In this document: piece after piece, positions 1-64,000 of the stretch | How the letters are laid out: each line of letters opens with the position of its first letter | Position numbering within the stretch: the first letter of the stretch is position 1 | Assembly (NCBI GenBank): GCA_029212745.1 | Contig: JARGOL010000002.1 | Location: forward strand, 330,133-394,132 | Reading direction: 5' to 3' | DNA: 64,000 nt | Origin: Alcanivoracaceae bacterium | GTDB taxonomy: Bacteria; Pseudomonadota; Gammaproteobacteria; Pseudomonadales; Alcanivoracaceae | Position numbers and translations under genes: made by a program | Notes under the pieces: model-generated | Seen by the model: only the letters and a program-made list of their open reading frames with translations | Told to the model about the DNA's origin: nothing | Database searches by the model: none

Positions 1-588
1 GCGATCGTCGGCGAAGGCCGCCATGGCTTCGCGGCGGGCGGCCTTGAGTGCTTCATCGAAATCGGCCGCTGTTTCGACAATGCGCATGCCCTTGCCACCA
101 CCGCCAGCCACGGCCTTGATCAACAACGGAAAGCCGATGGTTGTAGCTGCTTCCCGCAAGGCGTCATCACTGGCGCCGTTCCGGTCAAAGCCGGGCAACA
201 CGGGCACGCCGTGCTCTGCCATCAGTTGGCGCGCTGCGGCCTTGTCGCCCATCAGGCGGATGGCGTCGGGGCGCGGGCCGACAAACTGCATGCCGGCGTC
301 AGTCACTGCCCGGGCAAAGGCCTCATTCTCTGACAGGAATCCATAGCCGGGATGGATTGCATCCACGCCCAGCGCTGTCGCTTCCCGGACGATTCTGTCA
401 GCACAAAGGTAGCTGTCACGTGCAGGAGCAGGGCCGATGGCGATGCCCAGGTCGGCGTCGCGCACATGAGCGGCCTGGCTGTCTGCATCGGAATATATTG
501 CCACCGTCTCGATACCCAGTTGTCTGGCCGTGGCGATGATGCGCCGGGCAATTTCTCCCCGGTTGGCGATCAGCAGACGTTTTATCAT
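1..588 (-). CDS. liuD: Methylcrotonyl-CoA carboxylase biotin-carboxylase subunit, N-terminal part (cut by window edge)
   Basis: Biotin-carboxylase half of a biotin-dependent acyl-CoA carboxylase; the liu context makes 3-methylcrotonyl-CoA (leucine breakdown) the likely substrate. Only the first 196 residues are visible. They begin with the family opening RLLIANRGEIARRI, then HPGYGFLSEN and the Gly-rich ATP-grasp loop AVAGGGGKGMR (about residues 157-167). The ATP-grasp C-terminal half and the biotinyl domain lie beyond the window. The ATG overlaps the stop of the upstream hydratase gene by 4 bases (ATGA), indicating translational coupling. Taken alone, the fragment could equally be a propionyl- or acetyl-CoA carboxylase subunit. 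Confidence 0.9.
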   Translation of the reverse strand, partial: MIKRLLIANRGEIARRIIATARQLGIETVAIYSDADSQAAHVRDADLGIAIGPAPARDSYLCADRIVREATALGVDAIHPGYGFLSENEAFARAVTDAGMQFVGPRPDAIRLMGDKAAARQLMAEHGVPVLPGFDRNGASDDALREAATTIGFPLLIKAVAGGGGKGMRIVETAADFDEALKAARREAMAAFADDR

Positions 589-1364
589 CGGGTTGCTCTC
601 CAGCCGGGCGTGCTCTTGTTGAGGAAGGCGTCAAGTCCGTCGCGACCCTCGCTTTCGGTGCGCAGGTTGGCAATCAGTTCAGCGGTAAATTCAACCAGCG
701 CGTCATCGATGGGACCTGCTGCCTTTTCCACCAGTTCACGCGAGCGCCATTGTGCCCCCGGCGCGCCATCCAGAAGGGCGCTGCAGGTTTTCTCAATCAC
801 GCTGTCAATGTCTTCAGCGGCGCAGAGTTCATGGATGATGCCCAGCTGTTTGGCGGGCTCGTCGGCGATCACTTCTGCGGTCATGAAAAACCGTTGTGCC
901 TGGCGCCGGCCGATGGCCCGCACGACGTAGGGCGAAATGACGGCAGGCAGTATGCCCAGCCGCACCTCGCTCAGGCAGAATCGACTGCCGCGTGCAGCAA
1001 TGGCGATATCGCTGGCGCAGATCAGCCCCAGCGCGCCTCCATAAGCCGCACCCTGGACGCGACAGATTACCGGTTTCGGATTCTGGTCTATGGTCCGCAT
1101 CAGCTCCGCCAGTGCCAGTGCGTCGGCCCGATTCTGTTGCCAGTCCATGTCGGCCATGCGTCGCATCCAGTCGAGGTCTGCGCCGGCACTGAAATGCTTG
1201 CCGTTGGCCTGCAGAATGATGATGCGCACCGCGGGGTCCTTTCCGGCCTGCTCGAAACAGCCGGCCAGCTTTTCGATGACCGCGTCATCAAAGGCATTGT
1301 GCTTTTCCGGCCGGTCCAGCGTTATCGTCGCGATCGCATCTTTTCGGTTCAGGCTTACAGTCAT
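585..1364 (-). CDS. liuC: Enoyl-CoA hydratase family protein, probable methylglutaconyl-CoA hydratase
   Basis: A 259-residue crotonase-fold protein. It carries the oxyanion-hole segments SAGADLDWM (59-67) and GAAYGGALGL (105-114) and a Glu in SEVRLGILPA (132-141), as in hydratases. Its place between the carboxylase beta and alpha genes matches liuC of Pseudomonas, which hydrates 3-methylglutaconyl-CoA to HMG-CoA in leucine catabolism. It starts 23 bases after the stop of liuB and overlaps liuD by 4 bases. The family call is firm; the substrate is inferred from the operon. Confidence 0.9.
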   Translation of the reverse strand: MTVSLNRKDAIATITLDRPEKHNAFDDAVIEKLAGCFEQAGKDPAVRIIILQANGKHFSAGADLDWMRRMADMDWQQNRADALALAELMRTIDQNPKPVICRVQGAAYGGALGLICASDIAIAARGSRFCLSEVRLGILPAVISPYVVRAIGRRQAQRFFMTAEVIADEPAKQLGIIHELCAAEDIDSVIEKTCSALLDGAPGAQWRSRELVEKAAGPIDDALVEFTAELIANLRTESEGRDGLDAFLNKSTPGWRATR

Positions 1365-1387
1365 GGTCGTTGTCCTGACATCTGGCG

Positions 1388-2992
1388 TTACATGCGGAAC
1401 ACGCCGTAGCGTGTTTCCTCGATGGGGGCGTTGAGGCTGGCAGCGATGGCCAGGCCAAGCACATCCCGGGTGTCTGCCGGATCGATGACGCCGTCGTCCC
1501 AGAGTCGGGCACTGGCGTAATAGGGATGGGCCATGGCGTCATAGCGATCAACCATGTCGCTGCGAAACTGTTCGGCCTCGGCATCGTCCCAGGGCGTGCC
1601 TTTCTTCGCCAGCGAAGCGCTCTTTATCTGGGTCAGCACACTGGCGGCCTGTTCGCCACCCATGACCGATATCCGTGCATTGGGCCACATGAACAAGAAG
1701 CGCGGGTCGTAGGCCCGTCCGCACATGCCGTAGTTGCCGGCACCAAAACTGCCGCCGATGACCACGGTAAACTTCGGTACGCTGGCGCAGGCCACCGCGT
1801 TGACCATCTTGGCGCCATGCTTGGCAATGCCCTCGGCTTCGTGCTTCTTGCCCACCATGAAGCCGGTGATGTTCTGCAGGAACAACAGCGGGATGCGGCG
1901 CTGATTGCACAGTTCAATGAAGTGCGCGCCTTTCTGTGCTGATTCCGAAAACAGGATGCCGTCATTGGCGACAATGCCCACAGGGTAACCATGAATATGG
2001 GCGAAACCGGTGACCAGGGATGTGCCGTAGCGGCTCTTGAACTCATCCAGTGCCGAGTCATCGACAATGCGGGCAATAATTTCTCTGGCCGGCATGGGCT
2101 GGCGGGTGGTGGCCGGAATCAGGCCATACAGGTCGTCAGCGGGGAAGGCAGGCGGGCGCACCGGTTGCGTCTGTACCTGGTCCGGCTTGTGCCAGTTGAT
2201 ATGGGCAATGCACTGACGGGCCAGTTGGAGCGCGTGCGGTTCGTTGTCGGCCAGATGATCGGCGACACCGGATTGTTCGCAATGAAGCAATGCGCCACCG
2301 AGCTCTTCGGCACTGACTTCCTCGCCCGTGGCGGCCTTCACCAGCGGCGGACCGGCCAGGAAAATGGTGCCCTGGTCCCGCACCATGATGGTCTCGTCGG
2401 CCATGGCCGGTACATAGGCACCGCCGGCGGTGCAGGAGCCCAGTACCACGGCGATCTGGGGAACGCCCCGCGCCGACATGTTGGCCATGTTGAAGAAGAT
2501 ACGGCCGAAATGTTCGCGGTCCGGGAAGACTTCATCCTGTCGCGGCAGGTTGGCGCCGCCGGAGTCCACCAGGTAAATGCAGGGCAGGCGGTTCTCTGCG
2601 GCAATGGCCTGGGCGCGCAAGTGTTTCTTTACCGTCAGCGGGTAATAGCTGCCGCCTTTGACGGTGGGGTCATTGGCCACAATCATGCATTCCACGCCCT
2701 GCACGCGGCCGATGCCACCGACGCAGCCGGCAGCAGGGACTTCTTCGCCGTACACATCCATGGCCGCGAGTGCGGAAATTTCCAGGAACGGTGAGCCCGG
2801 GTCAAGAAGGCGGTCAATGCGCTCGCGCACCGGCAGCTTGCCGCGTTCGCGCAGGCGTTGCTGGGCGGCCTCGCCACCACCCAGGGTGATGCCGGCCAGC
2901 TTTTCCCGCAGGTCATCACGCAGGGCCAGGTTGTGGGTGCGCATGGCCTCGGTGTTTTCGTCGTCGATAAGGGGCGTGCCGATACGGGCCAT
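1388..2992 (-). CDS. liuB: Methylcrotonyl-CoA carboxylase carboxyltransferase (beta) subunit
   Basis: A full-length 534-residue acyl-CoA carboxyltransferase of the usual size for MCC beta. It transfers the carboxyl group from biotin to 3-methylcrotonyl-CoA, working with the biotin carboxylase encoded at the left edge of the window. Two crotonase-like halves are visible, with Gly-rich CoA/biotin-binding segments such as [15 protein letters not shown] in the N half and [18 protein letters not shown] in the C half. Its ATG shares one base with the stop of the dehydrogenase gene (TGATG), so translation is probably coupled. Confidence 0.95.
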
Positions 2993-4155
2993 CAGCTGGT
3001 CTCCTTGAACAGTTCACGACCGATCAGCATGCGCCGGATCTCGCTCGTTCCGGCACCAATCTCGTAAAGTTTGGCGTCACGAAGCAGGCGGCCGGTGGGA
3101 TACTCGTTGATGTAGCCGTTGCCGCCCAGCACCTGGATCGCTTCCAGGGCCATTTGTGTGGCGTTCTCGGCGCAATAGAGGATGGCGCCAGCGGCGTCCT
3201 TGCGGCTGGTTTCGCCGCGATCACAGGCTCGTGCCACGGCATACAGATACGCGCGGCTGGCATTGAGGGTGACGTACATGTCTGCCAGCTTGCCCTGCAT
3301 CAGCTGGAACTCACCGATGGCCTGGCCAAACTGCTTGCGTTCGTGAACATAGGGCACCACCACATCCATGCACGCCTGCATGATGCCAACGGCGCCTCCG
3401 GAGAGCACGGTACGTTCATAGTCGAGCCCGCTCATGAGTACCCGCACGCCCTCGTTCTCCACGCCAAGGATGTTTTCTTCCGGCACCTTGCAGTCCTCGA
3501 ACACCAATTCACAGGTGTTGGAGCCGCGCATGCCAAGCTTGTCCAGTTTCTGCGCCTGTGAGAATCCCGGGGATCCGCGCTCGACGATGAATGCGGTAAT
3601 GCCGCGCGGTCCGGCATCCAGCTGCGTCTTGGCGTAAATGACGTAGGTATCGGCATCGGGGCCGTTGGTGATCCACATCTTGTTGCCGTTGAGGATGTAG
3701 TGATCGCCATTCTTTTCTGCGCGCAGCTTCATGCTGACCACATCGGAGCCAGCCCCCGGCTCACTCATGGCCAGTGCACCGACGTGATCACCGCTGACCA
3801 GCGCCGGAAGGTATTTTTCTTTCTGCGCCTGGGTGCCGTTGAGATAGATCTGGTTGACGCACAGGTTTGAGTGGGCCCCGTAGGAAAGGCCTACGGACGC
3901 AGAGGCCCTGGAAATTTCTTCCATCACCAGCGTGTGCGCCAGGTAGCCGAGCCCGGATCCCCCGTAAGCCTCGTCGACGGTGATTCCCAGCAGCCCCATG
4001 TCGCCCAGCTTTTTCCACAGTTCCGCGGGAAACTGGTTGGACGCATCAATGTCTGCGGCCAGAGGCGCGATCTCTCGCGCCGCGAATGCGCGCACGGAAT
4101 CCTGCAGGGCCGTGAGGGTGTCATCGAAATCAAAGTTCAGGGTGGGGTAGGACAT
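2992..4155 (-). CDS. liuA: Isovaleryl-CoA dehydrogenase
   Basis: A 387-residue FAD acyl-CoA dehydrogenase, the first committed enzyme of this branch of leucine breakdown, passing electrons to electron-transfer flavoprotein. The flavin/substrate segments [10 protein letters not shown] (130-139) and WITNG (161-165) are present. A Glu lies in [11 protein letters not shown] (E247). In isovaleryl-CoA dehydrogenases the catalytic base sits at this internal position rather than at the C-terminal EGT site, which supports substrate specificity beyond operon context. Both ends use TGATG stop/start junctions, so liuR-liuA-liuB form one coupled unit. Confidence 0.95.
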
Positions 4156-4544
4156 CAGGGGGTCTCCAGTTCCTGCATGGCGTTGACGCAGCGGGACTCG
4201 GCCTCATCCAGCTCACGCTGCATGGTGGCGATGTCTTCCAGTTGCCGTGCCAGCTGTTGTCGTCTTTGGCGAATCTTGTCGAGAAGGGCCTGTAGCTGCT
4301 TCTCATTGCCTTCCGGTTGGTACATCTCGATCAGTTGGCGGCTTTCCGCCAGGGAAAAGCCCAGTCTTTTGCCGCGCAGCACCAGCATCAGCGTGACCCG
4401 GTCAGCCGGCGAGTAGACGCGTGTCTGGCCGCGCCGGCCGGGGGCCAGCAGTCCCTGGTCTTCGTAGAAGCGGATGGTGCGCGTGGTGATATCAAATTCG
4501 CGCGCCAGCTCGCCGATGCTGTAGGTGCGTCGGGTCGGGTTCAT
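4155..4544 (-). CDS. liuR: MerR-family regulator of leucine/isovalerate catabolism
   Basis: A 129-residue MerR protein. The N-terminal winged helix contains [20 protein letters not shown] and is followed by a Glu/Arg-rich dimerisation coiled coil (about 75-125). It is the first gene of the liu operon and probably controls it from the palindrome just upstream. No Shine-Dalgarno sequence precedes the ATG. The best -10 (TAGAAT, 4551-4556) lies 6 bases before it, so the transcript may start at or very near the A of the start codon. LiuR proteins are known regulators of these operons in proteobacteria; whether this copy represses or activates cannot be read from the sequence. Confidence 0.9.
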
Positions 4545-4550
4545 GGGGCG

Positions 4551-4580
4551 ATTCTAGGGTAAGTTTACGTTAACGTAAAC
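4551..4580 (-). promoter_or_regulatory. liu operon promoter with LiuR-type palindromic operator
   Basis: A perfect 18-bp palindrome, GTTTACGTTAACGTAAAC, occupies 4563-4580. On the minus strand it covers a possible -35 (TTTACG, complement of 4574-4579) and most of the 17-base spacer before the -10 TAGAAT (complement of 4551-4556). MerR-family proteins bind such promoter-spanning dyads. The sequence resembles the ACGT-centred dyads I recall for LiuR. Operator function is inferred from position and symmetry. Confidence 0.75.
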
Positions 4581-4610
4581 GTTATGGGGATGTGCTCGTT
4601 ACGTCAAACC

Positions 4611-4639
4611 GTGACGCTCCGTTCAAACCCCGCTAGACT
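4611..4639 (+). promoter_or_regulatory. Promoter candidate for the RND exporter gene
   Basis: GTGACG (4611-4616) and TAGACT (4634-4639) are separated by 17 bases, a sigma-70-like arrangement 54 bases before the exporter ATG. The -10 is part of a GCTAGACT octamer, a form that recurs before several genes here. The -35 lies about 30 bases from the liuR palindrome on the divergent side, so LiuR could affect both directions. Confidence 0.5.
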
Positions 4640-4692
4640 GGGCGTTCCGGTGATTTGGCCGGGCAGGCAGTGATGCGCGACAGGGGAACATC

Positions 4693-6987
4693 ATGATTGA
4701 TCGCTGGAACCGCTGGGTGGTGGACCACCCCTGGCTAGTACTGGCCATGGTATTGCTGGTCACCGCAGGCGCCGGGGTGGCGGCGCTGGATCTGAGGATC
4801 AATAACGACCCGCGCATCTTCTTTACCGAAGACAACCCGGACTACAAGCGTTTCCGGGAACTGGAGGATCGCTTCACCGCCAACGAAGTGGTGCTGTTCG
4901 TGGTGGCGCCTGACAACGGCAAAGTGTTTACCCGGGAGGGCCTGGAGGCGCTGGAGTCGCTCACCGAGGATGCCTGGACACTGCCATATTCCACCCGCGT
5001 GGATTCGGTCACCAACCATCAGCATACCGAGGTGGCTGGCGATGACCTGTTCACGGCGTACCTGGTGGAGGACCCGGCATCCCTGGATGATGCTGATCTG
5101 GCGCGCATCAAGGATATCGCCACGGCCGAACCGTCGCTGGTGGGTCGGTTGATCTCGCCGTCAGGCCACGTGGCGGGGGTGGTGGCCACGGTGACCATGA
5201 CTGACGGGCACCAGGAAGCCGCTGAAATCACCGAGGCGGCGAGGGCGCTGGTGGCCGAGTACCAGCAGCGTTACCCGGATATCCGCTTCATGCTCACCGG
5301 CACGGTGGTGTTTTCCGAAGCGTCCAAGCTGGCCACCGAGCAGGCCATGGCCACCACGTTCCCGCTGGCAGGCGTGGCGATGCTGCTGTGCTTGCTGGTG
5401 ATCGTGCGCAGCCTGTTGTTCACCGGCATCGTCATCCTGGTGATCGGGTTCAGTATTGCCACGGCCATGGGGACGGCGCAGCTTCTCGGCATCGAATTCT
5501 CGCCCATCGTCGCGCTGGCGCCGGCGATGATCCTGACCCTGGCGGTGGCCGACTGTGTACATCTGCTTTCAACCTACCGGCATGAGCGGCTCGAGGGACA
5601 CGCCCGTCGCGAGGCATTGCTGGAAAGCCTGCGCGTCAACTTCCAGCCGGTCTGGCTGACCAGTATTACCACCGCCATCGGCTTCGCCGTGCTGAATTTT
5701 TCCGAGTCCCAGCCGTTCCGTGCCCTGGGCGACGTGGTCATGGTGGGGGTGCTGGTGGCGTTTGTGCTTTCGGTCACCGCCTTGCCGGCCCTGCTCATGC
5801 TGGTGCCGCACCGGATCAGCCCGGGCAACCAGGTGGACTACCAGCCGTGGATGGACCGGCTCTCGGATGTGGTCATCGGCCATTCCCGCAAGTGGCTGCT
5901 GGGCATGGGGGCGCTGGTGGTGCTACTGGTGGCCGCCATTCCGCAAAGCCATATCAACGATGTCTTCAACGAATATTTCGATGAGAGTTTTGATGTCCGG
6001 CGGGTCAATGATTTTGCCATGCGTGAGCTCACCGGCATGCACAGGATTGACTACTCGTTCGATGCCGGGGAAACCAGTGGTGCCATGGATCCGGCCTTCC
6101 TGGCCGGCCTGGACCGGTTCATGGACTGGCTGAAAGAGCAGGACGAAGTGGTCTACGCGTCATCCTTCACGGACGTGATCAAGCGCCTCAACCAGAACAT
6201 GCATGGTGGCGATCCGGACTGGTACACGGTGCCACAAAGCCGCGAGCTGATCGGCCAGTATACGCTCCTCTACGAGCTGTCCCTGCCACAGGGCCTGGGC
6301 CTTGAAAACCAGCTCGACATGAGCAAGCAGCACGCCCGGGTAACGGTGGTGCTGGAGAACATTGGCTCGACCCCGGTGCTGGCGTTCAACAAGCGCGCCG
6401 AGGCATGGATTGACGATAACCTGCCGGCACAGATGGCGACCCATGGCACAGGCATGGACATCCTGTTCGGCAATGTGACGCTGCGCAATATTGAGTCCAT
6501 GCTCGGTGGCGCGGTGCTGGCACTGGCCAGTGTGTCCCTGTTGTTGATCCTGGCCTTGCGCTCCTGGTGGTACGGGTTCCTGTCCCTGCTGCCGAACCTC
6601 CTGCCTGCGGCCATGGCGTTCGGCGTCTGGGCCCTGATCAATGGCGAGATCGGCCTGGCCATGTCCATCGTGGCGTGCATGACCATCGGCATCGTGGTGG
6701 ACGACACCGTGCATTTCCTGAGCAAATACGTGCGCGCCAAGCGTGAGCTGGGGCTGTCCACGGTGGATGCGGTGCGCTATGCCTTCCGTACTGTCGGCGT
6801 TGCCCTGGTGGCAACGTCAGTGGTGTTGGTGACCAATTTTGCCGTGGTCGGCACCAGCAATTTCTTCCCCAATTCCAGCATGGGCCAGTTGGCGGCAATC
6901 ACCATCGGCATGGCCCTGGTGGTGGACTTCTTCTTCTTTGTTCCCCTGCTGATCGAACTGGACCGGCGCCGCCGTCGCCGGGCCTGA
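4693..6987 (+). CDS. RND-superfamily (MMPL-type) exporter
   Basis: A 764-residue inner-membrane transporter of the RND/MMPL class. The pattern is an N-terminal membrane helix (about 13-31), a large periplasmic domain, a helix bundle (about 220-370), a second single helix (about 400-415) with a second periplasmic domain, and a second bundle (about 610-760), giving two pseudo-repeats. Acidic residues within membrane segments (LAVADCVHLL, GIVVDDTVHFLS) fit proton coupling. The substrate is unknown; relatives are linked to lipids and hopanoids. The ATG follows an AGGGGA ribosome site. No membrane-fusion or outer-membrane partner is adjacent. Confidence 0.85.
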   Translation: MIDRWNRWVVDHPWLVLAMVLLVTAGAGVAALDLRINNDPRIFFTEDNPDYKRFRELEDRFTANEVVLFVVAPDNGKVFTREGLEALESLTEDAWTLPYSTRVDSVTNHQHTEVAGDDLFTAYLVEDPASLDDADLARIKDIATAEPSLVGRLISPSGHVAGVVATVTMTDGHQEAAEITEAARALVAEYQQRYPDIRFMLTGTVVFSEASKLATEQAMATTFPLAGVAMLLCLLVIVRSLLFTGIVILVIGFSIATAMGTAQLLGIEFSPIVALAPAMILTLAVADCVHLLSTYRHERLEGHARREALLESLRVNFQPVWLTSITTAIGFAVLNFSESQPFRALGDVVMVGVLVAFVLSVTALPALLMLVPHRISPGNQVDYQPWMDRLSDVVIGHSRKWLLGMGALVVLLVAAIPQSHINDVFNEYFDESFDVRRVNDFAMRELTGMHRIDYSFDAGETSGAMDPAFLAGLDRFMDWLKEQDEVVYASSFTDVIKRLNQNMHGGDPDWYTVPQSRELIGQYTLLYELSLPQGLGLENQLDMSKQHARVTVVLENIGSTPVLAFNKRAEAWIDDNLPAQMATHGTGMDILFGNVTLRNIESMLGGAVLALASVSLLLILALRSWWYGFLSLLPNLLPAAMAFGVWALINGEIGLAMSIVACMTIGIVVDDTVHFLSKYVRAKRELGLSTVDAVRYAFRTVGVALVATSVVLVTNFAVVGTSNFFPNSSMGQLAAITIGMALVVDFFFFVPLLIELDRRRRRRA

Positions 6988-7057
6988 GAGCGGGACTGGC
7001 CAGTTTCCGGGGGCAGTGGTAGTGTAGCGCCACGCACGGCCCCCGCGGGACAGGGTT

Positions 7058-9286
7058 ATGGATCGTCATTCGCTGCCAATCATCAAGGACAGAAAGGTTC
7101 TTCGGCGTATCGATGCGGCTGCAGCGCGCCGTTCAGTGGCCGGTCTGGTGGCCGCCATTCTTGTTTTCGTGCTGCTTGCCAGTTGGGGTGGTCTCTACCG
7201 GGAGCACGAAACCCTGACCCTGGTGTACGGCCTGACCATCATTGCCGTCACCGCTTTCCGGCTCTGGATTGTCGCCCGCTTTGATGCCCTGCACGGGGCT
7301 GGCCCCGCGCGCTGGCGACGTCTCTACGGCCTGGGTCTTCTGCTCCATTCCAGCACCTGGGGCACGCTTCTGGCTACGCTGGTGGTGTTCTACGGTATCC
7401 ACCAGAGCTTTCTGGTGGCGGCACTGTATGTGCTTGGCGTGACAACCGCCCTTGCCAGCGCCTGGATGTCAGCGCTGCGTGTGCGCCTGATGTATGCGGT
7501 GCTGATGGTGTTGCCGTCGGCAGGCGCGTTGCTCTACCAGGGCGCGCTGGATACCGCCGTACTTGCGGTACTGCTGCTTATCTACCTGTCTTACCTGATC
7601 CGGCTGTACAAAGAGCAGTACCTGGCGTTCTGGCATGCTTTCAACCGTGAGCGGCGGCCGGTGGCACAGCCGCGGCAGGTGCAGACGGCCCAGCCCAATG
7701 TGCAGCTCAGCCTGGTATACCGGCTGGCCCACGAAATCCGGACCCCCATGAACAGCATCATGGGCATGTTGTCCATGCTTCGCGATACACCGCTGGATGA
7801 GGCCCAGCAGGAGTACCGCAAGCTGGCGTCACAGTCGGGCAAGTTACTGCTGACCATGATCGACGATGTGCTGGATTACAGTCGTGTACTCACCGGCCGG
7901 ATCACGCTCAATCCTGAATTCTTTGATATCTACAAGGCGATGGAAGAAGTGCTCGACGCCTACGGCCCGGCGGCACAGTCCAAGGGGCTGGAACTGAACG
8001 CGGTGATCGATCACAACATGCCCGCCCGGCTGCACGGTGATCGTGACCGGTTGCTGCAGATCAGCAGTAACCTGATCAGCAATGCCATCAAGTTCAGTGA
8101 GTCCGGCGAGATTGTGGTCCATGCCGCCTATAACGGCGCGTCCGTGGAAACCGGCTTGCTTGAGCTGTCGATTTCCGACCAGGGGGCAGGCATGGACGCC
8201 GAGACCGTGGATACCCTGTTCATGGATTCTGCCCTGGCCGATGAGGACATGTTTGCCGCTCGCCGCACCGGTTTCGGCCTGCTGGTCTGCCGCGGGTTGG
8301 CAGAGGCGATGGGCGGGCGCATTTCAGTGGAGAGCGTCCTGGGTGAAGGTTCCACGTTCACTGTATCGCTGCCCATGGAAGAGCGCTCCGGCATGGCCGG
8401 CAAGGATTCGCTCAAGGCTGCGGCACAGGGGCGTACTGCGGTTGTCGCCGGCGCTGCGCGCGGCACCGTCGATTCCCTGTCTGAGGAGCTGCTCAGCCTG
8501 GACATGGATGTCAGTGCCACCTCCGATTATGACCACGCCCTGCAGGTGCTGCGGGAAAGCCACCGCGAACACTGTGACGTCCCGCTGCTGGTGGTGGACA
8601 CGCGTGAACGTACGCGCTCGGCATTTGACCTGGTGCGTACTGTGCTGGCAGACCCGGCGCTGGCACAGGTGCATGTGATGGTGCTGGTGTCAGTGTCCGA
8701 GCGCTCCGACAGCAAGCTGGAACAGCTGCTGCGCGACCAGGTGCGGGTTGAAGTGCTGGTCAAGCCAGTGCACCGGCGGCAGGTACGTGCTGCCATGCAG
8801 CGCAGTTTCGGCCTGGAAAGTTCAGAACCCGTTGCCGATCGTCGTGAAGGTGCCGGCGACCAGCGCGAGCGGCGCAAGACGTTCCGGCTGCTGCTGGTGG
8901 AAGACAACGAGGTCAACCAGATTGTCACGCGCGGCATGCTCGACCGTCTCGGTTACCAGGTGAAAACGGTGGGGTCAGGCATCAAGGCGCTGGAGCTTCT
9001 GCGCCGCGAACGTTTCGACCTGGTGCTGATGGACTGCATGATGCCGGAGAAAGACGGTTTCCAGACCACGCGAGAGCTGCGTGCCTACGAACATGAGAAC
9101 GCCCTGGGCCGGACACCGGTGGTGGCAATGACGGCCAACACCATCGATGGTGCACAGGCGCGTTGCCTGGCGGCGGGCATGGATGACTACCTGCCCAAAC
9201 CGGTGCACCTGGACGATATGGAAAACATGCTCAATCACTGGCTGCCATTCTCTGATGAAGGCGATGGTGCGGAGTTTATCGAATGA
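7058..9286 (+). CDS. Hybrid sensor histidine kinase with two receiver domains, the first degenerate
   Basis: A 742-residue protein with about five or six membrane helices in the first 185 residues and no separate sensor domain. The kinase has HEIRTPMN with phospho-acceptor His225 and an ATPase domain with ISDQGAGMD and a GFGLLVCRGL G2 box. A first receiver-like domain (about 455-580) lacks the acidic pair but keeps an Asp and a KP pair. A canonical receiver follows, with E615/D616, phospho-acceptor D659 and K714. There is no Hpt domain, so phosphate must go to a separate protein. The next gene starts inside its stop codon (ATGA). Confidence 0.92.
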   Translation: MDRHSLPIIKDRKVLRRIDAAAARRSVAGLVAAILVFVLLASWGGLYREHETLTLVYGLTIIAVTAFRLWIVARFDALHGAGPARWRRLYGLGLLLHSSTWGTLLATLVVFYGIHQSFLVAALYVLGVTTALASAWMSALRVRLMYAVLMVLPSAGALLYQGALDTAVLAVLLLIYLSYLIRLYKEQYLAFWHAFNRERRPVAQPRQVQTAQPNVQLSLVYRLAHEIRTPMNSIMGMLSMLRDTPLDEAQQEYRKLASQSGKLLLTMIDDVLDYSRVLTGRITLNPEFFDIYKAMEEVLDAYGPAAQSKGLELNAVIDHNMPARLHGDRDRLLQISSNLISNAIKFSESGEIVVHAAYNGASVETGLLELSISDQGAGMDAETVDTLFMDSALADEDMFAARRTGFGLLVCRGLAEAMGGRISVESVLGEGSTFTVSLPMEERSGMAGKDSLKAAAQGRTAVVAGAARGTVDSLSEELLSLDMDVSATSDYDHALQVLRESHREHCDVPLLVVDTRERTRSAFDLVRTVLADPALAQVHVMVLVSVSERSDSKLEQLLRDQVRVEVLVKPVHRRQVRAAMQRSFGLESSEPVADRREGAGDQRERRKTFRLLLVEDNEVNQIVTRGMLDRLGYQVKTVGSGIKALELLRRERFDLVLMDCMMPEKDGFQTTRELRAYEHENALGRTPVVAMTANTIDGAQARCLAAGMDDYLPKPVHLDDMENMLNHWLPFSDEGDGAEFIE

Positions 9287-9963
9287 GTCGAAGTGCAGTG
9301 GTGCTGGGCGCCACGGGGCTTGTTGGCGGTGCGTTGATTGCGCGCCTGGCGCAGACAGGGCAGTGGGACACCGTGCGCCTGCTGGGGCGTCGTCATCCGC
9401 CGTTGCCGGACGCCCGTTTCTCGGCCGTGGACGCCGATCTGGGCGCACTGGCGGAGCAGGCATCTGCATTCGCGGTGGACGATGTGTTCTGCTGCCTTGG
9501 TACTACCCTCAAAAAGGCCGGGTCCAGGGACGCCTTCCGGCGCGTTGATTACGATTTCTGTGTGGCGGCAGCCCGCTGTGCGGCCGAGGCGGGCGCCCGG
9601 CGTTTCATCATTGTCTCTGCGGTTAACGCGGACACGGGCAGTTTGTCCTTCTATGCCCGGGTCAAAGGCGAGATGGAAGACACGGTGGCGGCTACCGATA
9701 TTCCCCTGGTCGCGTTCATGCAGCCCTCGTTGCTGCGCGGCGCACGCGATGAGACCCGTATTGCCGAGCAGGCCGGGGAGAAGGTCCTGTCCCTGGTGAC
9801 ACCGCTGGTTGGCTGGACCAAGGCCGCCTGGCTGCCAATCGCCGCAGAAACAGTGGCAGACGCCATGGTTGCGCTGGCGCTTCATGGGCCTGAAACGGGC
9901 AGGCTGCGGCTGCGCTACAAGGATATGCATGCATACGCCCGACGACTGGGAGAGGATGAATGA
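9283..9963 (+). CDS. NAD(P)-binding Rossmann protein (atypical SDR, HTATIP2-like)
   Basis: A 226-residue short-chain-dehydrogenase relative of the NmrA/HTATIP2-like kind. The dinucleotide loop GATGLVGGAL is at residues 9-18. The core has SAVNADTGSLSFYARVKGEME, in which the YxxxK pair is present as Y-A-R-V-K. No substrate can be assigned. It overlaps both neighbours by 4 bases, so it is translationally linked to the kinase and to rraA, which is odd for a metabolic reductase. Confidence 0.8.
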   Translation: MSRSAVVLGATGLVGGALIARLAQTGQWDTVRLLGRRHPPLPDARFSAVDADLGALAEQASAFAVDDVFCCLGTTLKKAGSRDAFRRVDYDFCVAAARCAAEAGARRFIIVSAVNADTGSLSFYARVKGEMEDTVAATDIPLVAFMQPSLLRGARDETRIAEQAGEKVLSLVTPLVGWTKAAWLPIAAETVADAMVALALHGPETGRLRLRYKDMHAYARRLGEDE

Positions 9964-10445
9964 CGGACTTCGTAACCTGTGACCTGTGTGATGACAATGA
10001 GGGCAAGGTATCAGTAGTTACTGGCCTGCACTGGAAAAGCTTTGGCGGGCGGCAACGCTTCTCCGGCGCAGCCGTGACGGTGAAGTGTTTCGAGGACAAC
10101 AGTCGCGTCAAGGAAACCCTCGGCACGCCCGGCGAAGGCCGGGTGCTGGTGGTGGATGGCGGCGGCTCGCTGCGCAACGCACTGATCGGTGACATGATCG
10201 CTGAGAACGCGGTAAAGAATGGCTGGAGCGGTGTGCTGATCTACGGTGCCTGCCGCGATGTGGATGCACTGGCTGAGCTGGATATCGGCGTGGTTACCCT
10301 CGGCTGTGTGCCGATCAAGTCGGTGCGCCGTGGTGAGGGTCACCTGGATGTCCCGGTGACCTTTGGGGGCGTCACCATCAATCCGGGTGACTACGTATAC
10401 GTGGACAACAACGGCGTTGTGGTCAGCCCGTCTGCACTGACCTGA
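9960..10445 (+). CDS. rraA: RraA-family regulator of ribonuclease E activity
   Basis: A 161-residue RraA-family protein of the usual length. In E. coli RraA binds the C-terminal scaffold of RNase E and restrains mRNA decay; some relatives are aldolases. GDMIAENAVKNGWSGVLIYG and RDVDALAELDIGV are typical core segments. The conserved CGRD/ACRD-type motif appears as GACRDV. It is the last gene of the exporter-kinase run and ends 6 bases from the convergent mtnC. The placement would put an RNA-decay regulator under the same transcript as a membrane kinase. Confidence 0.88.
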   Translation: MTDFVTCDLCDDNEGKVSVVTGLHWKSFGGRQRFSGAAVTVKCFEDNSRVKETLGTPGEGRVLVVDGGGSLRNALIGDMIAENAVKNGWSGVLIYGACRDVDALAELDIGVVTLGCVPIKSVRRGEGHLDVPVTFGGVTINPGDYVYVDNNGVVVSPSALT

Positions 10446-10451
10446 CCGCAC

Positions 10452-11153
10452 TCACGTCGCCGACAGGCGAATGCCATCAAAGTCTGCGGCCACCGGGTGG
10501 GGCCCGTGATAGTCAGAGGGGTCAACCGGGCTGTCTGCGGGGCGAGCCAGCAGGCAGGTTTGCAGACCGGCGGCGCGGGCGGCATCAAGTTCCGCCTCGA
10601 TGTCGGACAGGAACAGGACCCCGGCAGGCGGCAGGCCAATGGCCGCAGCAATCTTCTCATAGGAAGACGGCGACTGTTTTGCGCCGCTGGTGGTATCAAA
10701 AAAGCCGCTGAAGAGCGGGCGTATGTCGCCGGCTTCGGAGTGTCCAAAGAACAGTTCCTGCGCCTTGATGGATCCGGAAGAATACACATACAGCGGCATG
10801 CCGCTGGCATGCCACTGCCGCATCACTCGCGCGGCGTCCGGGTAGATGTGGGCGCGGTAGTCGCCATTGCGATAGCCGGATTCCCAGATCATGCCCTGCA
10901 GTGTCTTCAGCGGCGTCAGCTTGCGGTCTTCCCTGATCCACTGCTGCAGGATGCGATCTGCTTCATCAGGGGAGGACACAGGCGATCCGGTAATCTCAGC
11001 CATGGCGCTGACCTGTGCCTGCACCGTCTCCGTTTCCCAGTGGCTGTCCAGGAACGGGCGCATGTGCCGGGCGGCATAGGGGAACAGCACATCCTTGACG
11101 AAACGGATGCTGCTGGTGGTGCCTTCGATGTCTGTCAGAATGGCGTCCGGCAT
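10452..11153 (-). CDS. mtnC: Enolase-phosphatase E1 (2,3-diketo-5-methylthiopentyl-1-phosphate)
   Basis: A 233-residue HAD-superfamily enzyme of methionine salvage that enolises and dephosphorylates the diketone to acireductone. Motif I appears as DIEGTTSSIRFVKDVLFPY (about 6-24) with the Asp nucleophile. Motif II is VYSSGSIKAQ. The acidic motif III is LFLSDIEAELDAA. It is the last gene of mtnABDC, starting one base inside the mtnD stop (TGATG), and it faces rraA tail to tail. Confidence 0.95.
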   Translation of the reverse strand: MPDAILTDIEGTTSSIRFVKDVLFPYAARHMRPFLDSHWETETVQAQVSAMAEITGSPVSSPDEADRILQQWIREDRKLTPLKTLQGMIWESGYRNGDYRAHIYPDAARVMRQWHASGMPLYVYSSGSIKAQELFFGHSEAGDIRPLFSGFFDTTSGAKQSPSSYEKIAAAIGLPPAGVLFLSDIEAELDAARAAGLQTCLLARPADSPVDPSDYHGPHPVAADFDGIRLSAT

Positions 11154-11698
11154 CAGTTGTCCAGACGGGGAAAGCGGCTGGCGATGTCAGAGCCGGTGAA
11201 GTTGGCGACCCAGCCGTCCGGGTTGTTGAACAGGCGAATAGCGACAAATCCCGGATTGGGGCCCATGTCGAACCAGTGAGGGGTATTTGCCGGCACAGAA
11301 ATGAGATCGCCCTGCTGGCACAGCACCTCAAACACCCTGTCACCAATGTGCAGGCTGAACAGGCCTTCGCCGGCGACAAAGAAGCGCACCTCGTCTTCGC
11401 TGTGGCGGTGCTCGTCGAGGAATTTCTGGCGCAGCTGGGCCTTGTCCGGGTGGTCGGCGGACAGCGATACCACGTCCACGGTCTGGTAGCCCTCGTCCCT
11501 GATCAGGCGGTTGATGTCATCCTCATAGGCGGCAAGCACCTGCTCCTGCGGTGCGCCCGGGGACAGTCCGGCATCGGTGTGCCACTGTTCGAACCGCACA
11601 CCCGCCTGGCCCAGCGCCGCTGCGATTTCCCGGGCGTCGCGACTTTCCTGCAGCGGGGTATCGGGTTTGTCGTCCTGATAGACGCGCAGTCTGCTCAT
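11153..11698 (-). CDS. mtnD: Acireductone dioxygenase
   Basis: A 181-residue cupin. It oxidises acireductone to the keto acid precursor of methionine (Fe form) or gives the off-pathway products (Ni form). Metal ligands are visible in DEHRHSEDEVRFF and TPHWFDMG. I chose the ATG at 11698, giving MSRLRVYQDD, because it makes the standard family length and a 4-base ATGA overlap with mtnB; a longer reading to 11794 lies inside mtnB. All four mtn genes are consecutive. Confidence 0.95.
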   Translation of the reverse strand: MSRLRVYQDDKPDTPLQESRDAREIAAALGQAGVRFEQWHTDAGLSPGAPQEQVLAAYEDDINRLIRDEGYQTVDVVSLSADHPDKAQLRQKFLDEHRHSEDEVRFFVAGEGLFSLHIGDRVFEVLCQQGDLISVPANTPHWFDMGPNPGFVAIRLFNNPDGWVANFTGSDIASRFPRLDN

Positions 11699-12342
11699 TG
11701 TCGGGCCTCCAGTTTTCGGCGTTCCAGTTCTGCTGCCAGCAGGAATTCCAGCGCTTCGATGTGGCGATAGCATGACGCCATGTCGCTGGCCCATGTGTAC
11801 AGGCCATGGCCGCGGATCAGGTAGGCCGGCCCGGTGCCCGGCGCCTGCAGCGCCTGATCGGCAAGCGCGGCCAGGACACTGATGTCCTGGTCGTTCGGCA
11901 GTACCGGAATTGTCAGTGAGGATTCGTGGGTGGTAAAGCCCTCCAGTGCCTTGAGCAACTCATAGTCCTCAAGAATGAGGGCCTCGCTGCCCGTTGCCGG
12001 CAGGTTCATGGTCAGTACCGTGGCAGCCAGTGAGTGGGTATGCAGTACAGCGCCGGCGTGTGGGAACCGTGCGTAAAGGTGGGTATGCAAGCCGGTTTCG
12101 GCGGATGGCTTGCCGTCGGTGAGCGGCGCACCGTCGAGGTCGACCACCATCACATCCGCCTCTGTCAGGCGGCCTTTGTCGCGGCCCGACACGGTAATGG
12201 CGCAGTGGTTCTGGTCCAGCCTGGCCGAATAGTTGGAGCTGGTCGCCGGCGACCAGCCGTGCTGGTAAAGGCGTTCCGAGACAGCCGCAATCTCGCGGGC
12301 CGCCTGACGAAAGGCACTGGGTGAAAACGGTCTGTCAGCCAT
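11695..12342 (-). CDS. mtnB: Methylthioribulose-1-phosphate dehydratase
   Basis: A 215-residue class II aldolase/adducin-fold, zinc-dependent enzyme that dehydrates methylthioribulose-1-phosphate. Zinc ligands occur as LHTHSLAATVL in the middle and IRGHGLYTWA near the C-terminus. It starts 3 bases after the mtnA stop and overlaps mtnD by 4 bases. The neighbouring isomerase and dioxygenase make the function secure. Confidence 0.95.
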   Translation of the reverse strand: MADRPFSPSAFRQAAREIAAVSERLYQHGWSPATSSNYSARLDQNHCAITVSGRDKGRLTEADVMVVDLDGAPLTDGKPSAETGLHTHLYARFPHAGAVLHTHSLAATVLTMNLPATGSEALILEDYELLKALEGFTTHESSLTIPVLPNDQDISVLAALADQALQAPGTGPAYLIRGHGLYTWASDMASCYRHIEALEFLLAAELERRKLEARQ

Positions 12343-12345
12343 GCT

Positions 12346-13377
12346 TCAGTCTCTCATGTGTTCGCCGAGCGCGCGGTCGTCCGGCTCCCGGATCACGCCG
12401 CGTTCAGTGACAATGGCAGTTACCAGCGAAGCCGGGGTGACGTCAAAGGCCGGATTGAAGGCGTCAACGCCAGGTGCTGCCACAGGCTGGCCTGCCAGCG
12501 CCGTGATTTCGGCGCTATCGCGCTCTTCAATGGCGATAGCGTCGCCACTGGCCAGGGACAGGTCAATGGTGGAGCAGGGCGCGGCGACGATAAAGGGAAT
12601 GCCGTGATGACGCGCCAGTACGGCAAGGCCATAAGTGCCGATCTTGTTGGCCGTGTCGCCGTTGGCCGTGATCCGGTCGGCGCCAACGATCACGGCGCCG
12701 ACGTCACCGCGTGCCATCAGGTGGCCGGCGCAGCTGTCCACCACAAGGGTTACCGGGATGCCGTCGCGTTGCAGCTCCCAGGCCGTCAATCGCGCACCCT
12801 GCAGCCACGGGCGTGTCTCCCCGGCGTAGACGTGCGCCAGCGTGCCCTGCTCATGGGCGCTGCGAATGATACCCAATGCCGTGCCATGGCCGCCCGTAGC
12901 CAGCGCGCCGGTGTTGCAATGGGTATAGACCGCCTTGCCGACGGGTAACAGGGCGGCGCCGTGGGTGCCAATGGCGCGGTTGCGGGCCACGTCATCGGCG
13001 TGAATGTGGCAGGCGTGGGCGCTGAGCGCCTCCACCAGCGCGTTGCCGCTCAGGGATTGGCCACAACGGCGCATGCTGTCCAGCGCCCAGAACAGATTCA
13101 CGGCGGTGGGGCGACTGGCCGCCAGGGCGTCGAAATCGGCCGCCAGTGCCGCCAGGCTGGCACGCTCGCCGAGGGCGCGGGCGGCGAGGGCGATGCCATA
13201 GGCAGCACTGATGCCGATGGCAGGCGCGCCGCGCACGACCATCTGCCGGATGGCGTCGCTGACCTGTTCACTGCTGTGGCACGGCAGCCACTGCTCCTCG
13301 GCGGGCAACTTGCGCTGGTCGAGCAGCTCAAGGTAATCGCCGTGCCAACGAATGGCGGCACTGAATTGGTCAGCCAT
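12346..13377 (-). CDS. mtnA: S-methyl-5-thioribose-1-phosphate isomerase
   Basis: A 343-residue eIF2B-like isomerase converting methylthioribose-1-phosphate to the ribulose form. Family hallmarks are VRGAPAIGISAAYG, HCNTGALATGGHGTALG (with the catalytic Cys) and VGADRITANGDTANKIGTY (with the catalytic Asp). Length is standard. Its first 8 bases overlap the end of the PGPGW-domain gene, suggesting co-translation with two genes not otherwise known in this pathway. No MTA phosphorylase or MTR kinase gene is in the window. Confidence 0.96.
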   Translation of the reverse strand: MADQFSAAIRWHGDYLELLDQRKLPAEEQWLPCHSSEQVSDAIRQMVVRGAPAIGISAAYGIALAARALGERASLAALAADFDALAASRPTAVNLFWALDSMRRCGQSLSGNALVEALSAHACHIHADDVARNRAIGTHGAALLPVGKAVYTHCNTGALATGGHGTALGIIRSAHEQGTLAHVYAGETRPWLQGARLTAWELQRDGIPVTLVVDSCAGHLMARGDVGAVIVGADRITANGDTANKIGTYGLAVLARHHGIPFIVAAPCSTIDLSLASGDAIAIEERDSAEITALAGQPVAAPGVDAFNPAFDVTPASLVTAIVTERGVIREPDDRALGEHMRD

Positions 13378-13795
13378 CAGTGGAACTCCTGTCGTCCGGG
13401 TGAATCACCGGAGGTTTGTCATAGCGCGCGCGCACCCAGTTGATCGCACGGTAGACGCCGGGCCGCCTGACCAGGGCGCGCTCGAGACGGTACTTGCCCG
13501 GGAACGTGCTGCTGGCGATACCAATGAGGATGGTGAGCAACCCCTGGCCGGGCAGTACCAGCATGGCGATACCGGCCGTGACGAGGACGGCGGCGAGCAG
13601 GTTGCGCAGCCCCCAGACCAGCCAGGCCCTGGTGCCGCGGGCGGGTAACAGCCGGGTGTCGCTGATGAAGTAGTCAGCCGGCATGCGCACCAGCAGCCAG
13701 GGGATAAAGACCATGGAGGCGACGGCCATGGCGATGCTGAGCAGGGTGATCAGTGGCACCCAGGGACTGATCGACTGGTACAGCGACTCAATCAT
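13370..13795 (-). CDS. PGPGW-type small membrane protein
   Basis: A 141-residue predicted inner-membrane protein. A hydrophobic helix spans about 12-36, and a second long hydrophobic stretch (about 60-95) contains LPGQGLLTILIGI, the segment that typifies the PGPGW transmembrane family; the C-terminus is basic and cytoplasmic-looking. Function is unknown in the family. It overlaps DUF3108 upstream by 8 bases and mtnA downstream by 8 bases, so it sits inside the methionine salvage operon. Confidence 0.75.
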   Translation of the reverse strand: MIESLYQSISPWVPLITLLSIAMAVASMVFIPWLLVRMPADYFISDTRLLPARGTRAWLVWGLRNLLAAVLVTAGIAMLVLPGQGLLTILIGIASSTFPGKYRLERALVRRPGVYRAINWVRARYDKPPVIHPDDRSSTDG

Positions 13796-14543
13796 TGGCT
13801 GTCGTGGCAGGCGTTTGCCGTGCTTCCGTGATCAGTGCAGGTTGGCCCCAGCTGAACCGGGTCATTTCGATACGACCGCGGACCAGCGCATTCTCAATGT
13901 GATCCATGCGCACCATGAAAAACTCCAGGTCGCGGGCTGCCCACATGAAGGTCCTGCGGCGCGAGTTATACAATCGCTCCACCTTGATGGTGTCAAACAC
14001 CCCTGCCGGCGTCTCCAGTGTTTCCTCGCCCACGACACGATAGCGGAACAGGCGCAGGCCGGCCGGCTCGGCAACCTTGAATTCAAACTCGGTAACGCCT
14101 GCTGCAAGGTAGCACCGCGAGATCATCGCCAGGGTCATGGCGTCCACGCTGTCCGGTGTGAGCGGGTAGGGCGTGTCACCGTCGGCGCTCAGCGCAGGCC
14201 AGTCAAACGTCACCGTGCCGCCGCGGCGAATGCCGAAACCGCTGGAGCGATAATGATACTGCTCGGGCCGGGCGCTGCAGTTATGCCAGCGGAAGCGGGA
14301 TACTTCCTCGTGCTTGAGCAGGGCATGGTCGATATTGAAGGCCAGCAGGTAACGCCCGTCGGTCTCCAGGCCCAGGCTGATCAGGGCCTCCATGCCGACC
14401 GGAACGCCGGAAATGACCACCCTGTAGGCTGCCTCGGCGGGCTTGAGCCGGAGGGTTTCTGCAGACGACAGGCCGCACAGACACAGCAGTGCTGTCAAAA
14501 AAGCCCTGCAAATCGGAATCAATGTTCGGGTAATATGCGCCAC
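13788..14543 (-). CDS. DUF3108-type exported protein
   Basis: A 251-residue protein, probably periplasmic. A signal peptide runs to about residue 27, ending LCGLSSAE. The body, rich in beta strands and aromatics, has the DUF3108 pattern, with ETLETPAGVFDTIKVERLY and RRTFMWAARDLEFFMVRM. Function is unknown. The reading frame is open further upstream, but that stretch is antisense to a well-supported gene. The GTG at 14543 puts the signal peptide at the N-terminus; a TTG at 14522 is an alternative. It is the apparent first gene of the mtn operon, and only 33 bases separate it from the divergent gene. Confidence 0.7.
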   Translation of the reverse strand: MAHITRTLIPICRAFLTALLCLCGLSSAETLRLKPAEAAYRVVISGVPVGMEALISLGLETDGRYLLAFNIDHALLKHEEVSRFRWHNCSARPEQYHYRSSGFGIRRGGTVTFDWPALSADGDTPYPLTPDSVDAMTLAMISRCYLAAGVTEFEFKVAEPAGLRLFRYRVVGEETLETPAGVFDTIKVERLYNSRRRTFMWAARDLEFFMVRMDHIENALVRGRIEMTRFSWGQPALITEARQTPATTAND

Positions 14544-14576
14544 GGATGAAACAGACCTGATCGTGAGTACCGAAGT

Positions 14577-15251
14577 ATGACAGCTATTCCCGTATACGTC
14601 GCCTTTCCCGTATCCGAGCGCTTGCGCGCCAACGTGGAGGCTTTTGTGGCTGCGGTGGCGCAGGATCCTGCTGCCAACCACCAGCAGAAGCTGGATGCCA
14701 TCACCGATGATTTCATCAATGAACTTCTCAAGGCGTTCTTTGATGGTCCGGTGGAGGCCCTGGGTGTGCGGGGCGGCATGGCGCGGGTTATCAACGGCGT
14801 GGTGTCGGTGATCAACAAGTCGGCCCGGGCCATGGTGGGCCGGGTGTTCCGCAAGGTCACAGCGGAGGAGCAGCAGGCTCTTGCCCGGCATTTTTCCGGC
14901 ATCCAGCTGGACGTGGACGGGCGCGCCTACAGTGGTTTTCCGCTGGATCCGGAAATGGCGAATGAAGCGGCCCTGATGTTCGAATCCTTCCGCGAGGGTG
15001 ACGGTGATCCTGACCAGCTGCGCCGGGTCATGCGCGGTATTGTCGATGGTGCCATCGAGCACTTTCTGGACCGTTCCGTGGCCTGCGTGCGCAGCGGTGC
15101 GCTGACCCGCGGCATGGTCACGACCGGTCGTGCCACCATTGCCAAGGCCGCGCATTCGGCCCTGGAGAAGACATTGCCCGGCATGCATCCGGCCCACCGC
15201 AAGCCGGTGCTGGGCTATTTCGAGGAGATGCTGCTGGAGGTGGCTGCATGA
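14577..15251 (+). CDS. Conserved protein of unknown function, coupled to a PilZ gene
   Basis: A 224-residue soluble, mostly helical protein with no signal peptide or membrane helix and no motif I recognise. It has an Ala/Asp-rich N-terminal helical half and a C-terminal run of amphipathic helices with several Arg/Met pairs. The ATG is the first in frame; its ribosome site is weak. It overlaps the PilZ-domain gene by 4 bases (ATGA), so the two products are probably made together, and a role downstream of cyclic-di-GMP is a reasonable guess. Confidence 0.7.
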   Translation: MTAIPVYVAFPVSERLRANVEAFVAAVAQDPAANHQQKLDAITDDFINELLKAFFDGPVEALGVRGGMARVINGVVSVINKSARAMVGRVFRKVTAEEQQALARHFSGIQLDVDGRAYSGFPLDPEMANEAALMFESFREGDGDPDQLRRVMRGIVDGAIEHFLDRSVACVRSGALTRGMVTTGRATIAKAAHSALEKTLPGMHPAHRKPVLGYFEEMLLEVAA

Positions 15252-15637
15252 GTGGCACCCGAGCCGGCGCCAATCGCCGCAAACTCAACCGTTTCCCGGC
15301 CCGGGTGCGTGTCAACATGCGCCCGGTAAGCCGGTTGCGCCGCTGGCTCAGTGCCGTATCGGCCACCGGGGTGGATTTCAACCGCTACGGCATGGGTGTG
15401 ATGGCGCGACAGCGCGTGGGCAAGGGCGCCCAGGTAACCGTGGATATCGAGGCGGAGCACATGATCCTGCGGGGCATACGCGCCCAGGTGGTGTCGTGCC
15501 GGCGCATGGACGGGCAGTACCGCATCGGCATCCGCTTTTATCGGCGACTGAGTGAGTACACCGAGGCGACAGCCGGCGGACATGTGACATTCCTGACCGG
15601 GCTGGAGGAAAGCCTCAGTCCTCAGTCAGCCAGCTGA
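15248..15637 (+). CDS. PilZ-domain protein, putative cyclic-di-GMP receptor
   Basis: A single-domain 129-residue protein. The first PilZ signature (RxxxR) fits the RRKLNRFPAR region (10-19). The second, normally D/NxSxxG, appears as DFNRYG, with Asn in place of Ser. Arg-rich strands follow to about residue 105. Such stand-alone domains bind c-di-GMP and act on partners, here possibly the coupled 224-residue protein. The Ser-to-Asn change may weaken binding. Confidence 0.78.
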   Translation: MSGTRAGANRRKLNRFPARVRVNMRPVSRLRRWLSAVSATGVDFNRYGMGVMARQRVGKGAQVTVDIEAEHMILRGIRAQVVSCRRMDGQYRIGIRFYRRLSEYTEATAGGHVTFLTGLEESLSPQSAS

Positions 15638-15690
15638 CAGGCACAAAGCGCCAGGCGACCCTGAAACCGGTGTCACAATGTGAACAGCAG

Positions 15691-15720
15691 GAAAACAAAA
15701 GGGGCGCATGGCGCCCCTTT
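15691..15720. terminator. Bidirectional intrinsic terminator
   Basis: A perfect 10-bp stem, AAAGGGGCGC / GCGCCCCTTT (15698-15707 and 15711-15720), has a 3-base loop. An A-rich run (15691-15700) gives a U-rich tail on the minus strand, and CTTTCTTC follows on the plus strand. It lies between the convergent PilZ and Lys-rich genes and can serve both. Confidence 0.85.
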
Positions 15721-15732
15721 CTTCGTCAGCCG

Positions 15733-16302
15733 TTATTTCTTGGCTGCGGCCTTTTTCCTGGCAGCTTTCTTCTTCGGCGCTGCTTTTTTCTTGGCGGCCT
15801 TTTTCTTGGCAGCCTTCTTCTTCGGTGCGGCCTTCTTCTTGGCTGCCTTCTTCTTGGCGGCCTTCTTGGCCGGCTTGACCTTGGCCTCTATTTCGCTGGC
15901 ACGCTTTTCCAGGTCTCGCTCGTACTCGCCGATCACGCGGGCCAGGCTGTGGGCGCGCTTGGCGGTGGCCTTGAGCACCTTGACCTCGGCCTCGAGCAGG
16001 CGCTTGCGCGTTTCCGACTCGTTGACACGCTTGCGTGCATCGTTGCTGGCCTTGCGGGCGCGCTGGATCTGGCGCTTCAGGGCTGCGTTGGCCTTGTCGC
16101 GGTATTCTTCCTGCAGGGATTCCAGCTTGTTGATGTTGTCGCGCTGGCGCTCAACTTCCACATTGACCCGCTCGCGAGCCTTATCAAGCTGTTTTTCAAG
16201 GGAGGCAATCTGCTTCTCGCGCTCCTTGTCAAAACGTTCTGCAAGCTTGCGGATTTCGGTCTGCAGCTGGCTTACACGGTCTTTCACTTTTTTTGCCGCC
16301 AT
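15733..16302 (-). CDS. Lys/Ala-rich histone H1-like (AlgP-type) DNA-binding protein
   Basis: A 189-residue protein in two parts. The N-terminal 135 residues form a long charged coiled coil (KEREKQIASLEKQLDKARER and similar). The tail from about 142 is almost wholly Lys, Ala and Pro, built on AAKKK and AAPKKK units. This is the layout of AlgP/H1-like nucleoid proteins of Pseudomonas relatives, whose basic tails bind DNA. I start at the ATG at 16302, with a GGGAG ribosome site; a longer frame to 16458 would add an implausible leader. Confidence 0.8.
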   Translation of the reverse strand: MAAKKVKDRVSQLQTEIRKLAERFDKEREKQIASLEKQLDKARERVNVEVERQRDNINKLESLQEEYRDKANAALKRQIQRARKASNDARKRVNESETRKRLLEAEVKVLKATAKRAHSLARVIGEYERDLEKRASEIEAKVKPAKKAAKKKAAKKKAAPKKKAAKKKAAKKKAAPKKKAARKKAAAKK

Positions 16303-16421
16303 GAATAACTCCCTTTCCCCTAGGTTGCTGGAGGTTCCGCCGTTACTATAGTACGACGTGACAGGGTGAGAATAGTGCATTTTCTCACCAGTTGGGAAAC
16401 AGAATTTCCAGGGTGTCGGAC

Positions 16422-17336
16422 ATGCCGGTAACTTTTGATGGCAAGTTGGTGGTGGCAATCAGCTCACGCGCGCTGTTCGATCTGCAGGAGAGCCACCATA
16501 TTTTCGAAACGCAGGGGCTCGAGGCCTACCAGGCTTACCAGGTGGCGCATGAGGATGAACCCCTGCAACCGGGTGACGCGTTCCCTCTGGTGCGAAAGCT
16601 TCTCAACCTGAACAACCTGATGCCCGGAGAGCCGCGCGTAGAGGTGATCCTGCTGTCCAGGAACAGCTCGGATACCGGCCTTCGTGTATTCAACTCCATT
16701 GCCCACTATGACCTGCCCATCACCCGGGCGGCCTTTGCCGGGGGAAACAGTCCACACCGTTATGTGTCTGCGTTTGGTGCCGACCTGTTTCTTTCCACCC
16801 ATCCGGAAGATGTTCGCCAGGCACTGCAGGCAGGGTTCGCGGCGGCCACCATCCTCTCCGCCGGTCGTGCACCGGAACGCGAGGAGCTGCGTATCGCCTT
16901 TGACGGCGACGCGGTCCTGTTTTCGGACGAGTCTGAACGTATTTTCCAGCAGGATGGCCTGCAGGCATTTACCGAGAATGAGCGTCGCGCTGCACGCCAG
17001 CCCCTGCCGGGCGGGCCCTTCAAGGCTTTCCTGGCCGCCCTGCACCAGTTGCAGGCGGAATTCCCGGAAGATCGTTGCCCGATTCGGACGGCCCTGGTGA
17101 CGGCCCGCTCGGCGCCGGCCCATGAGCGGGTGGTGCGCACCCTGCGATCGTGGAATGTCCGCATTGACGAGTGCCTGTTCCTGGGCGGGCTGGCCAAGGG
17201 CGAATTCCTGCGGGCGTTCGAGGCGGACATGTTCTTCGACGACCAGGAGGGGCATGTGGCCTCTGCCTCGGAGCATGTGGCCGCCGGCCATGTGCCGGCC
17301 GGGGTGGCCAATGATGGCGCCGGTGGTGGCAGCTAG
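16422..17336 (+). CDS. 5'-nucleotidase (cN-I-like family)
   Basis: A 304-residue protein of the bacterial 5'-nucleotidase family related to cytosolic cN-I. It has LLSRNSSDTGLRVFNSI, FGADLFLSTHPEDV, AFDGDAVLFSDESERIF (HAD-type acidic loop) and MFFDDQEGH near the C-terminus. It should dephosphorylate nucleoside monophosphates in the cytoplasm. I choose the ATG at 16422 over an upstream TTG because MPVTFDGKLVVAI begins the first conserved strand. It diverges from the Lys-rich gene and precedes cysB. Confidence 0.85.
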   Translation: MPVTFDGKLVVAISSRALFDLQESHHIFETQGLEAYQAYQVAHEDEPLQPGDAFPLVRKLLNLNNLMPGEPRVEVILLSRNSSDTGLRVFNSIAHYDLPITRAAFAGGNSPHRYVSAFGADLFLSTHPEDVRQALQAGFAAATILSAGRAPEREELRIAFDGDAVLFSDESERIFQQDGLQAFTENERRAARQPLPGGPFKAFLAALHQLQAEFPEDRCPIRTALVTARSAPAHERVVRTLRSWNVRIDECLFLGGLAKGEFLRAFEADMFFDDQEGHVASASEHVAAGHVPAGVANDGAGGGS

Positions 17337-17372
17337 CCTGGCGTCACACACATCGGTGCCACACAAATATGC

Positions 17373-18413
<1,041 letters not shown>

Positions 18414-18436
18414 GGCCGTCGTTGCGTTGAGGCCAA

Positions 18437-18460
18437 GGCGCCGCTAGAGTTAGCCGCGCC
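18437..18460. repeat. Imperfect inverted repeat between cysB and thrH
   Basis: Arms GGCGCCGCTA (18437-18446) and TAGCCGCGCC (18451-18460) pair at 9 of 10 positions around a GAGT loop. No T-run follows, so it is not a clear terminator. It contains a GCTAGAGT -10-like element (18443-18450) with TTGCGT 17 bases before it, so it may instead be part of a thrH promoter. Confidence 0.4.
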
Positions 18461-18494
18461 TGAAACAGCCTAGAACCGATCGGGGGAGTACCGC

Positions 18495-19115
18495 GTGGAA
18501 ATCGTCTGCCTGGACCTGGAAGGGGTCCTCATTCCGGAAATCTGGATCAATTTTGCCGAGCGCACCGGCATCGACGAGCTGCGCGCCACCACCCGGGATA
18601 TCCCTGATTACGATGTGCTGATGAAGCAGCGCCTGGCGCTGCTTGACCAGCATGGCTATGGTTTGCCGGATATCCAGGAAGTGATTGATGGCATGGGCCC
18701 GCTGGAAGGTGCGCGGGAATTCCTCGACTGGCTGCGGCCCAATTTCCAGGTGATCATCCTGTCGGACACCTTCTACGAGTTTGCCAAGCCCCTGATGCGC
18801 CAGCTGGGCTGGCCGACCTTGCTGTGTCACAAGCTGGAAGTGAACGCTGAGGGCCGCATTACCGACTATGTGCTGCGCCAGAAGGATCCCAAACGGATGT
18901 CGGTACAGGCCCTGCATGGCCTGAACTACCGGGTCATCGCTGCGGGAGACTCCTACAACGACACCACCATGCTGGCAGAGGCCGACGCCGGCATCCTGTT
19001 CCATGCCCCGCAGAACGTCATTGACGAATTTCCCCAGTTTCCGGCCGTGCACACCTTCGAGGAATTGCGGGCTGAAATCGCCTCAGCCAGCGTCAGGGAT
19101 ATCTCTCCCGCCTGA
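18495..19115 (+). CDS. thrH: ThrH-type phosphoserine phosphatase / homoserine phosphotransferase
   Basis: A 206-residue HAD phosphatase of the ThrH kind described in Pseudomonas aeruginosa, which dephosphorylates phosphoserine and can transfer phosphate to homoserine. Motif I is CLDLEGVLIPE (nucleophile Asp7), motif II is IILSDTFYEF and motif III/IV is AAGDSYNDTTML. The start is GTG, chosen because a strong GGGGGAG ribosome site sits 6 bases upstream and MEIVCLDLEG is the family N-terminus. Confidence 0.92.
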   Translation: MEIVCLDLEGVLIPEIWINFAERTGIDELRATTRDIPDYDVLMKQRLALLDQHGYGLPDIQEVIDGMGPLEGAREFLDWLRPNFQVIILSDTFYEFAKPLMRQLGWPTLLCHKLEVNAEGRITDYVLRQKDPKRMSVQALHGLNYRVIAAGDSYNDTTMLAEADAGILFHAPQNVIDEFPQFPAVHTFEELRAEIASASVRDISPA

Positions 19116-19196
19116 CACGCCGTATTTACACGACCGGGAAGGCCTGCCAAAGTTGAGTACGTCGGCATTTGCCGGCGTACCGCAGTGGAGGCGGCA

Positions 19197-19613
19197 ATGA
19201 CAGTATTGAACTCGATCCGGGTGGCGGACTACATGACCCGTCGCCTGATCACCCTGAGCCCGACACAGACCGTCAACCAGGCCATCAAGCTGTTGCTGGA
19301 AAACGGCATCTCCGGCGCACCGGTGGTGGACAACGGCGATCTGGTGGGTGTCTTCTCCGAATCCGATTGCCTCAAGGGAGCGATCCAGTCCGGCTACCAT
19401 GGCACCGAAATCGGCACCGTGGCGGAGTTCATGTCAGTGGCAGTGGAGACAGTGGACCTGGATGACAGCATTCTGTCAGTGGCGGATATATTCCTCAGCC
19501 AGCGTCGCCGTCGGCTGCCGGTACTGGAGGATGGCAAGCTGGTCGGGCAGATCAGCCGCCGGGACGTCCTGCGGGCCATGAACGACTTCGCCCAGCGCTC
19601 GTCGGTGGCGTGA
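19197..19613 (+). CDS. Tandem CBS-domain protein
   Basis: A 138-residue protein made of two CBS domains and little else. The first covers about 8-60 (MTRRLITLSPTQTVNQAIKL, GISGAPVVDNGDLVGVFSESD) and the second about 73-130 (SVADIFLSQRRRRLPVLEDG). Paired CBS domains usually bind adenine nucleotides as regulatory modules; the partner is unknown. I start at the ATG at 19197, behind GGAG with 6-base spacing; an in-frame GTG at 19185 overlaps that ribosome site. It converges on the giant surface gene with an 11-base gap. Confidence 0.85.
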   Translation: MTVLNSIRVADYMTRRLITLSPTQTVNQAIKLLLENGISGAPVVDNGDLVGVFSESDCLKGAIQSGYHGTEIGTVAEFMSVAVETVDLDDSILSVADIFLSQRRRRLPVLEDGKLVGQISRRDVLRAMNDFAQRSSVA

Positions 19614-19624
19614 TCCCGGCGTAA

Positions 19625-22600
19625 TCATTCCGCCGTTACACGGGGCCGTTCGTCATCGCGCCAGTGGCGCAGGCTGTTCTGGTCAAACTTGATGCGGAAG
19701 TCCAGTACCACCCCCGCAACCCTGCTGTTGGCCTGGTCGAAGTCGGCGTCGTAGAAGCCGCGGAAGTTGTAACCCAGGCTGATCCATACATCCCGCACCG
19801 GGGAAACACCTACCATGACACCGTAGCTGTCATCACTGACGTTGCTGCGGTGTGAGGTCAGCAGGCTGGCCCGCGCCCCGATATCCCAGTGACGGCCGAT
19901 ATGGTAACGGTACTCGCCGGACACCAGGTCCGAGTAGCCACTGTAGCTGTCATCGCGGATGGCTTCCCGCACGTAACGGGCACCGTACATCAATGCCAGC
20001 TGGTGGTAATCGTTGGCAGAGAAGTTGCCGGTGAGATTGTTGACCAGTCGCTGTCCGTGTCGGCTGCCGAAGTCATCGTCCAGTCCGTCCAGTACCAGGC
20101 GGGTGCGATTCAGCATCCACCAGGGACTGGCGTCGGGGCGATGGGAAAGGCTCAGCTCCAGTGCCGTTTCCCATTCATCCGCGCCGCCGTGCAGCTTTTC
20201 ATCCCGGTGGGACAGGCGGCCAATAACGGTATTGGCGCCATCAAGGCGGTGGTGGAGGGCGCTCAGCAGGTTCCACTTGTCACTGATATCCGACTGGCGG
20301 TTCTCGATCCGGCCATTCCATTGCCAGACGCTGTCACGGTAACCAAGGCCGGCGGCCAGGGCTGTGTAGTCCTGCGAATCCGTGCCACTGGCGGGGTCGC
20401 GCCGGTCATCATCAAATCCCGGGTTACGTGTGCCGTCATGCAGCGTCTGGGCGCGGTCCATGGCCAGGTCAGCGCTCCAGCGCGCACTCAGTTGCAGGCG
20501 CTGGTACAGGCCGGCATGGCTGAACAGACGCGGGCCAAACTCGTCCTCGCTATGACCCACGTCTGACACCAGTGTGCCGCCTTTCCATGGCGTGATACGT
20601 GAGCCGACACGGCTTTCCAGGGCCCGGTATTCTTCGCCCCAGGCCAGTTCCTGGCTGGCGAACAGTGTGGCAATGGCATTGACGCGGTAATCGGCGCCCA
20701 GCGTCAGTTTGTTGGGATAGTCGTTGTTGCGCGCTTCGCCGCCTATAGCGGTTTCGCCGCTGGCGCGCAGTGTTACCCGCTTGTCGAGGAAAGACTGGCT
20801 GATGCCGGCCAGGGCGAGGTCCGAGTCATATTGCTCGGCACCAATCTGGTCCCGTGCGGTGCGCGCGCCACCCCATACCTTCAAGGTATCGCGGTGGTAA
20901 TTGAGCCGGCCTTCGACACTGTCTCTTTGCTGGTCAGCGCCCAGCAGTGTCTGGCGGCGGGCCTCTGATTCCACGGTGTAGTGTTCATGGATACGATAGC
21001 GCACTTCACCGCTGACCTGGCGGACACCGCTTTCACTGGCGGCCTGCTGGCCGATGCCGAAGTCAGCATCCTGCTGTTCGACACGCACGCGTCCGTCCAG
21101 ACGGCTGGACTGATAGAGGTATTCGCCCAACCATGCGTTACCGTCCACATCCGTGGTGGCATCTTCCTGGCGCTCGGTGCCAGCCATTTCTACACGCACT
21201 TCGTGGTTGTCATCCGGCTTCCAGGTGAGGTCGATGCCCTGCAGGTCTGCCTCACGACCTTCGGTGCCCTCGTGGATGGCCGTGACGCCAAGCTCCAGCG
21301 TTTTGCCGCTGTCGTGAATGGCGACGCGGCCGCCGCCACTGGTGTTCTCGCGCCCGTTGTCGAGTTCGTACTCGACAACAATGAAGACCGGATTGAAATC
21401 ACCATCCTGTGACAGCACAGGCTCACGGAAGAACAGGGTGCCGTCCGTATAGTCGATGCTGTAATCCAGGTAGCGGGCCCGGGATTCGGTCTTGACCAGC
21501 GTATTGTTGAAACGATCACGGACTTCAATGCGCACGGTTTCGCTGCCGGGCACGATATCACGGTCGCCCAGGCGGTAGAGGCCGCTGGTGCCGTCACCGC
21601 GAATGTCCCGGCGCACGTAAGCTTGTGCGGTCTGTGCTGCAAACAGGCTGGCACTGATGTTGTCCTCACGCAGCTCAGTCTTGAAGCCTGTCAGGGTACG
21701 CTGATACCGCGACAGTTCTGTAACGGTGAGGTCGGTGTCGTAGTCGCCAAACAGGGCATAAAAGTTGTCGCGTTCGATACGCAAGTACAGCTTCTCGCTG
21801 CTCGCGGCTTCCTGCTGGCGCTGTGCACTGTCACCATACAAGACATACCACTGGTTGGGGTCGAACTGCCCACCGAGTGGCGCATCATCCTCTTCCCGGC
21901 GTGAGTCATAGGCCATGGTCAGGAGCCATTCACCCTTTATCCGGCCACGGGCAAAAAATGCCGCTTCGCCATCGGTATAAGTGTCTTCCTCGGCGTCCGG
22001 CAGGGCACTGATGTTGTCCTCAAGCGTGGAGTGGCCGATGCTGCCCCTGGCGAAGCCCACCATGATCCAGTCGCGCAGGGCGGGCTTTACCTGTACTTCC
22101 AGCGTGTCCGAGGCAACATCGTCGTTGGCGCCAAGCTGGATGCGGTAAGTGCCGGCCGTGGCGACTGGCTCAAACCAGGCCACGCCGTCACTGTCGACCT
22201 GCACCACTGCACGTTGCGGGCTCAGGTCATCAGCCCTGCCTGCTATGCTCATGGGGGTAAGATCACCGTTCAGCAGGCGCAGTTCTACACGCGACTGTAT
22301 CTCCCGACCAGACATGTCCTCGATGGTCAGCGGCAGGCGGATGGGTGTCTTGCCGTCGGCAACATTCTCCACCGGTGTGGCGGCGCGGATGCGCTTGATG
22401 TCACTGGTGCGCGTCAGCGTGATGGCGCGACTGAAACGGGTGTTCCCGAACGGGCCGATGCCCTGCAGCTCCAATTGGTAGTCGCCGGTGTCAGGCAGTT
22501 CCAGGCCAAGCCAGGTGTAGTGGATCTGGCCCGCGTCCTTGTCCGGGATCTTCATGCCCAGGCGTTCAGCGGGCACTTCGTTACCGTTCAGCAGTAACCG

Positions 22601-25042
22601 GGGCTGCAGGCGCTCATCCAGGGTGCCGGTGACGCTGACCACGGGAATGCTGATATGCATGCCGTCAGACAGGTTGCGGAAGCCCGGCCCGGTATCCTGC
22701 ATGTTCGTGCTGGCCCGGGAGCCGGCGCGGTCAATGCCGCTGGCACCATTGACGACGGTGAGCTGGGCGTCACGAACGCGTTCGCGGGTGCGGATGGTGA
22801 TCTCCACCCGGCGATTCAGGGCACGTCCCTTTTCGGTATCGTTGCTGGCAATCGGTTCGCGCTGTCCACGTCCGCTGACGCGAAGGGCATCGGGGGGAAG
22901 ATCCAGGTACGTATTCAGTGCATTCGCCACCGACTGGGCGCGTGCTACGGCCAGCGTTTCGTTGTCATTGATAAGCCGGCCTTCGCGCCGGCGAACACGG
23001 CGTGAGTCCGTGTGCCCGACAATATCCAGTTCCACTGCCTGGAATGATTCAAGGAAACGTGCGGCCTCTCGAATGACCATCAGGTCGTTACTATTCAGCG
23101 CGGCGGACATGCTGGCGAATGTGGGACGCAGTGTCAGCGTGGCCTCATGCATTTCTGCGCTGACAAGCCCGAGTTCGTTCACGGATTGCACCGTGTGAAC
23201 ATCGCCGGCGGGTGTAATGCCTGACGTACGTACCAGTACCGTCTTGCGGTTGGCGCCACTGGCATTCGGGTCGAGCCGCAGGGACAGTGCCACTTCAGAA
23301 GCCCAGTAGCGGCCTTTCGGCTTCAGTGTCAGCCGATAGAAATTGTCGCTGTGGACAGCATCGCCGATCTCCCGGCCATCAAGCGCAGCGCTGCCGGGCA
23401 CCGGTGTCAGGGTGTCCGGGAGGAAAAAGTCCACGGTGACAGTCTTGAACTCGGTGTCGCCGTTACCCAGCGGCAGGCGTATCCGTACTTCGCCGTTTTC
23501 GATATCACTGAACAGCTGCTGCTGTATGTGTGATGTCACTTCCGGTTTCTCTTCCAGATAGAACGTCTCCCGCCACAGTGTTCCCCCCTGGAGGTCGACG
23601 AAGCGGGAGAGTGTATTGCCGGCGCTGCGCGAGTGGTCTGCGCATTGGCGTACCGTGTAGCGTGGGCCGAGCGAATCACTATCAAGCTGGAGCACATGGG
23701 TGCCGGGTTTGATGCCTTCCAGGTGCCATCGGCCCTGGTCATCGGTAATCACCGAGCTGCCATCTTCCAGATACAGGCGTGCGCCAGCCATACCGGCGCC
23801 AGCGCGGTCGCCGCACTGGCCGATGACGACCCGGCCCATGAGGAAAGCGCGGTCATTCAGGAATGCCTGCTCGACCGTTACGATGGCCTGCGCCGTGTTT
23901 GACGTAACGCCACCGTTGCTGGAGGCAACGGCTGTGTTGATGGCCTTGCCTGGCTGCGCCTGTACGGTGGCCTCGGCGACGTATTCGATGATGGCCTTTT
24001 CGCCAGCGGCGAGATTGCCTACGGGTACACTGACGCGCTTTTGCGTCAGCGCTGTGGGCTGCAGCGGTGTGCCATTGCGACGGATGGACTCCGCCTGGAT
24101 GCGGAACCCTGTCGGCAGAACGTCATCCAGTGAAATGCCTGTCAGGTCTGCGCTGCCGCGGTTGGCCACAAGGATGCGGTAACTGACCAGTTCACCCTGG
24201 CTGACGGTGTCGCGCAGTGCCTGCTTGGAGACGAACAGGGCGCCGGTGCCGGGTGCAGCGGCGGCACCGATTCGCGCCTGCTTGGAGCCCTGCTGGGCAT
24301 CGAATGCGGCAAGCGCCACGTAGTAGGGCGCCTGCGTCGTCAGCTGGTCATCCACATCGCCATAGTTCTGGTAGTTGATCTGGATGGTGCTGTTGGCCGG
24401 TATCGGCAGGCTGCCACCGTTTTGCAGGTAGCCGACGAAGGTGTTGCTGCCGGACGTGGTTTCTACCAGCGCAATCAGGTAATCGCTGGTAACGCCGGCG
24501 CTGGTGATGCTGGCACTGACGCCCACAATGCGGCGCCCGTCCGGTCGCGTGCCGAAAGCAGAGGCGGGAAGCTGCGGTTGTTCCAGAACAAGGAACAGTG
24601 CCTCGCCAGCAGAAAAATCGTTACTGGGTGTCAAGGTCACAAGCTGGTCGATGGCAATGGCAACGCCCTGCGCATCCGTGGGCGCGGGCAGGGCGCCGAG
24701 GATGGTCGGTGTCGTGCCACCAAGGCTGTCGGCGCTTGCGAAGTGGCTGCCATGCACGTTCAGTGCGGTTGTGCCACTGGGATCATATCGATAGAAACGC
24801 AGGTTTTCGTACCGCGTAACCAGCACGTTTGATTGGATGCTGCCGCCATTCCAGTTGAAGGTGGCGGGCGGCTGGATGATTTCGTAGGCTGCGCGGGCTG
24901 GCCCGGGCAGGGTCATGGCGGCCGCAAGAGCCAGCATCATGACAACATAAACGCTGACAGCATGACGCATACGCGCAAGGCATCCCACCGACGACCTGTC
25001 GGTGTTTTGCTGCGTGCGTGCGCGTGCCAGCCAGGTACTCAT
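19625..25042 (-). CDS. Giant outer-membrane protein: DUF11 + carboxypeptidase-regulatory-like + OmpA-like + large beta-barrel
   Basis: An 1805-residue protein. A signal peptide with a long N-region ends near residue 52 (GPARAAYE). Then come: an unrecognised beta-rich domain (about 53-265); a DUF11 repeat (about 270-393, with ALFVSKQALRDTVSQGELVS); a carboxypeptidase-regulatory/SpaA-like domain (about 400-455, ITDDQGRWHLEGIKPGTHVL); a beta domain; an OmpA-like peptidoglycan-binding domain (about 627-751, DIVGHTDSRR and ARAQSVANAL); one or two Ig-like domains; and about 800 residues of alternating amphipathic strands with aromatic ends, read as an outer-membrane barrel. The OmpA module precedes the barrel, the reverse of OmpA itself. 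A 15-residue charged tail follows the last strand. The ATG overlaps the preceding stop (TGATG). An internal ATG at 24970 would give a normal signal peptide. The exact role is unknown. Confidence 0.85.
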   Translation of the reverse strand: MSTWLARARTQQNTDRSSVGCLARMRHAVSVYVVMMLALAAAMTLPGPARAAYEIIQPPATFNWNGGSIQSNVLVTRYENLRFYRYDPSGTTALNVHGSHFASADSLGGTTPTILGALPAPTDAQGVAIAIDQLVTLTPSNDFSAGEALFLVLEQPQLPASAFGTRPDGRRIVGVSASITSAGVTSDYLIALVETTSGSNTFVGYLQNGGSLPIPANSTIQINYQNYGDVDDQLTTQAPYYVALAAFDAQQGSKQARIGAAAAPGTGALFVSKQALRDTVSQGELVSYRILVANRGSADLTGISLDDVLPTGFRIQAESIRRNGTPLQPTALTQKRVSVPVGNLAAGEKAIIEYVAEATVQAQPGKAINTAVASSNGGVTSNTAQAIVTVEQAFLNDRAFLMGRVVIGQCGDRAGAGMAGARLYLEDGSSVITDDQGRWHLEGIKPGTHVLQLDSDSLGPRYTVRQCADHSRSAGNTLSRFVDLQGGTLWRETFYLEEKPEVTSHIQQQLFSDIENGEVRIRLPLGNGDTEFKTVTVDFFLPDTLTPVPGSAALDGREIGDAVHSDNFYRLTLKPKGRYWASEVALSLRLDPNASGANRKTVLVRTSGITPAGDVHTVQSVNELGLVSAEMHEATLTLRPTFASMSAALNSNDLMVIREAARFLESFQAVELDIVGHTDSRRVRRREGRLINDNETLAVARAQSVANALNTYLDLPPDALRVSGRGQREPIASNDTEKGRALNRRVEITIRTRERVRDAQLTVVNGASGIDRAGSRASTNMQDTGPGFRNLSDGMHISIPVVSVTGTLDERLQPRLLLNGNEVPAERLGMKIPDKDAGQIHYTWLGLELPDTGDYQLELQGIGPFGNTRFSRAITLTRTSDIKRIRAATPVENVADGKTPIRLPLTIEDMSGREIQSRVELRLLNGDLTPMSIAGRADDLSPQRAVVQVDSDGVAWFEPVATAGTYRIQLGANDDVASDTLEVQVKPALRDWIMVGFARGSIGHSTLEDNISALPDAEEDTYTDGEAAFFARGRIKGEWLLTMAYDSRREEDDAPLGGQFDPNQWYVLYGDSAQRQQEAASSEKLYLRIERDNFYALFGDYDTDLTVTELSRYQRTLTGFKTELREDNISASLFAAQTAQAYVRRDIRGDGTSGLYRLGDRDIVPGSETVRIEVRDRFNNTLVKTESRARYLDYSIDYTDGTLFFREPVLSQDGDFNPVFIVVEYELDNGRENTSGGGRVAIHDSGKTLELGVTAIHEGTEGREADLQGIDLTWKPDDNHEVRVEMAGTERQEDATTDVDGNAWLGEYLYQSSRLDGRVRVEQQDADFGIGQQAASESGVRQVSGEVRYRIHEHYTVESEARRQTLLGADQQRDSVEGRLNYHRDTLKVWGGARTARDQIGAEQYDSDLALAGISQSFLDKRVTLRASGETAIGGEARNNDYPNKLTLGADYRVNAIATLFASQELAWGEEYRALESRVGSRITPWKGGTLVSDVGHSEDEFGPRLFSHAGLYQRLQLSARWSADLAMDRAQTLHDGTRNPGFDDDRRDPASGTDSQDYTALAAGLGYRDSVWQWNGRIENRQSDISDKWNLLSALHHRLDGANTVIGRLSHRDEKLHGGADEWETALELSLSHRPDASPWWMLNRTRLVLDGLDDDFGSRHGQRLVNNLTGNFSANDYHQLALMYGARYVREAIRDDSYSGYSDLVSGEYRYHIGRHWDIGARASLLTSHRSNVSDDSYGVMVGVSPVRDVWISLGYNFRGFYDADFDQANSRVAGVVLDFRIKFDQNSLRHWRDDERPRVTAE

Positions 25043-26187
25043 CAGTCCACAGTCACCTGGAACACCACGATGGCCGTTTCACCATCGGCAATGACGCCTG
25101 CAGCGCCAGAGGGGCTGTTAATCTGTAGTCCACCCTCGTCGAGGGGGAATGGTGACGTGCCCGCATCGGCCACGGGATTGCCATTCATCGTCGTGCTGTT
25201 GGCCACGTATTCGACAAATACGGGAATGGAATCTTCCAGTACTGCGCCTGTGAGCGTGCTGCCGGGGTTGCCCGATACGGTGAGCCTGTATTCCAGCAGT
25301 TCGCCGCTGTAGGCGCTGACGCCAGCGCTGGCAAAGGCGCCCCCATCAGTGACGTTGCGTACTTGCTTGATCAGGTTGCCGTCACTGGAAAGCACGGTAG
25401 TGGTGGCTGCGAGACCGTCGTTGTAGGAGATCGCGCTGCCGGAACTGTCGACGGCGCTTGTGGTACCGCTGAGTGACAGTGTGTGAACACCATTGGTGCC
25501 TGCGGCTGCAGGAGTGCCAGCGGTGATTGAAACGGTGACACTGGCCTGCTCGCCAAACTGGGTGCCAGCGGCAACAGTGCCGGCGCCGATGGCGGGTGCT
25601 CCCGCAGTTACTGCGGACAGTGTCAGGCGGGTTGGTGTCTCCGCCGTTGTGGTATTGCCCGTGGTAGAGGCCGGTGTACCAGCACTCAGGGTGGCAATTT
25701 CGTAGACGTAGTCGGAGCCGCCGATGTTGATGACGATCCGGTCCGTAACCATGAGATTGCTCTCTGAGCCAGCCGGTATGAACAGATTACCCGCAGCATC
25801 TGACGCCGCCGACGTGATTGATGCGCCGAGCACAATACTGCTGCTGGATACGCCCAGGCCCGTGGGCGCTGTGACGTTCGCGTCGGCACTGGCTGGCGCC
25901 AGGCTGTAGGTGTCACTGCCATTACTGGTGCTGTGCAGTGTGTAGACATAATTCGCCGTATCCGACGCAAACACGTCGATGTTGGCCTGGTCCACGCTGA
26001 ACACGGGTGCGCTGGGCAGTGTTGCCACCCGCACCTGTACAGCAGCGGTGACCTGGCCACCGGCGAAACTGAGTGTGGCCGCATTGTGAATCGTCGCCCC
26101 GCCGCCCACAGCTGCGTGGGCGCCAGAAACGACAAAAGCGAGACCTGCAAGGCTCGCCAGAATGCGACTCAATATTTTCCTCGACAT
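25042..26187 (-). CDS. Exported DUF11-like surface protein (381 aa), paralogue of the 429-aa neighbour
   Basis: A 381-residue exported protein. The signal peptide ends near residue 25 (VVSGAHAAVGG). The rest is Ser/Thr/Ala/Gly/Val-rich beta structure with no Cys after the leader. It aligns by eye with the 429-residue product: VYTLHSTSNGSDTYSL against VYTITGTANGEDTYDI, QVRNVTDGG against YVRNVTTGA, and similar final strands (IVVFQVTVD against YVLFRVTLD). The C-terminal third resembles a DUF11 domain. A very strong ribosome site (GGAGGAGG) lies just after a hairpin and T tract, and its stop overlaps the giant gene's start. Role unknown; probably a surface subunit or partner of the barrel. Confidence 0.8.
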   Translation of the reverse strand: MSRKILSRILASLAGLAFVVSGAHAAVGGGATIHNAATLSFAGGQVTAAVQVRVATLPSAPVFSVDQANIDVFASDTANYVYTLHSTSNGSDTYSLAPASADANVTAPTGLGVSSSSIVLGASITSAASDAAGNLFIPAGSESNLMVTDRIVINIGGSDYVYEIATLSAGTPASTTGNTTTAETPTRLTLSAVTAGAPAIGAGTVAAGTQFGEQASVTVSITAGTPAAAGTNGVHTLSLSGTTSAVDSSGSAISYNDGLAATTTVLSSDGNLIKQVRNVTDGGAFASAGVSAYSGELLEYRLTVSGNPGSTLTGAVLEDSIPVFVEYVANSTTMNGNPVADAGTSPFPLDEGGLQINSPSGAAGVIADGETAIVVFQVTVD

Positions 26188-26204
26188 ATCAACCTCCTCC
26201 TCGG

Positions 26205-26236
26205 AAAAAGGGGGAGCCGGGAGGACTCCGGCTCCC
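26205..26236 (-). terminator. Intercistronic terminator/attenuator inside the surface operon
   Basis: On the minus strand, 15 bases after the stop of the 429-residue gene, GGGAGCCGG and CCGGCTCCC form a perfect 9-bp GC-rich stem (26228-26236 with 26212-26220) with a 7-base loop. Two bases later comes TTTTT (complement of 26205-26209). This is intrinsic-terminator form, yet the next gene follows at once with a strong ribosome site, so partial read-through is the simplest reading. Confidence 0.75.
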
Positions 26237-26251
26237 TGAACCTGAGGATGA

Positions 26252-27541
26252 TTAGTCGAGTGTTACGCGGAACAGCACGTAGCTGGTCTGGCCACCAGTG
26301 AGTGAACCACCGGTGCCGCTTCCGTCCGGGCCGTCTGTGCCGGCACTGTCGCTACCGCCTGCGCCTGCATAGACGTATACCGTATTGCTGTTCACTTCGG
26401 CGCTATCACCATCACTGCCGCCTTCAGACGGATTGACGAATGCATCGGCACCGACCGGATCCAGCTGGATTGAGCCTGTGACCAGCGAGGTGAAGCCAGG
26501 CACCGGATCGCTGACGATGATGTTATCCGCCTGGGCAAAGCCGGCCGGGTTTTCCACCACCACCAGGTACTCAAGCGTGTCACCAGGGGTTGTGCCGTCT
26601 GCAGAACCCGGCTCTGCACTGACGCCGGAACTGTAGAAGTCGGTGCCTGCGCCGCCGATGGTGACGGTGATGTCAGCGGCGGCCGGGTTGTTGGCGCCGG
26701 TGGTGACATTACGCACGTACTTGGTGACATTGAGTGCCGCCCTAACCACGGTGACCGTCACGCCTGCGCCATCCACGGTGATACCGGGATCATCCTGTGA
26801 CGTGAACGTGGTGGTTGTGACGTGGGTGCCGGAGGTATTACCTGCAGTCACCGAATCGGTGGTGATGGTCACAGTGGCAGTACGCTGCTCGCCGATGATC
26901 AATGCCACGGCATAGGCGTTTGCAGTGCCCTGGTTGCCGCCGGTGAGCGTGTCACTGTCCACGGTGATGGTAACCACGTTCGTGGCTGCACCAGTGGACT
27001 CATCAATGGCCGTCACAGTAACCACTTCAGCGCTGCCGGTGGGGTCAAGGACGATGGTTTCGCCCACGGCAATACCGTTGACGATACCGTCGTTGGTGCC
27101 ATCGAAGGGCACGCTGATGACTGTGTCGCCGGCGGTTACCGCTGTGGCCACGGTGGTACCACCGAGGGTGACGTCAGTATCACCGCCGAAGACCGGTGCG
27201 CCGTCCATGGTGGTGTCCACGGAATTGTTGGTGATGTCATAGGTGTCTTCACCATTGGCGGTACCAGTGATCGTGTACACCAGGTTGTACGTGGTGGACT
27301 CGTTCGCAGGGTTGATGTCAGCCGGAACCGCGACCAGCGGTGCCGTGGGCACCAGGTTGACGGTGAAGGCGACGGATGCGGTGACCGGGGTCTGGGCATT
27401 GCCGCCCGTGTCGTCAAAGCTGACGGTCACCTCGTTGGTGATGGTGGTGTTTGCAGCCGTGCTTGCCAGCAGATTGCCGGACAGGGCGGCCAGGCCACCC
27501 AGTACAGCAACGCCAAGACTGCGCTTGATCAATGTTTTCAT
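26252..27541 (-). CDS. Exported DUF11-like surface protein (429 aa)
   Basis: A 429-residue exported protein. The signal peptide ends near residue 27 (GNLLASTAANTT). The mature chain is acidic and extremely rich in Thr, Val, Gly, Asp and Ala, with no Cys: typical of adhesin or fibre subunits made of Ig-like folds. The N-terminal half has ITNEVTVSFDDTGG and VYTITGTANGEDTYDI; the C-terminal half has a DUF11-like unit (GDTLEYLVVVENPAG, IIVSDPVPGFTSLV). A Gly/Ser/Asp linker precedes the last strand (TSYVLFRVTLD). It is a paralogue of the 381-residue gene downstream. Its codon bias creates long antisense open frames, which I discount. Confidence 0.82.
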   Translation of the reverse strand: MKTLIKRSLGVAVLGGLAALSGNLLASTAANTTITNEVTVSFDDTGGNAQTPVTASVAFTVNLVPTAPLVAVPADINPANESTTYNLVYTITGTANGEDTYDITNNSVDTTMDGAPVFGGDTDVTLGGTTVATAVTAGDTVISVPFDGTNDGIVNGIAVGETIVLDPTGSAEVVTVTAIDESTGAATNVVTITVDSDTLTGGNQGTANAYAVALIIGEQRTATVTITTDSVTAGNTSGTHVTTTTFTSQDDPGITVDGAGVTVTVVRAALNVTKYVRNVTTGANNPAAADITVTIGGAGTDFYSSGVSAEPGSADGTTPGDTLEYLVVVENPAGFAQADNIIVSDPVPGFTSLVTGSIQLDPVGADAFVNPSEGGSDGDSAEVNSNTVYVYAGAGGSDSAGTDGPDGSGTGGSLTGGQTSYVLFRVTLD

Positions 27542-27577
27542 GGTCTTGTCCTCAGGTTCAGTGCCGAAAAGTCATGG

Positions 27578-27611
27578 CTCGCTGGACACGCGGCACCGCC
27601 GTGCCAGCGAG
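27578..27611 (-). repeat. Intercistronic hairpin between the first and second surface genes
   Basis: Arms CTCGCTGG (27578-27585) and CCAGCGAG (27604-27611) pair perfectly. Inside them CGGC (27591-27594) pairs with GCCG (27598-27601). No T-run follows directly on the minus strand, so an mRNA-processing or stability hairpin is more likely than a terminator. It lies in the 90-base gap after the 165-residue gene. Confidence 0.6.
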
Positions 27612-27631
27612 TTGTTGCCTGGTTACGCCGG

Positions 27632-28129
27632 TTATTTCACGGTGGCGCTAAAGCCCACAGCGCCGTCGCTGCCGGCTGGAATTGTCGGGATCACCCAGCG
27701 GATGTTGGTGTAGCGCTCCGGCGGTGCGGCCTGTTCCTTGCCGGTGCCGGTGTCACGCCAGGTGAGAGATGCCGGCTGCTTGTAGGTCTGGCCGCCATCG
27801 ATGGAAAACAGGATCTGCGCACCGTCACCCCAGGCAGAGCCCGCCTGGTACAGCTGGGCGGGGTCAATCGGGTTATCCAGCTTCACGTTTACAGCGGCCT
27901 CGTCGCCGCTGTTGCTGTAGCTGAGGGTGTAGTGAACGGTATCGCCCGGGGCCACGGTGCTGGCCGGCTCCCGGCGGGTGCGGATCTGCCCATTTTCGTC
28001 AGCGGTGCGGATTTCACGCTCCGCGAGGATGGACATGCTCACCTGGGGGGCCGCCAACAGGCCTGATGACAGGCCCAAAAGTCCCATAAAAATCAGGGTA
28101 TTAACGGTATCAAGGTGAATTCTCTTCAT
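27632..28129 (-). CDS. Small exported DUF11-like protein (165 aa), first gene of the surface operon
   Basis: A 165-residue protein. The signal peptide ends near residue 27 (SSGLLAAPQV). One DUF11-like domain follows: PGDTVHYTLSYSNSGDEAAV, then VKLDNPIDPAQLYQAG and SIDGGQTYKQPASLTW, ending in GAVGFSATVK. The same order of motifs forms the last domain of the 503-residue protein upstream, so the two are related. The ATG at 28129 has AGGAG 6 bases upstream; the frame continues further but only through non-coding sequence. Likely periplasmic or surface-exposed. Confidence 0.82.
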   Translation of the reverse strand: MKRIHLDTVNTLIFMGLLGLSSGLLAAPQVSMSILAEREIRTADENGQIRTRREPASTVAPGDTVHYTLSYSNSGDEAAVNVKLDNPIDPAQLYQAGSAWGDGAQILFSIDGGQTYKQPASLTWRDTGTGKEQAAPPERYTNIRWVIPTIPAGSDGAVGFSATVK

Positions 28130-28535
28130 GGCTTTCTCCTTCGGCTGAATACATAGGCAGCTGTGTGCTGCCAGGTCCTGCAGGTAATGACGAAAATTGC
28201 GTGCCAGTAACGGCCCGTCGACCGAATGTGGCGATGGACGGCCGCGAGGCGCGTATGAACGGTAAAAAATGAGGTATGCCAGTGACTTGGCGCGCAGATT
28301 TAACGGTGTCATGATGCGGGTTCGGGCCCTGTCAGTGTGACATGTGTCACGGAATGGCAGTGATTGCCATCACGGTGACATTATCTGTTAGGCCTACAAA
28401 AAAGCTAGTAAAAAAGTGTTTGTTCTGGGGGAATTACTGACTGGCTGGTACCAGAGGCCTGGTGCTTGAATCAGTGACTTAGGGGCAGGTCAGCGCGTCT
28501 GCACATGACAAAAAAGGATGAGTGGCATTCATCTT
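28130..28535. other. 406-base intergenic region upstream of the surface operon
   Basis: This is the longest gene-free stretch in the window. From left to right it holds the 5' leader of the 165-residue gene, two CRP-like palindromes (28336-28374), an AT-rich block (about 28380-28440) with GATAAT on the minus strand (complement of 28380-28385), and the terminator of the 503-residue gene. No coding frame or RNA gene is convincing. Confidence 0.7.
28336..28374. promoter_or_regulatory. Two tandem CRP/Vfr-like palindromes
   Basis: TGTGA-N6-TCACG (28336-28351) and AGTGA-N6-TCACG (28359-28374) each keep the GTGA-N6-TCAC core of CRP-family sites. Their centres are 23 bases apart, roughly two helical turns. 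They lie 207-245 bases upstream of the surface operon's first start codon. An FNR-type protein is a less good fit because the half-sites are GTGAT rather than TTGAT. The transcription start is not obvious. Confidence 0.55.
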
Positions 28536-28538
28536 TTA
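28509..28538 (-). terminator. Probable terminator of the 503-residue gene
   Basis: On the minus strand, GATGA and TCATC pair around a 7-base loop right at the stop codon and are followed by CCTTTTTTG. Outer AAA/TTT pairing lengthens the stem with one bulge. The stem is short, so efficiency may be modest, but it separates the 503-residue gene from the operon behind it. Confidence 0.55.
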
Positions 28539-30047
28539 GCGGAGTACGGTGTCGTACTCCAGCTGGAAGGAGGCGCCGTTGGCGTTCATGGTGCCGGTCA
28601 TTGGCACGCGAAAGTGGGTGACATTGGCGTCATAGCCGGCCGGGGCGCCGCCGCCGCCAGACATGGGGGTGTAAGTGTAGGTGATACCGCCGTCGTCCGA
28701 GTAGGACGGAGTGCCCAGGGTCAGTCCGCTGGGCGTGGCGCCGTCGGTAAAACGGAACGGGGTGGCGGCGCCAAAAGTGTTGATGGCAAACGCCACGAAT
28801 TGGGGCAGCTGGTCTTCAACGGCGACGTTGGTGGCGGCAACTGTGGCGATGTTGCTGATCGACACGGTGAAGCGTACAGCGCTGCCGGGGTCAACGTTGG
28901 CGGACGAAGACACCTTGGTTACAGTCAGCTCGGGCGCCGGCAGCACCTGGACAACGGCGCTGCTGCTGTCATTGCTGGCGTCATTGTCGGCCTCAGCGCT
29001 GGCGCTGATGGTGGCGGTGTTGGTGGTGTTGATGGCCAGTGGCACGTTCAGGGCCAGTGCCGTGATGGTCAGCGTCTCGCTGGTCTGCGCCGGTAGCGAC
29101 GCCAGCTGCCACTGGTCCGGCACCGAGTCCGCATCCGTGTCGACAAAACTGCCCGCAGATACGGTGTGACTGAGGTAGGTGAATTGAGCGGGGAGCTGGT
29201 CATCCACGGTAATACTGCTGAAATCATCGAAGAGAAGGTTTTCCAGCAAGATGGTATAGGTCACTGTATTGCCTGCCTGCACAGTGGCAGCACTGGCACT
29301 CTTGCTGATCGCCATGTCCGGCGGGAAAAGCACTGACGCGCCGCCGGGGCCGCCCATGTTGTCGTCCAGCTGGTTGGGAATATTGGTGCCGTTCGACGAC
29401 GAGATATGAAAACCCACGTTGGCTGGCTGGGACAGGCCCAGTGCTGTCCAGGCAATGGCGATCTCCATTTCGGTGCCGGTGCTGGCGCCGCCCTTGGCCT
29501 TGTACTGCTGCACGCAGCTGTGGTTGAACAACGGACCAGGCATGTCATACCCATCCGCATTGCCGGTGTTCGGGTCTGTGAGCGAGTCGCCGGTGCTGTT
29601 GTTGACCGCATTGTAGCGGCAGATCTCCACCGTGGTGTCGCGGTTACTGCCTTGCCAGGACACGTGCACCACCGGTTCGTTGTCTTCCTGTGTGCTGCTG
29701 TTATTGGTGTCCAGGTAGAACCACCAGTCGGTGGCGTTGCTGAGGCTGGCGTAGCGGCCCACGAACAAATAGATGTTGTTGGTATCCCAGGTGAATGAAA
29801 AGGTCTTCAGGTCACGGCCGGTGCTCTGTACCTGGTAGTCGAGATCGCAGCCGCCGCTGCCCGGGGCGATGGTGCCTTCGCAGTCGGCGCTGAACTGGCC
29901 CGGGTTGGTAAGAATATTGGTCGGCGAGGTCCAGTCACTGATATTCCCGTCGATGGTAATTGTGCGACTGATCAATGCGCCATGGGCGGCACCGAACAGG
30001 GTCAGCAACAGCAGTGCCGTGAGGATCTGGTGTGTCAGGCGCCGCAT
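28536..30047 (-). CDS. Exported protein with N-terminal CBM9-like region and two DUF11 domains (503 aa)
   Basis: A 503-residue exported protein. The signal peptide ends near residue 23 (FGAAHGALIS). The N-terminal region (about 25-235) opens with TITIDGNISDW, a common start of family-9-like carbohydrate-binding domains. It has aromatic strands (TDWWFYLDTNN) and a few Cys that may form disulphides. Two DUF11 domains follow (about 243-375 and 380-503): ISKSASAATVQAGNTVTYT and VTKVSSSANVDPGSAVRFT. The last one is related to the 165-residue protein. It is transcribed separately, between the mdh terminator and its own weak terminator. A ligand-binding surface or fibre-tip role is a guess. Confidence 0.82.
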   Translation of the reverse strand: MRRLTHQILTALLLLTLFGAAHGALISRTITIDGNISDWTSPTNILTNPGQFSADCEGTIAPGSGGCDLDYQVQSTGRDLKTFSFTWDTNNIYLFVGRYASLSNATDWWFYLDTNNSSTQEDNEPVVHVSWQGSNRDTTVEICRYNAVNNSTGDSLTDPNTGNADGYDMPGPLFNHSCVQQYKAKGGASTGTEMEIAIAWTALGLSQPANVGFHISSSNGTNIPNQLDDNMGGPGGASVLFPPDMAISKSASAATVQAGNTVTYTILLENLLFDDFSSITVDDQLPAQFTYLSHTVSAGSFVDTDADSVPDQWQLASLPAQTSETLTITALALNVPLAINTTNTATISASAEADNDASNDSSSAVVQVLPAPELTVTKVSSSANVDPGSAVRFTVSISNIATVAATNVAVEDQLPQFVAFAINTFGAATPFRFTDGATPSGLTLGTPSYSDDGGITYTYTPMSGGGGAPAGYDANVTHFRVPMTGTMNANGASFQLEYDTVLR

Positions 30048-30140
30048 GGCTCACCCTTGGAAGTGTGATCTGGTTGGCAAATATTGTCGCTGCCAGCGCG
30101 GCGATTGCAAAGTGCTTGTTGGTCCAGGTGCGTAAAAGGC

Positions 30141-30175
30141 ATAAAAAAAGCGCCCGGCGGTGCGGGCGCTTTCTT
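30141..30175 (-). terminator. Intrinsic terminator of mdh
   Basis: A perfect 10-bp stem, AAAGCGCCCG / CGGGCGCTTT (30147-30156 and 30163-30172), has a 6-base loop. The run of seven A (30143-30149) gives the U tract on the minus strand. It lies 20 bases past the mdh stop and upstream of the 503-residue gene. Confidence 0.9.
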
Positions 30176-30191
30176 CACTGACCCTGCAGGA

Positions 30192-31172
30192 TCAGGGCAG
30201 CAGGTGAGAGACGGCATCGCGCTCTTCAGCCAGCTCCTGCTCGGTGGCCTTCATGCGGTCGGTGGAGAACTCATTGCAGGCCAGGCCTTGCACGATTTCC
30301 CAGTCGCCGTTCTTGCACACGCACGGGTAGGAATAGATCAAGCCTTCCTGGATGCCGTAGGAGCCATCACTGTAGATGCCCATGGATACCCAGTCGCCCT
30401 CAGCGGTGCCGAGTGCCCAGCTGCGCATATGGTCGATGGCGGCGTTGGCGGCGGATGCGGCCGAGGAAGCGCCACGTGCCTTGATGATGGCGGCGCCACG
30501 CTGCTGTACTTCCGGGATGTAGGTGCCTTCGTACCAGTCCTGCTCGACTTCATCGATGGCGCTCTTGCCGTCAATGACGCAGTGGTGCAGGTCCGGGTAC
30601 TGGGTGGAGGAATGATTACCCCAGATGGTCATCTTCTGGATGTCGTTGACCGTCTTGCCCAGTTTGTTGGCCAGCTGCGCCATGGCACGGTTGTGATCCA
30701 GGCGGGTCATGGCGGTGAACTGGCGCGGATCGATGTCCGGCGCATTGCGCTGGGCGATCAGGGCGTTGGTGTTGGCCGGGTTGCCCACCACCAGGACCTT
30801 GATGCCCTTGCTGGCGTTATCGTTGATGGCCTTGCCCTGGGCGGAGAAGATCGCCGCGTTGGCTTCCAGCAGGTCCTTGCGCTCCATGCCCGGGCCGCGC
30901 GGACGGGCACCAACCAGCAGGGCATAGTCGGCATCCTTGAAGGCCACATTGGCGTCGTCAGTCTGTACAATGCCGGCGACCAGGGGGAAGGCACAGTCTT
31001 CCAGCTCCATGACCACGCCTTTCAGCGCTTCCAGTGCCGGGGTGATTTCCAGCAGCTGGAGGATTACAGGCTGGTCCTTGCCGAGCATGTCACCGGAGGC
31101 AATCCGGAACAGCAGGGAATAGCTGATTTGACCGGCGGCACCGGTGACCGCTACGCGTACGGGAGCTTTCAT
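30192..31172 (-). CDS. mdh: Malate dehydrogenase (NAD)
   Basis: A 326-residue TCA-cycle enzyme of the malate dehydrogenase type related to the cytosolic form. Dinucleotide loop [14 protein letters not shown] is at the N-terminus; [13 protein letters not shown] carries a substrate Arg; MTRLDHNRA and [11 protein letters not shown] carry the catalytic Asp and His. I use the ATG at 31172; the preceding TTG codon would add one residue, but GGAGAAG is better spaced for the ATG. It stands alone with its own promoter and terminator. Confidence 0.95.
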
Positions 31173-31255
31173 CAATCTTCTCCTTGGGTCGCTTTTGGCG
31201 AAAACACTTGGGGTAAGGCCGCGCGGGTGAGCGCAGCCGGGTAAAATCGCGGCGC

Positions 31256-31263
31256 ATTATAAT
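31256..31263. promoter_or_regulatory. Shared symmetric -10 for mdh and a divergent flavoprotein gene
   Basis: ATTATAAT (31256-31263) is its own reverse complement, so TATAAT occurs on both strands in overlapping positions between the two divergent genes. Neither strand has a good -35 at 17 bases. A plus-strand start near 31270 would lie past the ATG at 31262, favouring the later start codon for that gene. Confidence 0.55.
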
Positions 31264-31291
31264 GGCTTGCGGCAGGAATCGCACGGATCAG

Positions 31292-32413
31292 ATGCAGATG
31301 ACGAAAACACGGCAGTTTGACGTGCTGGTGGTGGGTGCCGGGCAGGCGGGTTGTGCGGCGGCCCAGGACCTGGCCATGGCAGGCCTGGAGGTGGGCCTGC
31401 TGGAGCGTGCCCCGGCCCGGGTGACCAAGCCCTGTGCCGGCGGCATCACTATCAAGGCGGCGCAGCGCTATCGCTTTTCCCTCGACCCGGTGATCCGCCA
31501 GACCAGTCACTGCCTGGAGATATCCCTGGGCGGCAGGCGCGCGCGCTGCCTGGAAAGCCCTGCGCCGGTGGCGCTGCTCACCCACCGGCCGGAGCTGGAT
31601 ATGTTCTGTCGCCAGCAGGCCCAGGCCGCAGGTGCTGAATTGATCGGCATCCGCAGTCCGGGCGCCGTGCACCAGGGCCGCGAGGCGGTCACGGTAGTGG
31701 CTGGGGAGCACCGGTTCAGCGCACCCTGGCTGATCGCCGCTGATGGCGCCAACAGCCGTATACGCCGGCTGGTGCACGGCGGCGGCCAGCATGCCGGGGC
31801 CTTTGCCATCGAGGGGCTGGTTGCCGCTGAGCGTATTGACGCCATGCCGCGCATGCGCATGGATTTCGGCTGTGTCAGCGATGGTTATGGCTGGCTGTTT
31901 CCCAAGGCGGACCACGTCAATGTGGGCCTGTACATCGCCCATCACCGGCATCATGTGGCCACGCGGCAGGCGCTGGCCCGCTATGCCCGTCAGGCCCTGG
32001 GTGTGGACGATATCCAGTGCGTACAGGGCTATCCGCTGGGCACTTGGGGTAACGCCCGGGCAATGGTGACAGGACGGGTGCTGTACGCCGGCGACGCGGC
32101 CGGGTTCACCGAGCCGTTGCTGGGTGAGGGTATTTACGGCGCAGTCATCAGCGGCCAGGCGGCCGCCCGGGCGGTAATTGCAGGATCAGCGGACAGTTAC
32201 TGCGAAGCGATGATGGCCTGGCGCCATGAGCTGTCACGCGTGCATGGGTTGACGCGCCTTTTCTACGGGGTGTTGCCGGTGAGCTACGGGGCGCTCAAGC
32301 ATGTCATTGGCGCGCCGTTGGTCCGCGGTGTCAGTCGCGGCCTGACGCTGGGACAGACGGTGCGCTACTGGCGTCGCCGGATGGCAGGCTGGCCCGGCGA
32401 CGGTCAGTTCTGA
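31292..32413 (+). CDS. FAD-dependent oxidoreductase of the geranylgeranyl-reductase family
   Basis: A 373-residue flavoprotein. FAD-binding GxGxxG is VVGAGQAGCAAAQDLA near the N-terminus, KPCAGGITIKAA is the family Cys-Gly motif and GRVLYAGDAAGFTEPLLGEG is the second FAD motif. Relatives reduce isoprenoid chains or act on quinone-like substrates; no substrate is clear here. Starts at 31262, 31292 and 31298 are possible; I take 31292 because the best -10 overlaps the first. The stop lies within the end of the convergent AraC gene (10-base overlap). Confidence 0.8.
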   Translation: MQMTKTRQFDVLVVGAGQAGCAAAQDLAMAGLEVGLLERAPARVTKPCAGGITIKAAQRYRFSLDPVIRQTSHCLEISLGGRRARCLESPAPVALLTHRPELDMFCRQQAQAAGAELIGIRSPGAVHQGREAVTVVAGEHRFSAPWLIAADGANSRIRRLVHGGGQHAGAFAIEGLVAAERIDAMPRMRMDFGCVSDGYGWLFPKADHVNVGLYIAHHRHHVATRQALARYARQALGVDDIQCVQGYPLGTWGNARAMVTGRVLYAGDAAGFTEPLLGEGIYGAVISGQAAARAVIAGSADSYCEAMMAWRHELSRVHGLTRLFYGVLPVSYGALKHVIGAPLVRGVSRGLTLGQTVRYWRRRMAGWPGDGQF

Positions 32414-33447
32414 TCTGCCCCCGGAGGGCCGCCATTCTGGCGAAACAGCAGTGGCGTGGTATCGAACCAGCGCTTGAAGGCGCGGTTGAAAGCGCTCTGC
32501 TCGGAGTAGCCCAGGTCTGCCGCGATCTGGCTTACAGTGCGACGGCTATTGAGCAGCCAGTCACTGGCCAGCTGCCGGCGTTCATCTTCCAGCAGGGTCG
32601 AGAAATCGGTGTTTTCGCTGCGCAGGCGGCGGCGTAACGTCCACGGTTTCATGCCCATGCCATCCGCCACATTCTCGACCTGTGGAATGGTAGTTTCCAG
32701 CTGGGTGCGAATTTCGGCCCGCACCTGGTCGATCAGGTTGTCCCGGGCCAGCACCCGCGTGACTGCCTGCTGCACGCGGTTGCGCATGATGTGGTGCAAT
32801 TCCGGGTCGGCATCCTTGAGGGGCAGATCCAGCAACCGGGCGTCCAGTACCAGCCGGTTGTCATCGGCAGAAAAGACCACCGGGCAACCGAACACGCGCT
32901 GGTGTTCGCTGTCATCAGCGGGGGCTGGATGGCTGAACTGGACACGGGCGGGGTTGTCGTTGGTGCCGGTAATCCAGCGCCCGAAAGTAACCGCCGCAGA
33001 AAAAAAGGCCTCCACCCGGTGACGGGCCATGGCGCTGTCATTCCCGGGTATGTCCAGCACCAGGCTGACCTGGTCGCCGTCCTGGAGCAGACGGCATTCG
33101 GCGAACTCGCTGGTGACACGCTGGAACGGCACCATCAGCTCCACGGCCTGGCGCAGTGTCGCGCTGGACATGCTGGCGTAACCGAGCTCGCCCAGGAAGC
33201 GTGGGCGTACCCGTTCCCCCATGTGCAGCCCGAATTGCTGATCATCGCTGTCGCGCACGGCGTGCTGCAGCAACTGTTCCTCGACGCGCAGGGGAATGCG
33301 TGCCTGCGGTGCCTCCAGTTGTTCATCGGAAATGCCCAGGCGCACCAGGTCGTCACTGAGATCCACGCCCGCTGCCAGGGCGGCATCGAGGAGGAATTCC
33401 AGCCAGAATGAGGCGACGGTTTGAGAGCCGAGATGCGATTGCGTCAC
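32404..33447 (-). CDS. AraC-family transcriptional regulator (OruR-type)
   Basis: A 347-residue regulator. The N-terminal two thirds are an AraC arabinose-binding-like domain of the OruR/PF12625 kind (DLSDDLVRLGISDEQLEAPQ, PFQRVTSEFAECRLL). The C-terminal helix-turn-helix pair includes VSQIAADLGYSEQSAFNRAF. The inducer is unknown. It follows the phasin gene on the same strand and converges on the flavoprotein gene, either of which could be a target. Confidence 0.88.
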   Translation of the reverse strand: MTQSHLGSQTVASFWLEFLLDAALAAGVDLSDDLVRLGISDEQLEAPQARIPLRVEEQLLQHAVRDSDDQQFGLHMGERVRPRFLGELGYASMSSATLRQAVELMVPFQRVTSEFAECRLLQDGDQVSLVLDIPGNDSAMARHRVEAFFSAAVTFGRWITGTNDNPARVQFSHPAPADDSEHQRVFGCPVVFSADDNRLVLDARLLDLPLKDADPELHHIMRNRVQQAVTRVLARDNLIDQVRAEIRTQLETTIPQVENVADGMGMKPWTLRRRLRSENTDFSTLLEDERRQLASDWLLNSRRTVSQIAADLGYSEQSAFNRAFKRWFDTTPLLFRQNGGPPGADQN

Positions 33448-33542
33448 GTGAGCCCGCTTATGGTGAACCGGTTCAGGGAGTGACTAGTCAATGCAACCTG
33501 CACGCTCCTGTCAACGAAAAGCGCGGCGGCAAGGAGGGAGGG

Positions 33543-33566
33543 CCGGGGCAGCCACGGCTGCCCCGG
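33543..33566. repeat. Strong GC hairpin after the phasin gene
   Basis: CCGGGGCAGC and GCTGCCCCGG (33543-33552 and 33557-33566) form a perfect 10-bp stem with a CACG loop, 9 bases past the phasin stop on the minus strand. No U tract follows, so it would protect the 3' end or pause polymerase rather than act as a standard terminator. Confidence 0.6.
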
Positions 33567-33574
33567 TACAATGC

Positions 33575-33943
33575 TCAGGCGGCGGTGGCTTTTTCCAGCT
33601 TGCGCAGTTTGCGTGACAGGCTGTCCAGCTTCTTGTTCAGTGCCTGCATGTCGTCGCTGGTGGGCAGGCCCAGTGCACCCACGGCACGGTTGGCGATGGA
33701 TTCGACGCGCGAGGCGTCCGCTTTCTTCGCCGTGGTGGTCTTTTTCTTCTGGCCTTTGCTGCGCTGCTTCTCGAACGCTTCGCCGGCCTTGACCAGATCC
33801 TCGAACAGGCCGGTAGCACCGCCCTCGATCCGGCTCAGTGCACCGCGTGCTGCCGCCTGCAGTTTGTCGGCAGCGGCTTTCAGGTCCTCACGGGCCTCTT
33901 CGATGCGTGCTTTCAATTCGGTTTGTTCCTGTGACTCGCTCAT
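33575..33943 (-). CDS. Phasin (PhaI/PhaF-like polyhydroxyalkanoate granule protein)
   Basis: A 122-residue mostly helical, charged protein. A coiled-coil N-terminus is followed by GLFEDLVKAGEAFEKQRSKG, a Lys-rich joint (KKKTTTAKKA) and RAVGALGLPTSDDMQALNKK, which match the order of segments in Pseudomonas PhaI/PhaF phasins. It would coat storage granules. The long DNA-binding KPAA tail of PhaF is absent. The ATG at 33943 has AAGGAG upstream. No PHA synthase gene is in the window. Confidence 0.78.
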   Translation of the reverse strand: MSESQEQTELKARIEEAREDLKAAADKLQAAARGALSRIEGGATGLFEDLVKAGEAFEKQRSKGQKKKTTTAKKADASRVESIANRAVGALGLPTSDDMQALNKKLDSLSRKLRKLEKATAA

Positions 33944-34172
33944 GTACAACTCCTTGAACAATGACTTCGTATGGATGCAGTGTCCGGCCGGCTCCGTTCC
34001 GCCTATCCCCATAGCCTGATGAACCGGTGTCGGCCTGCGCGCAGTGTAAAAGGGGCAAGCGCGAACTGCCGCAATCCTGTCTGACAATTGACATCCGGCG
34101 ATGTCTCTTGCAGGTGTCTCGTTGGCGCCCGGTTCTGCTAGAGTCCATGCCCACATGTCCGGAGGGTGCCTC

Positions 34173-35693
34173 ATGAATAACCGCGTAGTGGAAACCACCA
34201 GTGGCAGGGTGCAGGGCATCGACCTCGACGGGGTCAGGGCCTACCGCGGTGTGCCGTTCGCCAGTCCGCCGCAGGGTGACCTGCGTTTCCGTCCGCCGCA
34301 GCCCGTGAAGCCGTGGTCGGGTATCCGCGCGGCAGATCGCTTTGCTGACGCTGCCTGGCAGATGCCCAATCCGCTGATGGCGTCGGAGGCCATCAGCGAC
34401 GACTGCCTGTACCTGAATGTCTGGGTGCCCGAGGGCGACGGACCCTTCCCGGTGATGGTCTGGATCCACGGTGGTTCCTACACCTCAGGCTCGCCGTCCC
34501 AGGTGCTCTATAACGGCGCGGAACTGGCCCGTCGCAACCAGGTGGTGGTGGTGAACCTGAGCTATCGCCTGGGTGCCTGGGGGTACGGCTGGTTCCGCGA
34601 CCTGCTGCCGGATCTTGGCGAAAGCGGCAACCTTGGCCTGCAGGATCAGCTGGCCGGGCTGCGCTGGGTGTCAGACAATATAGCCGGCTTTGCCGGCGAC
34701 CCGGGTCGGGTGACCGTGTTTGGTGAGTCTGCCGGTGGGTTCAGCGTTGCCACGCTGATGGCCTGCCCGCAGGCGCAGGGCTTGTTCCAGTCGGCCATCG
34801 TGCAAAGTGGCGCCGGCGACGTTGTGCTGGACGAACTGCCCGGCAGCGGTTCTGCCCTTGACCGGTTGCTGGCCGCTGACATGAAAGCCCTGGTGCGGGC
34901 CCAGAACCGAGCTGCCCGCCAGGTGGTCGAGCGCGGGCTGCGCACCAATACGCCACAGTTTGGCATGACCTTCATGCCGGTGGTGGACGGTGACCTGCTG
35001 CCACGGCTACCGGTGGACGCAGTGGCGGCGGGTGTCAGCCGCACTGTGCGCCTGATGGCTGGGGTGTGCCGGGATGAGTGGAACCTGTTCCAGTACGCGC
35101 CGCCGTTCAATGGCAATGTGCCGCTGGAGACATTCCGTGCCATGCCGCGCGACGAGATACTGCGGCGCTTGACGCGCAACCTGCCCGGTAACGGCGAGGC
35201 GGCCCTGGCGCATTACGAAAACGAGATCGAGGTGCATCCGCGCCGCGGGCTGATGGATTATTTCAGCGCCATGGAAACCGAGCGTACCTTCACAGTGCCA
35301 ACGGTGCGCCTGCTGGATGCGCAGGTGGGCGCCGGCGGGCAGGCCTGGGGCTTCCGGTTCAGTCATGAGATCGACAGTTTCGGGGTGCCACTGGGTGCCT
35401 GCCACGTGTCCGACGTGCCTTTCGTATTTGGCCTGGCTGACACACCGGCGGGCCGCCTGTTTACCGGCGGTGGCGCGCCGGCGGTCGAGATAGAGGGGCG
35501 AGTGATGGCAGCCTGGGGGGCGTTTGCCCATGGCGAGACGCCAGGCTGGGACGATTGGGCAAGCGACCGGCAAGCCAACAATTTCGGTGGCCGGGAGGCG
35601 CGAGTCGCTTTGCTCAGCGCATCGGGAGAGCGATTCTGGAACGGCATCATTCCCGCACCAGGCGTTGGTGCGGACAAGGAGGCAGCATCATGA
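34173..35693 (+). CDS. Type-B carboxylesterase
   Basis: A 506-residue alpha/beta-hydrolase of the para-nitrobenzyl-esterase/cholinesterase-like family. The oxyanion hole is MVWIHGGSYTSGS. The nucleophile elbow is VFGESAGGFS with Ser186, and a catalytic His is likely in LGACHVSDVPFVFG. There is no signal peptide, so it is cytoplasmic. The ATG at 34173 follows GGAGGG; an upstream frame to 34101 lacks a ribosome site. Substrate unknown. The last four bases overlap the BolA-like gene. Confidence 0.88.
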   Translation: MNNRVVETTSGRVQGIDLDGVRAYRGVPFASPPQGDLRFRPPQPVKPWSGIRAADRFADAAWQMPNPLMASEAISDDCLYLNVWVPEGDGPFPVMVWIHGGSYTSGSPSQVLYNGAELARRNQVVVVNLSYRLGAWGYGWFRDLLPDLGESGNLGLQDQLAGLRWVSDNIAGFAGDPGRVTVFGESAGGFSVATLMACPQAQGLFQSAIVQSGAGDVVLDELPGSGSALDRLLAADMKALVRAQNRAARQVVERGLRTNTPQFGMTFMPVVDGDLLPRLPVDAVAAGVSRTVRLMAGVCRDEWNLFQYAPPFNGNVPLETFRAMPRDEILRRLTRNLPGNGEAALAHYENEIEVHPRRGLMDYFSAMETERTFTVPTVRLLDAQVGAGGQAWGFRFSHEIDSFGVPLGACHVSDVPFVFGLADTPAGRLFTGGGAPAVEIEGRVMAAWGAFAHGETPGWDDWASDRQANNFGGREARVALLSASGERFWNGIIPAPGVGADKEAAS

Positions 35694-36010
35694 GTGTGGC
35701 AGCAGCCATTGAGGAAAAACTGCGGTCTGCTTTCGCGGTGGACTGGCTGGAACTGGACAATGAAAGCGACCAGCACAGTGGTCCGCCCGGGCGGGAATCG
35801 CACTTTCGCCTGGTGCTGGTGTCCGGGGATTTCGCCGGGCAGCGTCCGGTGCGGCGCCACCAGGCGGTCTATGCGGCGCTGGCGCAGGAGCTGGATGGCC
35901 CGGTGCATGCCCTGTCCATGCACCTGTTCACCCCTGAGGAATGGACGCAACGCGGTGAGCATGCAGCTGCCTCGCCGGCCTGCCGGGGCGGCAGCAAATC
36001 CGGCGGCTGA
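35690..36010 (+). CDS. BolA/IbaG-family protein
   Basis: A 106-residue protein. Residues 1-85 have the BolA fold pattern: an initial helix (SVAAAIEEKLRSAF), a strand with SHFRLVLVSGDF, the RHQAVYAAL helix and a final HALSMHLFTPEEW. BolA proteins partner monothiol glutaredoxins in Fe-S handling and may bind DNA. The C-terminal 18 residues are a short Ala/Gly/Ser tail. It starts inside the esterase stop (ATGA) behind AAGGAGG. Confidence 0.82.
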   Translation: MSVAAAIEEKLRSAFAVDWLELDNESDQHSGPPGRESHFRLVLVSGDFAGQRPVRRHQAVYAALAQELDGPVHALSMHLFTPEEWTQRGEHAAASPACRGGSKSGG

Positions 36011-36014
36011 CGGT

Positions 36015-37016
36015 TCAGGCGGCGTGTTCGGTGGCCCGGGCTGACAGGTCAGTCAGGGCGCTGGCCAGGGATTCCAGCGCGCTGGTGGGCAGGCCCTGCG
36101 TCTGGCCGCGACTGATCCAGGCCGCCAGAATCTGCCGGGTCTGGTCGCCTACCTTGGCAAAGTGGTAGTGCAGGTACGTTTCCAGGTCGAAGGGCATTAC
36201 CCGTGGGCCCAGGGTCATGATGGTTTTCAGTGCCAGCTTGCGGGGGCCGGCCATGGGGCGTGATACGGAGCGACCCAGGTACTGGCCGGTGATACGGGTC
36301 GCCTCAATGCCCGCGTCGGCGGCAAGCGGCAGCCAGGCCGAGCCGCTGAACCCCTTCAGTGACCAGCCCGCCGCTTCCAGCCCCGCCACGGCGCAGATGG
36401 TGGCGGCGGCGAGACGCCCTTCCAGCCAGGGCAGGTCAGCGCTGGTTGTCGCCGGCAATCCGCCTTGCTTGAGCAGCCTGGCCGCGAGGCGGCCGGCGTC
36501 ACTGTTGTCGAGTACGGCCGAGCGGGGTGGGGCGAGAAAGCCAATGCCCGGCGTGGGCGTTTCATACCCCGGCAGAGGCGTCTGGAAGCTGATAAGACCA
36601 ATCAGTCCCTGGGCAATGCTGCCGGGGTACTGGCTGGCCAGTTTATCCATGTCGGCCACATCGGGTGTCCAGGCCACCAGCGCCGGGCAGCCGCGCAGCC
36701 GGTCCAGCTGCTGCTGCAGCCAGGGATTGTCCAGGGCCGTGGAGGGCAGGCACAGCCATACCTGATCAAAGTGTCCGGCGCCGGCATCGGTAATCACCGG
36801 CAGGTTCTGTCGCTTTTCGCGGGCCTTGCCGAGCAGGGGATAGTGGTGCAGCGTGCGCGGCATCTGCGCGTTGGCGCTGTTGTTGTCACGTGCGAGAAAG
36901 CTCACCAGGCAACCCGCCTTCACCAGATAGCGTGCATAGACGGCACCCACGGCGCCACTGCCGATAATCAGGATATGGGCAGGGGTGGGCCTCGTTACCT
37001 GCGGTTTGCCAGCCAT
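36015..37016 (-). CDS. Ketopantoate reductase-like (ApbA/PanE family) protein
   Basis: A 333-residue two-domain protein. The N-terminal Rossmann loop is ILIIGSGAVGAVYARYLVKAG (about 15-35) and the C-terminal half is helical, as in ApbA/PanE proteins that reduce ketopantoate with NADPH. The mid-region differs from standard PanE and the family's catalytic Lys/Glu are not obvious, so another 2-oxo-acid substrate is possible. It overlaps the RHH gene upstream by 22 bases and ends 4 bases from the convergent BolA-like gene. Confidence 0.72.
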   Translation of the reverse strand: MAGKPQVTRPTPAHILIIGSGAVGAVYARYLVKAGCLVSFLARDNNSANAQMPRTLHHYPLLGKAREKRQNLPVITDAGAGHFDQVWLCLPSTALDNPWLQQQLDRLRGCPALVAWTPDVADMDKLASQYPGSIAQGLIGLISFQTPLPGYETPTPGIGFLAPPRSAVLDNSDAGRLAARLLKQGGLPATTSADLPWLEGRLAAATICAVAGLEAAGWSLKGFSGSAWLPLAADAGIEATRITGQYLGRSVSRPMAGPRKLALKTIMTLGPRVMPFDLETYLHYHFAKVGDQTRQILAAWISRGQTQGLPTSALESLASALTDLSARATEHAA

Positions 37017-37204
37017 GCGCGTGTCGCCTCAATGATGATGTCCGTGACCGTAGAATCGTCCATCAGGGCCTGCATTTTCAAGCGTTTGTGCAGGTCCTCG
37101 GGGATATCTGCCGTGAGCCGCCGATAGCCGTCCCGGACCGCCTTGCTGCGTTTGCGTGCCGGTGCTTTGCGGCCTGGACGGGCGACGAAGTCCATCTGCT
37201 CCAT
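36995..37204 (-). CDS. Small ribbon-helix-helix-like DNA-binding protein
   Basis: A 69-residue protein. The N-terminus is basic (RPGRKAPARKRSKAVRDGYR); then comes a strand-helix-helix pattern, RRLTADIPEDLHKRLKMQAL and STVTDIIIEATRAWL, like ParG/CopG/Arc repressors. The ATG at 37204 has a GGAG site; a longer frame to 37384 would begin in AT-rich non-coding DNA. No toxin gene adjoins it. Its 3' end overlaps the reductase gene by 22 bases, so it may regulate that pair through the inverted repeat upstream. Confidence 0.7.
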   Translation of the reverse strand: MEQMDFVARPGRKAPARKRSKAVRDGYRRLTADIPEDLHKRLKMQALMDDSTVTDIIIEATRAWLANRR

Positions 37205-37244
37205 GATTGCTGCTCCTGCCGGTGGAAAGACGGCAGGATACCAG

Positions 37245-37274
37245 TATCTACACCTATCATTGAAGGCGTAGATA
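37245..37274. promoter_or_regulatory. Inverted-repeat operator candidate for the RHH gene
   Basis: TATCTACACC (37245-37254) and GGCGTAGATA (37265-37274) pair at 9 of 10 positions across a 10-base spacer, with arm centres 20 bases apart, about two helical turns. It begins 41 bases upstream of the RHH start codon inside a locally AT-rich block (37240-37400). Small RHH repressors often bind such repeats in their own promoters. Confidence 0.5.
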
Positions 37275-37407
37275 TTGAGGCAAATAAAACCGTACATAAG
37301 TAGACCATTAAAAAGAGGGGCGTGCACTGGCGTCCCCGGCGATGCTGGACACAAGTAATTTATCAAGATTAATATCCAACTCACTGATTTTATTACAGGG
37401 ATGTAGC

Positions 37408-38973
37408 ATGAGTGGTTTTGATACCGTGATCATCGGCAGTGGCTTCGGCGGTGCCGTCATGGCCTGCCGCCTGGCCGAAAAGGGCGCGCGCGTACTGGTG
37501 CTGGAGCGGGGGCGGCGCTGGTCCCCCTCCACCTATCCCAGCGTCACCATGAAAGACTGGTTATGGGATGAGGACGAGCCGGAGCGCCAGAATGGCTGGC
37601 TCGATTTCCGCTATTTCGGCGACATGTCCGTGGCCATGGGCGCCGCGGTGGGCGGCGGCAGCCAGATCTATGCCAATGTCAGCATTGAGGCACCCGAGGA
37701 GCGGTTCCGCCAGGGCTGGCCTGCGGCCATTACCCACGCCGGGCTACAGCCCCATTACGCTCGCGTTGGCGACATGCTGGACGTGCAGCACCTGCCGGCC
37801 GGCCAGTGGACGGACCGCACCCGCTTGATGAGGGATGCCGCCGCGGCCATTGGTGAGCCCGGGCGTTTCGCCACCGTACCGCAGGCCATCCGCTTCGACC
37901 CGGACTGGCATTACGGCCTTGATGACCCGTTTGATCACCGTCATTCGCGCGTCACCACCAACCGGTGGGGCAGGCAGCAAGGCACCTGTATTCACTGCGG
38001 CAACTGTGACCTGGGCTGCCCGGTGCAGGCGAAGAATACGCTTGACCTGAATTACCTCGCCCGGGCAGAGGCGCTGGGCGCGGAAATACGACCCCTGCAC
38101 CAGGTCAGGCACATAGCGCCCCACGGTGGTGGATATCGCCTGCACGTCCGTGACCTGGATGCTGGCGTGGACCGGCAGCTGGATGCCGAGCGCGTGGTGG
38201 TGGCGGCCGGCAGCGTCGGCTCCACCGAGTTGCTGCTGCGCTGCCGTGACCAGTACCGCACCCTGCCGGGCCTGAGCGCCCGACTGGGCCACGGCTGGAC
38301 ATCCAACGGTGATTTCCTGACGCCGGCCTGGTATGACGACCGTGAAGTGTCCCCCACCCAGGGTCCCACCATCTCCGCTGCCATCGACTTCCTCGATGGC
38401 AGCCGCGATGGCGCCCGGTTCTTTGTTGAGGATGGTGGCTTCCCGGACATGCTCGGCAACCTGCTCGGCCGGGTGGCGCGCGACCCGCGCGTACGCGGGC
38501 ACCGCCTTGCCCGTGTGTTGAGCGAGTATGCGGATGAATCTGATCCGGCCCGGCGGCTGATGCCGTGGTTTGGCCAGGCCGCCGATAATGCCGGCGGCGT
38601 GTTTTCCCTGAAACGGCGCTGGTATGCCCCCTGGCGACGGGACCGACTGGCGCTGAAGTGGGACTACAGGGCCGCCGAGAAGGCGGTGCAGGGGTTGGCG
38701 GACATGCACCTGGCGTTGACGCGTGCCACCGGCGGTGAGGCCGCCACTCCGGCCACCTGGCGCTGGTTCCGCAACCTGGTGACGCCGCACCCGCTGGGCG
38801 GCTGCAACATGGCCGACAGTGCTGCCACTGGCGTGGTGGATCACCGGGGCGAGGTGTTCGGCTATCGCAACCTGTTTGTCATGGATGGCTCGGTGGTGCC
38901 GGTGGCGCTGGGCCTGAATCCGTCGCGCACCATTGCCGCGCTGGCGGAGCAGGCAGCGGCGGAGATTGCGTGA
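37408..38973 (+). CDS. GMC-family FAD oxidoreductase (cholesterol-oxidase-like)
   Basis: A 521-residue flavoprotein. FAD loop VIIGSGFGGAVMACRLAEKG is at the N-terminus, GAAVGGGSQIYANV follows and the C-terminal His motif is VTPHPLGGCNMAD, as in cholesterol-oxidase-like GMC enzymes. A Cys cluster CxxCxxCxxxCP (C194, C197, C200, C204) is present, as in the GMC branch that includes long-chain alcohol oxidases. Oxidation of an alcohol or sterol is likely; the substrate is unknown. There is no Tat or Sec signal. The ATG at 37408 follows ACAGGGA; an in-frame start 66 bases upstream is less likely. Confidence 0.85.
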   Translation: MSGFDTVIIGSGFGGAVMACRLAEKGARVLVLERGRRWSPSTYPSVTMKDWLWDEDEPERQNGWLDFRYFGDMSVAMGAAVGGGSQIYANVSIEAPEERFRQGWPAAITHAGLQPHYARVGDMLDVQHLPAGQWTDRTRLMRDAAAAIGEPGRFATVPQAIRFDPDWHYGLDDPFDHRHSRVTTNRWGRQQGTCIHCGNCDLGCPVQAKNTLDLNYLARAEALGAEIRPLHQVRHIAPHGGGYRLHVRDLDAGVDRQLDAERVVVAAGSVGSTELLLRCRDQYRTLPGLSARLGHGWTSNGDFLTPAWYDDREVSPTQGPTISAAIDFLDGSRDGARFFVEDGGFPDMLGNLLGRVARDPRVRGHRLARVLSEYADESDPARRLMPWFGQAADNAGGVFSLKRRWYAPWRRDRLALKWDYRAAEKAVQGLADMHLALTRATGGEAATPATWRWFRNLVTPHPLGGCNMADSAATGVVDHRGEVFGYRNLFVMDGSVVPVALGLNPSRTIAALAEQAAAEIA

Positions 38974-39023
38974 CGGCGACGACTTGCTAAGCTGGGGATA
39001 ACAGTGACAGGGGTGCACAGAGC

Positions 39024-39746
39024 ATGAGCGAGCAGGCCTTCAATATTGTCTTTTCCGGTGAGCTGGTGGGGGGTGCGGATCCGGCCCGGGTCCGGGAAAA
39101 CCTGGCACGGCTTTTCAAGATGGATGCGGCCCGCGTGGAGGCCTTGTTCAGCGGCAAGCCCGTGGTCATCAAGAAGGGCGCGGACCAGGCCACGGCGATG
39201 AAGTTCCGGGCGGCCCTGCGCCAGGCCGGGGCCCAGTGCCAGATGGTGCCGGTGGGCGGTGATGCGCCCGCAGCTGAGGCGCCCGCGCCGGCCGCACAGG
39301 CCAGCTCTGCGGGCAAGGCCGTGTTCGAGGCCCGGGACCCGTCACCGGCGCCTGCGTCGGCGCCGGCCGAGCAGGAGGTGACCGAGATTGAGGCGGCGCC
39401 GCCACCGCCGGCGGCGTCAGAACCCGAACCCGCAGCAGCGCTCGAGCCCGAACCTGTGTCCGCACAGACACCAGAGCCGGCAGCAGATCCGGCGGCTGAT
39501 GCGGGAGACCTGGAAACAGTGGGCACCATCCGCACTGGTGGCACCGGCTTCTCAGGGGCTTTTGCCGTGGCGCCGGTGGGGGCCGACCTGGAACAAAAAC
39601 GTGATGGCCCGGCACCGGTCGACCCGGACATCAGTCACCTGTCCATGGCGCCGCCGGGCACTGAGCTGGAGGAAATTCGCGAGGAAAAAGAGCTGGTGAA
39701 CCCCGACATCAGTCACCTTTCCGTGGTACCCGACGCCGATCAATAG
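39024..39746 (+). CDS. Unrecognised protein with Pro/Ala linker and C-terminal PDISHLS repeats
   Basis: A 240-residue soluble protein. Residues 1-75 form a compact domain (FNIVFSGELVGG, LFSGKPVVIKKG, FRAALRQAGAQCQMVPVGG) that I cannot name. Residues 77-165 are a disordered Ala/Pro/Glu linker. The last 60 residues carry a repeated unit about 31 residues apart: DPDISHLSMAPPG, then NPDISHLSVVPD, with VAPVGADLEQKR resembling MAPPGTELEEIR. Its end overlaps the convergent DUF2914 gene by 38 bases. Confidence 0.7.
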   Translation: MSEQAFNIVFSGELVGGADPARVRENLARLFKMDAARVEALFSGKPVVIKKGADQATAMKFRAALRQAGAQCQMVPVGGDAPAAEAPAPAAQASSAGKAVFEARDPSPAPASAPAEQEVTEIEAAPPPPAASEPEPAAALEPEPVSAQTPEPAADPAADAGDLETVGTIRTGGTGFSGAFAVAPVGADLEQKRDGPAPVDPDISHLSMAPPGTELEEIREEKELVNPDISHLSVVPDADQ

Positions 39747-40662
39747 GGAGCTGCAGGCAGGGCAGGGTCATGCTCATGGTCTGCCCACTGCGGCCGTCCA
39801 GCAGCAGCAGGTGCAGTGTGCCCGTGTCAGCACGACGTTCGACCACCTGCAGGTCTTCACTATCCAGTGTCTCCTGCCACCAGGGCGCGCCCGCCGAGCC
39901 GCATGGGCCTGCCCCTGCCGGTAGCCGGTTGAGCAGTGCCTGCAATGCGTTCACCGTCGCGGACATCTGTCCGGCCCGTTCGCCGAGTGCGTCGGCCAGG
40001 GTGGACTGCAAAGCGGCGACCTCATCATCGTCCGGCCAGCGTTCCAGCAATGGCTGCAACCGTGCCCGGGCAATGTACAGGTTGCCCTCGTCAAGGAGTG
40101 CCTGCACCTGCGCCATCGGTACCTGTCGCCCGGACAGCTCGGCCAGGGTGGCTGGCGGCAGCAGGGATTTTTCCGTGGCTTCGCCCAGCGCCATGCGTGC
40201 GCCGGTCACGTCGCCGTCTGCCAGCAGCGCTTCTATGCGCGCGGCGGTCTCGCTGAACGCCTGGTTGCCCCCTGGTGCCAGCGTGGCCAGCAGGCAGCCG
40301 TCAGCCAGCCGTATTTCAACGCGCCAGTTGTCGTCACGGCGAAAGCCCAGGCGTTTACTCGACCAGGTGCGCCAGCGGTCGGCGCCAATGGTCAGGGTCA
40401 CCGAGGCCGCCTCCTGGTTGTCGTGGAACCAGGTGTGGGTGATGCGCTCGCCGCGTGCATCGGTTACTTCGGTGAAGGCGTAGAGTGCAGAGTCATCCGC
40501 TGAGACGCTTGTTACCGGCGGCCCGACAGGCTCGCGCCCGGAGATGCCCCGCACCAGCAGGGCGCGCTCAAGGGTTGCGCCATTGCAGGCAGCGGCAGCC
40601 GGCGTAGCCAGCCAGTTGATTGCCGCCGCAAGAATAATGCCGGTGTTGAGGAAGAGACGCAT
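39709..40662 (-). CDS. Exported DUF2914-domain protein
   Basis: A 317-residue protein with a signal peptide ending near residue 24 (ATPAAAAC). The DUF2914 part (about 55-125) has THTWFHDNQEAASVTL, DRWRTWSSKRLGFR and WRVEIRLADGCLL. A helical region (about 135-230), perhaps TPR-like, and a Cys-containing C-terminal beta segment follow. It is probably periplasmic; if the Cys near residue 25 is lipidated it could be a lipoprotein, but the lipobox is weak. Function unknown. Confidence 0.72.
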   Translation of the reverse strand: MRLFLNTGIILAAAINWLATPAAAACNGATLERALLVRGISGREPVGPPVTSVSADDSALYAFTEVTDARGERITHTWFHDNQEAASVTLTIGADRWRTWSSKRLGFRRDDNWRVEIRLADGCLLATLAPGGNQAFSETAARIEALLADGDVTGARMALGEATEKSLLPPATLAELSGRQVPMAQVQALLDEGNLYIARARLQPLLERWPDDDEVAALQSTLADALGERAGQMSATVNALQALLNRLPAGAGPCGSAGAPWWQETLDSEDLQVVERRADTGTLHLLLLDGRSGQTMSMTLPCLQLPIDRRRVPRKGD

Positions 40663-40724
40663 ACAGCCCCCGTCGCAAAACCCGTATCATAGGCGGCCTG
40701 ACGTTCCAGGCAAAAGGAGAATCC

Positions 40725-41792
40725 ATGAACGCCACCCAGATCCGGCTCCCCGTCTTGCTCGCCATCGCTGCACTGATTGTCATTATTGCCGGGCTGCGCG
40801 CGGCTGCCGATCTGGTAGAGCCGATGTTGCTGGCCGTGTTTTTCTCCATCGTCTGTGCGCCGGCTGTGAGCCTGCTGGTACGTCGTGGCTGGCCGGAATG
40901 GGCGGCCGTTATCGTCGTGCTTTTGCTACTGCTGGGTGCGTTGCTGTTTGCGGCGATTGGTATCGGTGCATCTATCAATGGCTTCCTCGAGCAGTTACCG
41001 GCCTACCAGAGTGCCCTGGGTGAACGCATGGGTGGGCTGATTGCCCTGGTGCGTGACCTGGGCATCGACGTTGACCAGCAGGCGTTGCGGGAGCAGCTCG
41101 ATCCCGGGCTGGTGATGGGCATGGCCGGTAAACTGGTGGGGCGATTCGGTTCCGCGCTGGGAAATGTGCTGCTGATCCTGTTGACGGTCACCTTCATCCT
41201 GCTGGAAGCGGCCCGGTTCCCGGCCAAGCTGCAGCGGGCCATGGGTGATGCCAACCGCAGTCTGGCGGTGTTCGAACGCTTCTCCGAGGGGGTCAAGCAG
41301 TACCTGGCGATCAAGTCCATGCTCAGTCTGGCCACTGGTGCGCTGGTGGCGCTGATGTTGTGGTTGCTGGACGTGGATTACCCGGTGCTATGGGGCGCGC
41401 TGGCCTTCCTGTTCAACTACATTCCCAATATCGGCTCATTCCTTGCTGCCATTCCTGCCTGCCTGCTGGCCTTCGTGATTCATGGCGCCGGGGTGGCAGC
41501 GGCAGCCGGCCTGGGATATGTGCTTATCAATATGGTCATTGGCAACGGTCTTGAGCCAAGGCTGATGGGACGAAGCCTGGGGCTGTCCACACTGGTGGTG
41601 TTCCTTTCCCTGGTGCTCTGGGGCTGGGTGCTTGGCCCGGTGGGGATGGTGCTGTCGGTGCCCCTGACCATGATTCTGCGCATTGCCCTGGACAGCAGTG
41701 AAAATACCCGCTGGCTTGCGGTGCTGCTCGGGCCCGAGGTGGACAGCCGTGATCAGTCCTCGCTGGAAGCAGAGCCTTCGTCAGGCGCATGA
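40725..41792 (+). CDS. AI-2E family transporter (PerM/TqsA-like)
   Basis: A 355-residue inner-membrane protein of the AI-2E transporter superfamily. Hydrophobic helices occur near 9-27, 31-47, 62-80, then about 145-165 and a C-terminal cluster (about 205-330). LWGALAFLFNYIPNIGSF is the family hallmark. Members export signals or ions; the substrate here is unknown. The ATG follows AAGGAG. The 3' end overlaps the convergent UPF0149 gene by 40 bases. Confidence 0.88.
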   Translation: MNATQIRLPVLLAIAALIVIIAGLRAAADLVEPMLLAVFFSIVCAPAVSLLVRRGWPEWAAVIVVLLLLLGALLFAAIGIGASINGFLEQLPAYQSALGERMGGLIALVRDLGIDVDQQALREQLDPGLVMGMAGKLVGRFGSALGNVLLILLTVTFILLEAARFPAKLQRAMGDANRSLAVFERFSEGVKQYLAIKSMLSLATGALVALMLWLLDVDYPVLWGALAFLFNYIPNIGSFLAAIPACLLAFVIHGAGVAAAAGLGYVLINMVIGNGLEPRLMGRSLGLSTLVVFLSLVLWGWVLGPVGMVLSVPLTMILRIALDSSENTRWLAVLLGPEVDSRDQSSLEAEPSSGA

Positions 41793-42316
41793 AAATACAG
41801 GAACAGTTCCTCGACCATCTCCGGGATGGCCCGTGCCAGCTGCCGGGCCATGCCTTCGTCCTGCCACAGGGCGTCCAGGGCCTCGTCGTCGTCGAGGCCT
41901 GAAAACAGCAGCATGGGCAGCAGGCGGTGGGCCATGGCCTCCTCGTCACCTGCGTACCAGCTCTCCTCGTCCAGCAGCACGCCACTGATGAAGCCAAAGC
42001 ACCAGGCACAGAGGTCGTTGCCCTCATCGTCAAGGAACGGGTCCAGGCGGCAGGGAAGGGTGATGGATTCGCCGAACCCGAGCTGGCTCGCCAGGCGCTG
42101 GCGCAGTTGCTCCAGCTGTCCGGCCAGCTCCGGATCCATGCCGTCCTCTTCCAGGTTGGCCTGGTCCTGCCAGCCGTCAGTGACCGACGGCGCCACGGCC
42201 ATGGCGGTGGCAAGCCCGTGTGCCTCGACAAATGAAAAAAGGCTGTCCGGTGAGCGAGACAGTGACGCGGAGAGCGCCTTGCGCAGGGACGGGTAATCGG
42301 CGGTTTCCTGGGCCAT
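41753..42316 (-). CDS. UPF0149 (YecA/YgfB-like) protein
   Basis: A 187-residue acidic, helical protein of the UPF0149 family. It has DLCAWCFGFISGVLLDEESW and DEEAMAHRLLPMLLFSGLDD, with two close Cys, and many Asp/Glu. Function is not known with confidence in the family. I begin at the ATG at 42316; the frame extends far upstream only as a shadow of the GGDEF gene. It follows the GGDEF gene on the same strand with a 28-base gap. Confidence 0.8.
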   Translation of the reverse strand: MAQETADYPSLRKALSASLSRSPDSLFSFVEAHGLATAMAVAPSVTDGWQDQANLEEDGMDPELAGQLEQLRQRLASQLGFGESITLPCRLDPFLDDEGNDLCAWCFGFISGVLLDEESWYAGDEEAMAHRLLPMLLFSGLDDDEALDALWQDEGMARQLARAIPEMVEELFLYFHAPDEGSASSED

Positions 42317-42344
42317 GGGTGCGATTCCGGTTGAGGCGCTGGCG

Positions 42345-43439
42345 CTACTGGAAGACGAGACGGTCGCGACCGTCCGCCTTGGCCTGGTAGAGCGCTTCAT
42401 CAGCGCGCTGGATGATGGCGGCGGTGGTATCACCGGGGCGCGATTGTACGACACCTGCGGAAAGACTGACATGCAAATCCGGGTGCTCGGCAAATTGCTG
42501 GGCACCGAACTGCTGGCGCAGTCGCTCAAGCACGGTGCGGGTATCTTCCAGGCGGCCGTCCGGGAATACGATGACAAACTCCTCGCCGCCAAACCGGGCC
42601 ACCAGGTCGGTGCGGCGCAATGATTCCCTTGCCAGCCGGGCAAAACTGCACAGCACCTCGTCGCCCACCGGATGGCCGTACTGGTCATTGATGCGTTTGA
42701 AGTGGTCGAGATCGATGATGGCCAGGTGCAGGTCGCTGCCGCTGCGCTGGCAGCGGTCAAGCTCCTCCTGAAGGCGCTCGAGGATGTAGCGGCGATTGTG
42801 CAGTCCGGTGAGTTCATCGCGGATAGCGACCTCGTGCAGCCTCGCCATGGCGTCCTGCAGTTGCTCGTGCGTGGTTTGCAGGGTGGTGTGGTTGTCCGCC
42901 AGCGAGGCCTTCTGTTCGCGAATCCGCAACTGCAGGTTGTAGATATAGCCGCCCACATAGACGAACCAGATCAGGCCAAGCAGCAGCACGGAGACATGAC
43001 CAAAGCTGATCCCGAAGACCTGCTCTTCCCGGTAGTAAACCCATTCATAGCTGGTAAGGGCCATGAAGCAGGCCATCACGAATGCCGACATGGCAATCAT
43101 GCGCACCCGGTCGAGGGAAAAGATGCCGAATGTCATTATCATGAAGTACACCGATAACATGGCACCGCGAATTTCGATGGCGTAACGCAGCAGTACGGTA
43201 ATGGCGACGATGGCGACCACCATCTGCAACAGTGTCAGGCTGGGGTCACGAAAGCGGCGCGACCAGCGTGAGCGGATGGCAACGAAGATGGCCGCCTGGC
43301 ACAGGAACAGGGAGCCGAAAATCATCCAGTGGGGGGTGTCATGCCGGAAGATGCCCAGCGCCATGCCGGAGAGGGTGCCGCCCCAGACCAGGAAAAAGGA
43401 ATACACGGCCATCAGCTGGCGGCGCAGCCGGATGGTCAT
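42345..43439 (-). CDS. Membrane-bound diguanylate cyclase (GGDEF)
   Basis: A 364-residue protein. About six membrane helices fill the first 170 residues, followed by a coiled-coil linker (REQKASLADNHTTLQTTHEQ) and a GGDEF domain. The active site is GGEEF (about 284-288), and the inhibitory I-site RRTD lies five residues before it. It should make c-di-GMP with product inhibition. No EAL domain. The start is uncertain: ATG 43439 is used, and GTG 43475 would add 12 residues. The PilZ protein elsewhere in the window is a possible effector. Confidence 0.9.
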   Translation of the reverse strand: MTIRLRRQLMAVYSFFLVWGGTLSGMALGIFRHDTPHWMIFGSLFLCQAAIFVAIRSRWSRRFRDPSLTLLQMVVAIVAITVLLRYAIEIRGAMLSVYFMIMTFGIFSLDRVRMIAMSAFVMACFMALTSYEWVYYREEQVFGISFGHVSVLLLGLIWFVYVGGYIYNLQLRIREQKASLADNHTTLQTTHEQLQDAMARLHEVAIRDELTGLHNRRYILERLQEELDRCQRSGSDLHLAIIDLDHFKRINDQYGHPVGDEVLCSFARLARESLRRTDLVARFGGEEFVIVFPDGRLEDTRTVLERLRQQFGAQQFAEHPDLHVSLSAGVVQSRPGDTTAAIIQRADEALYQAKADGRDRLVFQ

Positions 43440-43642
43440 TGCTCGGTCATGTGTCGGTATGAGAAAGGACACGGGCGATCTCGTTTGACTTGTTATTGTC
43501 GCCGGAAGGACGGCGCCTTCCTTTAGAGGGCAAAGCCTATAGCCATTCCAGAACAGTGACCAGTCCGTCACTTGCCGGTGTGCGGGACCTGTGACACGAT
43601 TCAGACTTTCAAACGCCCGTTTGATTGTAGCAGAGGTAGAGC

Positions 43643-44743
43643 ATGAGTGACGATTTGCCGTTTGACCTGTCGCTGAGCGAAGAGCAGCGCATCATGCGCG
43701 ACAGCATCCAGCGTTTCGCTGCCCAGCAGATGCGCGAGCTGGCCCGTGACGCGGACGAAGCCGGGCAGGCGCCGGCAGGGTTCTACGACGCGTCCTGTGA
43801 ACTGGGCCTGGCGCTGTTGCCTATACCTGAGGATGCCGGCGGTGCCGGCCAGCCCCGCGAGCCCATGTCCAATGTGCTTGCGGCTGAAGACCTGGGCTAC
43901 GGCGACATGGGCCTGGCCCTGGGCACGCTGGCACCGCTGGGTTTCATCAATGCGGTCCTCGATTTCGGGACGCCCGAGCAGCAGCAGGCGTTCCTCGCGC
44001 CCCTGGCCAGCGAGACGTTCGTGCCGGCCAGTATTGCCCTGATGGAGGGCCGCGCCACATTCGAGCCGTCGGCGCTCCAGACCCGGGCCGTGGCGGACGG
44101 GGACGACTATCTGATCACGGGTGAGAAGCGGCTGGTGCCCCTGGGCTGCCAGGCCCGGCAATTTCTCGTGGTGGCGGCGTGCGATGAGGGCGCGCCGGCT
44201 GCCTTCGTGGTGCCCGCCGGCACCCCGGGCCTGTCCGCCGAGGCGAGCGACTACATGGGCCTGCGCAGTCTGGAAACAGCCACCGTGACCCTGGATGCGG
44301 TACGTGTGCCGGCCTCACACCGGTTGGCTGCGTTTGACCTCGAGCGTCTGGTGGATCTGTCGCGCCTGGGTATTGCCGCCCTGGCGGTGGGCTGCTGCCA
44401 GGCCGTGCTGGATTACTGTATCCCCTATGCCAACGAGCGCACCGCCTTCGGCGAGCCGATTGCCCGGCGACAGTCTGTTGCGTTCATGATCGCCAACATG
44501 GCGATTGAGCTGGAGGGCATGCGGCTACTGGTCTGGCGTGCCGCCAGCCGGGCACAGCAGGGGCTGCCGTTTCACCGTGAGGCCTATCTGGCCCGGGTGA
44601 TGTGTGCAGAAAAGGCCATGGAAATCGGCACCAACGGGATACAGGTCTTCGGCGGCGCCGGGTTTATCCGCGATTATCCGCTGGAGATGTGGTATCGGAA
44701 CCTGCGGGCCGTGGGCCTGCTTGAAGGCGCGGTAATGGTCTGA
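43643..44743 (+). CDS. Acyl-CoA dehydrogenase, first of a pair
   Basis: A 366-residue acyl-CoA dehydrogenase. N-terminal, middle and C-terminal domains are recognisable (LSEEQRIMRDSIQRFAAQQM, YLITGEKRLVPLG, NERTAFGEPIARRQSVAFMI, QVFGGAGFIRDYPLEMWYRN). The middle domain lacks the usual W-x-T-N-G FAD motif. The chain stops five residues after the Glu (E361) that aligns with the family's C-terminal catalytic site, with the usual last helix missing. It is followed 12 bases later by a second, longer dehydrogenase, so a two-gene hetero-oligomer is possible. Confidence 0.85.
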   Translation: MSDDLPFDLSLSEEQRIMRDSIQRFAAQQMRELARDADEAGQAPAGFYDASCELGLALLPIPEDAGGAGQPREPMSNVLAAEDLGYGDMGLALGTLAPLGFINAVLDFGTPEQQQAFLAPLASETFVPASIALMEGRATFEPSALQTRAVADGDDYLITGEKRLVPLGCQARQFLVVAACDEGAPAAFVVPAGTPGLSAEASDYMGLRSLETATVTLDAVRVPASHRLAAFDLERLVDLSRLGIAALAVGCCQAVLDYCIPYANERTAFGEPIARRQSVAFMIANMAIELEGMRLLVWRAASRAQQGLPFHREAYLARVMCAEKAMEIGTNGIQVFGGAGFIRDYPLEMWYRNLRAVGLLEGAVMV

Positions 44744-44755
44744 GGAGGCAGGAAA

Positions 44756-45961
44756 ATGATCAATCTGGAAATCCCGAAGAAGCTGCAGCAGGTCCAGCAG
44801 ATGGCGCACCAGTTATCCGCCACTGTTTTCCGGCCGATTTCGCGCAAGTATGACCGCATCGAGCACTGTGACACGCCGGAAGAGCTCAAGCCGGTGGCGC
44901 AGATGATGGCATCCATGCGGCCGTCCCGGGCCAAGGCAGCCGGGAAGGGGGCAAATGATGGCTCCAGCAGCAACGGCGCCAACCTGACCGGTATCGTTGG
45001 CATGGAGGAGATGTGCTGGGGCGACGTGGGACTGATGCTGTCCATTCCCGGTACGGGCCTGGGCAATGCGGCCATCCAGGCCGTCGGTACAGCGGAGCAG
45101 AAGGAGGCCTTTGGCTCGCTCTACTGCGCCATGGCGATCACAGAACCCGGTGCCGGGTCGGACTCGGCGGCGGTGAGTACCACGGCCGTGGAAGACGGCG
45201 ATGAATGGGTGCTCAATGGCACAAAGATCTACTGCACCGCGGGCCAGCGCTGCGACGCGGTGGTGGTCTGGGCAACACTGGACAAGTCCCTGGGCAAGGC
45301 GGCGATCAAGTCGTTCATTGTTCCGCGTGACAACCCGGGCCTGAAACTGCTGCGGGTGGAAGACAAGATGGGGCTGCGTATTTCCGATACAGCGGCACTG
45401 AGCCTGGAAGACTGCCGTATTCCAAAGGCGAACATCCTCGGCTCGGCGGAAATTGCCAATACCGAGGCCGCGCGCAAGAAAGCGTTCGGTGGTGTCATGC
45501 AGACCTTCGACAACACCCGTCCGCAGGTGGCGGCCATGGCCCTTGGTGTAGCCCGGGCGGCGCTTGAGATTACCCGCGAAATACTCGAGCAGGAGGGCTT
45601 CAAGGGCGACTATGCACGCACGCTGTACAACTCTTCGGCGCTTGAGGCTGAAGTCTATCGCATGGAAGCGGACCTGGATGCGGCGCGGTTGATGACCTAC
45701 AAGGCCGCCTGGATGGCGGACAATCGCCAGCCCAACTCCACCGATGCCTCCATGTGCAAGGCCAAGGCAGGCCGGGTGGGCAACCAGATCACCCTCAAGT
45801 GTGTGGAGATCTGTGGCGAGCTGGGTTACAGCGAAAACTACCTGCTCGAGAAGCTGGCGCGTGATTCCAAGATTATCGACATTTTCGAAGGCACCCAGCA
45901 GATCCAGCAGCTGATTGTGGCGCGCAACCTGCTCGGATTGTCGTCACGGGAACTCAAGTAA
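44756..45961 (+). CDS. Acyl-CoA dehydrogenase, second of a pair
   Basis: A 401-residue full-length acyl-CoA dehydrogenase. It has MAITEPGAGSDSAAV, WVLNGTKIYCTAGQRCDAVV and the C-terminal DIFEGTQQIQQLIVARNLL with the catalytic-site Glu. The family's opening helix is altered (INLEIPKKLQQVQQM). Chain-length preference is unknown. It has a strong GGAGG site and ends at an intrinsic terminator. Together with the gene before it, it forms a two-gene unit for fatty-acid or acyl-chain oxidation. Confidence 0.88.
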   Translation: MINLEIPKKLQQVQQMAHQLSATVFRPISRKYDRIEHCDTPEELKPVAQMMASMRPSRAKAAGKGANDGSSSNGANLTGIVGMEEMCWGDVGLMLSIPGTGLGNAAIQAVGTAEQKEAFGSLYCAMAITEPGAGSDSAAVSTTAVEDGDEWVLNGTKIYCTAGQRCDAVVVWATLDKSLGKAAIKSFIVPRDNPGLKLLRVEDKMGLRISDTAALSLEDCRIPKANILGSAEIANTEAARKKAFGGVMQTFDNTRPQVAAMALGVARAALEITREILEQEGFKGDYARTLYNSSALEAEVYRMEADLDAARLMTYKAAWMADNRQPNSTDASMCKAKAGRVGNQITLKCVEICGELGYSENYLLEKLARDSKIIDIFEGTQQIQQLIVARNLLGLSSRELK

Positions 45962-45981
45962 GGGCCGGGACCGGCCCAGGG

Positions 45982-46015
45982 AGGCCCCGCCGGCATGCCG
46001 ACGGGGCCTTTTTTT
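45982..46015 (+). terminator. Intrinsic terminator of the dehydrogenase pair
   Basis: AGGCCCCG (45982-45989) and CGGGGCCT (46002-46009) pair perfectly, with an inner CGGC/GCCG stem, and are followed by a T run to 46015. It starts 21 bases after the dehydrogenase stop. Confidence 0.92.
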
Positions 46016-46098
46016 ATCCGTCGGGCGCGGCGCGCTGTTGGCCGGCCGCCGGGCCATGCTAGATTTGCCCTCCCGCGTGGCCGTTTCAGGAGCAAGTC

Positions 46099-46890
46099 AT
46101 GTCATTTGCGGACAAGGTTGTCTGGATTACCGGTGCTTCCAGTGGTATCGGTGAGGCGTTGGCGCTGGAGTTCAGTCGCTATGGCGCCCGCGTGGTGTTG
46201 TCAGCGCGGCGCGAGGAGGCGCTGGAAGCGGTCCGGCAGAAACTGGTCTGGCCTGAAAATCACCTGGTTGTGCCGCTGGATGTCACTGAGCCGGAGCAGT
46301 TCAAACCGGCCCTGGACAAGGTGCTTGCCCATTACAGCAAGGTAGACGTGCTGGTGAACAACAGCGGCATCAGCCAGCGTTCCCTGGTGCGCGACACCAG
46401 CCTGGCGGTGGATCGCCGGGTCATGGATGTGAATTACTTCGGGCCGGTGGCCCTGACCAAGACCGTGATGCCGCATTTCGCCCAGCGCAGTGCCGGGCAG
46501 GTGGTGGTCATATCCAGCCTGGTGGGCGAGTTGCCGACACCGTACCGAAGCGCCTACTGTGCCTCCAAGCATGCCCTGCATGGCTGGTTCGAGGCCCTGC
46601 GCGCAGAAGAGTACGAGCGGGGGCTGCGCGTGACCATGGTGTTGCCCGGTTTCGTGCACACCAATGTGTCCGTCAATGCGGTGACGGCGGATGGCTCTGC
46701 CCACGGGCAGATGGACCGCTACCAGGAGAAGGGCATGCCGGCGGATGAATGTGCGGCCCGCATCGTCAGGGCCGTGCAGCAGGAGAAGGAGCAGGTTATC
46801 ATTGCCGGCCGCGAGGGCCTGGGAATCTACCTGAAGCGTCTGTTCCCGTCGCTCTATCGCAAGATCATTCGTCGTATCAAGGTGACCTGA
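46099..46890 (+). CDS. Short-chain dehydrogenase/reductase
   Basis: A 263-residue classical SDR. The cofactor loop TGASSGIGEAL is near residues 11-21, NNSGIS follows and the catalytic Tyr/Lys pair is in SAYCASKHAL. The C-terminus is strongly basic (LFPSLYRKIIRRIKVT), typical of the DHRS7-like SDRs that sit at membranes. Substrate unknown. It is 3 bases upstream of ttcA and probably on the same transcript; a GCTAGATT promoter element precedes it at 46058-46065. Confidence 0.87.
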   Translation: MSFADKVVWITGASSGIGEALALEFSRYGARVVLSARREEALEAVRQKLVWPENHLVVPLDVTEPEQFKPALDKVLAHYSKVDVLVNNSGISQRSLVRDTSLAVDRRVMDVNYFGPVALTKTVMPHFAQRSAGQVVVISSLVGELPTPYRSAYCASKHALHGWFEALRAEEYERGLRVTMVLPGFVHTNVSVNAVTADGSAHGQMDRYQEKGMPADECAARIVRAVQQEKEQVIIAGREGLGIYLKRLFPSLYRKIIRRIKVT

Positions 46891-46893
46891 TCC

Positions 46894-47778
46894 ATGTCCG
46901 CCGCTTCGCAAAAACAGCCCGGTAACGCCAACGAGGGTGCCCGCCAGCGCGTGCGTTTCAACAAGCTGCAGAAGCGCCTGCGCCGCGAGGCCGGCCAGGC
47001 CATCGCCGACTTCAACATGATCCAGCAGGGTGACCGGGTGATGGTCTGCCTGTCGGGTGGCAAGGACTCCTACACCATGCTGGAGATCCTGCGCAGCCTG
47101 CAGCTGTCGGCGCCGGTGGATTTCGAGCTGGTGGCGGTGAACCTGGACCAGAAGCAGCCGGGCTTTCCCGAACACGTGCTGCCGCAATACCTTGAGCGTG
47201 AAGGGGTGCCTTACTACATCCTCGAGAAGGATACCTACTCCATCGTCAAGGAGAAGGTGCCGGAAGGTAAAACCACCTGCGCCCTGTGCTCACGCCTGCG
47301 CCGCGGCAGCCTGTACGGTTTTGCCGAGGAAATCGGCGCCAACAAGATTGCCCTTGGGCATCACCGGGACGACATCGTAGAGACGCTGTTCCTGAACATG
47401 TTTTTTGGCGGCAAGCTCAAGGCAATGCCACCAAAACTGCGCAGCGATGACGGCAAGCACATCGTCATCCGGCCGTTGGCATACTCCCGTGAAAAGGACA
47501 TCGCACGCTTTGCCGAGATGAAACAATTCCCGATCATTCCCTGCAACCTGTGTGGCTCGCAGGAAAACCTCCAGCGCCAGGTGATCAAGGATATGCTCAG
47601 GGGCTGGGACCGGGACCATCCGGGCCGCATCGAGAATATTTTTGCGGCCGTGCAGAACGTGGCCCCGTCCCAGCTGGCGGATACCCGCCTGTTTGATTTC
47701 GAACGCCTCGAGGACGGCCAGTCGGCGACGAACCCCGGCGCTGCCCATCTGCTGGATGTGCTCAACCTGCACCATTGA
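46894..47778 (+). CDS. ttcA: tRNA 2-thiocytidine(32) synthetase TtcA
   Basis: A 294-residue Fe-S thiolase acting on C32 of certain tRNAs. The ATP PP-loop SGGKDS is at 54-59. Cluster and catalytic Cys occur as TCALC (C129, C132) and PCNLC (C217, C220), as in TtcA. It uses ATP and a sulfur donor in the cytoplasm. Its ribosome site lies inside the preceding SDR gene. Length is usual. Confidence 0.95.
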
Positions 47779-47841
47779 CCGGCAAGTCACGCCTGTGCGC
47801 TGGTGGCAGGCCGGGCAGACATGAATTGGTCGCCAGTTTCC

Positions 47842-47849
47842 GCTAGAAT
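47842..47849 (+). promoter_or_regulatory. Candidate -10 for glcB (GCTAGAAT)
   Basis: GCTAGAAT lies 68 bases before the glcB ATG with a GC-rich stretch after it. The -35 is poor, so an activator may be needed. A GC-rich dyad (about 47865-47878) sits in the likely 5' leader. Confidence 0.4.
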
Positions 47850-47916
47850 CGCGCCTTCCAAAAACGGCCCCCGGGCCGACTCATACTTCCGTATCGACCG
47901 ATAGGGCAGGAGCAAC

Positions 47917-50088
47917 ATGACCGATCGCATCAAGAAAGGTGGACTGGAAATCTACACGGGTCTCTACAACCTGGTGGTGGACGAGATCATTCCCGGCACC
48001 GGCGTTGACGCCGAGCACTTCTGGAGCAGCCTGGAGAGCGTTATCGCCGATCTGGCGCCGCGCAACCGGGAGCTGCTGGCCAAACGCGATGCGATCCAGG
48101 CCAAGATGGACGAGTACTACAAGGCCAACCCGGGCCCGATCAAGGACATGGCCGCCTACAAGGCCTTCCTGACGGAGATCGGCTACCTGGTGGCTGAGGG
48201 CGACGCGTTTTCCGTAAGCACGCAGAACGTTGACCCGGAGATTGCCACGATTGCCGGTCCGCAGCTGGTAGTACCGGTGAAAAATGCCCGCTTTGCCCTG
48301 AACGCGGCCAATGCACGCTGGGGCAGCCTGTACGACGCCCTTTACGGCACCGACATGATCGCTGACGACGACGGTTGCGAGAAGGGCGGCGCGTACAACC
48401 CGAAACGGGGCGCCAAGGTGATCGAGTACGCCCGCGGTTTCCTCGACCAGGCAGCGCCGCTGGCCAGCGGCAGCCACGCTGACGCCCGCGGTTACAGCAT
48501 TGTTGAAGGTGCGCTGGTGGTAAAGACCGCCGACGGCGAAACCGGCCTCAAGGATGCCGGCCAGCTGGTGGGCTATCTGGGCGATGCCGCCAGCCCGTCC
48601 GGCATCCTGCTGAAAAACAACGGCCTGCACCTGGAAATCCAGGTGGATGCCAGCCACCCGATTGGTGCCGAAGACCCGGCCCACGTCAAGGATGTGCTGC
48701 TCGAGTCGGCCATCACCACGATCCAGGACTGCGAGGACTCGGTTGCCGCCGTCGATGGCATCGACAAGGAAGAGGTCTATCGCAACTGGTTCGGCCTGAT
48801 GACCGGCAAGCTGTCCGAGACCTTCGAGAAGGGCGGCAAGACCATGACGCGGGAAATGAACCCGGACCGCACCTACACCGGCCTTGACGGTGACACGGTC
48901 ACGCTGCCGGGTCGCTCCTGCCTGCTGGTGCGTAACGTCGGCCACCTGATGACCACCGATGCGGTGCTGCACAACGGCGAGGAAGTGCCGGAAGGTATTC
49001 TCGACGGCATGATTACCGTGCTTGCCGGCCTGCACGATCTCAAGGACCTGAACACGCTGAAGAACAGCCGCCAGGGTTCCATGTATATCGTCAAGCCGAA
49101 GATGCACGGGCCGGAGGAAGTGGCCTTTGCCGTGGAGCTGTTCAGCCGTGTCGAGGATGCCCTGGGTCTGGCGCGAAATACGCTGAAGATCGGCATCATG
49201 GACGAGGAGCGCCGTACCACCGTCAACCTGAAGGAGTGTATTCGCCAGGCGAAAGAGCGGGTGATCTTCATCAACACCGGCTTCCTGGATCGCACCGGCG
49301 ACGAGATGCACACCTCCATGGAGGCAGGCCCGATGGTGCGCAAGGAAACCATGAAGGGTCAGGCCTGGATCAAGGCCTACGAAGACTGGAACGTGGACAT
49401 CGGTCTCGAGTGTGGCCTGAAGGGCCATGCCCAGATCGGCAAGGGCATGTGGCCAAAGCCGGACGAGATGAAGGAAATGATGGCGGCCAAGATTGGCCAT
49501 CCGAAGGCCGGTGCCAATTGCGCCTGGGTGCCGTCACCCACGGCTGCCACCCTGCACGTGATGCATTATCACCAGGTCAACGTGGCCGACGTGCAGGACC
49601 AGCTGGCCAAGCGTGAGCGCGCCAGCCTCGATGACATCCTCACCATCCCGGTGGAAGCCAATCCGGACTGGTCTGATGCGGACAAGCGTCAGGAGCTGGA
49701 CAATAATTGCCAGGGTATCCTTGGCTATGTGGTGCGCTGGATCGACCAGGGCGTGGGCTGTTCCAAGGTGCCTGACATCAATAATGTGGGCCTGATGGAA
49801 GACCGGGCCACCCTGCGGATCTCTTCGCAGCATGTGTGTAACTGGCTGCACCATGGCGTGGTCAGCAAGGACCAGGTCATGGAAGCGATGCAGCGCATGG
49901 CAAAGGTGGTGGATGAGCAGAATGCCAACGATCCGCTCTACCGGCCCATGGCGGCTGACTTTGATGGCTCCGTGGCGTTCCAGGCAGCCTGCGAGCTGGT
50001 GTTTGACGGTATTGCCCAGCCCAATGGCTATACCGAGCCGGTCCTGCACCGCCGCCGCAAGGAGGCCAAGGCCAGGTTTGGCGGCTGA
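47917..50088 (+). CDS. glcB: Malate synthase G
   Basis: A 723-residue single-chain enzyme of the standard length. It condenses glyoxylate with acetyl-CoA to malate. Recognisable segments include [39 protein letters not shown], a conserved Arg/Asp region ([15 protein letters not shown]) and [18 protein letters not shown] near the C-terminus. Isocitrate lyase and glycolate oxidase genes are not adjacent. It has a good GGCAGGAGC ribosome site and its own terminator. Confidence 0.97.
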
Positions 50089-50107
50089 CAGGGCTGACGC
50101 CTGCACA

Positions 50108-50138
50108 CAAAAAGACCCGGCGCTGCCGGGTTTTTTTG
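50108..50138 (+). terminator. Intrinsic terminator of glcB
   Basis: ACCCGGC (50115-50121) and GCCGGGT (50125-50131) form a 7-bp stem with a GCT loop, and T residues run to 50137. A upstream and T downstream extend the stem, so it may also act in reverse. It is 20-30 bases past the glcB stop. Confidence 0.92.
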
Positions 50139-50307
50139 TGCCTGCCGGGTGCCCGACTACCCGGGCCACCGGTCCGTTTGGCCCCTAATGACGGTGTCAG
50201 CGGCTGGTTTCACCGCCGTTTACTGGTACATTCGTCGTAGAACAAGGCGCGCAGTGCCTGCTAAAGGCCGCCACACATAATAACGATAAAGGTAAAGGTG
50301 GAGCTCC

Positions 50308-52533
50308 ATGCGTAATCTCTTTCGCGTCCTTTCCATTGCAGTCTTCCTGGCCCTTGGCGCCTGCGGCGGCGACAGCAGCAACGACGATGCCGCGCTGTTT
50401 GCGGCCGCGGCCCAGAAGGACAAGCCGGTGGAGGGCAGGGCGGTCAAAGGCGTCTTGCAGGGTGCCGCAGTGGCCCTGCGCGTGCAGGCGGGCGATTCAC
50501 TGGTGGATTACGCCACTACCGTGACGGACGACGCCGGTGTCTTTGCCTTCGATACCTTCCCCGATGAGCCTTTCAAACTGGTGGTTTTCGCGCCCCTGGA
50601 CGGCTCTGCACGCATGCTCTGTGATGCCAGCAGCGGGTGCGGCGACAGTGGCGGCCACCCGCTCGACACCAATGGCAACGGCGTGTTCGATTTTGGTGAG
50701 GCCATGCCTCTGCCGGCTGACTTTTCCATGATCGCCTGGTTCGCGGAGCCACCGGCCGATGGTGCCCTGGCAGTCACGCCACTGACCCACCTGGCGGCCA
50801 CACTTGCCGAATCCTACCCGGGGCCCGTGGATGCGCGCGCCATTGCCGTGGCATCAGCGACGGTGGCGACGTTGTTCGACCTGCCAGCTGACTTTGCCAC
50901 GCGTTGGCCGGTCAGCGTCAATGATGCGGATGAACTGGCGGGTGCTGGAGCGGCTGACATGCAGCATGCGCTGTTGGCTGCCGGGTTTGCCGAGCTGGCT
51001 ACGGCCGGGGAAATGCAGGCAGTGCTGGATGCATACGCCTCGAGCCTGGCAGGATTCGGCGGTCAATTGCCGCTGTCCGGCGGCGAGGGCGACCTGCAGG
51101 CACTGGTTGAGGCGGCCGCCACGATGGCCCAGACCTTGCTGGGTGAAGGCGCGACCCTGTCCGAGACACTGGCCGGCCTGCAATCACTGGTGCAGCGCTG
51201 GTCCGGCACGCACACCCGTGTGGTGACCGACGTTGAGGTCGATGCCGATGATATGGCCCGCGCGCGGGTGGTGCTCGATGATCTGGACCACTACCTCAAC
51301 CTGGCAAACATCAACGGCCAGGGCCAGTTCTTTGCCGACCAGGTGGGTCAGCTGGACTGGTTGTACACCCAGGCCTCACTGGACTTTGCTGAAACCACGA
51401 TTGAAGCGGCTGGCCAGATCATTCTCGTTGCGCTGGTGGGAGACCTGATCGCCGAGCAGTACAACCTGGACGTGCTGGACCTGTCCTTGAACGACCTGTC
51501 TGTGCAGCTTGATGTGGACACCCGTGTGCTCACGGTGACACGGGATGACGGCAGTCACTTTGTCGATATATCAGTGAACATGGACGACATCATTGCCGGG
51601 GCTGAAGCCGGCGCCCTGACATACAGTCTGGACGGCCTGGTTGCCAATGATGTGGTCTCCGGAACCATGCAGGGGACCCTTGATATTGCCTTGTATGAGA
51701 CGGACCTGCTGCCGGTGATCAACGTGGCACACCAGCTGATTCTGGAGAATCCGGACGTGTCCCAGCAGGATCTTACCGACGCGTTGCTGGCCTTGTTGTC
51801 CGAGTTGCATGGTCGCGCCACGGTGACCGGCGACATGGCGCTGTTCAAGACCGCAGATCCCGACTTCGCATTCAGCGTCAGCGGCAGTGCCTGGGGTGAA
51901 ATCAATGTTCCGGCCGTTGATGAAGGCGGTGATGTGCTGGCGCTGGAAGTGAGTTATGGCGAGATTGTTTCCCCCTGGGGAGACAGCCTCTATTCCCTTG
52001 AGGGAGAAACGCCGGCCCTTGCAGTGGCGGTGGGCCAACACGGTGTTCTGGATGCACGTTTCGGCTTCGAGGCCTTCGGCATGCCGGCGATGGAAGTGGA
52101 CGCCAGCGGGCGCCTGGACAACATCGGCAGCGTGTTTCAACAGCTGCTCGACAGTCTCGGGGCGCCGGGCGCGGAGGGCGACATCCTGGCGTTACTGGGC
52201 GCCCTGGATTACTCCATCCTCGACCTGTACGGGTCGGCGACACTGGATATCCCGGCAGACAACAAAACCTACCTGCTGGACCTGGATGGTTTCAGGGTAG
52301 ACGCGTCCCTGCCCAATAGTGTGGAGCAGGGTATCCAATTCCACCTGACATCCATCAACGGTGGTTATCTTTACGCCGGTGACAGCCTGGTCGGCTCTGT
52401 GACCTTTGACTGGGCCAATACCGGGGTGACGCTGTTCCTTCTCGACGGTACGGTGCGCAGCTACTTCCTCGGCCCACTGGACGATCTCCTGCCAGCAGAG
52501 CTTCTCGCTGGCCTGCAAGGGTTGGCGGGGTAG
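50308..52533 (+). CDS. Large outer-membrane lipoprotein of unknown function
   Basis: A 741-residue acidic protein. A lipoprotein signal ends in LGAC with Cys19; Gly at +2 favours outer-membrane sorting. The early region (about 42-125) resembles a carboxypeptidase-regulatory or Ig-like fold with a calcium-like loop (DTNGNGVFDFGEA). The middle is helical. The C-terminal 350 residues are beta-rich with many Asp and Leu and end in a helical LLPAELLAGLQGL. No known catalytic motif. It stands alone. It could be a surface-exposed or periplasm-facing scaffold. Confidence 0.78.
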   Translation: MRNLFRVLSIAVFLALGACGGDSSNDDAALFAAAAQKDKPVEGRAVKGVLQGAAVALRVQAGDSLVDYATTVTDDAGVFAFDTFPDEPFKLVVFAPLDGSARMLCDASSGCGDSGGHPLDTNGNGVFDFGEAMPLPADFSMIAWFAEPPADGALAVTPLTHLAATLAESYPGPVDARAIAVASATVATLFDLPADFATRWPVSVNDADELAGAGAADMQHALLAAGFAELATAGEMQAVLDAYASSLAGFGGQLPLSGGEGDLQALVEAAATMAQTLLGEGATLSETLAGLQSLVQRWSGTHTRVVTDVEVDADDMARARVVLDDLDHYLNLANINGQGQFFADQVGQLDWLYTQASLDFAETTIEAAGQIILVALVGDLIAEQYNLDVLDLSLNDLSVQLDVDTRVLTVTRDDGSHFVDISVNMDDIIAGAEAGALTYSLDGLVANDVVSGTMQGTLDIALYETDLLPVINVAHQLILENPDVSQQDLTDALLALLSELHGRATVTGDMALFKTADPDFAFSVSGSAWGEINVPAVDEGGDVLALEVSYGEIVSPWGDSLYSLEGETPALAVAVGQHGVLDARFGFEAFGMPAMEVDASGRLDNIGSVFQQLLDSLGAPGAEGDILALLGALDYSILDLYGSATLDIPADNKTYLLDLDGFRVDASLPNSVEQGIQFHLTSINGGYLYAGDSLVGSVTFDWANTGVTLFLLDGTVRSYFLGPLDDLLPAELLAGLQGLAG

Positions 52534-52571
52534 GCCCACAGACTGGCATTCTCTGTAAACGGCGTTAAAGT

Positions 52572-52590
52572 GGGCGGCCCCAGGCCGCCC
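52572..52590 (+). repeat. GC hairpin between the lipoprotein and TrmB-like genes
   Basis: GGGCGGCC and GGCCGCCC (52572-52579 and 52583-52590) form a perfect 8-bp stem with a CCA loop, 10 bases upstream of the next ATG. Lacking a T tract, it may pause transcription after the lipoprotein gene or lower ribosome access to the methyltransferase start. Confidence 0.6.
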
Positions 52591-52599
52591 CGATGACCC

Positions 52600-53280
52600 A
52601 TGCACGCCAACAGTTCACCGGTAATATCCTCCCAGACAGGCTGCCACCGCCAGCTTGAAGGTACCGTGCTGCGCCATCTTTCCAGTCCCTGGCAGAAGCC
52701 TGTCTCGAGGCATGGCGAGCAGGCCTTTGAGGCGGCTGCACGATGGCTTGAGCGTCAGGGCTGTGATGGGGTGATACTGGACTCAGGCTGTGGCACGGGA
52801 CGTTCCAGCCTGGCGCTGGCTGAGCGCCATCCTGACCAGGCCGTGATCGGCCTGGACCAGTCGGCGCAGCGCATTGGCGTGCTGCCAAGGAGCCGCCAGT
52901 CGCTGCCCGCCAACCTGCTGCTGGTGCGGGCGGAATGCGCTGATTTCTGGCGTCTGGCCGAATCGGCAGCCTGGCCGCTGAGCCGGCATTACCTGCTTTA
53001 CCCGAACCCCTGGCCCAAACCGGGCCACCTGAAGCGTCGCTGGCACGGACATCCGGTCTTTCCGGTGCTGATGCGATTGCCGGGCCGTCTGGTGCTGCGC
53101 AGCAACTGGCACGAGTACGTGGAGGAATTTGCCCACGCCGCGCGTCTGGCAGGCCGGCAGGGCGGGACCATGGCCCCGTACGTGCCCGTCGACCCGCTGT
53201 CTGATTTTGAACGCAAGTACCACGAGAGTGGGCATGAACTGCACCAATTCTGCCTGCCTGCGGAAATGTCGACCGGTTAA
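52600..53280 (+). CDS. Divergent TrmB-like tRNA methyltransferase family protein
   Basis: A 226-residue SAM-dependent methyltransferase. Motif I is ILDSGCGTGRSSLALAE (about 59-75), and a TrmB-type motif YPNPWPKPGHLKRRW lies at about 134-148. In E. coli TrmB the corresponding segment begins with the catalytic Asp (D144); here it is Asn (N136), while the His and Arg that also matter are kept. So it is either a changed-activity paralogue or uses another residue. The start has no clear ribosome site. The next frame opens within its stop. Confidence 0.78.
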   Translation: MHANSSPVISSQTGCHRQLEGTVLRHLSSPWQKPVSRHGEQAFEAAARWLERQGCDGVILDSGCGTGRSSLALAERHPDQAVIGLDQSAQRIGVLPRSRQSLPANLLLVRAECADFWRLAESAAWPLSRHYLLYPNPWPKPGHLKRRWHGHPVFPVLMRLPGRLVLRSNWHEYVEEFAHAARLAGRQGGTMAPYVPVDPLSDFERKYHESGHELHQFCLPAEMSTG

Positions 53281-53357
53281 TGTTTTTCCCGTTCGCGCTC
53301 TGGTACTTCTTTCTTACTCAGCGGCAGTACCACCGGCATCCACACGGGGACCAGGCA

Positions 53358-54065
53358 ATGGGGGCAGATGTTCAGGGCGGGATCGGCAGCCAGGAAATCA
53401 ATTTTGACGACGTACTTTCCACACGTCGGACGCCAGACGAGTACGTGCGTGTGCCCGAGAACCGCCGTGTGGATGCGACGCTGCTGCAGCGTTCGCGCGT
53501 GCGCGGGCAGTCGCGCCAGGCGGTGCTGTTCAACGGGCACTTCCTCGAGTGGGTGGAATACCGGGGCCGCCGGCCGCTACGCACCCGCGTCATCAACCTG
53601 GCGTTCGTGGCGCCGCAGCCCCGTCTGCGCCAGCATGTGGCCTGGTCCTGGTGGGTGGCTGCAGCCATGGTTGCCCTCGCCAGCGCGGCAGCATTCTGGT
53701 TCAGTGGGGCCGAGTCCGGCGCGGTGCTGGGTGGATTGGCCGTGATCGTGGCAATGGCCGCTGCCCGTCGCTGCCATCGGCGTCTGGTTTTCCGTACCCG
53801 CTATGGCGGTATCGCCGTGTTTGAACTGTACGCCGGTTGGCTGCGCCATGCTGCTACCGACCAGTTTGTCGCCCAGCTCCAGGACCGCTGCAGCGAAGCG
53901 GAACGGATCCTGCCGCGCTCGCGTGAGCGACTGGCAGCGGAGATGGCGGAGCACCGCAGGCTGATGAAGGCGGGCTGTCTCACCGAGGCGCGTTACGCCC
54001 TGGCGAAGAAACGCCTGTTTTCCCGCTTCAGCAAGCCTGTCGCGGCGCCTCCTGTACGGCGCTGA
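53358..54065 (+). CDS. Unrecognised membrane-associated protein
   Basis: A 235-residue protein I do not recognise. The first 80 residues are polar and basic. Two hydrophobic helices follow (about 94-113 and 118-135), then a cytoplasmic Arg-rich tail with RYGGIAVFELYAGW, a coiled coil and a helical end (AGCLTEARYALAKKRLF). An ATG at 53280 overlaps the previous stop but has no ribosome site; I prefer 53358 behind CCAGG. It is probably expressed with the methyltransferase. It converges on the DUF7931-like gene. Confidence 0.6.
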   Translation: MGADVQGGIGSQEINFDDVLSTRRTPDEYVRVPENRRVDATLLQRSRVRGQSRQAVLFNGHFLEWVEYRGRRPLRTRVINLAFVAPQPRLRQHVAWSWWVAAAMVALASAAAFWFSGAESGAVLGGLAVIVAMAAARRCHRRLVFRTRYGGIAVFELYAGWLRHAATDQFVAQLQDRCSEAERILPRSRERLAAEMAEHRRLMKAGCLTEARYALAKKRLFSRFSKPVAAPPVRR

Positions 54066-54100
54066 CAGCGCCCCGACACATGTCCAGACATGCGCTGGCG

Positions 54101-54577
54101 CTAGAGATGCAGTTCGCGCAGGGCGGGCTCTGACTCGCTGTATTGCCACCAGTGATCGAACCCACGCAGTACCTTGCGTGCCTGTCCTGCCTCCTCGGTA
54201 AAAACATGCCCCTCGGCGGCAAGGGTATGGTCGGGACGCCAAAGCAGGTGGGAGCCGTCTACGGCCAGCCAGGCACAGTTTTCTTCGCGGTGGTCAGGTG
54301 CAGCGCGGCGCAACTGGATGTAGGAGGGAAAGCGTCGGGCCAGGTGGATCAGGCGGTGCCCGGCACGAATGGCGCGGGAGCTGTCGTAAAACAATACCCG
54401 GATACGGGTGAAGCGGCTGACCCGCGTGAGTCGTGCCAGCGCATCCAGGGTCGGTCCGCGATCAAGGAGCAGTGGATCAAGATCCGGGGCAAGCACGTCC
54501 ACCGTGCGCCGGGCACGGCCCAGCACGTCATCGCAGGCCTGCAGCAGGCTGGCTGTGTCAGGGCAGGCTGAATGCAC
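54101..54577 (-). CDS. DUF7931-like protein (phospholipase-D-like fold suspected)
   Basis: A 158-residue protein. The order of segments (RTVDVLAPDLDPLLLDRG, RVLFYDSSRAIRAGHRLIHL and a later LAVDGSHLLWRP) resembles the DUF7931 family, whose fold is phospholipase-D-like but lacks a clear HKD motif. Function unknown. The start is GTG at 54577, supported by GGGAG 7 bases upstream. It lies 16 bases after the GNAT gene, in the same operon. Confidence 0.65.
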   Translation of the reverse strand: MHSACPDTASLLQACDDVLGRARRTVDVLAPDLDPLLLDRGPTLDALARLTRVSRFTRIRVLFYDSSRAIRAGHRLIHLARRFPSYIQLRRAAPDHREENCAWLAVDGSHLLWRPDHTLAAEGHVFTEEAGQARKVLRGFDHWWQYSESEPALRELHL

Positions 54578-54593
54578 GACCCGGCTCCCGTTG

Positions 54594-55031
54594 TCAGTGG
54601 GTTTCCGCGGCGACTTCCTTGTACATCTGCCGGTGAGGAATGTCGGCTTCCATGAAAATGCCGCCGTTGACCACGAACCCGGCGCTCTCATAGAAGCTGG
54701 TGGCATGGGTCTGGGCGTGCAGGAACACTTCCGTCATGCCGGCGACCCGGGCCTCTTCTTCGGCGGTGGCCAGCAGGGCGGAGCCAATACCCTGGTTGCG
54801 GTAGGGCTCCAGCACGGAAAGGCGGCTGAGCTGGCCAGACGGCATCAGGCGAATGCAGCCGACAGCGGTGCCGTCGCTGCTGCGCGCCAGGAAATGAGTG
54901 GACTGGGCATCTTCGCCGTCCCACTCCAGCGTCTCCGGGACGCGTTGCTCGTCAATGAACACGCGGGTGCGGATCTCGCGCAGTTCCTGCTCCGCGTCCT
55001 GCCATGATGTTTTCTCGATGGCGATCGTCAT
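54594..55031 (-). CDS. GNAT-family N-acetyltransferase
   Basis: A 145-residue GNAT protein. The acetyl-CoA loop is RNQGIGSALLATAEEEA (about 87-103), preceded by AVGCIRLMPSGQLSRLSVLE. This branch (ElaA-like or YjcF-like) acylates unknown small molecules or proteins. It sits between roxA and the DUF7931-like gene on the same strand, 7 bases after the roxA stop. Confidence 0.85.
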   Translation of the reverse strand: MTIAIEKTSWQDAEQELREIRTRVFIDEQRVPETLEWDGEDAQSTHFLARSSDGTAVGCIRLMPSGQLSRLSVLEPYRNQGIGSALLATAEEEARVAGMTEVFLHAQTHATSFYESAGFVVNGGIFMEADIPHRQMYKEVAAETH

Positions 55032-55038
55032 TCAGCCG

Positions 55039-56163
55039 TTACTCCAGCCAGGCCAGCAGGCCCGCATCGATCCATTCATCCAGCAGCGCTTCCTGCGCTG
55101 CATCCAGTGTGCCCAGATCGTCGTCACTGTAGAGACGACGGGCGGCCAGGCGTTGCGCCAGGGCGAGGGCAGAGCCTGACAGGGCCTGGTACTCGCCGTT
55201 GAGCCAGACGCCGCCGGCATCATCCACCAGCAGCCGGGCAGCCCCGTGCCGCACCAGCGTCGCCGATGGCGACGACGCGGCAATGTGCCCGCAATCAATG
55301 GCGAAATCAAGGCCATCCGGCTGACGGGATTCGGACAGCAGGGCTGACAGTGCATTGCGGCGCACATTACTGTCCAGCAGGGTCAGGGCCTGGTCCACCA
55401 GCATCTGCTGGTCGTTCGCGCCCAGGCGCGTGTTGTCTTCCGGGCGTGTCCGGGCAGGGTCGGTAAACAGGCTGTCTGCGCCGCCTCGTGCCGCCTCGTC
55501 AGCGAGCCTGTCGAGCACGTCCACCAGTGCCGGGGCACGAAAACCCACCGACCAGGTCACGCAGTCACTGTCGCGGGCGGTGCCCCAGTGGCCCACGCCC
55601 GGTGGCAGGTAGAGCACGTCGCCCGGTGATGCCACGAAGGTCTGCTCCACGGGCATGCCGTCGATCAGCTTGAGCTGCGCATGATCCAGCAGCGGCGTTG
55701 TGGCATCGCAGGTGGGCCCGATGTGCCACTCCCGTGTGCCATGGGCCTGCAGCAGGAACACGTCGTAGCGGTCGAAGTGCGGGCCGACACTGCCGCCTTC
55801 GGCGGCATAGCTGATCATGATGTCTTCCAGCCGCCAGCCGGGCAGGAAATCGAAGCTGTCGAGCAGCAGGGAGACTTCTGTCAGGTAGTGATCCACCGAC
55901 TGTACCAGCAGGGTCCAGTAGCGGGCCGGCAGCGTGTTGAAGTCGGCCTCCGAAAAAGGCCCGTTCTGGGCATTCCAGGGGCCATCGCCATGGCCGCTGA
56001 TGATGCGTGACTCCACTACATCCTCGAGCGCCAGGGCAGCAAGCAGCTCCGCACTGGGATGCTCAAGGCCGCGCGCCGCGCCAGGCATGAACAGCGGCGC
56101 CTTTTGCCAGTGGCGGGCAAGGAAATCGCCCGCCGCCATGGGCAGCTTGAATTCAGGCAGCAT
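55039..56163 (-). CDS. roxA: Ribosomal protein uL16 arginine 3-hydroxylase (RoxA/YcfD)
   Basis: A 374-residue 2-oxoglutarate/Fe(II) JmjC-like oxygenase. The metal triad is H129, D131 (GPHFDRYDVF) and H192 (LPPGVGHWG), matching the E. coli positions closely. It hydroxylates an Arg of ribosomal protein uL16. C-terminal dimerisation and winged-helix parts are present. It lies 16 bases after purB in the same direction, as in many gammaproteobacteria. Confidence 0.9.
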   Translation of the reverse strand: MLPEFKLPMAAGDFLARHWQKAPLFMPGAARGLEHPSAELLAALALEDVVESRIISGHGDGPWNAQNGPFSEADFNTLPARYWTLLVQSVDHYLTEVSLLLDSFDFLPGWRLEDIMISYAAEGGSVGPHFDRYDVFLLQAHGTREWHIGPTCDATTPLLDHAQLKLIDGMPVEQTFVASPGDVLYLPPGVGHWGTARDSDCVTWSVGFRAPALVDVLDRLADEAARGGADSLFTDPARTRPEDNTRLGANDQQMLVDQALTLLDSNVRRNALSALLSESRQPDGLDFAIDCGHIAASSPSATLVRHGAARLLVDDAGGVWLNGEYQALSGSALALAQRLAARRLYSDDDLGTLDAAQEALLDEWIDAGLLAWLE

Positions 56164-56179
56164 AACGGGTCAGGCGCGC

Positions 56180-58261
<2,082 letters not shown>

Positions 58262-58265
<4 letters not shown>

Positions 58266-59383
58266 GTGCGCTCCTCGATAATGGCGCCACCCAGGCATAC
58301 ATCGCCATCGTACAGGACCAGCGACTGGCCCGGCGTGATGGCGCGCTGGGGCGTGCGAAAGCGTACCTGCAGACGGCCATCGTCACGCTGGCTGACCTCA
58401 CAGGCCTGGTCGGGCTGGCGATAGCGGGTCTTTGCCGTCAGCTGTGCAGGCAGTTCCGGCGCAGCGCCGGCGACCCAGTCGGCGCCGGCGGCGACCAGTC
58501 CATCACTGAGTAACAGCGGATGATCGTGGCCCTGGACGGCAACCAGGACGTTGCGCGCCAGGTCTTTCTCTGCCACGTACCAGGGTTGCTCGTCAGCACC
58601 CGCCGTACCGCCGATACCCAGCCCCTGGCGCTGGCCGTAGGTATAGAACATCAGGCCGGTGTGCTCGCCGATGACGCGGCCCTCGGGTGTCTCGATCCTG
58701 CCCGGCTGGGCCGGCAGGTAGCGCTCGAGGAAATCACGGAACCGGCGCTCACCGATAAAGCAGATGCCGGTGGAGTCCTTCTTGCGCGAATTGGCAAAGC
58801 CATGGGCGTCGGCAATATCACGCACGGTACTTTTGGGCAGGTCGCCCAGGGGGAACAGTGTGCGGCTGAACTTGTCGCCGCCCACGGCATGGAGAAAATA
58901 GGTCTGGTCCTTGTTCTGGTCGTGGGCGCGCAGCAGGCGGGCCGGATGCGTGTGGTGGTCCACGCGTGCGTAGTGGCCGGTGGCAATGGCGTCCGCGCCC
59001 AGGGTCAGGGCGTGATCAAGAAAGGCCCGGAACTTGATTTCCTTGTTGCACAGGATGTCCGGATTGGGAGTGCGCCCGGCGCGGTATTCGGCCAGGAAAT
59101 GCTCGAATACACGGTCCCAGTACTGGGCGGCAAAATTGGCGGTGTGCAGCTCAATGCCCAAAACCCCGGCCACCTGCATGGCATCGAGAAGATCCTCGCG
59201 GGCGGTACAGTACTCGGTGCCGTCGTCTTCCTCCCAGTTCTTCATGAACAGGCCTTCCACCTGGTAGCCCTGCTCCAGCAGCAGGGCGGCGGCCACGGAG
59301 GAATCGACACCGCCGGACATGCCGACAATAACGCGGGTCTGGCGCGGATCGTGATCAGCGGGGAGGGCGGTCGCGGTGTTCAT
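58262..59383 (-). CDS. mnmA: tRNA-specific 2-thiouridylase MnmA
   Basis: A 373-residue enzyme that thiolates U34 of Lys, Glu and Gln tRNAs with sulfur relayed by Tus proteins. PP-loop SGGVDS is at 23-28. The catalytic Cys pair occurs in [12 protein letters not shown] and [13 protein letters not shown]. The insertion of about 12 residues before the PP-loop is short. It starts in the nudix gene's stop (TGATG) and overlaps hflD by 4 bases. Confidence 0.96.
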
Positions 59384-59850
59384 CAGCCTTTCTGCAGTGG
59401 CCAGGGATGTTGGTAGAGGGTGTCCAGGGGCAATCGGCGGCCAGCCAGGTAGTCGTCGATACAACGCTCCACCAGTGGGCTGCGCAGGCTGTCCCGGCGT
59501 GCCGCAATGGTATCACGGTCGAGCCACAGGGCTTCAATGATGCCGTCGTCCAGTTTCTGGTGACGGTCGTGTCCAAGCGGCTGTGCGGCGAAGCAGAAGC
59601 GGTAATAGACGCCGGCACCGGGTCGGGGCCGGTAGACGTAAACGCCGGTAAACGCGGTCACTTCCACGCGCCACGCGGTTTCCTCCAGGGTTTCGCGGCA
59701 GGCGGCCTGGATCAGCGACTCGCCGGCTTCGACATGCCCGGCGGGCTGGTTGATCACTTTTTCACCGCCGGCCACTTCATGCACCAGCAGGAACCGGCCA
59801 TCCTTTTCAACCAGCGTAGCTACGGTAATATGCGGCTGGAAACTGTTCAT
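59383..59850 (-). CDS. NudJ-like Nudix hydrolase
   Basis: A 155-residue Nudix protein, in the position where nudJ stands upstream of mnmA in relatives. The Nudix box reads [20 protein letters not shown] followed by TAW, so the final Gly of the consensus is Ala. The acidic metal ligands are kept. NudJ works on thiamine-pyrophosphate-like and pyrophosphate substrates; that role here is inferred. The ATG at 59850 gives [20 protein letters not shown]. Confidence 0.87.
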
Positions 59851-59923
59851 GTGCGTCCCGTCTGTCATCATGCGGGGGCAAGCATGCCGTATCCCGATTT
59901 CCCTGCCAAATCCAGGAGTGTTC

Positions 59924-60403
59924 ATGGCCGGATTCAGCCATCTTGACGCCCAGGGCAATGCCAACATGGTGGATGTCTCCGCCAAGGATGTGACCCTGCG
60001 TGAAGCGCGGGCGCGCAGCCGGGTGGAAATGTCAGCGCAGACGCTGGCGCAGATCCTGTCCGGCTCGGCGAGCAAGGGCGATGTGCTCGCGGTGGCCCGT
60101 GTGGCGGGCATTCAGGCCGCCAAACGCACCTGGGAGCTGATCCCGTTGTGCCACAGCCTGCCCCTGGACAAGGTCGAGGTGCACTTCGAACAGCAGGGCG
60201 AGGGCGTGCTGGAAGTGTCTGCCCTGTGCCGCACGCGCGCCAGCACCGGGGTGGAAATGGAAGCATTGACGGCAGTGTCCGTGGCCGCCCTGACGGTCTA
60301 CGACATGTGCAAGGCCGTGGACCGCGCCATGGTGATCCGGGATACCTGCCTGATCGAGAAAAGCGGTGGTCGCAGTGGCCACTACCGGAGAGATGATGAT
60401 TGA
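59924..60403 (+). CDS. moaC: Cyclic pyranopterin monophosphate synthase MoaC
   Basis: A 159-residue enzyme that converts the MoaA product to cyclic pyranopterin monophosphate in molybdenum cofactor synthesis. Typical segments are [48 protein letters not shown] and [12 protein letters not shown]. The ATG has AGGAG 6 bases upstream. It is the first of moaCDE, with moaD starting inside it. moaA is not in the window. Confidence 0.96.
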
Positions 60404-60647
60404 AGTGCTGTTTTTCGCCGGCCTGCGCGAGGCGCTGGCCACCGACCGGCTGGAAGTGGCGGCCGAGCCCGGCCTGACAGCAGAGGAGCTGCTGGCGCAG
60501 CTGGCTGACCGTGGCGGCGCCTGGCAGCAGGCGCTGGCAGGAGACCGGCCGGTGATGGTGGCCATCAATGAAGAGCTGGTGTCAGCCACCGCCCTGCTGA
60601 CTGACGGTGACACGGTGGCCTTTTTCCCGCCGGTCACCGGGGGCTGA
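60396..60647 (+). CDS. moaD: Molybdopterin synthase small subunit MoaD
   Basis: An 83-residue ubiquitin-fold sulfur carrier ending in the required Gly-Gly (FFPPVTGG), the site thiocarboxylated by MoeB. The start is the second of two consecutive ATGs (60393, 60396), with GGAG in range; the overlap with moaC is 8 or 11 bases accordingly. It donates sulfur with MoaE. Confidence 0.93.
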
Positions 60648-60652
60648 GCGCC

Positions 60653-61114
60653 ATGACGGCGGACACGGTCATCATTCTGGACGCGCCGCTGGAAGCGCGC
60701 CTGGTGGCGGCTGAAATGGCCATAGGGCCGGAAACGGGCGCCAGCGTCACTTTTTCCGGCCGGGTCCGTGGTGAACAGGAGCGCGTGCGTGCGCTCTACC
60801 TGGAGTGCTACCAGAGCATGGCCCGGCGTGCGCTGCATGGCATGATCCGCGCCGCGCGTGCGCGGTGGCAGCTGCATCAGGTGGTGATTGCCCATCGCAT
60901 CGGTGAGGTGGCGGTGGGCGATCTCATCGTCCACGTGGCGGTCACGGCTGGCCACCGCCGGGAGGCGTTCCAGGCCTGTGAATACCTGATGGATTATCTC
61001 AAGACCGCCGCCCCTTTCTGGAAGAAGGCCCTCGCTGACGACGGCGATCATTGGGTCGAGGCCCGCGACCGTGACCAGCAGGCCTGGCGGCGCTGGCAGG
61101 AAGATGAACACTGA
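60653..61114 (+). CDS. moaE: Molybdopterin synthase catalytic subunit MoaE
   Basis: A 153-residue MoaE, of usual length. It has [31 protein letters not shown] and the C-terminal catalytic Lys region [14 protein letters not shown]. It pairs with MoaD to add sulfur to cyclic pyranopterin monophosphate. Its last 116 bases lie antisense to the end of the convergent pseudouridine synthase gene. Confidence 0.95.
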
Positions 61115-61643
61115 TCTCGCGGTACTCGCCGGGTGACAGCCCTGTCACCGCCCAGTCGCCGATGCGGGAGCGCACCAGCCTCAGCGTCGGCAGCCCGACG
61201 GCGGCGGTCATGCGCCTGACCTGGCGGTTGCGCCCCTCACGGATGGTCAGTTCCAGCCAGCTGGTGGGCACGTTCTTGCGTTCGCGCACCGGCGGCTGGC
61301 GCGGCCACAGCGACGGTGGCGGCAGTTGTTGCACGCGGGCCGGCCGCGTCATGCCGTCCTTGAGTTCAACACCGCTGCGAAGTTGCCCCAGCTGGGCATC
61401 GTTGACGTGGCCTTCTACCTGGACAAGATAGGTTTTCTCCAGCTTGAAAGCCGGTGAGGCAATGCGTGCCTGCAGGGCACCATCATCGGTAAGCAGCAGC
61501 AGGCCCTCGGAGTCGCGGTCCAGGCGGCCGGCCGGGTAGACGCCGCTGACGGGAATGTAGTCGGCGAGGGTGGTGCGTCCGTCCCTGTCCGTGAATTGCG
61601 ACAAAACGTCGAACGGTTTGTTGAAAAGAATCAGTCGTGACAT
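60999..61643 (-). CDS. 23S rRNA pseudouridine synthase, RluE-like
   Basis: A 214-residue RsuA/RluE-family enzyme. The catalytic Asp is in [34 protein letters not shown] is the family's second hallmark. E. coli RluE modifies U2457 of 23S rRNA; family membership is firm, the target is inferred. The last 35 or so residues form a basic tail read from the strand opposite moaE, beyond the normal end of the domain ([14 protein letters not shown]). ATG 61643 is chosen over 61652. Confidence 0.85.
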
Positions 61644-61690
61644 GAACGGCATGATGCACTGAAAACGTCACCTTTTGTGCGCAAAATGGT

Positions 61691-61720
61691 CAGACAAGGC
61701 CCGAAATGCGGTGCTATACT
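61691..61720 (+). promoter_or_regulatory. icd promoter
   Basis: CAGACA (61691-61696) and TATACT (61715-61720), separated by 18 bases, form a good sigma-70 promoter. A transcription start near 61727 would give a 45-base leader for icd. The element GCTATACT matches the GCTA-type -10 form seen upstream of other genes. Confidence 0.65.
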
Positions 61721-61771
61721 GGCGCCCACATACCTACCGGGTTTTCGGTTTTTTCCTGAGGGAGTAGCTAG

Positions 61772-63034
61772 ATGGGATACCAAAAGATCACGGTACCGGC
61801 AGATGGTGACAAAATCACCGTTAATGCGGACCTGTCCCTGAATGTACCCAACCATCCGATCATTCCATATATCGAGGGGGATGGTATTGGCGTTGATATT
61901 TCGCCAGTAATGAAGAAGGTCGTTGATGCAGCGATCCAGAAGTCCTACGGCTCCAAGCGTTCCATCGTCTGGATGGAAGTGTACAGCGGTGAGAAGGCGA
62001 CCCGGGTCTATGGTCCGGATACCTGGATGCCTGAAGAGACCCTCGAAGCGCTGCGCGAGTTCATCGTCAGCATCAAGGGCCCGCTGACCACACCCGTGGG
62101 CGGGGGAATACGTTCCCTCAACGTGGCATTGCGCCAGGAGCTGGACCTGTACGTCTGTATGCGTCCGGTACGCTGGTTTGAGGGTGTGCCGAGCCCGGTC
62201 ACGCACCCCGAACTCACGGACATGATCATTTTCCGCGAGAACTCCGAAGACATCTATGCCGGCATCGAGTGGGCTGCAGACAGTCCTGAAGCCACCAAGC
62301 TGATCCGCTTTTTGCGTGAGGAAATGGGCGTCAAGAACATCCGTTTCCCGGAAGGGTGCGGCATTGGCATCAAACCGGTGTCACGCGAAGGTACCCAGCG
62401 ACTGGTTCGCAAGGCAATCCAGTACGCCATCGACAATGACAAGGATTCGGTGACGCTTGTCCACAAGGGCAACATCATGAAATACACCGAGGGTGCCTTC
62501 AAGGATTGGGGCTACCAGCTCGCCGGCGAGCGGTTCGGTGCCGAGCTGCTGGACGGCGGCCCGTGGATGACCTTCAAGAACCCGAAGACGGGCAGGGACA
62601 TTGTCGTCAAGGATGTGATCGCGGATGCGTTCCTGCAGCAGATTCTCATGCGTCCGGCAGATTACAGCGTGATTGCGACGCTCAACCTGAACGGCGATTA
62701 CATTTCGGATGCACTGGCGGCAGAAGTCGGTGGCATTGGCATTGCGCCCGGCGCCAACATTGGTGGATCGGTGGCCATGTTCGAGGCCACGCACGGTACC
62801 GCGCCCAAGTATGCCGGCCAGGACAAGGTCAATCCGGGTTCCCTGATCCTGTCCGCCGAAATGATGCTGCGCCACATGGGCTGGAACGAAGCGGCGGATT
62901 TGATTATCGCCGGCATGGAAGGGGCAATCGCTGCTAAAACAGTGACTTACGATTTCGAGCGATTGATGCCCGACGCCACATTGCTGAAATGTTCACAGTT
63001 CGGCGATGCGGTCATCGAGCATATGGGCCTGTAA
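61772..63034 (+). CDS. icd: NADP-dependent isocitrate dehydrogenase
   Basis: A 420-residue enzyme closely following the E. coli Icd pattern. The substrate loop is [17 protein letters not shown], containing the Ser phosphorylated in E. coli. The cofactor site [16 protein letters not shown] has the Lys-Tyr pair of NADP-specific forms. It catalyses oxidative decarboxylation of isocitrate to 2-oxoglutarate and competes with the glyoxylate shunt, whose malate synthase is in this window. Confidence 0.97.
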
Positions 63035-63042
63035 GGCGCCGT

Positions 63043-63282
63043 TCAGTCGCCCGGCTCTGAGCCAGCCGTGGCCTCTTCCGATACCGGCATGAGGTTCACG
63101 GCATGGTAGCCCTTGTCGGCTTCCTGCACCTCGTACTGCACCGGCTGTCCGGCCTTGAGGCTGCGATAGCCGTCCATCTGGATGTAGGAGTAGTGGACAA
63201 AAAGGTCGTCCCCACCTTCATCTGGCCTGACAAAGCCGTATCCCTTGGCGTTGTTGAACCACTTCACTTTTCCCGTCGCCAT
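63043..63282 (-). CDS. cspD: CspD-type cold-shock-domain protein
   Basis: A 79-residue cold-shock protein. RNP1 is KGYGFVRP and RNP2 is DLFVHY, on a five-strand barrel (MATGKVKWFNNAKGYGFV). The acidic 10-residue tail and the position divergent from clpS identify CspD, a stationary-phase, replication-inhibiting Csp in E. coli; that role here is inferred. It converges on icd with an 8-base gap. Confidence 0.93.
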   Translation of the reverse strand: MATGKVKWFNNAKGYGFVRPDEGGDDLFVHYSYIQMDGYRSLKAGQPVQYEVQEADKGYHAVNLMPVSEEATAGSEPGD

Positions 63283-63363
63283 GGCGTTACCCCTGCCTTC
63301 CTGCTGGCGTGATTCTTGTCATTGATTTTTTTCTTATGACCACCACTTCACTGTCTCTGGTGT

Positions 63364-63379
63364 ACACTGGAAACAGTGT
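63364..63379. repeat. Hairpin with GAAA loop between cspD and clpS
   Basis: ACACTG-GAAA-CAGTGT is a perfect 6-bp inverted repeat around a GNRA tetraloop in the 244-base divergent region. It could be a protein-binding dyad or an RNA hairpin in the leader of either gene. No known regulator motif was recognised. Confidence 0.4.
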
Positions 63380-63526
63380 CAAAAAGGGTGATTCGTACAA
63401 CTTTTAACCAGCCCGGGTGGGGTGTCAAGCCCCGTCGCCACGCCGACCACCGGTTGTCGTGGCACGCCAGTCGGCAGTCTTCACAGTTGCCGGGGAACGG
63501 GCAGGGCAGTAAAACGGTATTAACGC

Positions 63527-63895
63527 ATGACAGTTTTCACGAACCAGTTTCCAGACAGCCGGTTCCAGGGCGGCGACGATGAGCCCGGCGGGCCGGAACG
63601 CCACCATGATCTGGTGGTCGAAGAAGTCAGGCCCAAGGTCAAGAAGCCGCCCATGTACAAGGTGGTGATGATGAACGACGACTACACACCGATGGACTTT
63701 GTCGTCGAGGTACTGGAAGGCTTTTTCAGCATGGACAGGGAGAAGGCCACGCGAGTGATGCTGACCGTGCACACTGAGGGAAAAGCGGTTTGCGGGATAT
63801 TTACAAGGGATGTGGCAGAAACGAAGGCAGCCCAGGTGATCGACTATGCCCGGGAAAACAGCCATCCGCTGATGTGCCAGGTGGAAATGGCCTGA
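63527..63895 (+). CDS. clpS: ClpS adaptor of the ClpAP protease
   Basis: A 122-residue adaptor that delivers N-degron substrates to ClpA. The long N-terminal arm (about 1-40) is flexible and acidic. The core has [20 protein letters not shown], with the Asn-Asp pair of the N-end pocket, and [20 protein letters not shown]. It is immediately upstream of clpA. Its promoter region is shared with cspD. Confidence 0.96.
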
Positions 63896-63934
63896 AGCGG
63901 GCAATGATTGCTCACAGATCAAGAGGTGGCCGCG

Positions 63935-64000
63935 ATGTTAAGTAAAGAGCTGGAAGTGACCCTCAACGATGCGTTCCGCCATGCGCGCAGCCATCGCCAT
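63935..64000 (+). CDS. clpA: ClpA, ATPase subunit of ClpAP (first 22 residues)
   Basis: Only the first 22 codons are in the window: MLSKELEVTLNDAFRHARSH. This is the start of the ClpA N-domain, which binds ClpS. It follows clpS by 39 bases with an AGAGG ribosome site. The AAA+ domains and the ClpP-binding loop lie outside the window. Confidence 0.92.
   Translation, partial: MLSKELEVTLNDAFRHARSHRH

Follow-up and report, generated by a model that had tools for sequence, protein, structure and literature searches.

A locus of five genes in the window (the whole 64,000-nucleotide stretch of DNA analysed here) probably, at a probability of roughly 0.6, encodes a surface fibre built by donor-strand complementation and possibly self-locked, which a large barrel exports or anchors. 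Polymerisation and export are inferred, with no experiment behind them. In the mechanism proposed, subunits would join head to tail in the periplasm, the N-terminal hairpin of each one completing the C-terminal DUF11 domain of its neighbour. A Lys and an Asp of the acceptor would there meet an Asn of the donor, and each joint could close as a spontaneous isopeptide bond. Protein p503 would cap the far end as tip, since it can only accept, and p165 would cap donor strands reversibly, in the manner of a chaperone. The barrel would pass or anchor the fibre, with an OmpA domain holding it to the peptidoglycan.

Gene organization and conservation of the locus

An earlier sequence-only reading had listed five minus-strand open reading frames of 503, 165, 429, 381 and 1805 amino acids, and all of them were found where it had placed them and at those lengths (Table 1). 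It had also described the products as exported; each carries a hydrophobic N-terminus of the export type, judged by sequence and without a signal-peptide predictor, so that all five look exported and not cytoplasmic. The genes for p381 and the giant protein overlap (TGATG), 64 nt separate those for p429 and p381, and the start of p165 at 28129 lies behind AGGAG, with the open frame reaching further upstream. The gap between p503 and p165 is of about 400 nt; the promoter scan of the window gave nothing useful on the minus strand, and promoter prediction spoke neither for nor against a separate transcript of p503. This gene is absent from a close relative (L036), and p503-like genes lie upstream of p165 in two other loci (L039 and L046). 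A strong GC-rich hairpin follows p429, and comparable hairpins after a subunit gene in six relatives have z-scores of -2.9 to -5.6 (window, -1.7); the hairpin could serve to raise the amount made of the main subunit. Elsewhere in the window, a 241-aa open reading frame (15733-16458, minus strand) has a Lys/Ala-rich C-terminal repeat (AAKKKAAPKKKAAKK) and presumably resembles histone-like AlgP-type proteins.

Table 1. Positions and properties of the features of the locus in the window.
Feature	Position	Strand	Description
p503, putative tip protein	28536..30047	-	export-type N-terminus; no donor motif
p503 N-terminal domain	29319-29978	-	220 aa, unknown family
p503 complete DUF11	28950-29318	-	domain match
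p503 C-terminal DUF11	28539-28937	-	open at last strand; Lys378 and Asp412
p165, acceptor-only DUF11 protein, cap/chaperone candidate	27632..28129	-	no N-terminal donor strand; family without isopeptide Lys, usually without Asp
p429, main fibre subunit candidate	26252..27541	-	N-terminal donor hairpin; C-terminal DUF11 one strand short (..VLFRVTLD); Lys274, Asp345
p429 donor hairpin, residues 33-62	27356..27445	-	TITNEVTVSF.., Asn36; modelled as last two strands of p165 DUF11
GC-rich hairpin	26212..26236	-	9 bp, then T run; between p429 and p381
p381, second subunit (candidate)	25042..26187	-	donor motif GGGATIHNAATLSF (Asn35); open C-terminal DUF11, Lys274, Asp319, end VVFQVTVD
p381 donor region, residues 30-55	26023..26100	-	carries the donor motif
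Giant outer-membrane protein	19625..25042	-	1805 aa; N-terminal region, complete DUF11, CarboxypepD_reg-like, OmpA, Ig-like domains, C-terminal barrel (predicted)
Giant N-terminal segment	24842..24880	-	site of donor motif in relatives; diverged here (IIQPPATFNWNGG), without Asn
OmpA domain, residues 641-750	22793..23122	-	peptidoglycan-binding type; domain match
Predicted barrel, residues 990-1805	19628..22075	-	about 36 strands; structure model
Conserved insert, residues 1149-1217	21392..21598	-	about 70 residues, short strands; after sixth barrel strand, usher-plug-like placement

Relatives of the giant protein were detected in 18 of 145 sampled genomes of the same order, and a profile of the barrel detected them in 53 genomes out of 369 sampled from the class and in 58 out of 398 from the phylum. 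Named genomes gave no matches when scanned with one full-length protein as query; the scan with a narrower alignment gave 495 relatives, the best 80 of which were used. Among them were records labelled as Gammaproteobacteria, Sphingomonas, Desulfobacterales, Geobacter, Nitrospirae and Myxococcota, many of them metagenome assemblies whose taxon labels are to be treated with care. Cultured carriers of the locus include Desulfatibacillum alkenivorans DSM 16219 and Marinobacterium profundum.

Fifty-eight neighbourhoods were fetched and read together with that of the window. Those with a p165-family gene and at least one DUF11 subunit directly upstream of the barrel gene were filed as type I (38 loci) and the others as type II (21 loci), the filing and the assignment of ORF starts being mechanical. 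None of the 38 type I loci lacks p165 or a DUF11 subunit upstream of the barrel, and a larger protein often comes first. Type II loci mostly have one very large DUF11 chain adjoining the barrel, or a single ORF that encodes both; among the 21, L135 in fact belongs to type I, its p165 gene having been missed by the ORF picker. Seven loci (L051, L104, L105, L117, L118, L122 and L132) showed a barrel gene with a single DUF11 chain of about 3000-4300 aa and no p165, and in another (L125) a single ORF, reported at 11777 aa, encodes both the DUF11 repeats and the barrel. Of the named-genome loci (from the best 80 of 495), 45 had 5 kb or more of upstream sequence, and p165 and DUF11 subunits were present in 43 of these: 42 by the automatic rule and one (L196) with an over-long p165 start; the remaining two are N-masked upstream. 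The co-occurrence is thus conserved, and a wide occurrence of giants without partner genes, which would have spoken against the sequence-only reading, was not seen: in the intact loci read, the giant was never without DUF11 partners.

A DUF11 strand and an isopeptide triad inferred to be divided between neighbours

DUF11 domains were recognised above the Pfam cut-off in p503 and the giant protein and by TIGR01451 in p165 and p381 (also in p503); recognition of that of p429 required a profile built from related subunits. The C-termini of the subunits end at '..F.V.I(D/N)', one strand before a complete CLIPPER (DUF11) domain. In ORFs of up to 1100 aa, 91 matches reached the domain end, and the protein stopped exactly there in 49 cases and within three further residues in 29. 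The missing strand opens the mature N-termini of the subunits, as GTxIxNxATVxY. In single-chain stalks the last strand, which resembles G-T-x-I-x-N-x-A-x-V, comes immediately after the DUF11 end, and the motif score at this place had a median of 2.3 bits, against -3.6 for random windows; based on this, the donor motif was identified as the last DUF11 strand.

The donor motif was scored with a position matrix, leaving one locus out at a time, with a threshold of more than 8 bits. It was present in 36 of 38 barrel-adjoining subunits, all ten other subunits and 29 of 38 type I giants; the contrast sets gave 1/38 (p165), 7/573 (control ORFs) and 3/21 (type II barrels). On sequence grounds, this is the distribution expected of head-to-tail donor-strand complementation, in which the tip accepts, subunits accept and donate, and the giant donates. 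Accordingly, p429 and p381 appear to be the subunits that polymerise, in line with the sequence-only reading, which had taken all three small proteins for probable subunits; p165 has no N-terminal donor and appears instead to be an acceptor-only, cap- or chaperone-like protein. The giant of the window scored 3.8 bits, against the more than 8 bits reached by those 29 of 38, and that of the close relative L036 likewise has no recognisable donor motif; hence the joint at the base remains unexplained in the window genome.

Protein p503 looks like an acceptor-only tip, and its N-terminal domain has no PDB relative by sequence. The first genes of the relatives are variable, and among their products are proteins with a DUF2341, a proprotein-convertase P-domain or an MG2-like domain. 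The donor motif is present in eight smaller first genes and absent from the larger, adhesin-like ones.

The isopeptide bond of DUF11 has been assigned to Lys, Asp and Asn, and the structure 9IFR has been reported (PMC12617251). Of the 69 aligned acceptor domains, 60 have the Lys and 65 have the Asp, and the donor-strand Asn was conserved in 27 of 27 aligned subunits. The triad is therefore divided, with Lys and Asp on the acceptor and Asn on the donor, and its residue types match those of CLIPPER (PMC12617251). Both p429 and p381 have the strand with the Asn at their N-terminus and lack it at their C-terminus, so that the triad does not stand in order within one domain. The bond is predicted; if it forms, it would link neighbouring subunits. 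The p165 family has the aligned Lys in none and the Asp in five of its 38 members. Since p165 could bind a donor but, without Lys, not lock it, a chaperone role is proposed; that p165 binds the donor strand without locking and acts as a chaperone is most likely, albeit an inference. In loci already having a tip, such as that of the window, p165 is an extra acceptor. An orphan gene of the family was also observed (L236, 6338-7117, genome G416), with no barrel detected there, a point against the fibre reading.

Because p429 is in frame with p165, the natural DNA was read through the stops to give one AlphaFold chain. In the resulting AF2 model the N-terminal hairpin of p429 sits in p165, and model residues 25-258 (p165 and the p429 hairpin) superposed on CLIPPER 9IFR with Z 12.2 and an rmsd of 2.2 Å over 120 of 123 residues. 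Only the p165-p429 pair was modelled, as a single chain through the intergenic stretch, and the tandem arrangement favours this pairing; the model is therefore support and not proof. That an incomplete Ig fold is filled by the N-terminal strand of a neighbour is thus a point on which sequence statistics and one model with biased pairing agree, and it has not been shown physically.

Donor and acceptor lie in one polypeptide in p429 and in p381, and each protein might instead close on itself, its own N-terminal strand completing its own C-terminal DUF11 as in a circularly permuted domain; the products would then be monomeric surface proteins and there would be no fibre. The AF2 modelling covered neither p381 nor subunit-subunit pairs and leaves room for this. 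Nevertheless, self-closure would leave the unmatched acceptors of p165 and the tip without a donor, and would also leave over the donors of most type I giants, whose DUF11 is internal; in addition, the read-through model placed the p429 strand into p165 although its own domain was available (the pairing bias applies here too). We thus regard self-closure as quite improbable.

The giant protein and its predicted barrel

The composition proposed for the giant by the sequence-only reading was borne out: it combines DUF11 (residues 270-376) and OmpA (641-744, Pfam) with a CarboxypepD_reg-like domain (408-460, slightly below the Pfam cut-off) and a C-terminal barrel model. No Pfam family, and thus not the usher family PF00577, matched its last approximately 800 residues. 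The model of residues 780-1805 had a mean pLDDT of 83.3 and a pTM of 0.72, and its strand count rests on DSSP alone. Failure of the barrel prediction, which would have told against the reading, did not occur, and ushers were structurally nearest: the six top rows of VIA-align were all FimD (Z 15.6-16.6), the best one with Z 16.6 over 361 residues and an rmsd of 13.2 Å. However, usher matches had high rmsd values (9-17 Å) and Z scores barely above those of porins (up to 15.3), and profile comparison spoke against homology with ushers (probability 1%). The barrel may work like an usher, and it has not been shown to be one. Against PDB sequences its profile gave weak matches only, to glycoside hydrolase accessory domains and similar. 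Matches to ZorB in PADLOC were discarded, being due to the OmpA domain only. This domain is frequent among the giants and occurs threefold in two type II barrels; it is missing from two loci (L100 and L104), and is therefore not essential to the barrel family.

An OmpA domain together with an N-terminal donor strand, as most giants have it, would also suit a protein that is only the base anchor of a real fibre, whose subunits are exported in some other way, for example by type 2 secretion. Such a route is possible because the genome has, away from the locus, a gene for GspD, a marker of that system; anchoring would also fit the huge chains that are the partners in type II. What makes us consider it unlikely is the size of the barrel, well beyond the requirements of an anchor, and its conserved insert placed like an usher plug, the presence of DUF11 partner genes beside it at each intact locus that was read, and the absence of T2SS genes next to the locus. 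By default the domains N-terminal to the barrel, OmpA included, would be periplasmic, and the DUF11 proteins might all stay inside, tying the outer membrane to the peptidoglycan through OmpA; yet the DUF2341, P-domain and MG2-like domains of the first genes and the type II chains of 3000-4300 aa suit the cell surface, and DUF11 is otherwise known mainly from the stalks of surface adhesins (PMC12617251), which renders a periplasmic scaffold very improbable. The idea of a self-contained fibre system with the giant as anchor or exporter is supported by the conserved co-occurrence and the barrel model, with neither fibre nor export shown experimentally.

Relation to known systems and significance

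Among known systems, chaperone-usher pili (FimD/PapC) share with the locus a donor-strand complementation between Ig-like subunits that is only predicted for the locus, a putative acceptor-only tip, a small helper protein and a large barrel in the outer membrane whose conserved insert comes after strand six. They differ in that ushers have 24 strands and no sequence homology to the locus barrel with its approximately 36, and in that the locus has DUF11 subunits and not pilins, an OmpA domain and predicted covalent joints. In reverse of PapD, p165 would offer a groove and not a donor strand; a PapD-type chaperone was not matched among the five products, and no usher was found in the genome. One PapD-like (PapD_N) gene was observed on another contig of this genome (L240, G000:C25:15843-16217).

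DUF11/CLIPPER fibrillar adhesins share with the locus both the domain and its isopeptide residues Lys, Asp and Asn, and the example presented for them also has an OmpA-like anchor (PMC12617251); there, triad and last strand lie within one chain, whereas here they are split between neighbours and a dedicated barrel gene is present. The archaeal threads of Sulfolobus, whose assembly machinery is unknown, also show head-to-tail complementation by N-terminal strands and proposed inter-subunit isopeptide bonds (PMC9715654). Their bonds link an N-terminal amino group with an Asn of the next subunit but one, unlike the link from Lys to the Asn of the next subunit predicted here, and these organisms have no outer membrane. 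In the control genomes, DUF11 matches were also seen in Sulfolobus acidocaldarius, a thread-making organism. The TasA/TapA fibres of Bacillus (PMC10151520) resemble the locus in having a small accessory protein, reported to be a chaperone working through strand complementation, a role also proposed for p165; they differ in being Gram-positive and without an outer-membrane barrel.

The type 9 translocon SprA (6H3I) is likewise a very large single-chain barrel, and its 406 aligned residues were among the longest alignments listed; its Z was only 12.2, among many barrels, with no PDB sequence match of the barrel, and no other type 9 genes were recognised beside the locus. The domain order would be compatible with a type V autotransporter, from which the approximately 36 strands, the mid-protein OmpA domain and the separate subunit genes differ. 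A paper on T11SS was rejected as a description of the barrel, which does not appear in it; DUF11 is mentioned there once, as part of a different set of domains. No description of the system was found in the searchable literature, most subscription journals and bioRxiv being outside its scope.

A broader proposal, for which we put the odds at somewhat less than even, is that of a distinct and widespread pathway comprising a DUF11 donor-strand polymer, split-triad locks, a groove-type chaperone (p165) and a barrel exporter of approximately 36 strands with no relation in sequence to ushers, together with a sister form in which one giant chain replaces the subunits. If true, this would be a new Gram-negative way of building surface fibres, present throughout Pseudomonadota and with records from further phyla. 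It would point to a way in which DUF11 proteins are exported, and its split isopeptide partners would be natural counterparts of the engineered SpyTag/SpyCatcher. A further result is a hypothesis for the function of a family of very large outer-membrane barrels that is absent from Pfam.

Follow-up and report, generated by a model that had tools for sequence, protein, structure and literature searches.

Two stem-loops of the messenger RNA, one between the second and third genes of a four-gene operon (g2 and g3) and the other at the start of the fourth gene (g4), keep their positions among the relatives of an Alcanivoracaceae genome, and with a probability of roughly 0.55 we propose that together they lower expression stepwise from small exported subunits to a giant barrel. 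Operons for surface structures must yield many subunits for each export or anchor protein. A first-pass annotation of the window (the whole stretch of DNA analysed, 64,000 nucleotides) had suggested that a hairpin in this operon sets such a ratio; this idea survives here, and its mechanism and place shift, to the start of g4. From the presence, position and conservation of the two stem-loops, their compensatory changes, the sense-strand bias and the strengths of the translation starts, all of which are observed, we infer the consequences for expression; the roles of the proteins are likewise predicted. If the proposal is right, an operon family found in two proteobacterial classes would meet its subunit:barrel ratio through mRNA structures of which the shape is kept and the sequence is not.

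The operon encodes predicted exported subunits and a predicted giant barrel

Kinship comparison placed the source genome in the Alcanivoracaceae, its named relatives being Alcanivorax and Alcanivoracaceae. Here, four consecutive genes are read from the minus strand. The operon's first gene, g1 (27632..28129), encodes a DUF11-type repeat protein of 165 aa with a signal peptide, g2 (26252..27541) a putative exported, beta-rich subunit of 429 aa, and g3 (25042..26187) an exported protein of 381 aa with immunoglobulin-like beta domains and a DUF11-type repeat near its C-terminus; g2 and g3 are paralogues (in tblastn searches each recovers the other). The last gene, g4 (19625..25042), encodes a giant putative outer-membrane protein of 1805 aa which combines DUF11-type repeats, a carboxypeptidase-regulatory-like stretch and an OmpA domain with a C-terminal predicted barrel. 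This barrel covers the last 811 residues, with about 30 strands (mean pLDDT 70.5, pTM 0.50) and weak Foldseek matches to SlpA, TonB-dependent receptors and the type 9 translocon plug complex. The model of g3 consists of immunoglobulin-like beta domains (mean pLDDT 85.7) and found generic fold matches only. A search of PDB sequences returned nothing useful for g3 and the OmpA domain only for g4, and no relative was found in the viral contigs searched with g3. Since the labels "subunit" for g2 and g3 and "barrel" for g4 rest on domain matches and on the predicted structures of g3 and g4, we regard them as fair guesses.

Orthologues of g3 occur in 11 of 46 genomes of the family, its own included, and beyond the family in one more genome of the order and one of the class; the phylum sample added 15 Mariprofundaceae-type genomes (Zetaproteobacteria), and the named-genome collection holds 12 g3 loci, with Alcanivorax sp. 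DP30 and Alcanivorax limicola JB21 among the carriers of the operon. The order g1-g4 was unchanged in the ten other operon loci examined, one contig being cut. At L058 and L107, which belong to one Mariprofundaceae genome judging by their identical junction, three tandem putative subunit genes precede the giant gene, with an extra hairpin between the second and the third. A limited, word-based literature search found no report on the operon g1-g4 or on RNA structure within it.

The g2-g3 hairpin is conserved in structure and position

In the window the gap between g2 and g3 (26251-26188, minus strand) measures 64 nt. Its stem-loop begins 15 nt past the g2 stop and occupies 26212..26236; read in the direction of the genes (26236-26212) it is GGGAGCCGG-AGTCCTC-CCGGCTCCC, a perfect stem of 9 bp, of which 8 pairs are G-C, with a 7-nt loop. 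Two nucleotides past the stem (CC, 26211-26210) there is a TTTTT tract (26205..26209), followed by CCGAGGAGGAGG, which includes the g3 Shine-Dalgarno sequence GGAGGAGG (26193..26200), the operon's strongest; the g3 ATG lies at 26187. The first-pass annotation had read a perfect 9-bp GC stem, TTTTT two bases on and a strong ribosome site for the 381-residue gene, and the sequence is as it claimed.

We assessed how far this hairpin exceeds chance in its own genome. It is the strongest among 14 terminator-like sites in 13.1 kb (shuffled sequences gave 9.1 +/- 3.3 at this lax threshold), and the 101-nt stretch that holds it has a folding energy of -41.3 kcal/mol (z -3.57), which was matched by none of 200 shuffles. 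The 64-nt gap alone is marginal: its best 36-nt window was reached by 12 of 200 shuffles and the energy of the whole gap by 22 of 500. Moreover, a 464-kb sample of the genome has 94 gaps of 40-150 nt between same-strand genes, and 21 of these, g2-g3 included, contain a hairpin of -20.4 kcal/mol or lower. The feature of the g2-g3 hairpin that goes beyond chance is its conservation in relatives; alone, it is marginal in a GC-rich genome. A mobile or repeated palindrome was rejected, as the genome has a single exact copy of the core GCCGGAGTCCTCCCGGC and four other places that match it with 2 mismatches, and an Rfam scan of the window and 13 loci matched no family.

In nearly all relatives a stem-loop stands at the same place, in sequences that are largely unrelated. 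Set against 500 dinucleotide shuffles each, 23 of 26 g2-g3 junctions are more stable than at least 95% of them; the others are L058 (49/500), L059 (29/500) and L088 (47/500). At L059 the gap is 15 nt and is without the hairpin; most gaps measure 56-147 nt. Compensatory pairs are seen within close groups, and the four members of the window's own group share the loop AGTCCTC and differ at two stem pairs, each changed on both sides. The 26 loci omit L087, L094, L101, L102, L104 and L108 (junctions of genomes already counted), L093 (which repeats the junction of L103), L091 (near a contig end) and L095, L096 and L106; ambiguous bases of L103 were folded as A. The genomes are related, so that counts of junctions and of g4 loci are non-independent, and the Zetaproteobacterial L097, L099 and L100 are near-identical.

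The loop AGTCCTC is identical in four genomes (the window and L033-L035), GTCCTC is present in L039 and L040, and the other loops differ. By eye, this loop with the next stem base (26217-26230 in the window; also in L033-L035) resembles the 16S anti-Shine-Dalgarno sequence. As a lead, the loop could pair with the g3 Shine-Dalgarno sequence downstream as a pseudoknot, the complementarity being judged by eye. The 147-nt junction of L105 (genome G822) contains two successive, very stable stem-loops, with a z of -8.1 for the whole junction.

The first-pass annotation had also counted on an earlier intercistronic hairpin, in the g1-g2 gap (27578..27611, minus strand). It is present locally, at -22.5 kcal/mol, which 0 of 200 shuffles reached, but for whole g1-g2 junctions 8 of 10 genomes showed no excess of structure over shuffles. 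We thus rejected this hairpin, which is not generally conserved, as a third conserved element.

The T-run is not conserved with the g2-g3 hairpin

A terminator-like site was found in 6 of the 26 g2-g3 junctions, with at least 5 T in four of them: the window (5 T after CC), L033 (7 T), L034 (6 T), L035 (6 T), L060 (4 T) and L092 (4 T). The remaining 20 junctions, that of L041 for instance, are without one. The hairpin is present in nearly all junctions and the T-run in six; conservation therefore covers the structure but not the T-run. Between same-strand genes the 464-kb sample has 20 terminator-like sites, and in 14 of these 6-8 T follow the stem without a spacer; the g2-g3 site, with its CC spacer and 5 T, looks like a poor terminator by this genome's standard. 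Two local terminators that may serve as a yardstick, at 30150-30169 and 50116-50130, have a stem followed immediately by 7 T.

The hairpin had originally been taken to work mainly as a transcription terminator. This was not supported across the junctions, and we rejected termination as its conserved function: it is unlikely, because the T-run is not kept and the window's tract is weaker than usual. A caution follows for similar cases, as a terminator-like hairpin seen in one genome need not terminate when relatives are mostly without the T-run.

A long stem-loop is conserved at the start of g4

The second stem-loop lies at 24951..25036 (minus strand), where a long unbranched helix of 32 bp is predicted over codons 3-31 of g4; its apical stem (24986..25004) is a perfect 7 bp, CACCGAC-AGGTC-GTCGGTG. 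The position is kept in Gamma- and Zetaproteobacteria. Of 24 loci, 23 fold the first 108 nt of g4 into a single stem-loop, without branches, of 21-43 bp, and L059 has 17 bp. The minimum free energy of these 108 nt is lower than in 95% of 1000 synonymous-codon shuffles at 22 of the loci and lower than in 99% at 20; the two that miss 5% are L036 (143/1000) and L086 (51/1000). In such shuffles the protein is kept and synonymous codons of the same gene are exchanged, which presumes that the upstream g4 start is real. A z of -2.5 or lower was obtained for 20 of the 24 g4 loci and for 1 of 377 genes of this genome (background mean 0.12, sd 1.03). The gene caller put the g4 start at 24940 and not at 25042, and its calls served only for the background figures of this genome. 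We counted 24 of 25 loci, leaving out L088, where the next start is 150 nt away, and representing L058 by L107 of the same genome; by eye, the 24 amount to perhaps eight to ten independent groups, and the statistics ignore kinship.

The window's own copy is weak: 42 of 1000 synonymous shuffles equalled it (z -1.8), 18 of 145 other windows of the gene are equally stable, and the dinucleotide test gave a z of -1.39. Because this copy is weak and its helix is interrupted, what we say of the g4 stem in this genome is drawn from relatives. In five Zetaproteobacterial stems 96.4% of cells are paired and 7 of 33 pairs are changed on both sides; none of 500 shuffles paired as highly, and slid versions paired at 33-53%. 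In 19 of 24 loci the sense strand folds to a lower energy than the antisense strand; the mean difference is -8.5 kcal/mol, compared with +0.5 in 264 control windows, and this bias favours a structure of the mRNA over a palindrome of the DNA.

The g4 frame is open through the stem in all 24 loci, with the start codon at a similar place, and differences between relatives at codon positions 1, 2 and 3 number 67, 60 and 83. The stretch may be either a poorly constrained, translated N-terminal extension or a leader with translation starting further in; since its coding signal is weak, the true start of g4 could lie downstream. Both possibilities place the structure between g3 and the body of g4. 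In L039 and L040 the early stem ends in GGG(G)TTTT(T), which is terminator-like and falls within codons 1-20 of g4.

The translation starts suggest that the step lies at g4

Predicted Shine-Dalgarno pairing has medians of -6.0 kcal/mol for g2 (10 loci), -9.2 for g3 (14 loci) and -3.2 for g4 (25 loci), and the g4 site of the window is weak as well (-3.8 kcal/mol). Here the g3 stop and the g4 start overlap in TGATG, and in 22 of 24 loci g4 starts at most 24 nt behind the g3 stop (29 nt in L059, 32 nt in L060). The pair g3-g4 thus has the overlap or very short gap and the weak second start of a coupled pair.

The first-pass annotation had predicted less product from the 381-residue and giant genes than from the first two. 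An expression step from the subunit genes to the giant barrel gene would be the most economical reading, and to this extent the prediction is supported. Against the predicted step at g3 stands the Shine-Dalgarno sequence of g3, the strongest of the four genes, which argues against less g3 than g2 product; the clearer step is at g4, whose early stem-loop the first-pass annotation had not noted.

A proposed stepwise model and its alternatives

In the model that we propose, the g2-g3 stem-loop would block 3'-to-5' exonucleases, and so protect the g1-g2 mRNA, and/or keep ribosomes leaving g2 from drifting on, and g3 would restart from its own strong Shine-Dalgarno sequence. In the window's subclade the T-run may make the hairpin a leaky intrinsic terminator as well, a weak one in this genome. 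The g4 stem-loop, made of roughly the first 90 nt of the gene, stands at or just past a start codon that in most genomes is 10-18 nt or less behind the g3 stop and is without a Shine-Dalgarno sequence, and for these reasons g4 would be translated weakly, by ribosomes finishing g3. The poorly translated g4 mRNA would decay first, and the net effect would be many subunits per giant barrel. Most likely, the g4 stem would act as the main post-transcriptional brake that keeps the giant barrel scarce. For the g2-g3 hairpin, an intercistronic decay barrier or a translation insulator fits better than a terminator: the junction offers both the stable, conserved hairpin of a protective stem-loop, which needs no U-tract, and a post-stop structure in a gap of at least 25 nt. 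Several points speak against the two-stem model: any translation of g4 would itself unfold the g4 stem as ribosomes pass through it, the window's own copies are weak (22/500 for g2-g3, 42/1000 for g4), the g3 Shine-Dalgarno sequence is strong, the true start of g4 could lie past the stem, and the loci compared are related.

It is quite possible, although we would not put it at even odds, that the g2-g3 hairpin belongs to the ordinary ribosome termination structures, as a post-stop insulator with no special role in the ratio, and that the g4 stem is a separate matter. Excerpts of PMC7518266 report such structures after 18-65% of genes, with enrichment at gaps of at least 25 nt; the lengths of most g2-g3 gaps agree with this, as does the equally stable hairpin in 21 of 94 gaps of this genome. 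The same excerpts describe depletion at overlaps and at gaps below 25 nt, yet it is the g3-g4 junction that carries the longest stem, so g4 is left unexplained. The original proposal, a partial intrinsic terminator with the ratio set by transcription, seems to us unlikely. Stem, T-tract and position all fit it in the window, L033, L034 and L035 have textbook terminators at g2-g3 with no spacer and 6-7 T, and a simple sigma-70 scan of g2-g3 on the same strand found no promoter; this last is weak evidence, because none was found before g1 either. These points are set against a hairpin that is kept where the T-run is not, and against a tract weaker than most terminators of this genome. In addition, a strong terminator right before g3 would silence g4 too unless a promoter followed.

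The g4 stem allows further readings. Its helices of 21-43 bp are nearly continuous, and excerpts of the literature document RNase III sites inside mRNAs, so the stem might be a processing site which splits the g1-g3 mRNA from the g4 mRNA, with or without translational control; we find this doubtful, since bulges and loops vary among genomes and the window's helix is interrupted. A broader suggestion, which we hold tentatively and below an even chance, is that the 5' end of g4 is a dedicated, ancient cis-acting RNA element of Gamma- and Zetaproteobacteria, its structure kept over sequence, that would meter the export or anchor barrel against the subunits through coupled translation and/or RNase III; the N-terminal extension may mainly carry the stem. 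We consider it very improbable that the palindromes are no RNA structures at all, and either serve a regulator or recombinase as DNA sites or simply follow from constraints on protein or composition. Perfect palindromic stems in GC-rich DNA, and window copies that are just marginally beyond shuffles, would suit that explanation, but the sequence turns over while the pairing stays, the g4 pairing exceeds synonymous shuffles, and G-U pairs stabilise the sense strand more in 19 of 24 g4 loci.

Comparison with known operon hairpins

Differential operon decay offers the closest parallels to the two-stem model. According to excerpts of PMC5927463, hairpins without a U-tract keep 3' exonucleases off the segments upstream of them, and such barriers are in E. 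coli often part of the coding sequence of the next gene, the less stable one; in menBCE, two successive hairpins produce a stepwise fall. With the 3' protective stem-loops of malE-malF, puf and menBCE, as these excerpts present them, the g2-g3 and g4 structures share the stable junction hairpin that needs no U-tract, the expected graded fall after successive hairpins and the barrier within the start of a downstream, presumably unstable gene. The g4 stem differs in being longer than a simple barrier requires and in standing at a start without a Shine-Dalgarno sequence.

The ribosome termination structures of PMC7518266, which in its excerpts reduce re-initiation, resemble g2-g3 in the stable structure right past a stop and the gap above 25 nt, and part from g3-g4, where the junction is short or overlapping. 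Also well known is translational coupling in which the second start carries an inhibitory structure (PMC12548453, a review, in part); g3-g4 is like it in its close or overlapping stop and start, its weak start and the structure near the downstream start. Unlike there, nearly all of the g4 stem comes after the start codon, in coding sequence. Intrinsic (Rho-independent) terminators used as operon attenuators share the GC stem and T-run before the next gene with the window, L033, L034 and L035, whereas 20 of 26 g2-g3 junctions lack the T-run and the window has its CC spacer and 5 T. The processing of papBA pilin mRNA (excerpts of PMC5927463) is like g1-g4 in having a junction hairpin in a surface-structure operon with unequal products, but there the downstream gene gains stability once RNase E has cut, while here the giant downstream gene would be expected to be expressed at a low level, and the g1-g4 proteins match no pilin family. 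The parallel with many pilus operons drawn in the earlier annotation is one of layout only: Pfam and NCBIfam searches with g1-g4 gave DUF11-type, OmpA and CarboxypepD_reg matches only, with no chaperone, usher or pilin family. If the two-stem model is true, the relatives would form a natural series in which to study how protein ratios are set by hairpins between genes and by stems early in the coding sequence.

The mix of domains in g4, its predicted barrel of about 30 strands and the two paralogous beta-domain subunits have the look of a so far undescribed outer-membrane system for export or anchoring. On the same strand, the stretch immediately upstream (28536-30047) encodes another DUF11 protein, of 503 aa, with a weak match to an isopeptide-forming fimbrial domain.
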